Source: a virus. Taken from it: 26,183 nucleotides of DNA. The notes under the pieces are model-generated. The model searched no databases and was not told the DNA's origin. It saw only the letters and a program-made list of their open reading frames with translations. The position numbers and the translations under genes are program-made. This document shows, piece after piece, positions 1-26,183 of the stretch. The stretch is taken from positions 1 to 26,183 of IMG/VR virus record IMGVR_UViG_3300042561_000312. One strand, given 5' to 3'. Each line of letters starts with the position of its first letter. Positions within the stretch are counted from its first letter, which is position 1.

Positions 1-37
1 CGATATCACTGGTAGCAGTGGCGGCAGAGAACGCAGC

Positions 38-376
38 TTGGCCAACCTGAAACCGTTTCGTCCAGGCCAATCCGGCAACCCCAATGGTCGCCCCAAGAAG
101 GTCCGCGAACTAACTGCTATTGCTGACGAAAATGCCGAAACCGCAATGCGCACGCTCGCGAAGCTGATGACCAGTTCCGACGATCGCGTTGCGCTTGCTG
201 CCGCCCAAGCCCTGCTCGATCGCTCCATGGGCAAGCCGGCACAGACCAACATCAACGTGAACAAGTCGGATGTTGCAGACCTCGACATCGCAGAGCTTTA
301 CGCTATCGCCCAGTCAGGCAGCACGGGAGATCCTGCGGCGCCTGAATGCGAAGAAGGCGCTGATCCCGTTCACTAG
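38..376 (+). CDS. Putative small terminase subunit (DUF5681-like), possibly 5'-partial
   Basis: Candidate DNA-recognition subunit of the packaging motor. The N-terminus carries a FRPGQSGNPNGRPKK motif, typical of the DUF5681-type proteins often found directly upstream of phage large terminases. The rest is helical and alanine-rich (residues about 20-70), followed by an acidic tail. The only in-frame start codon is TTG at 38, with a weak upstream purine stretch. The frame stays open to the window's left edge, so the true start may lie outside and the gene may be partial. It overlaps the next gene by 107 nt. Role is inferred from position and the N-terminal motif; a helix-turn-helix is not obvious. 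At 112 aa it is short for a full terminase small subunit. Confidence 0.6.
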   Translation: MANLKPFRPGQSGNPNGRPKKVRELTAIADENAETAMRTLAKLMTSSDDRVALAAAQALLDRSMGKPAQTNINVNKSDVADLDIAELYAIAQSGSTGDPAAPECEEGADPVH

Positions 377-1730
377 GTTTACGCTTGGCAATTATCAGGC
401 CGCCGCACACCACACGCTGATTGCCGAAAAGCTCGAAGCTGTGGAGCGCGGCGAAATCGATCGGCTCATGATCAACATGCCACCGAGGCACGGTAAATCT
501 GAGCTCGCTTCGCGTCGTTTTCCCGCTTGGTTCCTGGGTCGTCACCCTGACCGCAACGTCATCGCCGCGTCCTACAACAGCGACATTGCCAGCGACTTCG
601 GGCGGCAGGTCCGCAACATCGTCGCCTCGAGAGAATACGGGAACCTGTTTGACACCAAGCTCGCCGAGGACAGCCGCGCAGCGAACCGCTGGAACACCAG
701 CGACGGGGGCGCTTACGTCGCCGCAGGCGTGGGCACGGCTATCACTGGTCGCGGCGCAGACGTTCTTCTTATTGATGATCCGGTCAAAGACCGCGAGGAA
801 GCCGACAGCGAGATTCAACGCCAGAAGGTGTGGGACTGGTACACGTCAACAGCCTACACCCGTCTTGCGCCCGGTGGCCGCATCGTCGTCATTCAGACCC
901 GCTGGCACGAGGACGACCTGTCGGGCCGGTTGCTGGCCGAGCAGTCCAAGGGCGGCGATAAGTGGGAAATACTGCAGCTTCCCGCCATCACGTCCGATGG
1001 ACAAGCACTGTGGCCCGAGTTCTATCCGCTGGAGGCGCTCGAGCGCACTCGCCGCGTGCTTCCCGCTCGCGACTGGTCCGCGCTTTATCAGCAGCAGCCT
1101 GCCCCCGATGAAGGCGCTTACTTCAAGCGCGAGTGGTTTCGCTGGTACGACACGAAGCCGGCGCAGCTTCGCATCTATGGCGCGTCTGACTACGCCGTCA
1201 CCGATGGCAGTGGCGATTACACGGTGCACATCGTCGTGGGCGTCGATCCCGATGACAACCTCTATGTGCTCGACCTCTGGCGCGGCCAGACGGCCTCGGA
1301 TGTGTGGATCTCGGCTTGGCTCGATCTCGTCAAGGCACACAAGCCAATGATGTGGGCCGAGGAGCAAGGGCAGATCGTCAAAAGTATCGGGCCGTTTCTC
1401 GACAAGCGCATGCGCGAGGAGCGCGTTTATTGTCGCCGTGAGCAAGTGACAAGCGCCTCCGACAAGCCGACCCGCTCGCGCTCGATCCAAGCGCGCACGT
1501 CAATGGGCAAGGTCTACCTGCCGAGCAAAGCGCCGTGGATGGCTGATTTCACCCGCGAGTTGCTGACGTTCCCGGCCGGCAAGCACGACGACATGGTGGA
1601 CGCCTTTGGACTGATTGGCCGCATGCTTGATGACATGGTGCCGGCGATGGTGCCCAAGGTGGACGTGAAGAAAACTGCGGACGGCTATCGCAAACCCGAA
1701 ACCCGAGACTCGTGGCGCACGCTGACGTGA
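270..1730 (+). CDS. Terminase large subunit (ATPase/nuclease)
   Basis: Packaging motor protein that translocates DNA into the procapsid and cuts the concatemer. The 486-aa product has a Walker A-type PPRHGKS motif (residues 71-77) and a Walker B-like LLIDDP (166-171, with D169/D170). A C-terminal RNase H-fold nuclease has candidate metal ligands at D307 (in GASDYAV), E364/E365 (in WAEEQG) and D440/D441 (in GKHDDMVDAF). Length and motif order fit the Terminase_6 / psiM2 ORF9-like family. The start is ATG at 270, inside the upstream gene; the next in-frame ATG would remove conserved N-terminal sequence before Walker A. The Shine-Dalgarno is weak, so translational coupling to the small subunit is plausible. 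Identification is strong; the start is less sure. Confidence 0.95.
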   Translation: MLQTSTSQSFTLSPSQAAREILRRLNAKKALIPFTRFTLGNYQAAAHHTLIAEKLEAVERGEIDRLMINMPPRHGKSELASRRFPAWFLGRHPDRNVIAASYNSDIASDFGRQVRNIVASREYGNLFDTKLAEDSRAANRWNTSDGGAYVAAGVGTAITGRGADVLLIDDPVKDREEADSEIQRQKVWDWYTSTAYTRLAPGGRIVVIQTRWHEDDLSGRLLAEQSKGGDKWEILQLPAITSDGQALWPEFYPLEALERTRRVLPARDWSALYQQQPAPDEGAYFKREWFRWYDTKPAQLRIYGASDYAVTDGSGDYTVHIVVGVDPDDNLYVLDLWRGQTASDVWISAWLDLVKAHKPMMWAEEQGQIVKSIGPFLDKRMREERVYCRREQVTSASDKPTRSRSIQARTSMGKVYLPSKAPWMADFTRELLTFPAGKHDDMVDAFGLIGRMLDDMVPAMVPKVDVKKTADGYRKPETRDSWRTLT

Positions 1731-1797
1731 GCAAATCCATTCCGCTTGGTATCGCACATCCCCGGGCCGACACCTCACATGCAGGAATGCATTGCTA

Positions 1798-3894
1798 ATG
1801 GCTGACTATGCCGTAGCACTTCGCCCGCCCGATCCGCTCCAGCCGCAGGTTCAGCCGCAGCGCGCGACCGGCGACGACAAGCTGGCGGAGAAGCGCCGCA
1901 AGTTTCGCGCGTATGAGACCAACAAGGAACGCGAACTGCGCGAGGCGCAGCAGGCCCGTCGCTATTACCACGGCAAGCAGTGGACCGATGACGAGATTGC
2001 CCGCCTCAACCGACGCGGCCAGCCCGTCATCACGGACAACCGCATCGCGCGCAAGATCGACTTCCTGGTGGGCGTCGAGCAGCGCATGCGCCGCGACCCG
2101 AAGGCGTACCCGCGCAATCCGCAGGACACGCAGAGCGCCGACGTGGCGACGGCTGGTCTGCGGTTTGTGTGCGACGTGGCTCGGTGGGAGCACCTTGCCT
2201 CAGACGGCGCGCACGACGGCATGGTGTCGGGCATTGGCGTGATCTGGGTCGGGATCGAGAGCGGCCGCGCTGGCCCAGACCCGAAGCTCAAAGCCTGCCA
2301 AGTCGATCGATTCTTCTACGACCCGCGCTCGGTGCAGCCCGACTTCTCCGACGCGCGATACATGGGCATGCATTTGTGGGTCGATATCGACGACGCGGTG
2401 GCCGAGTATCCCGACCAAGAGGACGAGCTGCGCCGGATGGTCGATCGCACCGGCGGCCTTACGACCATGAAGCTTGAAGAAGACCGTTCCGAGCAGTGGG
2501 GCGACTTCGAGCGCAACCGCGTGCGGCTCGTCGAAATGTATGAGCGCAAGCCGCTTGCCCCGATGGCTGGCGGGATGGGCTGGTACTACTGCAAATTCAG
2601 CGGCGATGTTGTGCTCGACAGCATGTGGAGCCCGTACCTCGACGAGAACGGCATCCCTGATTGCCCCTATGTGGCGTGGTCGCCGTTCGTGGATGAGAAA
2701 GGGGACCGCTACGGCTTGGTGCGCAACATGCGCCCCATGCAGGACGAAATTAACGCGCGGCGGTCGAAGCTGCTGCACCGCATCAACGTCAGGCAGGTGC
2801 GCTATCGCGACGGCGCCGTTGATGACATCGACGGATTCAAATATGAGGCCAGCCGGCCGGACGGCGCCATGCGCTACCAAGGCGTATGGGGCGAGGACAT
2901 CGATTTTATCGACCAGTCGCAGGAAGTGCAGGGCGAAGCGGAATTGCTGGCGCAAGCGCAGTCGAGCCTCGAAAACCTTGGCCCTAATCCAGGCCTGATC
3001 GGCAAGGGTGGCGGCGTCGCTGATCAATCGGGCCGGGCCATTCTGGCGCAGCGCGACAGCGGCATGACAGAGCTGTCGCCGGTGTTCGAGCGGCTTCGGG
3101 ATTGGAAGCTGCGCGTGTACCGGAAGATCTGGCACCGCTGCAAACAGGCGTGGACCGGCGAGCGGTGGATCCGCATCACCGATCAAGACGAGGCGCCGCA
3201 GTTCCTCGGCGTCAACCAGTATCAGACCGACCCGAACACCGGCGCGATCACGGCCAGCAACGTCATTGCCGAGATTGACGTTGACATCATCCTCGAAGAA
3301 GGCCCCGACACCATCACTATGCAGGAAGAGCTGATGCAGACCTTTAGCCAAATGGGCGAGGTCGCTGCGGGTCCGCTCGGCAAGGTGATGATCGAGCTGA
3401 GCCAGGTGCCGAACAAAGAACGCCTGCTCAAGATGATCGACGAAGCCACGGCACCGAATCCGGCCGTCGTCGAGATGGAGCAGCGGATGGCCAAGCTGGA
3501 AGAGATGCTGAAGGCCGTCTCGATCGATGAAAAGATTGCCGCCGTCGAGAACAAGCGCGCTGACACCCTGTCCAAGTTGATGACCGCATCGACGCCGCCG
3601 CAACAGCAGACCGACGAGTTCGGCAACCCGACCGGCCCGCCGCCAGCACAGCCCAACGTCGGCGCCGCGTTCGAGGCTATGCAAGCGTTTCCCTTGGCCT
3701 ATGGCGCGCCCACGGTGGGCGAGATGGCGATGGCGGCCGGCGAACAACCGCCGCCGCAGGAGATGCAGCCCGGCATGATGCCGAACCAGATGCAAGGGCA
3801 GCCGCCGGCACCGATGCCGCCTGACCCAATGGCCGACCCGATGGGCGGCATGATGGAAGATCCCAGTTTTAGTGGCGTGGCCCCGCCGGCCTAA
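1798..3894 (+). CDS. Portal protein (P22 gp1-like)
   Basis: Forms the dodecameric ring at the head vertex through which DNA is packaged and ejected. The product is 698 aa, close to the P22 portal length. The N-terminal third contains YYHGKQW and RRGQPVITDNRI (residues about 60-90), which I associate with the P22-type portal family. The C-terminus (about residues 560-698) is rich in Pro, Met and Gln and looks disordered or extended, matching where P22-type portals carry a barrel or tail extension. I chose ATG 1798, about 10 nt after AGGAA, over TTG 1792 two codons upstream. Its place between large terminase and scaffold supports the call. Confidence 0.9.
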   Translation: MADYAVALRPPDPLQPQVQPQRATGDDKLAEKRRKFRAYETNKERELREAQQARRYYHGKQWTDDEIARLNRRGQPVITDNRIARKIDFLVGVEQRMRRDPKAYPRNPQDTQSADVATAGLRFVCDVARWEHLASDGAHDGMVSGIGVIWVGIESGRAGPDPKLKACQVDRFFYDPRSVQPDFSDARYMGMHLWVDIDDAVAEYPDQEDELRRMVDRTGGLTTMKLEEDRSEQWGDFERNRVRLVEMYERKPLAPMAGGMGWYYCKFSGDVVLDSMWSPYLDENGIPDCPYVAWSPFVDEKGDRYGLVRNMRPMQDEINARRSKLLHRINVRQVRYRDGAVDDIDGFKYEASRPDGAMRYQGVWGEDIDFIDQSQEVQGEAELLAQAQSSLENLGPNPGLIGKGGGVADQSGRAILAQRDSGMTELSPVFERLRDWKLRVYRKIWHRCKQAWTGERWIRITDQDEAPQFLGVNQYQTDPNTGAITASNVIAEIDVDIILEEGPDTITMQEELMQTFSQMGEVAAGPLGKVMIELSQVPNKERLLKMIDEATAPNPAVVEMEQRMAKLEEMLKAVSIDEKIAAVENKRADTLSKLMTASTPPQQQTDEFGNPTGPPPAQPNVGAAFEAMQAFPLAYGAPTVGEMAMAAGEQPPPQEMQPGMMPNQMQGQPPAPMPPDPMADPMGGMMEDPSFSGVAPPA

Positions 3895-3900
3895 CCGGCG
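3884..3900 (+). terminator. Weak terminator-like hairpin over the portal stop codon
   Basis: CGCCGG and CCGGCG form a 6-bp GC stem with a 5-nt loop (CCTAA) that includes the portal TAA stop; TTTC follows. The stem is short and the T-run poor, so it may attenuate or stabilise transcripts rather than terminate. Confidence 0.25.
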
Positions 3901-3966
3901 TTTCGCGACTGCGGCGCGTAATCCGCTGTTCACGTGACCAGCTACGATAAAGCGGGGAGAGACGAC

Positions 3967-4806
3967 ATGGCCGGTAAGGACGACGACGACAACGTTCTAG
4001 GTGACGTATTCAGCTCGAGCCGCGATAGGGGTGCCGATACCGCAGCACCCGAGTCCGACAAGGTGGAAGCAGCGCCGGAACCAGACGCCAAGGCTGAAGA
4101 GCCGAAGGCCGAAAGTGCCGAGCAGGCCGAGACCAAGGATCCGTTCAAGCAATACCGAGACCCCGAATCCGGCAGGCTCGTTCCTCTGCACGAGCTGAAA
4201 TCCGAGCGCCAAAAGCGCCAGGACGAAGCTCGCTTGCGCCAGGAGGCGGAGACGCGCGCTCAGACCTATGAGCGGCAGATCCAAGAGCTTCTGGCGCGTG
4301 TGCAGCCCCAACAGCAGCAGCAGCCCCAGCAAGCCCCGCCACAGGCGCCAGACCCTTGGACAGACCCTGAGGGCTACCAGCGTTTTGTGACGGCTCAGGC
4401 GCAATGGGTCGCTCAAAACGAGCGGCTTAACACGTCGGAGATGCTGGCGGTCGAAAAGCACGGCGAAGAACTCGTGAACAAGGCGGTGGAAGCTGCCAAA
4501 CGTCACGGCGTTGCCGAGCAGTTCGTGCGGTCGCGCAACCCGTATGGCGAACTTGTCAAGTGGTTCCAGAAGCAGAGCAAGCTGGAAACCATTGGCGACG
4601 ACTTCGACAGCTACGAAAAGCGACTGCGCGAGGAAGGGCGCCAAGCGGCGCTTGCTGAACTGAAAAAGGGGCCTGCGCAACCGCAACGGTTCCCCGGCAC
4701 GCTGGCGGATGGCACTGCCTCCGGCGCGCAAGGTGCCGTCCTCACTGACGAGGCCATGATGGCAGACGTGTTCGGGTCGGATCGACGTGCCCGAAAGCGT
4801 GCGTAG
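3967..4806 (+). CDS. Putative capsid scaffolding protein
   Basis: Likely internal scaffold directing procapsid assembly, removed before maturation. Identification is by position (between portal and coat) and composition: a very acidic N-terminus (MAGKDDDDN), an acidic/Ala-rich linker to about residue 60, a charged coiled-coil-like helix (about 75-115), a Gln/Pro-rich stretch, further amphipathic helices, and a basic tail ending DRRARKRA. P22 scaffold likewise uses a basic C-terminal element to bind coat. I chose ATG 3967, preceded by GGGGAGA at about 6 nt, rather than the in-frame GTG at 3934; this gives 279 aa. Scaffolds are poorly conserved, so sequence alone cannot prove the role. Confidence 0.75.
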   Translation: MAGKDDDDNVLGDVFSSSRDRGADTAAPESDKVEAAPEPDAKAEEPKAESAEQAETKDPFKQYRDPESGRLVPLHELKSERQKRQDEARLRQEAETRAQTYERQIQELLARVQPQQQQQPQQAPPQAPDPWTDPEGYQRFVTAQAQWVAQNERLNTSEMLAVEKHGEELVNKAVEAAKRHGVAEQFVRSRNPYGELVKWFQKQSKLETIGDDFDSYEKRLREEGRQAALAELKKGPAQPQRFPGTLADGTASGAQGAVLTDEAMMADVFGSDRRARKRA

Positions 4807-4822
4807 CCTGCGTACTAAACGC

Positions 4823-4847
4823 CTCGTGACCAACCCCTAGTCACGAG
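4823..4847 (+). promoter_or_regulatory. Perfect 8-bp hairpin directly upstream of the coat gene
   Basis: CTCGTGAC (4823-4830) and GTCACGAG (4840-4847) are perfect inverted repeats around a 9-nt loop. The right arm ends 8 nt before the coat ATG (4856) and includes the purine-rich ACGAG preceding AAAACCC. No T-run follows, so it is not a standard terminator. It may stabilise or process the transcript, or occlude the coat ribosome-binding site. Confidence 0.5.
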
Positions 4848-4855
4848 AAAACCCA

Positions 4856-5995
4856 ATGGCAGAGACTTCAGTATTGTCAGGTCTTGACCTGACCAACTGG
4901 CGGCGCGAGTTCATCCGCGAATACGTTCGCGATACGGGATTTGAGCCGTACATGGGCGACAGCCCCATGCACATCATTCACGTCGTCAACGACCTCAAGG
5001 GCGACGGCTACACGATCCGCATTCCGCTGATTGCGCGACTGCAGGGCAATGGCGTGACGGGCAACACCCGTCTGTCGGGCTCGGAAGAACGGCTTGATCA
5101 GTACTATCAAGACATTTCCTGGGAGTTCTACCGGAACGCGATCGAGGTCAGCAAGAAAGAGCGCGAGAAGTCCGCAGTCGATCTGCTGAGCGTGCGCCGG
5201 CCGCTGCTCAAGGAGTGGGCGTCGGAGCTGGTGAAGTATCAGCTCATCGGCGCCATGCACAAAATGGCGGATGGCACCGAGTACGCCAGCGCCAGCGCCG
5301 GCACGCGCAACACGTGGGTGACGAACAACGCTGACCGCGTGCTGTTCGGGGCTACCAAGTCGAACTACTCGACGACGATGGCCACGGCGCTCGCCAACGT
5401 GGACGCCACCAACGACAAGCTGACCTCAGCCATGGGCCGGCTGGCAAAGCGGATGGCGCGCACCGCCAACCCGCACATCCGGCCGTTCAAGACGGGGACG
5501 CAGGGCCGTGAGTATTACGTGATGTTCTGCCATCCGTATTGCTTCCGCGACCTCAAGTCGGACGCCACGATCATCGCCAACAACCAGTATGCCCGCGCAC
5601 GTGAGGGCGACGCGATGGAAAAAAACCCGCTGTTTCAGGACGGCGACCTCATCGATGATGGCATCATCTATCGTGAGATCCCCGAGTTCCTGCAGGCGCG
5701 GCAGGGCTCGACCTCCGACAGCCTCGTCAACACCAACATGACACTGATCGACGCTGGCAACGGCGCCACGGTGGATGTCGGTGTCAACATCCTGTGCGGG
5801 GCTCAGGCGATCGGCATGGTCAACAAGCAGGCGGCGACGCCCATCACCAAGAAAGAGGACGATTACGGCTTCTTCGATGGTGTCGGCATCGAACTCGCTC
5901 ACGGCATGGACAAGCTGCGTTGGAACAACGGCGCCGGGACCAACAAGGACCTCGGCATGCTGACGGTCTACGCTGCTGCCCAGCCCGACGCCTGA
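4856..5995 (+). CDS. Major capsid protein (N4-gp56/DUF4043-like)
   Basis: Main shell protein. The 379-aa product has a conserved block with GDGYTIRIPLIARLQGNG followed by a GxxxLSGSEERL motif and a DISWEFYRNAIEV-type strand/helix (residues about 40-100). I associate this arrangement with the N4-gp56 / DUF4043 coat family of HK97-like fold. It does not resemble P22 gp5, despite the P22-like gene order. It follows the scaffold gene and precedes a possible decoration protein. The Shine-Dalgarno is weak (GAGAAAA) and lies beside a hairpin. Confidence in a capsid role is high because of context and family resemblance; the exact family needs a profile search. Confidence 0.88.
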   Translation: MAETSVLSGLDLTNWRREFIREYVRDTGFEPYMGDSPMHIIHVVNDLKGDGYTIRIPLIARLQGNGVTGNTRLSGSEERLDQYYQDISWEFYRNAIEVSKKEREKSAVDLLSVRRPLLKEWASELVKYQLIGAMHKMADGTEYASASAGTRNTWVTNNADRVLFGATKSNYSTTMATALANVDATNDKLTSAMGRLAKRMARTANPHIRPFKTGTQGREYYVMFCHPYCFRDLKSDATIIANNQYARAREGDAMEKNPLFQDGDLIDDGIIYREIPEFLQARQGSTSDSLVNTNMTLIDAGNGATVDVGVNILCGAQAIGMVNKQAATPITKKEDDYGFFDGVGIELAHGMDKLRWNNGAGTNKDLGMLTVYAAAQPDA

Positions 5996-6019
5996 TCTGT
6001 GATCTGAGGAGACAACACA

Positions 6020-6481
6020 ATGGCAAGCTACACTACTCAGAGGTCACAGACCTACGGCACCGTGTTTGGTCAGGGCGGAAGCCGCAACCTGATCACGGAT
6101 ACCGTTTCCGTTGCACTTACTACGGCGATGCTCGACAACGTGAACGACGACGTTGAGCTGCTGTGGGTGCCGAAAGGGGCCGTGTTCGATTCCGCCGTGC
6201 TTTCGGCAACGGACATGGACACTGGCTCGCCCGCGCTCGCTTTCGACATTGGCGACGACGGCGACGAGGACCGCATTTTCGCGGCTTCGACAGTCGGTCA
6301 GGCAGGCACGATGTCTACGGCGTGGGCGCGCGCTGCCCACGGCTACAAGTGGACGGCGGCCACGAAGATCAAGCTGTACATCCAGGCAGCGGCGACAACG
6401 GCGGCAGCAGGCACGCTGACGTTCACGATTCGCTACTTCGTGGATGAAAACTTCTCCGCTTCGAACGCCATCGTCTCGTAA
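6020..6481 (+). CDS. Putative head-associated (decoration) protein
   Basis: A 153-aa protein of unknown family, rich in Thr, Ala, Asp and small residues, with no membrane segment or signal peptide. It reads as mostly beta-strand: a DVELLWVPKGAVF strand pair (about residues 43-57), a central acidic segment (GDDGDEDR), and TLTFTIRYFV near the C-terminus. A strong GAGGAG lies upstream of ATG 6020. Position directly after the coat gene and likely high expression suggest capsid decoration or minor head protein. This is inference by context only. Confidence 0.6.
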   Translation: MASYTTQRSQTYGTVFGQGGSRNLITDTVSVALTTAMLDNVNDDVELLWVPKGAVFDSAVLSATDMDTGSPALAFDIGDDGDEDRIFAASTVGQAGTMSTAWARAAHGYKWTAATKIKLYIQAAATTAAAGTLTFTIRYFVDENFSASNAIVS

Positions 6482-6865
6482 ATGGCGGCGCGAACGAAAG
6501 CTGGGCTGGCGGACGAAGTGCTTCGCCAGCTCGGGATCTTGGCTGCCGTGGACACCGCGGCAGCCGAGGATTCTGCCTACGTCGAGGGCAGTTACGACAC
6601 GCGGCACGCCGAGCTGCGGGACAAGGGGCTATGCTACTGGCCAAACACTGGCCGGGCCGTGGCTGAGATCCCCGAGGCAGTGTTCAACGCTCTGGTCGAT
6701 ATTGTCATGGACGACAGCGCGGCGGCGTTCGGCGTCAAGCTCGAGCCTGTCGTTGATCTCGACACCAATCGTCCCATGTCGATCGGCGCGCGCGGCATGC
6801 GCAATCTGCGCCGGCACATGATGAAACGCCCATCCGGCGAGCCCACGCGCGCGGTCTATTACTAG
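6482..6865 (+). CDS. Putative head-tail connector / tail accessory factor (gp4-like position)
   Basis: 127 aa. Begins immediately after the previous TAA (TAAATG), so translation is probably coupled. The helical N-terminus (LADEVLRQLGILA) followed by a short acidic segment, and a helical C-terminal half, are reminiscent of head-completion adaptors such as P22 gp4, which occupies this slot between coat and gp10. The C-terminal MRNLRRHMMKRP stretch is basic. No diagnostic motif is visible, and it is shorter than P22 gp4 (166 aa), so the assignment rests on synteny. Confidence 0.6.
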   Translation: MAARTKAGLADEVLRQLGILAAVDTAAAEDSAYVEGSYDTRHAELRDKGLCYWPNTGRAVAEIPEAVFNALVDIVMDDSAAAFGVKLEPVVDLDTNRPMSIGARGMRNLRRHMMKRPSGEPTRAVYY

Positions 6866-6873
6866 GAGGCACC

Positions 6874-7077
6874 ATGCCTGGCTACGCGACTGCATCGCCC
6901 TATGTGCCGATCATCGTTGGGTCTGCGACCGTTGCCAGCGTCATCAGCAACGGGTCCCAAATCGTGGGCCTTACGACACCGGAGACGTTTAACACGTGGA
7001 CGGCGGATATCACGGCGAACACGTTTACCGAGCTGACCGGCTCGCAGTACGCCGCCGTTGCGCTGAGGGTAGCCTAG
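6874..7077 (+). CDS. Small hypothetical virion-region protein
   Basis: A 67-aa uncharged, Thr/Ala/Val-rich protein that reads as beta-strand. Starts at ATG 6874 after a clear AGGAGG (about 5 nt spacing) and ends 4 nt before the gp10-like gene. No recognisable motif. The strong ribosome-binding site and tight packing between connector genes support it as a real gene, probably a small structural component. Confidence 0.6.
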   Translation: MPGYATASPYVPIIVGSATVASVISNGSQIVGLTTPETFNTWTADITANTFTELTGSQYAAVALRVA

Positions 7078-7081
7078 GGTC

Positions 7082-8500
7082 GTGCCGCTGATTGATTTGA
7101 CCATGCCCCTGCAATCGTCACCGGCCGAAGACGCGTGGGGCGGGCAGGCAAAGCTCGTCAACTGCTACGCGGTGCCGCTCGAGCGTGGCAAGTCGGAGGT
7201 GGTGATTCACGCGACAGACGGGCTTGCTCCGCTGGCAACGATCACAGGGGCGGGCGGCATTCGCGCGATGGCTGCTGTGACTGAGGCCGAGGGCTTGGTC
7301 GTTGCGGGCAGGGTAGTGGAGCGGATCGACACGAGCGGCACGGCAACGCTGGTGGGAGCACTGCCATCAGACGGACACGTGGGCATCGCGCAAAATGCAG
7401 ACGGCGAGGTCGCGCTAGTCTGCGACGGGCTGTATTATTCCTACGTCGGCGGCGTGCTGACGCAGCTTTCAGATCCCGACCTTCCGCCCCCGCTGAGCGT
7501 GTGCAGCCTTAAGGGTTACTTTGTCTACATGTTGAGCGACGGGCGCATGTTTGCGTCTGACCTCAACGACTTTGCCGTGGAGGGCCTGTCCTACGCGCAG
7601 AACGAGCAGGCGCCTGACGGTGGCGTAGTGGCGTGGGTGAGGGGCAACGACCTGCTCGGCGGGGGCAAAAGGTCAATCGAAGTCTGGCAGATCAACCCGT
7701 CGGCTGAGGCTGGGACGTTCCCGTTCTCGCCCGTGACCACGATCATCGAACCGGCCACACAGCAGACCATCGGCGTGCTCTCCGCAGACAGCGCAATCGA
7801 TGGCGTGTTTGTCGCCAGCGACAAGACGGTGAAGCTGCTCGACGGCTACAGCGCCATCACCATCAGCCCGCCTGCGCTCAACCGAGCGATTGCTGACGAT
7901 CCTGCACCGAGCGCGATCAGCGCGACGCGGTGGAGCAGCCGGGGATACACGTTCTATGCGTTCTCTGGGTCATCGTGGACGTGGGTCTATAACGCCACCA
8001 CGAAAGCCTGGCACGAGCAGAAAAGCTATGGCCTCGACCGCTGGCGCGTCTCGAAGGTCATGGACCTCGGCGGCACGCTGATTGCGGGGCACTACGATAG
8101 TGGCACGCTCTACACGCTCGACCACGACACGCACACTGAAGCGCGATGGGATGCCGTCGCTGCAGCATGGGCTTACGATTCGCACGTGATGGACGTGTAC
8201 TCGATCCCGATAGCCGACGTTGCCCGGCGCATGCGGCACGGCGAAGTGGTGCTCGACGTGGTGCCCGGCACTATTTCCGGGACCGATCGGCACGTCGAGC
8301 TGGCATGGTCGGACATGGGCGAGCCGTTCGGTCATGAAATGTTGCGCTCGCTCGGGGCGCTGGCACAGACCCGCCATCAGATCCGCTTTCAGCGGCTTGG
8401 GTCGTCGCACAACCGAACCTATCGCATTCGCATGAGCGCTGGCGGGCGCAGGGCGCTGTACGGGGCCAAGCTCGACCTGTCGCAGATGGGGCGCACCTGA
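7082..8500 (+). CDS. Packaged-DNA stabilisation / tail hub protein (P22 gp10-like)
   Basis: 472 aa, the same length as P22 gp10, and in the same position. P22 gp10 forms part of the tail machine that closes the portal after packaging. The N-terminus contains AKLVNCYAVPLE (about residues 22-33), resembling the NCYxE-type segment of gp10-family proteins, followed by repeated short beta-strands compatible with a propeller-like body. The C-terminal third contains HVELAWSDMGEPFG (about 401-414) and ends in a beta-rich segment. The start is GTG 7082; the upstream Shine-Dalgarno is weak, and ATG 7103 is an alternative. Its TGA overlaps the ATG of the next gene (TGATG). Confidence 0.8.
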   Translation: MPLIDLTMPLQSSPAEDAWGGQAKLVNCYAVPLERGKSEVVIHATDGLAPLATITGAGGIRAMAAVTEAEGLVVAGRVVERIDTSGTATLVGALPSDGHVGIAQNADGEVALVCDGLYYSYVGGVLTQLSDPDLPPPLSVCSLKGYFVYMLSDGRMFASDLNDFAVEGLSYAQNEQAPDGGVVAWVRGNDLLGGGKRSIEVWQINPSAEAGTFPFSPVTTIIEPATQQTIGVLSADSAIDGVFVASDKTVKLLDGYSAITISPPALNRAIADDPAPSAISATRWSSRGYTFYAFSGSSWTWVYNATTKAWHEQKSYGLDRWRVSKVMDLGGTLIAGHYDSGTLYTLDHDTHTEARWDAVAAAWAYDSHVMDVYSIPIADVARRMRHGEVVLDVVPGTISGTDRHVELAWSDMGEPFGHEMLRSLGALAQTRHQIRFQRLGSSHNRTYRIRMSAGGRRALYGAKLDLSQMGRT

Positions 8501-8619
8501 TGGCCGACATCCCGCCCCCGCCCATCAATCACCCGGCAGTCGGCTCAGACGGCAAGCTGACGCCTGAGTGGGTGCGGTGGATTGCTGAACTCGTGCGCGT
8601 TATCCGGAGCATGACATGA
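8500..8619 (+). CDS. 39-aa small protein between gp10-like and ejection genes
   Basis: ATG at 8500 overlaps the gp10-like stop as TGATG, and its own TGA (8617-8619) overlaps the next gene's ATG (8616) as ATGA. The product starts MADIPPPPINHPAV and ends in an amphipathic helix (EWVRWIAELVRVIRSMT). Short proteins with a proline-rich start and a Trp/Leu helix recur at this position in related phages, in my recollection. The double overlap argues strongly for coupled translation and a real gene. Function unknown; possibly a small tail or ejection-complex component. Confidence 0.65.
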   Translation: MADIPPPPINHPAVGSDGKLTPEWVRWIAELVRVIRSMT

Positions 8620-9380
8620 GCTTTTTCTCCGACCTGCTGGGCAGATCGAGCGCGCGCGCGGCGACGCAGGCCGGCGAGCGCGCCATGGGCCGCACGCGTG
8701 AGGGCTTTGACACGGCCGACACTGCGGCGCGCACGGGCTACGACACCGCCACCGGACGGCTCCAGCCGTTCGCACAGACGGCGGGCCGTGGGTACAACCT
8801 CCTGGCGGACAGCTACGGGGTCAACGGCGCCGACGCGCGAAATCAGGCGTTCCAGACTTACGCCTCCGACCCGTTCAACCAGCATTCCGGCCAAGTCACG
8901 CAGAACCAGTTGATGGGCATCATGCGCACGGCGGCGAGCCGAGGCATGGGCAACAGCGGCGCCACGCAACTCGCGATGAGCCGGGCAGGCCTCGAAGCGC
9001 AGGACCGGCGCGTCGGTGACTGGCGGCAAGGTCTTGGCCAGTTTGGGAACCAAGCCATTCCGCTCGCCGGCACGATGGCGGGCATGGATCAATCCTACTA
9101 CGGCGGCGTCGGGGATCGGGCCATGGGCCGGGCCAACGCGCTCAACCAGACCGACATTAACGCGACGATGGCGGCCAATAACGCGAGGATGGCCGGGGTC
9201 AACAACCTGTTCAAGGCGGTGGGTGGCGTCGCACAAATGGCGTTCGGCATGCCGCCGACAGCGTTCGGTGGTGGCGGTGGGCAATCCGGTGGCACGTCGC
9301 CGGGCGGCGTGCCGGTGGGCGGTCAGTGGGGCGAGCCGGCCGGCGGGTATGCTCCCGACCCCCGCCGGCCTTGGGCGTGA
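8616..9380 (+). CDS. Putative DNA ejection/internal virion protein 1 (gp7-like position)
   Basis: 254 aa. The helical N-terminal two-thirds is rich in Gln, Ala, Arg and Gly, with an internal segment (residues about 95-130) dense in small residues and Met. The C-terminal ~50 residues are Gly/Pro-rich and low-complexity (GGGGGQSGG, then PGGVPVGG), probably disordered. It is first of three consecutive proteins occupying the place of P22 gp7, gp20 and gp16, which are ejected with DNA and form a trans-envelope conduit. P22 gp7 is of similar length (229 aa). Start ATG 8616 overlaps the upstream stop. Assignment rests on order and composition. Confidence 0.6.
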   Translation: MSFFSDLLGRSSARAATQAGERAMGRTREGFDTADTAARTGYDTATGRLQPFAQTAGRGYNLLADSYGVNGADARNQAFQTYASDPFNQHSGQVTQNQLMGIMRTAASRGMGNSGATQLAMSRAGLEAQDRRVGDWRQGLGQFGNQAIPLAGTMAGMDQSYYGGVGDRAMGRANALNQTDINATMAANNARMAGVNNLFKAVGGVAQMAFGMPPTAFGGGGGQSGGTSPGGVPVGGQWGEPAGGYAPDPRRPWA

Positions 9381-9389
9381 GGTGAACCG

Positions 9390-11090
9390 ATGCCGCAAAA
9401 CGCACTCGCCGGGTTGATGCGTCAGCCCGCTTGGAATTTCGAGGTTCCCGATGTCAACAACCTTCTCCAGCCCATCCAGGGCGGGATCGACCGGTACAAC
9501 AAGCAGGCGCAGCAGGCCGTCGAGAACGAGCGGGCAGACCAGAGGCTCGGCATGGACCGCGAGCGGCTTGGCTTCGAGCGCTCGCGCATGGCGCGCCAGG
9601 ACGAGAGCGAGCGCCTCACGCGCCTCGGCAAGATGGCCGCCGCGCTGCACACCATGCCGGACACGCCGGAGAAGGCCGCACGAGCAAAGGCGCTGCTCGA
9701 TGGGCACGCCGACCTTGCCCCGCAGTTTGCGCGCTACGGCATCAACGGGGCCGATCCGGTGGCGGCTGTAGGCATGCTGGCGCAGTCGTGGGGCGACTAC
9801 GACCAGCTGGCTAGAACCAAAGCACAAGCCGAGATCAACCGCACCAATGCGTCCACGTCGCTCGCGTCGGCGCAGGCTGAATATTACAGGGCTAAGTCCC
9901 GACCCGACCCGACCCCTGCCGCAGCTGCAGCACCGGCCGCTTCCGACCCGATCGCGCAAGGCTATGGGGTGGATGACGAAGGCAATCTGAGACTGCCGCC
10001 ATCTCAAAGTTCGTCAGGTCCGTCTTATGCCGATCTTCCCGGCCCGACCCGCCTGCCGTCGTCGGGTGCTGTCATGCCGGGCGTGACGATGGCGCGACCG
10101 TTCCCGGAACCGATGCGGCTGGGCGGTCCCATGGATGACATCGAGCGCTCCATGCGGCTCGACGAAGGGCGGCCGCAGGGTGTACGCATCGCGCAGGCCG
10201 GCCCGCCAACCAATTTGCTCAGCGGGCCGCCACCAGGCGCAACGCCACTCGAAAGCTGGCGCAACCAGTCATTCGGCCCGGCTGGCGTACAATCGCCAGA
10301 GGTGCGCGGCATTGTCACCGACGCTGGCCGGAACCGACGCTCCGACCCATTAGCGACGCGCGAGCTACAAGGGCAGCGCGCGCTTGAAAGTGCATCGCCC
10401 GAAGATCAGCAGCGGCTTGCTCGGTTCCGCACTGAGCAGGAGATGTGGACAGGCGTCTACAGGAGACCGCCCCGCGCAGGCTATTACTACGCGCCGGACG
10501 GTCGCGAAATGCCTTTGACAGACAAGAATTTCAAAGGCGACCGCGAGAGCCAAGCTGTCGCTCTCATGAACATGAACAAAATCGAAGCGGCTGGCGACGT
10601 GCTGCTAGGGAAACGCACAGGCCGCGTGGATGAGCGCGGCCAGCCGATCCGGGAAAGCGGCCCGTATTTGGCCACGCGTGCCATTGCGGGCAGCCTGAAC
10701 ATGGGTGACATCGGCCAAGCCTACGCCGACGTGAGGCAAGGCGCGCTCGGCATTGCCTATGCTCTGTCAGGCAAGACCGTCGCCGTCGCGGAAATGAAAA
10801 ACTTTATTGAGGCTTACGGTCCTACGCCACTCGACAGCCCCGAGCGCATTGCCAGCAAAATGCAGCGCATGCGCGACTTTTATCAAGCGCTTCTCACGGC
10901 GTCGCGCGGCGGCGTCAGCTACGAAACGGCGTTTGCGCGCGCTATGGCGGCAACCGGCTTGCGGAACCCGGATGGAACACCCGCGGGTGAGCCAGCCGCA
11001 GCATCCGGCGGAACCCGGCCTCCCCCAGCCAATGACGTTCGCGGCATGTCAACGGAAGATCTGGTGCGGAGGCTGAACAGTGGCCGGTGA
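9390..11090 (+). CDS. Putative DNA ejection/internal virion protein 2 (gp20-like position)
   Basis: 566 aa. Residues about 30-90 are highly charged (Arg/Glu-rich) and look coiled-coil. Residues 150-330 are rich in Pro, Gly, Ser and Ala, with low-complexity runs such as PTPAAAAAPAA, encoded partly by a short GACCC tandem repeat near 9901. The C-terminal part (about 360-540) is more globular, with conserved-looking aromatic and charged residues (YYYAPDGREMPL). An AGGTGA precedes ATG 9390. The composition and syntenic position fit an ejection protein; no enzymatic motif is evident. It overlaps the next gene by 11 nt. Confidence 0.55.
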   Translation: MPQNALAGLMRQPAWNFEVPDVNNLLQPIQGGIDRYNKQAQQAVENERADQRLGMDRERLGFERSRMARQDESERLTRLGKMAAALHTMPDTPEKAARAKALLDGHADLAPQFARYGINGADPVAAVGMLAQSWGDYDQLARTKAQAEINRTNASTSLASAQAEYYRAKSRPDPTPAAAAAPAASDPIAQGYGVDDEGNLRLPPSQSSSGPSYADLPGPTRLPSSGAVMPGVTMARPFPEPMRLGGPMDDIERSMRLDEGRPQGVRIAQAGPPTNLLSGPPPGATPLESWRNQSFGPAGVQSPEVRGIVTDAGRNRRSDPLATRELQGQRALESASPEDQQRLARFRTEQEMWTGVYRRPPRAGYYYAPDGREMPLTDKNFKGDRESQAVALMNMNKIEAAGDVLLGKRTGRVDERGQPIRESGPYLATRAIAGSLNMGDIGQAYADVRQGALGIAYALSGKTVAVAEMKNFIEAYGPTPLDSPERIASKMQRMRDFYQALLTASRGGVSYETAFARAMAATGLRNPDGTPAGEPAAASGGTRPPPANDVRGMSTEDLVRRLNSGR

Positions 11091-14000
11091 AAACCAGACT
11101 CTCGAGATCTATCAGGAGTTGGTAAACCGCAACTCGGTGCCTCCTGAGCACCGGGACACAGTGGACGAGCTTGTGCGCCGTGGCGTGCTCAAACGCGCTG
11201 CTCAGCCACAGTCCCCGCGCAGCGGCCCGGCCAGCACGCAGGAAATCATCGATTACCACAAGCGCGGAGCGACGCCGCAACAGCAAGCCGAAATCGATCG
11301 GGCGTACGCCCCGAGCAGCGGCCAGTGGGGCGACAGCAGCGCGCGGGAGCCGAGCTTCCTCGGCTACGTGGGCGACACGGCAACCTTGGGCGCCAAGGAT
11401 GAAATCTTCGCTGGCATCGCAGCGCCCTTCCGGGCGGTTGGCAATCTAATCCGGCAGCAGCCAGCCGACATTGGCGGCGAATACGATCAGCAATTGCGGC
11501 TCAACCGCATCCGGCGCGACATTGACAAAGCCGGTTATGGCTCTGGCGTGTCCGGTGTCGCGGGCGCGGTTGCCGGCGGTGCGCTGGTGGCTCCGGCGAG
11601 TGGCGCACTGGCGGCAGGCCAAGCCGTTGCCCAGCCATTCCTGCGCCAGATCGCGACGATGGCTCCGGCGCTTGCGGTGACAGGCGCCAAGATCGGCGGC
11701 GCTGATGCCTATTTGAGCGCGGACGGATCAACGGACCCCAATGCCGGGCTGTTTGACAATGCGGCAGAGCGCGCGCGTTCGGTGCCCCTCGGCGCTGCGG
11801 CGGGTGCTGCGGGCGCTGTGGCGCTTGGCACCGGACTAGCGTCAGCGCTGAGGCTGAGGGACGTATATCGCGATCGCGGAGCCGCCACGGCTGCGGCCAA
11901 TCAAACGCGGTTCGATGAAGCGCGCGCGGCCGGCATCGACAACCCGATGCCGGCGATCGTCTCCGAGGGTCCGATCATGGATCGGGCGACGCGCACCTCT
12001 GGCGCCATGTTGGGCGGCTCTCCCGTCAGCGGTGTTGCGCGCGAGAACATCAACCAGCTTTCGACCGCGCTTAACAGAACGCTTGCAGCCCCGATCGATG
12101 GACGAACGGCCGGAGACCTTGGGTTGTCTATTCAGGACGATCTAAGGCGCGCAGTAACGCAGCGGTCGATCCCATCAAACCGCATGCGCGACATGCCGTC
12201 CGATGAGCTACAGGCTATCGCCGGCCGCGTTAGTGATGAGGGGTTCGAACCGCCGCGTCCTCGCGTCGATCCCGTGCGACCGCGACCAATCGACGAGATT
12301 CAGCCGCGTGACGTAGGGCCTGAACCAACGTTCGAGGCATTGACCACGGCGCGCGAACGCCGCCAGCGCCAACTTGACGACAAGATCGCGGAGATCCGTG
12401 CAGCGACGGAGCAGCACAACACGTTTGAGGCCGGGCGAGCGGAAGCGGTGAAGCGTTATCCGCAATTGGCGGAACACGAAAGGCTGGCCAAGCGCGAGCA
12501 GGAGTTGCGGGACGCGTACGACAAGATCGTTCAGGACGGCGGAATTGCTGGCGGCTTCATGCCGTGGCGCCGGTCTCAGACGACTTCCAGTCGATCTGGG
12601 GACATGAACGGGCGCATTTCGCCTGTCGATACCTACCGCGCCGCCAGCGATGCGGAGTTGGCAAGGCTGCAACAAGAGCATCGAGCCGTCACCGCGCAAA
12701 TGAAGCAGCTTGAGCCAGACTTAGCTATCGCTCGCGAGGCGTTGGCTCGGTACGGAGACCCGGCGCAACGTATCGAATATATCCGTCGGCTGCATTCTGA
12801 ACGTGAGCAGCTTGAAGGAATGACCACCAGCATCAGAGCCGCTGAAGCAAGCAACCGCGCGCGCTACGAGACCGACCTTGCTCGCCACTCTGAGGAGCGC
12901 CAGCGCGCTACCGCCGAAGCGCTAGAGGAGAACGCTCGCCGCCGCGCAACGGCAGAACGCGAGGCCAACGACGCGACGTTTGCCGCGCAACGCGCCGCAG
13001 ACGAGCGCTATCAAGCACAGATCCGCGAAGGCAACACCGGGTTTCGCATCGGCAACAGCCGGGAGAGCTACCCGTCTGAGATCAGTGCAGCCTATGAGCT
13101 GGCCGGACGGGCAGCGCCCAGGGGGCGCGTTTTGCCGCTCGGTGACGGCGTGTCCAGAACGGCGACCACTCGATTGCTCGACGACGTGGCGCGCGAAGCG
13201 CGTGGCAGCTTGGCAATTCGAGACTTCGACGGCCGCGTGTTCGATCCTGAAAGTGGCGGTCTATCCCGTCCGTTCTATGATTATCTGGCCAAGCACATCA
13301 ACGGCGACATGGCCGCCCGCATCAACGAGCTGGCCATGCGCCGCAGCGGCGCCACTGCGGGCATCGCGCCCAACGACATGCGCAACTTGATGCGGGATCT
13401 CCGCCGGGTAGAGCAGGCTATAGAGGACTCCAAATTCGGGCCAAGCCCGATGACAGGAGACCAGGCGCTTATTCGCCGCCTGCGGGGGGCCCTGATGGAG
13501 GACTTCGCCGGCCAGTTGCGCGGCATGGGCGACGTGCCGTCCTTCCGCAACGCAGAAGGCGATTTCAACGTGCTGCCCGGCGACCGCTATCGCACACGGT
13601 CACAGCTCGGGGAAGACGCCAAGCCGTCCGATGCGACGTATTTCGTTTCGCCCGAGCACATGCAGATGCTGACGCGCGGAGATGTCGAAGCCGGGGGGCG
13701 CATGACCTCGGTTCCGGCTACTCTGTCCCTGGTCAACGAAGGCAACCGGCTCGGCTGGCGCGACAACAGAACGGGTAGGTTCGATCGGGCGCGCCTCGTG
13801 CCGTTTTCGCGCCAACCCGAGCCAGGAATGGTTCCAATCCAAGTATGGGACGACGGCCATCGCGTCGCGTTTGGCTCCCCGGTAGTATCGAGGCCGCCGC
13901 GCGAGGGCGAGCGGTCGGCGTCTATGTTCCAGAATGCCGATCGGCAGCAAGCGCAGTTTTACGACGAGATCAGGCGGCCGCTTCACAAGATCTTCGGGGA

Positions 14001-14616
14001 CAAGGTTGACCCGGTTCAGGCGATGGACCGGCTTGTGAAAGCGGCGGAAACCGGCGAAACGCAGATGCTCGGCGCGTTCATGCGGGTAATGTCCGAGAAA
14101 AGCGACCCACGCAAAGGGCTGGCCGCGATCGTCCATCATGCGACCGGAGGCGGCACGAATATCTCGCGCTTCGGTGAGTTCTGGCGAGGGCTCAATCCCG
14201 CTTCGCGCCGTGTGCTTACAGTCGGCAGCCCTAACCAAGCCTTGGCCCGTGAGCTCGACAATTTCGCGCGCGTTGGCCAGCGGCTTGAAAAATACATGTC
14301 GGCCAGCAAGCGGGCATCGGTCGATGTCGCCTCTATCGGTCACATCCCCACGACAACGGTAGTTGCCGCCACTGTCGGCTGGCAGGCGGCGCTTGGGCTC
14401 ATCGCCGCCAATGCTCTAGGGGCTCGGGTGCTGACTTCGCCGCGTCTTGTTCGGTGGTTGACGGCAGTTCCCAACGTCGGCCGGGGCGGCTTTGAAAGCC
14501 CAGAGTTTGCCCGGCACATGGCGCGCCTTGGGGCCATGGCCGGAACTGGCCCTGTGGAAGAAAGAGACACCGCGCGGCGCATGCATGCTGCGTTCAAGCA
14601 ACGGTCCTTGAACTAG
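11080..14616 (+). CDS. Large internal virion/ejection protein (gp16-like position)
   Basis: 1178 aa, starting at GTG 11080 after a strong GGAGG, inside the end of the previous gene. Residues about 85-150 hold a GYVGDTATLGAKDEIFAGI block plus a YDQQLRLNRIR helix, a module I recall from large phage ejection proteins. Two Gly/Ala-rich glycine-zipper segments follow (about 150-180 and 228-255), and a third hydrophobic segment lies near 1088-1115; these could insert in host membranes during ejection. The middle (about 415-650) is strongly charged coiled-coil. About 780-950 is a mixed globular region. No transglycosylase or protease motif was recognised. Probably expressed as a unit with the two upstream ejection candidates. 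Confidence 0.65.
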   Translation: MAGENQTLEIYQELVNRNSVPPEHRDTVDELVRRGVLKRAAQPQSPRSGPASTQEIIDYHKRGATPQQQAEIDRAYAPSSGQWGDSSAREPSFLGYVGDTATLGAKDEIFAGIAAPFRAVGNLIRQQPADIGGEYDQQLRLNRIRRDIDKAGYGSGVSGVAGAVAGGALVAPASGALAAGQAVAQPFLRQIATMAPALAVTGAKIGGADAYLSADGSTDPNAGLFDNAAERARSVPLGAAAGAAGAVALGTGLASALRLRDVYRDRGAATAAANQTRFDEARAAGIDNPMPAIVSEGPIMDRATRTSGAMLGGSPVSGVARENINQLSTALNRTLAAPIDGRTAGDLGLSIQDDLRRAVTQRSIPSNRMRDMPSDELQAIAGRVSDEGFEPPRPRVDPVRPRPIDEIQPRDVGPEPTFEALTTARERRQRQLDDKIAEIRAATEQHNTFEAGRAEAVKRYPQLAEHERLAKREQELRDAYDKIVQDGGIAGGFMPWRRSQTTSSRSGDMNGRISPVDTYRAASDAELARLQQEHRAVTAQMKQLEPDLAIAREALARYGDPAQRIEYIRRLHSEREQLEGMTTSIRAAEASNRARYETDLARHSEERQRATAEALEENARRRATAEREANDATFAAQRAADERYQAQIREGNTGFRIGNSRESYPSEISAAYELAGRAAPRGRVLPLGDGVSRTATTRLLDDVAREARGSLAIRDFDGRVFDPESGGLSRPFYDYLAKHINGDMAARINELAMRRSGATAGIAPNDMRNLMRDLRRVEQAIEDSKFGPSPMTGDQALIRRLRGALMEDFAGQLRGMGDVPSFRNAEGDFNVLPGDRYRTRSQLGEDAKPSDATYFVSPEHMQMLTRGDVEAGGRMTSVPATLSLVNEGNRLGWRDNRTGRFDRARLVPFSRQPEPGMVPIQVWDDGHRVAFGSPVVSRPPREGERSASMFQNADRQQAQFYDEIRRPLHKIFGDKVDPVQAMDRLVKAAETGETQMLGAFMRVMSEKSDPRKGLAAIVHHATGGGTNISRFGEFWRGLNPASRRVLTVGSPNQALARELDNFARVGQRLEKYMSASKRASVDVASIGHIPTTTVVAATVGWQAALGLIAANALGARVLTSPRLVRWLTAVPNVGRGGFESPEFARHMARLGAMAGTGPVEERDTARRMHAAFKQRSLN

Positions 14617-14626
14617 GGGAAAAGCC

Positions 14627-15115
14627 ATGGCTGGCGGGGTTCGCAACTATTTATCTGACCCATACGTTCCGTACGACGAAGAGCAGTCTATGCCTGTTCC
14701 CGATGAGGCAATCACCAACGGCTTTGTAAACGCTCGACTTAGCCCCCGGCTGCCGAATGGCGTCAACCGGCTGCTCAATGATAAAGGATACCCCGGTATG
14801 GGGTATCCCGGAGGAGGCGGAAGACCGCAGATGTCGGCATCGCCCGTGAACATGCTTGCTCAGGAACCAAGAATTTCTGAGTACGACATGTACGGCCTCT
14901 ACCACGGCGGCAATTCCGCCGCACGCGGCTATCGCGGGATGGACGAAGCGTCTCCGGTCAACAGGTTTCTCAATCAGCGTTTAGGCGACAGAATGAGCCG
15001 CGGGAGCTTGTCGCCTGCGCCGGGGCCGCAGATGTCCTTGCAAGAGTTCATGGTCAAATATGGTCGCGGCCCGGCCACTGATTCAGAGATCATGATGGTT
15101 TACGACTTCCGCTGA
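14627..15115 (+). CDS. Hypothetical 162-aa virion-region protein
   Basis: Starts at ATG 14627 after AGGGGAAAA, 10 nt past the large ejection gene. The sequence is rich in Gly, Pro, Met, Asn and Tyr and looks largely disordered. It has two related short segments, PNGVNRLLNDK (about residues 43-53) and ASPVNRFLNQR (about 107-117), plus a GYPGMGYPGGGG run. The C-terminus SLQEFMVKYGRGPATDSEIMMVYDF is the most structured part. No known family recognised. The DNA for residues about 54-61 contains a perfect 9-bp inverted repeat. Likely a small virion component given its location. Confidence 0.5.
   Translation: MAGGVRNYLSDPYVPYDEEQSMPVPDEAITNGFVNARLSPRLPNGVNRLLNDKGYPGMGYPGGGGRPQMSASPVNMLAQEPRISEYDMYGLYHGGNSAARGYRGMDEASPVNRFLNQRLGDRMSRGSLSPAPGPQMSLQEFMVKYGRGPATDSEIMMVYDFR
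14786..14808 (+). repeat. Perfect 9-bp inverted repeat inside a coding region
   Basis: GGATACCCC (14786-14794) and GGGGTATCC (14800-14808) flank a 5-nt loop GGTAT. It lies within the 162-aa gene and encodes the GYPGMGYPG segment, so repeated Gly-Tyr-Pro codons partly explain it. No T-run follows. Confidence 0.6.
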
Positions 15116-15175
15116 GCAGCGCCCAACCCTTGTAACATCTTGTCTCGCGTATCCTGACCACAGGAACGACGACCT

Positions 15176-18100
15176 ATGCCCGACGCTGGATTTGTATTTC
15201 CGCCCGCTTTCAGGGTGGCGACCGACGCCATGGCTGTTGCTGCCGGCGGAACGGTTGAATTTTATCTGGCCGGGACGAACACGGCGACCAACGTCTACAG
15301 CGATTCCACGCTGCTCACGAGTCTCGGCAGCACGGTCTATCTGGACTCCGGCGGGCACCCGGTGGCGGGGTCTGGCTCGACCACCAAGGTCGTCGCCTAC
15401 ACCGGCGCGGCGCTGATCAAGCTGATCGTCAAGGACTCCGGCGGCGCTACGCTCGGCACCTACGACAACGTGCGCTGCTCTCAGGACACGAGCGGCATTT
15501 CTGGCGGCGGCTCAGACGGTGCTGTCGAGACGATCGTCTCGAAAACCGCTGACTATACGGTGCTTGCGGCCGACGACGGCACGCTGTTTGCCTGCGATCC
15601 AAGCGGCGGGACGTTCGCCCTGACGCTGCCCTCTGCCGTCACGGTGGGCGACGGGTACGAAGTCGCGATCCGCCACTCCGGCACGACCACGACCAATCGC
15701 GTGCGCGTGGTCACGACGAGCTCGCAGACCATTGCAATCGACGGCCTAGCCGTGTCGGCCTGCACGCTGGTCGGCGGCGGCGAGGTCATCAGGCTTGCGA
15801 GCAACGGCGGCAATTGGGTCTGCACCGACCACACCGCGCCCAAGATCTCCGAGAACATGCCGTTGCCGATTGCGGATCGGCTGTCGTCTCCACCCGGCTC
15901 GCCCACCACCGGGGCTTGGTACATCGTCGCCTCGAGCCCAACCGGGGCTTGGTTCACGTTCTCTCAGCACGATCTCGTGCGCTCAGACGGACAGGGCGGC
16001 TGGCATCGCTACACGCCCACGGCGGATTGCGGATGGCTTGGCTACCTGCAAGACGAAGATCTGCTAGTGCAGTTCCGCGGTTCCGCGTGGGTGGACCTGT
16101 CGAACATCGCCGCCCCGACGACGACGACCCTTGGACACATCACGGTCGCACATCAGCTTTCCGATGGGACAGTCGGCGGCGCTGTCGGCGCGTCGAGCAA
16201 TACGTGGTACACGCGCGCACTCAACACGACGGTCAAAGCAGGCACTGGCACGCTGAGCGGCGTCGCGCTGGCCACCAACACCCTGACCAACGTTCCGGCT
16301 GGCACATATTTCTGGAGTGCCGCGCTGAAGTTCGGCAAGGTCAACGGCGCTCAATTCCGGATTCGAGGCACGACGGCAGGAATCCTCGATTACTCCCCCA
16401 CAGTGGCCGTCACCTCCACTGACGAGCAAAATCAGGTGCTGCCCGCGTTCGGCGTGTTTACCATCGCTGCGTCAGATACGATCTACATTGAAAACGCTGT
16501 CTCCGCGAATGCGAACGACACGTCCGCAGCCGGCGCAGCCGCTGCGCTGACAGGCGTCACCGAGGTCTATGCGACGCTGACGCTGGTTGATCTGACCGCG
16601 ACGCAGGGTCCACAGGGCGCGCAGGGGATCCAGGGTAACACCGGCGCTGCCGGGCTGCCGTGGTCGTTTGCAACATCTACCTCAATGGACAATCCAGGCG
16701 CGGGGTATCTGCGGCTCAACAATGCGACTCTCGCGAGCGTGACGGCCGCTGCCATTTCGGACAACTGCGGCCTTTCGGGCAACCCCGATGTAGCCGCGTG
16801 GGTGCTGGGCTGGGACGATTCGACGACGCAGACGAACCGGGGCACGCTTGTCCTGAAAAAGGCAACGGCCCAGCATAATGTCGCTATCTACGAGGTGACA
16901 GGAGCGTCCACAGACAACAGCGGTTGGACCCAACTTGCCCTCACCCACGTTAGCAGTAGCGGGGCGTTTGCGGCGGATGACCAGCTATTTGTTGAGTTTT
17001 CCGCGACGGGCGACAGCGGCACGAGTGACCTGGTTGTCACCACGTCAACGGACGGCCAGATCAAGCAGGGCGGCGACCGCCTCCTGCACACGTTCACTCA
17101 TCCGACCGGCTCGAGCGCCGTGCCGGATGGGCGCAATATCTTCCTCGGGCGCAACGCCGGCAATTTCACGCTTGGCTCCGGCGCCACCTCGACCTCACAC
17201 GCCAGCCACCTAATCGGCATTGGAGTCGAAACGCTAGACGCAGTGACCACCGGCGGCGACATGGTCGCGATCGGATCGTCTGCGCTTGGCGCAGCGACGA
17301 CGGGAAGCTCCGCGGTCGGCATTGGCCGGTCAGCGCTTGGCTCGCTGACGAGCGGGTCCGCCCATGTCGCCATCGGTCTGCGCGCGATGCAGTCCGCGAC
17401 GACGGCCACCACGTGTGTTGCCATTGGCCAGGATGCCATGGCCGCCGCAACGACCTCGTTTGCAAGCATCGGCATTGGCGTCCAAGCGCTGCTCGCGTTG
17501 ACCACGGGCAACGACAACATTGCCCTCGGCAACAACGCCGGGCGGGGCGTCACGACCGCCGGGCAGAACATCGCGATCGGCAACGAAACCCTGCGCACGG
17601 GCAACTCAGCGCGCAACATCGCAATCGGAACTGGAGCGCTCAACAAGCTGACGAGCGGAGACTATCAGGTCGCGATTGGTCACGAGGCATCCTACTATCA
17701 GACGAGCGGCGTCAATGGCGTGATGGTCGGGTATCAGGCCGGGCGCGGCGTCGATGGCGTCACCACGGCGCGCTGGTGCACAGGCATCGGGTTCCAGGCG
17801 CTGACGGGGATCACGACCGGCGAGGCCAACACGGCGCTCGGATGGTCGGCGGGCGCTGCCGTCACGACGGGCGCTGGTAACACGTTCATCGGTTCGTCGA
17901 GCGGCCTCTATGGCACCACGGCCGAGCAGAACACCGCTGTCGGCGCCTACACGATGGGCGCGCAGTCCGCGACGCTCGGCAATACGTCGAGCTACAACGT
18001 CGCGGTCGGTGTCTACGCGCTGCGGGCCATCCAGTCTGGCGACGGCGGGAACACTGCGGTCGGCTACGAGGCCGGCCGCACGATCACCACAGGCTTTGAC

Positions 18101-19477
18101 AATACGCTGCTCGGGAGCCAGGCCGGCTGGCACATCACCACCGGCGGCCGGAACACGCAGCTCGGCAACAAGGCCGGCGATTATAACTACACGGCGTCCG
18201 ACAACACCCTCGTCGGCTGGGCCGCTGGCTACCTGCGCGCGACAGGCAACGAGAACACTTTTGTCGGCGCCTCTGCCGGTCGCGGCAATGAGCAGGTGCT
18301 CAACATCACCGGCGCGAGCGGTAACGGCTCGACGGTGACGTTCACCTTCAGCGCGATCTCCACTGCGATCGAGACAGGCACCACGATCATTGTGCAAAGC
18401 GTCAACCCATCTGGGTATAACAATTATTACACCGTTACTGGCGGCACCACGACAAGCTGCACCGTCGCGAGTGCAGTGACGGCGAGCTATGTCTCAGGAG
18501 GTACGCTAACAGTCAATCACGACATCACCGGCTCGGTAGTGGTCGGCTTCGAGGCGCTGCGAAACCCCGACACCGGAGCTGACTACAACCATATCTTTGG
18601 GTATCAAGCCGGCTTCGCGATTACGACCGGCGCAAACAACACCCTGCTTGGATATCGGGCCGGCAACACCATCACGACCGGCTCGCGCAACTTGCTGCTT
18701 GGCTACGACGTGGACACGCCGCTCGGCACCACGAGCAACTACATGTCGATCGGCAATTTGCTGTTCGCGACGAACGTCGACGGCGCCGGAACAACTGTCT
18801 CGGCTGGTGCGCTCGGCATCAAAACGGCAACGCCCGCCGGCACACTGCTCGATCTCGGCGGCAACGTCTGCCTGGAGCGCGACGCTGACGACACGCTTGC
18901 CCTTCGCCGCAGCACGACGGCGCAGATGCTCCGGGTCTACAACACCTATACGAGCAGCACGAACAATGAGTTCCTGCGGCTTGGATTTGATACGAACGTC
19001 GCTGTAATCGGCACGGTCAAGGGCAGCGGCGGCGGCACCGCGCGAGCGCTCGCTCTACAAACGGACGGCACGACGCGGTGGACGGTCGGCGCCACCAGCG
19101 GGCACATCCTGTGCGCGTCGGACGGCGGCTTCGACATCGGTCAGGACGGCGCGTCACGGCCCAACAATCTCTGGGTCAAATCGAGCATCCTTGCCGATAC
19201 GCAGATTCGGGTCGCATCCGGTGGCGCTCTTGGCTGGCGCAGTCGATCCATCATGACCTCGCCAAGCGATGGCGTTATCCGGGCAAGAGTTGCAGCGGAT
19301 ACGTCATATTCGGAAATACAATGCCGAACGGTCAAATTGTTCCCGGATATTGGGACAATCTGGACGCCAACCACCAACGGCGAGATTATCGTCGAGTTTA
19401 CGAGCAATACGAGTTTGACGTTCAAATGTCGCGGGTCGGACGGGATCAACCGGTCTGTCAGCCTGACACTGAGCTAA
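15176..19477 (+). CDS. Tail fibre / receptor-binding protein with YadA-like repeats
   Basis: 1433 aa. Residues about 1-105 form an N-terminal module (GTVEFYLAGTNTATNVYSD, then LGTYDNVRC) of the kind that anchors podophage fibres to the tail. Residues about 227-307 resemble DUF2793-type fibre domains (GSPTTGAWYIVASSPTGAW). Six Gly-X-Y triplets (478-495) give a short collagen-like segment. Residues about 654-1037 and 1122-1205 contain many copies of an N-x-A-(I/L)-G ... A-G/A-L ... T-T-G unit, like the left-handed beta-roll of trimeric autotransporter heads. A beta-rich insert (about 1038-1121) interrupts the array. The C-terminal ~230 residues are beta-rich; no S74 chaperone motif is visible. 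ATG 15176 follows AGGAAC. It probably trimerises and binds the host surface. Confidence 0.85.
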   Translation: MPDAGFVFPPAFRVATDAMAVAAGGTVEFYLAGTNTATNVYSDSTLLTSLGSTVYLDSGGHPVAGSGSTTKVVAYTGAALIKLIVKDSGGATLGTYDNVRCSQDTSGISGGGSDGAVETIVSKTADYTVLAADDGTLFACDPSGGTFALTLPSAVTVGDGYEVAIRHSGTTTTNRVRVVTTSSQTIAIDGLAVSACTLVGGGEVIRLASNGGNWVCTDHTAPKISENMPLPIADRLSSPPGSPTTGAWYIVASSPTGAWFTFSQHDLVRSDGQGGWHRYTPTADCGWLGYLQDEDLLVQFRGSAWVDLSNIAAPTTTTLGHITVAHQLSDGTVGGAVGASSNTWYTRALNTTVKAGTGTLSGVALATNTLTNVPAGTYFWSAALKFGKVNGAQFRIRGTTAGILDYSPTVAVTSTDEQNQVLPAFGVFTIAASDTIYIENAVSANANDTSAAGAAAALTGVTEVYATLTLVDLTATQGPQGAQGIQGNTGAAGLPWSFATSTSMDNPGAGYLRLNNATLASVTAAAISDNCGLSGNPDVAAWVLGWDDSTTQTNRGTLVLKKATAQHNVAIYEVTGASTDNSGWTQLALTHVSSSGAFAADDQLFVEFSATGDSGTSDLVVTTSTDGQIKQGGDRLLHTFTHPTGSSAVPDGRNIFLGRNAGNFTLGSGATSTSHASHLIGIGVETLDAVTTGGDMVAIGSSALGAATTGSSAVGIGRSALGSLTSGSAHVAIGLRAMQSATTATTCVAIGQDAMAAATTSFASIGIGVQALLALTTGNDNIALGNNAGRGVTTAGQNIAIGNETLRTGNSARNIAIGTGALNKLTSGDYQVAIGHEASYYQTSGVNGVMVGYQAGRGVDGVTTARWCTGIGFQALTGITTGEANTALGWSAGAAVTTGAGNTFIGSSSGLYGTTAEQNTAVGAYTMGAQSATLGNTSSYNVAVGVYALRAIQSGDGGNTAVGYEAGRTITTGFDNTLLGSQAGWHITTGGRNTQLGNKAGDYNYTASDNTLVGWAAGYLRATGNENTFVGASAGRGNEQVLNITGASGNGSTVTFTFSAISTAIETGTTIIVQSVNPSGYNNYYTVTGGTTTSCTVASAVTASYVSGGTLTVNHDITGSVVVGFEALRNPDTGADYNHIFGYQAGFAITTGANNTLLGYRAGNTITTGSRNLLLGYDVDTPLGTTSNYMSIGNLLFATNVDGAGTTVSAGALGIKTATPAGTLLDLGGNVCLERDADDTLALRRSTTAQMLRVYNTYTSSTNNEFLRLGFDTNVAVIGTVKGSGGGTARALALQTDGTTRWTVGATSGHILCASDGGFDIGQDGASRPNNLWVKSSILADTQIRVASGGALGWRSRSIMTSPSDGVIRARVAADTSYSEIQCRTVKLFPDIGTIWTPTTNGEIIVEFTSNTSLTFKCRGSDGINRSVSLTLS
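17135..18665 (+). repeat. Degenerate repeat array encoding NxAIG-type units in the tail fibre
   Basis: About 15-18 in-frame copies of a roughly 20-26-codon unit, with cores such as VAIG, AVGIG, IALGNNAG, TAVGYEAG, TLLGSQAG and TLLGYRAG, each usually followed by TTG. The array is interrupted by a non-repeat insert at about 18289-18540 and then resumes. DNA copies share many bases (for example ACGACCGGC-type stretches), giving potential for recombinational length change. Confidence 0.75.
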
Positions 19478-19489
19478 CAGGAGAGACGC

Positions 19490-19690
19490 ATGCTTGATAC
19501 AGCGCCAACCACACAGACCGCAGATCAGACGGAGCCAGCACCGGCCAACCCCCACGCTCTCGCTCATCTTGACGCGGCCACGCGGTATTATGCGGGCGTC
19601 GTTTCGCAAGGTGGAATACAGGCCCTTGTGCAGGTCTGGCCTCAGATCGTGGCGTTGATGGAGCAGCTTCAGCGGATTGAGCGCAAATGA
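19490..19690 (+). CDS. Small hypothetical protein after tail fibre
   Basis: 66 aa. ATG 19490 follows a strong AGGAG. The N-terminal 25 residues are Thr/Ala/Pro/Gln-rich and probably disordered; residues 28-66 look helical and amphipathic (GGIQALVQVWPQIVALMEQL). There is no clear membrane segment. It overlaps the next gene through ATGA. Position directly after the fibre would suit a fibre accessory or chaperone, but nothing in the sequence proves it. Confidence 0.55.
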   Translation: MLDTAPTTQTADQTEPAPANPHALAHLDAATRYYAGVVSQGGIQALVQVWPQIVALMEQLQRIERK

Positions 19691-19965
19691 CACTCGACGA
19701 GAAGCTTGCATGGAGAGCGGCACGGGTCAGGCCGTGCCCACCCGGTCGGCAATCGTCCGGCGACGCCCCCAGACCCGACGTTGACGCGGTGCTGTCGGCA
19801 GTTATCGGCAGAGCTGAAGCGGCCGAGGGGGTGGTTGTCGAGACTGCGCAGACTGTCGCGCGCGCGCAGGCCGAAATAACCGACCTCAAAACGCGCCTTG
19901 CGACAATTGAAGGCGCGATGCGGGCTCTTGCCGTCGAGGCCGAGCGCAATCTGAGGGTGGCATAG
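19687..19965 (+). CDS. Small coiled-coil hypothetical protein
   Basis: 92 aa. Its ATG (19687) overlaps the upstream TGA, and it ends exactly before ATG 19966 of the next gene, so it is tightly coupled. Residues about 33-90 form a long heptad-like helix (ALA/VVVETAQTVARAQAEI, then LKTRLATIEGAM). The N-terminus is Arg/Pro-rich. No known family recognised; possibly a small structural or oligomerising partner of the neighbouring proteins. Confidence 0.55.
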   Translation: MTLDEKLAWRAARVRPCPPGRQSSGDAPRPDVDAVLSAVIGRAEAAEGVVVETAQTVARAQAEITDLKTRLATIEGAMRALAVEAERNLRVA

Positions 19966-21867
19966 ATGGCGACGCTATCCCAAGGCCCGCAGCCGCAGTT
20001 CCGCAACATGTTGGCCGACGCGATTAGGGACTATAGCCCGACGCTGGCCAACCGGCTGAACGACCCAACTTCGGGGGCGGGATTAGCGGTCGATGCCGTG
20101 GGCGGCTTGGCAGACATGCTGATCGGTCAGCCCTACCGCAGCATGAACAACCTGCTCAGCCGGCCTTACGTGAGCGGCGACCCGCAGGCGGCTGAAGATG
20201 CGTTCAATGTCGCGGGGGCGGCGATGACGGGCGGGTTGCTGGCGCCACGGCCGCGCAACAGTTTGGGGGCGGGCGGGCGCGTCACTCCGGCGGCAGGGAT
20301 GCCAGAAACGCCGATCGCATTGGGTCGGTCTCCGGCAGGTGCTCCCGCACCCAATCCGCTGCCGTCTGGCCCGATGGCAGACGGTCGGCCGGTCCCCGTG
20401 CTGTCCCGTCCCGATCATCTACAAGGACAGGCGCCCCATATGACGCTGCCGGATGATCTGTTGCCAAGCGCATCATATGCTCCATGGTCAGTTGAAGGAT
20501 ACAATATAAGCCTTGGTGATATTGCGCCGACGCGGCAGATGCTTCAAGAGCAATTCGTTGCTGGGGCCGTGCCAGATGGTTGGTATGTGCACGGGCGGGC
20601 TCGTCGGGGCGACCTTGACACGGGGAACGTGATTCAGGGCACGCAACTGCCAGACGTGGCAACGCAATACGCAGGGAAACAGGGCGGCAGCGTGTGGGCC
20701 ATGAGGCCGGCACCGGATGCAAAAGTGCTCGACTTCACCAGCGACGCCACGGCGGACGTGAGGCGAACGACGGCGCAAGCGTTGATGGATTATCGCGCTG
20801 GGTCTTTGCCATTCGACCGCGACTTGACCGGCACCACGGGCCGGGAAATGTCGTCTGAGATACGGCAGGCGCTTGCACCCGACAGCATCGTCAACAGCGC
20901 GGGGGCGTTTGACAACCCGGAGTGGGTCAATTGGCTTGCCGATAGAACAAGAGCAGGTTTTATCAGGACACCGGACGGTGCCGTTGCAATGTCGCCTGAC
21001 GACGTGCAGGCCGTGCGCTTGTTCGCCAACGGCGGTCGCCCTGGGGCTCTGGCCGGGGCGAGCATCAACGCTTTGGCGGACAACCAGCCCACCGGCATCC
21101 GTGCCTATCACGGAAGCCCACACGACTTCGATCGCTTTGACATGAGCAAAATAGGCACGGGTGAGGGAGCACAGGCGTATGGGCATGGGCTGTACTTTGC
21201 TGAGGCCGAAAACGTTGCGAAGACGTATAAAGATGCAGGCCCAGAGGCGTCGCGCCAGTACGATATAATTAACGGGAAGCTGACTCAGCTAGCCAGGGAA
21301 ATGGACAAATATCGAGGAGGGACATACGGAACTTATACAGACCCCAAAGGCTACGAATTGAAAGCTGAATACGACAGGCTGATGGAAGATCGAAAAAAAA
21401 TTGGCAGGATGTACGAGGTGAACATCCGCGCGAACCCTGACGATTTCCTCGACTGGGACAAGCCGCTGAGCCAGCAGCCGCCGTCAGTACAAAAGCTGCT
21501 TACTGAGCACCCGCGCATGGGCCCGGCGATAAAAGATTGGGCCAATCGGCGTGACGGTGAAGGTCAATCAGTGTGGCACGCCGCCGATGAATTAACAAAA
21601 GATCCCATCCGGGCAGCCGAAGCGCTGAGAAACGCCGGTATCCCCGGCATTCGCTACCTTGATCAAGGTTCCCGTGGGGCTGGCGAGGGCTCTCGCAACT
21701 ACGTCGTGTTCGACGACAACCTGATAGAGATCCTGCGCAAGTACGGGCTTGTTGGCTTGATGGCGGGCGGTGCGGCTGCAGGCATGGCCCCGCCTGCCCC
21801 GAATCAGCTTGGCGAGGCGCTGTCCCGTCCTGACTGGACTCGCAACCTTCGGCCGGGGGATATCTGA
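19966..21867 (+). CDS. Polyvalent-type protein with ADP-ribosyltransferase domain, probably two in tandem
   Basis: 633 aa. Residues 1-150 form a Gly/Ala/Pro-rich N-terminal module with hydrophobic patches. Residues about 378-594 match the ART fold recurrent in phage polyvalent proteins: YHGSPHDFDRFD (H382), IGTGEGAQAYGHGLYFAE (Y410), VAKTYKD, MYEVNI before a DWD motif, IPGIRYLDQGSRG and NYVVFDDNLIEIL (579-590). Such enzymes transfer ADP-ribose from NAD+ to targets. Residues 206-352 show the same order in weaker form: WYVHGR (H209), VATQYAGKQGG (Y235), SVWAMRPAPDAKVLDF and FIRTPDGAVAMSPDDVQAVRLF, suggesting a second, diverged ART-like domain. A Gly/Ala hydrophobic stretch lies at 594-607. The start abuts the upstream stop, and the end overlaps the endolysin ATG. 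It could be injected as an effector or act late in lysis; the target is unknown. Confidence 0.75.
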   Translation: MATLSQGPQPQFRNMLADAIRDYSPTLANRLNDPTSGAGLAVDAVGGLADMLIGQPYRSMNNLLSRPYVSGDPQAAEDAFNVAGAAMTGGLLAPRPRNSLGAGGRVTPAAGMPETPIALGRSPAGAPAPNPLPSGPMADGRPVPVLSRPDHLQGQAPHMTLPDDLLPSASYAPWSVEGYNISLGDIAPTRQMLQEQFVAGAVPDGWYVHGRARRGDLDTGNVIQGTQLPDVATQYAGKQGGSVWAMRPAPDAKVLDFTSDATADVRRTTAQALMDYRAGSLPFDRDLTGTTGREMSSEIRQALAPDSIVNSAGAFDNPEWVNWLADRTRAGFIRTPDGAVAMSPDDVQAVRLFANGGRPGALAGASINALADNQPTGIRAYHGSPHDFDRFDMSKIGTGEGAQAYGHGLYFAEAENVAKTYKDAGPEASRQYDIINGKLTQLAREMDKYRGGTYGTYTDPKGYELKAEYDRLMEDRKKIGRMYEVNIRANPDDFLDWDKPLSQQPPSVQKLLTEHPRMGPAIKDWANRRDGEGQSVWHAADELTKDPIRAAEALRNAGIPGIRYLDQGSRGAGEGSRNYVVFDDNLIEILRKYGLVGLMAGGAAAGMAPPAPNQLGEALSRPDWTRNLRPGDI

Positions 21868-22589
21868 TGACCCCTTGGATGGATCACGCCTGGAGCCACG
21901 TCGGCGTATCTGAGACGCGCGGCAGCGGCGCCACGTCGGCCATTGTCTCCATGTACGCCAAGGCCGGGCACGGCGACGTTAAATCAGACGAAGTGCCGTG
22001 GTGCGCGGCATTCGTCGGCGCGTGCCTGCGGGACGCTGGCCTGTCCAACACCGGCAGCCTCATGGCGCGATCGTACCTCCAGTACGGCACCAAGATCGAC
22101 GCCCCGCGCGTCGGCTGCATCGTGGTCCTCAAGCGCGGCGCCCCGCCGGCCGGCCACGTCGGGTTTGTCACGGGCTGGGGGGACGGCAAGATCCGCGTTT
22201 TGGGCGGCAATCAGGGCGACAAGGTCTGCGAGGCAAGCTACCGCGAGGCCGATGTGCTCGGCTATCGTTGGCCACCGGCGGCAATGGCGCCGGGCGTGGT
22301 CGCAGGGCCAGCGCCCAAGCCGCTCGTCAAGTCGCGCACGCTCTGGAACCTCGGCTTAGGCACGTCGTTTCTGACCTGGCTTGGCGGGCTGTTCGCCGAC
22401 GCCATGCAGATCGTTACGCAGGCCGGGACGCAGTTTGCGGCGCTCGGCCCATCTCGAGAGATGTTGGCAACGATCGGCGGCAACTCCACCACGATCGCGA
22501 TGGCGCTCGGCGTCGGCTGCTTGGTGAGCGCTGCGGCTGTCAACATCGGGGACCGCACGCCAAAGGAGCCTCCCCATGGTCCTGCTTAG
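21867..22589 (+). CDS. Endolysin, CHAP/NlpC-like (TIGR02594-type) with C-terminal hydrophobic segments
   Basis: 240-aa peptidoglycan hydrolase, likely an amidase or endopeptidase. The catalytic domain (residues 1-135) has C46 in EVPWCAAFVGACL, H97 in AGHVGFVTGW and N115 in LGGNQGDKV, the Cys/His/polar order of TIGR02594 papain-like phage lysins. After a Pro/Ala linker (136-155), a SRTLWN-type segment leads into two hydrophobic stretches, about 159-177 and 208-225, that could span or tether to the membrane. ATG 21867 overlaps the upstream TGA. It overlaps the i-spanin start by 14 nt. The hydrophobic tail is typical of some Rhizobiales-phage lysins in my recollection; whether it acts as an anchor or holin-like part is unproven. 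Confidence 0.85.
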   Translation: MTPWMDHAWSHVGVSETRGSGATSAIVSMYAKAGHGDVKSDEVPWCAAFVGACLRDAGLSNTGSLMARSYLQYGTKIDAPRVGCIVVLKRGAPPAGHVGFVTGWGDGKIRVLGGNQGDKVCEASYREADVLGYRWPPAAMAPGVVAGPAPKPLVKSRTLWNLGLGTSFLTWLGGLFADAMQIVTQAGTQFAALGPSREMLATIGGNSTTIAMALGVGCLVSAAAVNIGDRTPKEPPHGPA

Positions 22590-22827
22590 GCAACTGGTGG
22601 GTGCTCACTGGATCGCCGCCGGTGCAATCTCGGCTGCGCTCGTGGCGGTGTTGGGCTGGGACAGTAGCCGGAAGGCGCGTTGGGTTGAGTCTGGAAGACA
22701 GGAGGTGCGCGTCGAGACGGAGAAACGAGGAAATGAGAACGCCGCCAAGGCTGACCGCGCTCGCCGCGCTGCTGACCAGCTCCCTGCTGACCGCTTGCGG
22801 GACCGCTGGTGTCGCGACTGTAACTGA
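22576..22827 (+). CDS. Inner-membrane spanin (Rz-like)
   Basis: 83 aa with an N-terminal membrane segment (residues about 11-29, AHWIAAGAISAALVAVLGW), followed by a charged helical periplasmic part (about 30-75) and a short C-terminal segment RDRWCRDCN. This is the i-spanin layout: anchored in the inner membrane and pairing with an outer-membrane lipoprotein to fuse membranes in the final lysis step. Start ATG 22576 follows AAAGGAG. The gene overlaps the end of the endolysin and the start of the o-spanin gene. Two Cys residues near the end might allow disulphide-linked oligomers. Confidence 0.75.
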   Translation: MVLLRQLVGAHWIAAGAISAALVAVLGWDSSRKARWVESGRQEVRVETEKRGNENAAKADRARRAADQLPADRLRDRWCRDCN

Positions 22828-22963
22828 TACGTCGTGTCGAAGCTTCAAGCCGATCTCAATGTCGAAGCTCGACACCACCGAGACCAAGCGCCAGATCGTC
22901 GGCCACAACAAAGCGTTTGAAGCTGTCTGCGGGGAGGCCCCTCAGCAGGTGGCAGCCCGATGA
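22733..22963 (+). CDS. Outer-membrane spanin lipoprotein (Rz1-like)
   Basis: 76 aa in a different frame, beginning inside the i-spanin gene and extending past it. The N-terminus MRTPPRLTALAALL is a lipoprotein signal peptide ending in lipobox LTAC with C22 as the lipidated residue. The mature part contains CRSFKPISMSKLDTTETKRQ and ends with HNKAFEAVCG, matching a small lipoprotein family I recall from lysis cassettes (CxxxxPIxxS...T..RQI..HN). Start ATG 22733 has GGAG about 10 nt upstream. A longer in-frame opening reaching back to 21998 is a shadow of the endolysin. The gene ends directly before ATG 22964. Confidence 0.8.
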   Translation: MRTPPRLTALAALLTSSLLTACGTAGVATVTDTSCRSFKPISMSKLDTTETKRQIVGHNKAFEAVCGEAPQQVAAR

Positions 22964-23203
22964 ATGAGCGAGCTGGACACGTATCTGCATGGCCAGACGC
23001 TGCACAAGCTCAGCTCGATCGAATCCGCGCAGAACGAGACCAACGACAAGCTCGACGACCTGACCACCAAGGTGGACTCCGCGCTGTCGTGGGCTCAGCG
23101 CCTCGTGCTGCTTGGGCTGGCGATCATGGGGGCATTCGGCCTCAACTACAGCCCAGAGAAATTGGGGGAAGCCCTGGCGGCCGCCGTCAAGGCGCTAAAA
23201 TGA
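22964..23203 (+). CDS. Putative holin (XhlA-like topology)
   Basis: 79 aa. ATG 22964 follows the o-spanin TGA without a gap. The N-terminal 40 residues form a charged amphipathic helix with heptad character (HKLSSIESAQNETNDKLDDL). A single membrane segment (about 46-62, RLVLLGLAIMGAFGLNY) and a short helical tail follow. This coiled-coil-plus-TM layout resembles XhlA-type membrane lysis proteins. Location within the lysis cassette supports a holin or holin-accessory role. It overlaps the next small gene by ATGA. Confidence 0.6.
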   Translation: MSELDTYLHGQTLHKLSSIESAQNETNDKLDDLTTKVDSALSWAQRLVLLGLAIMGAFGLNYSPEKLGEALAAAVKALK

Positions 23204-23298
23204 GCAGGCGGCTGTGCCATTGGCTGCTTGCTGGCGCTTTGCTGGCTATCTGCTTCGGGCTGGGACAGACGCTGTGGTGGTTCTGGGTCGCGCTGTAG
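23200..23298 (+). CDS. 32-aa single-TM peptide closing the lysis cassette
   Basis: ATG 23200 overlaps the previous stop (AAATGA), and TAG is at 23296-23298. The product starts MSRRLCHWLLAG, has a hydrophobic core of about 20 residues and an aromatic end (LWWFWVAL). The basic N-terminus and Trp-rich membrane border are typical of short membrane peptides. It may be a pinholin-like or holin-modulating peptide, or simply a small membrane protein; the overlap is the main argument that it is translated. Confidence 0.5.
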   Translation: MSRRLCHWLLAGALLAICFGLGQTLWWFWVAL

Positions 23299-23372
23299 AT
23301 GCCCGCACCGCGTGGTGGGCGTCATGCACCTGCGCCGGCGGCTTTTGCTCCATTGAGTGTGCGGGCATTTTA
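23299..23372 (+). terminator. Terminator-like inverted repeat after the lysis cassette
   Basis: ATGCCCGCAC (23299-23308) and GTGCGGGCAT (23359-23368) are perfect 10-bp inverted repeats; TTTATATT continues from the right arm. The arms begin right after the last stop codon. The 50-nt loop is long for a simple intrinsic terminator but contains GC-rich sequence that could fold. It probably marks the end of the late rightward transcript. Confidence 0.45.
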
Positions 23373-23507
23373 TATTCGCTCAACGAGCTACCCCGCAGCC
23401 CTCGTCTAAGCCGGGCGCTACCCGACCGCGCCTATAGCTACCCGTGGGATTTTACCTCTCCACGGCCGAGGGGATGGTCAGGCCCTCTTCGTCTTCCTTG
23501 TGGTGCG

Positions 23508-23807
23508 TCACCGCTCAAGACGGAACTTGAGCCAATCTTCTGATCGCTCTGTCCAAGCGGAGCAAACGGTCATGTCTGTGGTCATAACCAGAGTTCCACA
23601 GCAGTCTTGTCGCTCGTCCACAGCCACCGGCGGCAGCGGCGGCAGCGGCAATTTTACTGGATAACCCGGCAATACGTCACTTACCCAATTTTGTGGCATC
23701 GACGTCCGTTTAAGATCCGGATGCAAGCACTGTCTAGCGCGGTCCATCCCCACGGTTGACCAGTGCTGGCAAGTCGAGCACTGCCTGGCCGTTTCGTCGC
23801 TGCTCAT
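23508..23807 (-). CDS. Small Cys-rich putative metal-binding protein
   Basis: 99 aa, last gene of a leftward cluster. ATG at 23807 follows a strong GGGGAGGAAA on the minus strand. It has C10-x2-C13 with HW following, then C27-LHP, C69-C70 and C82-SAW. This CxxCxxW ... C ... T ... CxxW pattern is seen in small phage zinc-binding proteins. A Pro/Leu-rich stretch (about 53-62) separates the two halves. No enzyme motif seen. It likely binds zinc; its function is unknown. It ends about 140 bases from the right arm of the rightward terminator-like repeat, so the two transcripts converge. Confidence 0.65.
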   Translation of the reverse strand: MSSDETARQCSTCQHWSTVGMDRARQCLHPDLKRTSMPQNWVSDVLPGYPVKLPLPPLPPVAVDERQDCCGTLVMTTDMTVCSAWTERSEDWLKFRLER

Positions 23808-23822
23808 CGGCTTTCCTCCCCT

Positions 23823-24008
23823 TCAACCGCGCTGGTACGGGCTCGACTTCACTGAGGTGCCGTGCTCCACGGCGAGATCGTCCAACTCTTGGAACTCTTG
23901 CAACTGACTCTCGCTGCAATCTTCCGCGCGGATGGGCAACTCGCGCTCATCGAAGACGCTTGGCGTCTCGACGCAGAAGAATGCGTAACCTTCTCGTGCG
24001 TATCGCAT
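23823..24008 (-). CDS. Small hypothetical protein
   Basis: 61 aa. ATG at 24008 is 5 nt past the upstream gene's stop, with GAGGG overlapping that stop region as Shine-Dalgarno. Acidic, with an N-terminal MRYAREGYAFFCVETP strand-like part and a middle acidic helix (ESQLQEFQELDDLAVEHG). No family recognised. Supported mainly by operon-like spacing with its neighbours. Confidence 0.5.
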   Translation of the reverse strand: MRYAREGYAFFCVETPSVFDERELPIRAEDCSESQLQEFQELDDLAVEHGTSVKSSPYQRG

Positions 24009-24013
24009 CGGCC

Positions 24014-24292
24014 TTATCCCTCTTGCAGTGCGGCCAGTGCCGCAGTGACTTTGCGCTCATTGACGCTCCGAACCGATCCGCCCGGCAGGAGCATGACATA
24101 CCGACCTACGCTCGACCGCAGCAGCGGCCCCCGATCGGCACCCTGCTCCACGTACGCGACGTGCTCAAACCGGGTAGGGATGCGCCACTGCATTATGGCG
24201 TTGTTGGTCCAGTAGAGTGCTGGGTCACGGTCTGGCCGCTGCCAATAGCTGAGCGGCCAGACCTCAACGCGGTCGCGATGCCCGCCCATCAT
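24014..24292 (-). CDS. Hypothetical 92-aa protein
   Basis: Starts at ATG 24292, overlapping the upstream gene's stop as ATGATG; GGAGGG precedes it. The second codon is also ATG. The sequence is aromatic in the first half (WPLSYWQRP, ALYWTNNAIMQWRIP) and helical at the end (NERKVTAALAALQEG). The W/Y-rich segment plus FEHVAYVEQG looks like a small beta/alpha domain. No known family recognised. Confidence 0.55.
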   Translation of the reverse strand: MMGGHRDRVEVWPLSYWQRPDRDPALYWTNNAIMQWRIPTRFEHVAYVEQGADRGPLLRSSVGRYVMLLPGGSVRSVNERKVTAALAALQEG

Positions 24293-24750
24293 GCGCCCTC
24301 CGGGTTGTGCCGCTCACGGCGGTCAAACGCCGTGCCCGACAGATCAGCGTCGCGGTACGGATTATAGCCGTCGCCGCCCTCGTTGTTGACCGCATCCCAC
24401 TCGCGCTCCAGGCGACAACGCTCGGCGCGGGCCTTGGCGGCGGCTGCGATCTTGGATTGCTCAGCGTCGAGTGCCACCCTGGCCGCAGCGTACCCGGCGG
24501 CAATCTCAGCGGCCGTGAAGCCGATCCGCGTGCCTTTCGGAAGACGGTCGCAGTTGGCCCAAATCCAGCCCGCGAGACCGCTCGGCATGCCGGCCAATGG
24601 CGGCGTCACGTAGTATGCCTCGCCGCGCACGATCGGACGGATGTGAGTGTCTTTGCCATCTAACATGATGCGGCCTGCATCGCTAACCGCGATCAGAAGG
24701 GGCTTGCCGTCGATGGTCTTGCTGGCGTCGATGGTCTTGATAGTGGCCAT
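24289..24750 (-). CDS. Hypothetical 153-aa protein, first gene of the leftward cluster
   Basis: ATG at 24750 follows GGCGGAGA on the minus strand. The N-terminal half (residues about 1-70) is beta-rich (GKPLLIAVSDAGRIMLDGKD, then EAYYVTPP) with a GLAGWIWANCDRLP segment. Residues about 78-115 are a long Ala/Glu/Arg helix, and the tail is acidic and Gly-rich. No known family recognised. It lies 102 bp from the divergent gene at 24853, so it is probably controlled by the same palindromic region. Its stop overlaps the start of the next gene. Confidence 0.6.
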   Translation of the reverse strand: MATIKTIDASKTIDGKPLLIAVSDAGRIMLDGKDTHIRPIVRGEAYYVTPPLAGMPSGLAGWIWANCDRLPKGTRIGFTAAEIAAGYAAARVALDAEQSKIAAAAKARAERCRLEREWDAVNNEGGDGYNPYRDADLSGTAFDRRERHNPEGA

Positions 24751-24798
24751 GGTCTGTCTCCGCCCCTGATTGCCGCGAGGCGCCGGTTGATGCTGTGG

Positions 24799-24852
24799 AC
24801 ACTAGCACCGATTTGCGTTGCGCGCAAATGAAATCAGTGCTACATAAAAATT
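24799..24852. promoter_or_regulatory. Back-to-back divergent promoters sharing a palindromic -35 region
   Basis: Rightward: TTGCGC (24818-24823), 17-nt spacer, TACATA (24841-24846), then ATG at 24853, giving a start at or near +1 (leaderless). Leftward, on the minus strand: TTGCGC (24827-24822), 17-nt spacer, TAGTGT (24804-24799), leading to the gene at 24750. The two -35 hexamers overlap within the palindrome TTGCGCGCAA. The -10 hexamers are weak matches to consensus, so these are candidates only. Confidence 0.45.
24803..24842. promoter_or_regulatory. Extended 40-bp dyad, probable operator
   Basis: Outer arms TAGCACCGATTT (24803-24814) and AAATCAGTGCTA (24831-24842) pair at 11 of 12 positions. 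At the exact centre is a perfect 10-bp palindrome TTGCGCGCAA (24818-24827), separated by 3 nt on each side. It covers the -35 and reaches the -10 of the rightward candidate promoter, the expected placement for a repressor site. Symmetry on this scale is unlikely by chance in a 102-bp intergenic region. Confidence 0.65.
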
Positions 24853-25473
24853 ATGCACAGACCGAAGCCCCGAACAATTGTCTCTTGGGTCCGCCACGTC
24901 GGCCGGACCAGCGACGACGCGCAAGTGGCGGCGCACCTTGCCCATGGCGTACCGGCCAGCATGATCGTCGTGGATGGGCGCCGCGTCGGCCAGCGGAAGC
25001 CGGAGGATTGGGCCTATCTGCTGAAAAAGTTGCGGCCCGGCGACGTGCTGGCAGTCACGACATTACGCACGCTCATCGCTCCCAGGCCACGGGAGACGCC
25101 GCATCATGCTTTGGTCCGCGCGCTCCACGAGGTCGAGACCGCCGGAGTTGTGGATGTGGTCGAGATCGGCACGGGCCGCCGCACGTCTCTGCCGCGCGAT
25201 CGTGATACGATGATCGCGGACGCTGTAGCCGCACACCGCCGTGGCGACGTAGGGCGCCCGCCGCAGGGATGGGCCGAGGCCGGCCGGGAGATTATCGAGC
25301 GGCACTGGCACTCCACGCGGCACGCCACCAATGCGGATGCGCTGGCAGCGATACGCGAGGACGCGCGAGCGGCAGGGCTGGTCGAGCTGGCGCGGCTGCG
25401 CAATCCGCAGAGCATCGGCAATCGGTTCGGGCCGAGCGGCCGGGCGGGCAAATCGAAGCCAAAGAAACGATAG
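24853..25473 (+). CDS. Serine-recombinase-like protein lacking catalytic residues; possible regulator
   Basis: 206 aa, close to small resolvase/invertase length. The N-terminus IVSWVRHVGRTSDDAQ loosely parallels the resolvase YxRVSTxDQ start. LLKKLRPGDVLAV (residues 56-68) matches the family's LRPGDxLVV strand, and VGRPPQ (133-138) matches the GRP(P/K) hinge before the helix-turn-helix. At the LDRLGR motif, however, the sequence reads TLRTLIA, so the catalytic Asp/Arg residues are absent, and the Ser position is displaced. The C-terminal part is basic (ending GKSKPKKR), suiting DNA binding. ATG 24853 has no Shine-Dalgarno and sits at the predicted transcription start. It may be a dead recombinase used as a regulator of its own palindrome. 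Family call is tentative. Confidence 0.45.
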   Translation: MHRPKPRTIVSWVRHVGRTSDDAQVAAHLAHGVPASMIVVDGRRVGQRKPEDWAYLLKKLRPGDVLAVTTLRTLIAPRPRETPHHALVRALHEVETAGVVDVVEIGTGRRTSLPRDRDTMIADAVAAHRRGDVGRPPQGWAEAGREIIERHWHSTRHATNADALAAIREDARAAGLVELARLRNPQSIGNRFGPSGRAGKSKPKKR

Positions 25474-25483
25474 GAGGCCAATC

Positions 25484-25528
25484 ATGAGAAATGCGGCAGT
25501 GGAGCAGCTGCGGTCCGGCATTGAGTAG
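25484..25528 (+). CDS. 14-codon leader ORF
   Basis: TAGGAGG lies 6 nt before ATG 25484; the frame encodes MRNAAVEQLRSGIE and stops at 25526-25528, 10 nt before ATG 25539 of the next gene. The best ribosome-binding site in the area belongs to this tiny ORF. It may feed ribosomes to the weakly initiated downstream gene. Alternatively ATG 25491, in the downstream frame, is the true start, with a long 13-nt spacing. Confidence 0.35.
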   Translation: MRNAAVEQLRSGIE

Positions 25529-25538
25529 CCAAAGCGCC

Positions 25539-25868
25539 ATGGACGATGATAAAGGCATCATATCTACTGGTAGTCCGGCGGGTTGCCCTCTCGTCATGAT
25601 CACCTGGGAGGACAGCCGTCAGCCAATCTCGGCATGGACGAGGTTGTCGGAGTTACCGGAGTGCACACCCGTCCAGTGCGTGACGGTCGGGTGGCTCCTG
25701 AGAGACGGCGCTGACGCCAAGGTGATCGCGCAGACTATGGGTGACATTGACTGCGACGACGACATGCAAGCGGGCGGGGTCATGGTGATCCCCGCCCGCT
25801 GCGTTTTGTCGGTGGTAGAGCTAGAGGAGGCTGTGCACCTCACCGCTTCTTGCCGGGCCGCTGAGTAA
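25539..25868 (+). CDS. Hypothetical 109-aa protein (conserved phage type)
   Basis: ATG 25539 gives MDDDKGIIS...; a longer in-frame version from ATG 25491 adds 16 poorly structured residues. The core has LVMITWEDSRQP (about 19-30), VQCVTVGWLLRDGADAKVIAQTMG (about 45-68) and GGVMVIPARCVLSVVEL (about 78-94). I recall this WEDSR / VGWL / IPAxCV pattern from short phage proteins of unknown function. The fold is probably a small beta-barrel. The DNA for its C-terminal part carries an 11-bp GC-rich inverted repeat. Likely coupled to the 14-codon leader. Confidence 0.65.
   Translation: MDDDKGIISTGSPAGCPLVMITWEDSRQPISAWTRLSELPECTPVQCVTVGWLLRDGADAKVIAQTMGDIDCDDDMQAGGVMVIPARCVLSVVELEEAVHLTASCRAAE
25769..25808 (+). 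terminator. Strong intragenic hairpin with short T-run
   Basis: AGCGGGCGGGG (25769-25779) and CCCCGCCCGCT (25790-25800) form a perfect 11-bp, very GC-rich stem with a 10-nt loop, followed by GCGTTTTG. It looks like an intrinsic terminator but lies inside the 109-aa coding region, about 66 nt before its stop. It could attenuate transcription when translation is poor. Confidence 0.4.
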
Positions 25869-25869
25869 G

Positions 25870-26134
25870 CGCCGACGCTGTCAACCAGTACACCCCAGCC
25901 GCGAGCGAAGGTCCCTACAGTTGACTCCCGCCTAGGGGGCGGCCCGGCTAGCCAGTGAAGTGGCGCGTACTGCTGGACTGCTCCCCGCCCATTATTTTGG
26001 TTCCCCTGGAGATGAGCGTCGATCCTGGCCGGGTCCGCTCAAATCCGTCGCACTCAAGCCGGGCAAGGCCCAAGGAGGTAGTCGTGTGGCATCCGACCCG
26101 CAGATTAGCGTAAGCCGTTCGCCGCCGACGCTGT
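25870..26134. repeat. 12-bp direct repeat flanking the gene-free segment
   Basis: CGCCGACGCTGT occurs at 25870-25881 and again at 26123-26134, one copy near each end of the gene-free segment. The second copy also forms the left arm of the hairpin there. Twelve bases of GC-rich sequence can recur by chance, so significance is modest. Confidence 0.45.
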
Positions 26135-26156
26135 GAATATAGCAGCGTCGCGCGGC
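26121..26156 (+). repeat. Long interrupted hairpin near the window end
   Basis: CGACGCTG (26126-26133) and CAGCGTCG (26143-26150) are perfect 8-bp arms around the AT-rich loop TGAATATAG. GCCG (26121-26124) and CGGC (26153-26156) can extend the stem past a small internal loop. No T-run follows. Confidence 0.5.
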
Positions 26157-26183
26157 GACGGCCACCTTACTCCACGGATTCCA

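Follow-up and report, generated by a model that had tools for sequence, protein, structure and literature searches.

A putative mobile cassette of temperate phages pairs overlapping divergent promoters with a resolvase-like protein proposed to regulate them

Introduction

What acts on a dyad in which two predicted divergent phage promoters overlap? The question is raised by a 26,183-nt stretch of viral DNA, hereafter the window, which is an entire IMG/VR viral record and probably a fragment of a viral genome. Structural genes in the window run rightward to about 23,300, with lysis genes at their end. Downstream of the lysis genes are four small leftward genes (23508-24750), a gap of 102 nt that contains the dyad, and a rightward gene (24853-25473) that encodes a 206-aa protein:

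21867-22589: CHAP endolysin, a lysis gene (family match)
23508..23807, minus strand: fourth leftward cargo gene, 99 aa (open reading frames and family searches)
23823..24008, minus strand: third leftward cargo gene, 61 aa (open reading frames and family searches)
24014..24292, minus strand: second leftward cargo gene, 92 aa, with a 4-nt overlap with the first
24289..24750, minus strand: first leftward cargo gene, 153 aa, without family (open reading frames and family searches; no counterpart in relatives)
24853..25473, plus strand: 206-aa protein with a predicted serine-resolvase fold, catalytic Ser/Arg not kept, proposed autoregulator (model and alignment)

Two further features of the window lie close to these genes. 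Near the start of the first leftward gene, 24705-24740 (TGCCGTCGATGGTCTTGC) is an 18-nt tandem duplication (89%) that repeats six N-terminal residues of the encoded protein. Ahead of the endolysin gene, a 633-aa protein (19966-21867) has a weak ART-PolyVal (ADP-ribosyltransferase-type) domain that scores slightly under the curated Pfam cut-off.

Results

The dyad coincides with two weak predicted promoters

The features in the 102-nt gap are as follows:

24799..24827, minus strand: predicted leftward promoter, TTGCGC-17-(TGC)TAGTGT, with -35 at 24827-24822 and -10 at 24804-24799; position conserved in 10 loci
24803..24842, both strands: 40-bp dyad, 16 of 20 pairs, proposed operator (sequence and inverted-repeat search)
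24818..24846, plus strand: predicted rightward promoter, TTGCGC-17-(TGC)TACATA, with -35 at 24818-24823 and -10 at 24841-24846 (sequence)

The dyad reads TAGCACCGATTT GCGT TGCGCGCA AATG AAATCAGTGCTA (24803-24842). The two outer arms of 12 bp (24803-24814 and 24831-24842) are complementary at 11 of 12 positions, and its centre, TTGCGCGCAA (24818-24827), is a perfect 10-bp palindrome. The TTGCGC -35 hexamers overlap at this centre, each is separated by exactly 17 nt from a weak -10, and the extended -10 elements themselves make up the outer arms (GTGCTA); the similarity of the arms extends past the promoter elements into the spacer (AAATC). A preliminary description, made from the letters of the window, had given the arms, the central palindrome and the 17-nt promoter geometry, and the sequence confirms them. 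Perfect 10-bp palindromes are by themselves common, with 37 in the window, but this is the best 40-bp dyad there and the only even one with at least 14 of 20 pairs. The number of dyads with at least 16 of 20 pairs expected per shuffled window is 0.067, and 20,000 first-order Markov sequences of the 102-nt gap contained none as good.

From the promoter positions, the rightward transcript is predicted to start on the A of the ATG at 24853 and the leftward transcript at about 24792-24791, within CATCA. Since the rightward gene also has no evident ribosome-binding site, its message would be leaderless or nearly so. Both promoters are weak relative to consensus, and neither was listed by a generic sigma-70 scan of the window.

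The control region and the rightward gene are shared between phages

The conserved unit has the following extent in the window:

24788..25480, both strands: conserved cassette, comprising leftward leader, both promoters and resolvase-like gene to slightly past its stop (blastn)

The closest relative, L002 (IMGVR_UViG_3300031951_001175), encodes a homologue 90% identical to the 206-aa protein; by blastn, 24788-25480 of the window matches L002 5936-6628 at 85% identity, and parts of the lysis region are also common to the two. More distant homologues (33-34%), with the layout seen in the window, are encoded by L003 (MW202785, a 40-kb circular podovirus, Manatee Spring) and by L005 (contig IMGVR_UViG_3300037502_002592, 40.6 kb). 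When all of MW202785 was compared with bases 1-40,000 of the L005 contig by blastn, positions 1161-1842 matched 509-1185 at 78.5%, a block that starts at the leftward leader, takes in both promoters and ends at the stop of the resolvase-like gene, and the only other DNA match was 33 nt. The leftward genes are unrelated in every case compared, and the gene for the 206-aa protein is the only one that always accompanies the control region. These comparisons indicate that the leader, both promoters and the rightward gene move between otherwise unrelated phages as one cassette. L002, L003 and L005 have one identical leader, CATCAGACACGGG, with the leftward -10 five or six bases ahead of it. The corresponding position in the window reads CATCAACCGG, a difference which suggests that the leftward genes of the window were swapped exactly at the leader.

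Two observations concern the surroundings of the cassette. Directly after the resolvase-like gene of the L005 contig is a YspA-like SLOG-family gene (L005:1202-1561; YAcAr, E = 2e-21). A 54-nt piece common to L002 and the L005 contig (L002:6723-6776 and L027:4294-4346) resembles the 3' half of a tRNA gene and lies near the cassette or the integrase; it is likely to be a phage attachment core, and ARAGORN found no complete tRNA.

The preliminary description had likened the region to a lysis-lysogeny switch with no recognisable CI/Cro protein. On a CI/Cro reading, the dyad would serve as the operator through which the phage chooses between its leftward and its rightward operon. Overlapping promoters that diverge from a dyad are consistent with this idea, and both near-complete-genome relatives (MW202785 and the L005 contig) carry an integrase, which identifies them as temperate. 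These same relatives argue against it: the L005 contig has a CI-type HTH and S24 repressor elsewhere (10189-10803), a separate HTH_3 protein is encoded in the early region of MW202785, and the cassette lies after lysis genes or beside an integrase, an accessory position, with variable cargo. Family searches found no HTH families among the proteins flanking the dyad and no HTH_3 match in the window record, which is probably a fragment. Given that the relatives have their own CI-type repressor or HTH protein together with an integrase, and that the cassette is accessory, we rejected the CI/Cro reading as unlikely; the cassette is probably not the lysis-lysogeny switch.

A leader search extends the family

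We scanned viral contigs for the leader pattern CCCGTGTCTGATGNTGNG on the reverse strand. The 14 stretches recovered comprised two known beforehand, five that matched by chance within other sequence (L030, L033, L035, L037 and L038), one truncated copy of the L039 sequence (L032) and six new loci (L031, L034, L036, L039, L040 and L041), all six with the divergent layout of the window. The leader is common to the new loci by choice of search pattern; the promoters and the divergent gene were not selected for. In each new locus the divergent gene is of the resolvase-family or resolvase-HTH kind. In L031, L034 and L036 its product is an intact serine resolvase (Pfam Resolvase, E = 1.3e-39 or better). 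The products in L040 and L041 are degenerate, with the resolvase pattern and without the catalytic residues, and that in L039 has only the resolvase-type C-terminal HTH (HTH_7, E = 7.6e-7). The L039 protein (L039:6047-6703 of IMGVR_UViG_3300047550_004243; 218 aa) has HTH-like and HNH-like parts at its N-terminus and is not a resolvase. A looser leader pattern yielded no new members, and L042-L047 have neither a resolvase-like gene nor the leader context. No bacterial relatives were found in two scans of genome contigs, and none on plasmids by tblastn. As a separate observation, the leader plus -10 is identical at 31 of 31 positions between L036:2982-3012 and L040:1323-1353, where the flanking proteins are unrelated or very divergent; the leader may double as a recombination joint.

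Promoter positions are conserved, whereas dyad symmetry is not

Both promoter positions align across four phages, and the TTG-17-TGC-TA geometry of the rightward promoter is also found in L002, L003 and L005; a scan with the right-promoter pattern returned mostly unrelated loci. We scored the leftward promoter against consensus, with p-values taken against positions in the same locus. In the window it scores 6 of 12 (p = 0.225), indistinguishable from the window background. In L031, L036, L040 and L041 it scores 10 of 12 (p of about 0.001 or less), with TTGCCA or TTGACA, 17 nt, and TATATT or TATGTT. Scores elsewhere are 9 (L034), 8 (L003, L005 and L039) and 7 (L002). Five of the later-found loci have strong leftward promoters (TTGACA/TTGCCA/TTGCAC, 17 nt, TATGTT/TATATT) at an equal distance to the shared leader. 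Together, the aligned positions in four phages and these five strong promoters support the overlapping divergent promoters first described in the window.

A palindrome that arose by chance in the AT-richer intergenic gap, with no function, would leave such alignment unexplained. With 0.067 equal dyads expected per shuffled window, one among many scanned windows is not impossible. Nonetheless, the block is about 90% identical in L002, as compared to 85% for the adjoining coding DNA, and the promoter positions align in ten loci; we consider an origin by chance highly improbable.

Conservation of the symmetry is a different matter. About six of 63 positions in the L002 control region differ from the window (~90% identity). 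These differences lie mostly inside the dyad, none is compensatory, and the number of pairs falls from 16 of 20 to 12 of 20; the promoter spacing is the same and the rightward promoter is kept. A family-wide test of ten loci gave no significant dyad signal at the leftward -35, and we therefore make no claim of a conserved operator symmetry. The preliminary description had expected the dyad to be conserved wherever its flanking genes are; the promoters bear this out and the symmetry does not, with 12 of 20 pairs in L002 next to a flanking gene product that is 90% identical. In the sequences compared, the DNA of the control region is conserved and the symmetry of the dyad is not. The loss of symmetry in L002 and the lack of a significant family-wide dyad cast doubt on the dyad as the operator, and the true operator could be something other than the dyad at 24803-24842.

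The same data bear on another idea, in which the region is no more than a pair of divergent promoters. The dyad would then result from the opposed orientation of two similar extended -10/-35 promoters (GTGCTA at the ends, TTGCGC at the centre), and a regulator would be absent or encoded by the host. The arms coincide with the extended -10s and the centre with the -35s, L002 loses symmetry and keeps its rightward promoter, and there is no dyad signal family-wide, all as this idea would predict. By contrast, it does not account for the similarity of the arms in the AAATC of the spacer, beyond the promoter elements, or for a control region that is always accompanied by a resolvase-family or resolvase-HTH protein. 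We regard it as possible, though doubtful.

The 206-aa protein resembles a resolvase that has lost its catalytic residues

Sequence searches of Pfam (including Resolvase), PHROGs and the PDB gave no resolvase match for the 206-aa protein, so the link to resolvases rests on structure and profiles. An AlphaFold2 model (pLDDT 63 with three sequences, 70 with eight) has strands and helices in resolvase order. Foldseek matched this model to gamma-delta/Tn3 resolvase in the PDB (1zr2, 1gdt and 2gm5; E = 5.6e-6, probability 1.00), and a separate search agrees; the fold match supports the earlier suggestion that the rightward gene is resolvase-like. Profile comparison linked the window subfamily to the cassette's intact resolvases (E = 3.3e-7, probability 93) and, more weakly, to L040 and L041 (E = 5.5e-5, probability 66).

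We aligned these proteins with their intact relatives and gamma-delta resolvase, the gamma-delta sequence in the alignment and tree having been entered by hand. L031, L034 and L036 have YARVS, a DRLGR-type motif and the Arg close to position 45 intact; the window protein, L002, L003, L005, L040 and L041 do not keep them. The window protein has WVR-HVG for YARVS, RTLIA for DRLGR and P50 at the R45 position, and keeps R8; catalytic Ser10 and R45, R68 and R71 of gamma-delta/Tn3 TnpR have no equivalents in it. In L005 and L003, a serine near the catalytic position is kept and the arginines are lost. A small tree places the dead proteins together in one group (100/100), albeit on a long branch, which can be misleading. 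The C-terminal domain, modelled with modest confidence (pLDDT of about 45-70), has helices at 140-152, 161-173 and 185-192, and a Pfam search gave no HTH_7 match for the window protein. Most likely, the 206-aa protein is a resolvase that has lost its catalytic residues and is now a gene switch; from its sequence, it is no longer expected to cut DNA.

Resolvase half-sites are about 12 bp, the size of the dyad arms, and some members of the family are intact resolvases that share this control region. Both points are consistent with the dyad being a res-like or invertible recombination site on which the protein still acts catalytically. We rejected this reading as very unlikely: the catalytic Ser and Arg are missing from the window protein and five relatives (with some variation), and every record searched contains a single copy of the control site and no partner for it. 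The inverted-repeat search found one dyad, not the three subsites of res.

Discussion

We propose, with a probability of roughly 55%, that a catalytically dead resolvase of a mobile temperate-phage cassette represses its own promoter and that of the divergent cargo genes, in the manner of Tn3 TnpR. The dyad, the promoter positions, the transfer as one cassette and the missing catalytic residues come from sequence comparison, and the resolvase fold from a predicted model; from these we infer DNA binding, repression as the sign of regulation, and the timing of action. In this view, the region would supply the operator and promoters of a control cassette that moves among temperate phages. A dimer of the 206-aa protein would bind the dyad through its C-terminal helices and cover the shared -35 region and both -10 flanks. 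Binding would shut off the protein's own, nearly leaderless rightward transcript, such that autoregulation is probable, and would also shut off the leftward transcript of the small variable cargo genes. The outcome would be low, steady expression in a prophage and a burst of expression upon phage entry into a naive cell, equivalent to the action of Tn3 TnpR at res, minus recombination.

A broader proposal, to which we give slightly less than even odds, is that a temperate-phage lineage turned an active serine resolvase into a purely regulatory, dead DNA-binding protein. This would have occurred within a self-contained cassette of divergent promoters, fixed 5' leader and regulator gene, in which small cargo genes are swapped and whose intact and dead forms share leader and layout. 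What is new here is the cassette, together with the spectrum of its resolvases, some intact and others dead; we found no published description of such phage cassettes in the open-access literature. If the proposal is correct, the family offers a sequence series from working recombinase to dead regulator at one promoter architecture, along which the change in function could be tested stepwise. The leader and divergent resolvase-like gene would also be a handle for finding variable accessory phage genes, which are where anti-host and exclusion functions often occur.

Several known systems share parts of this arrangement. Vaccinia F16 is listed as a predicted inactive serine recombinase (PMC11980589) and is, likewise, a viral serine-recombinase homologue predicted to be inactive; unlike the phage protein, it is a poxvirus protein targeted to nucleoli and has no promoter cassette. 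The immunity regions of lambdoid phages resemble the cassette in having overlapping divergent promoters and symmetric, operator-like DNA, but the cassette has no HTH protein of the CI/Cro type, and its L005 relative has a separate CI-type repressor. TldR derives from the TnpB nuclease and parallels the cassette protein as an enzyme of transposon origin put to use in a phage to regulate transcription; it comes from TnpB rather than from a serine recombinase, and for the cassette protein regulation is a proposal. TldR proteins are phage-encoded and RNA-guided (PMC13418256). The closest parallel to the proposed mechanism is Tn3, in which the promoters of the divergent genes tnpR and tnpA lie in res and TnpR binding represses both (PMC7157771). 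The phage cassette differs from tnpR/res in that the window-subfamily protein has no catalytic residues, there is one dyad rather than three res subsites, no transposase lies beside it, and its hosts are temperate phages. The two nonetheless have in common a resolvase-fold protein, divergent promoters beside the protein's own gene, and exchangeable neighbouring genes.
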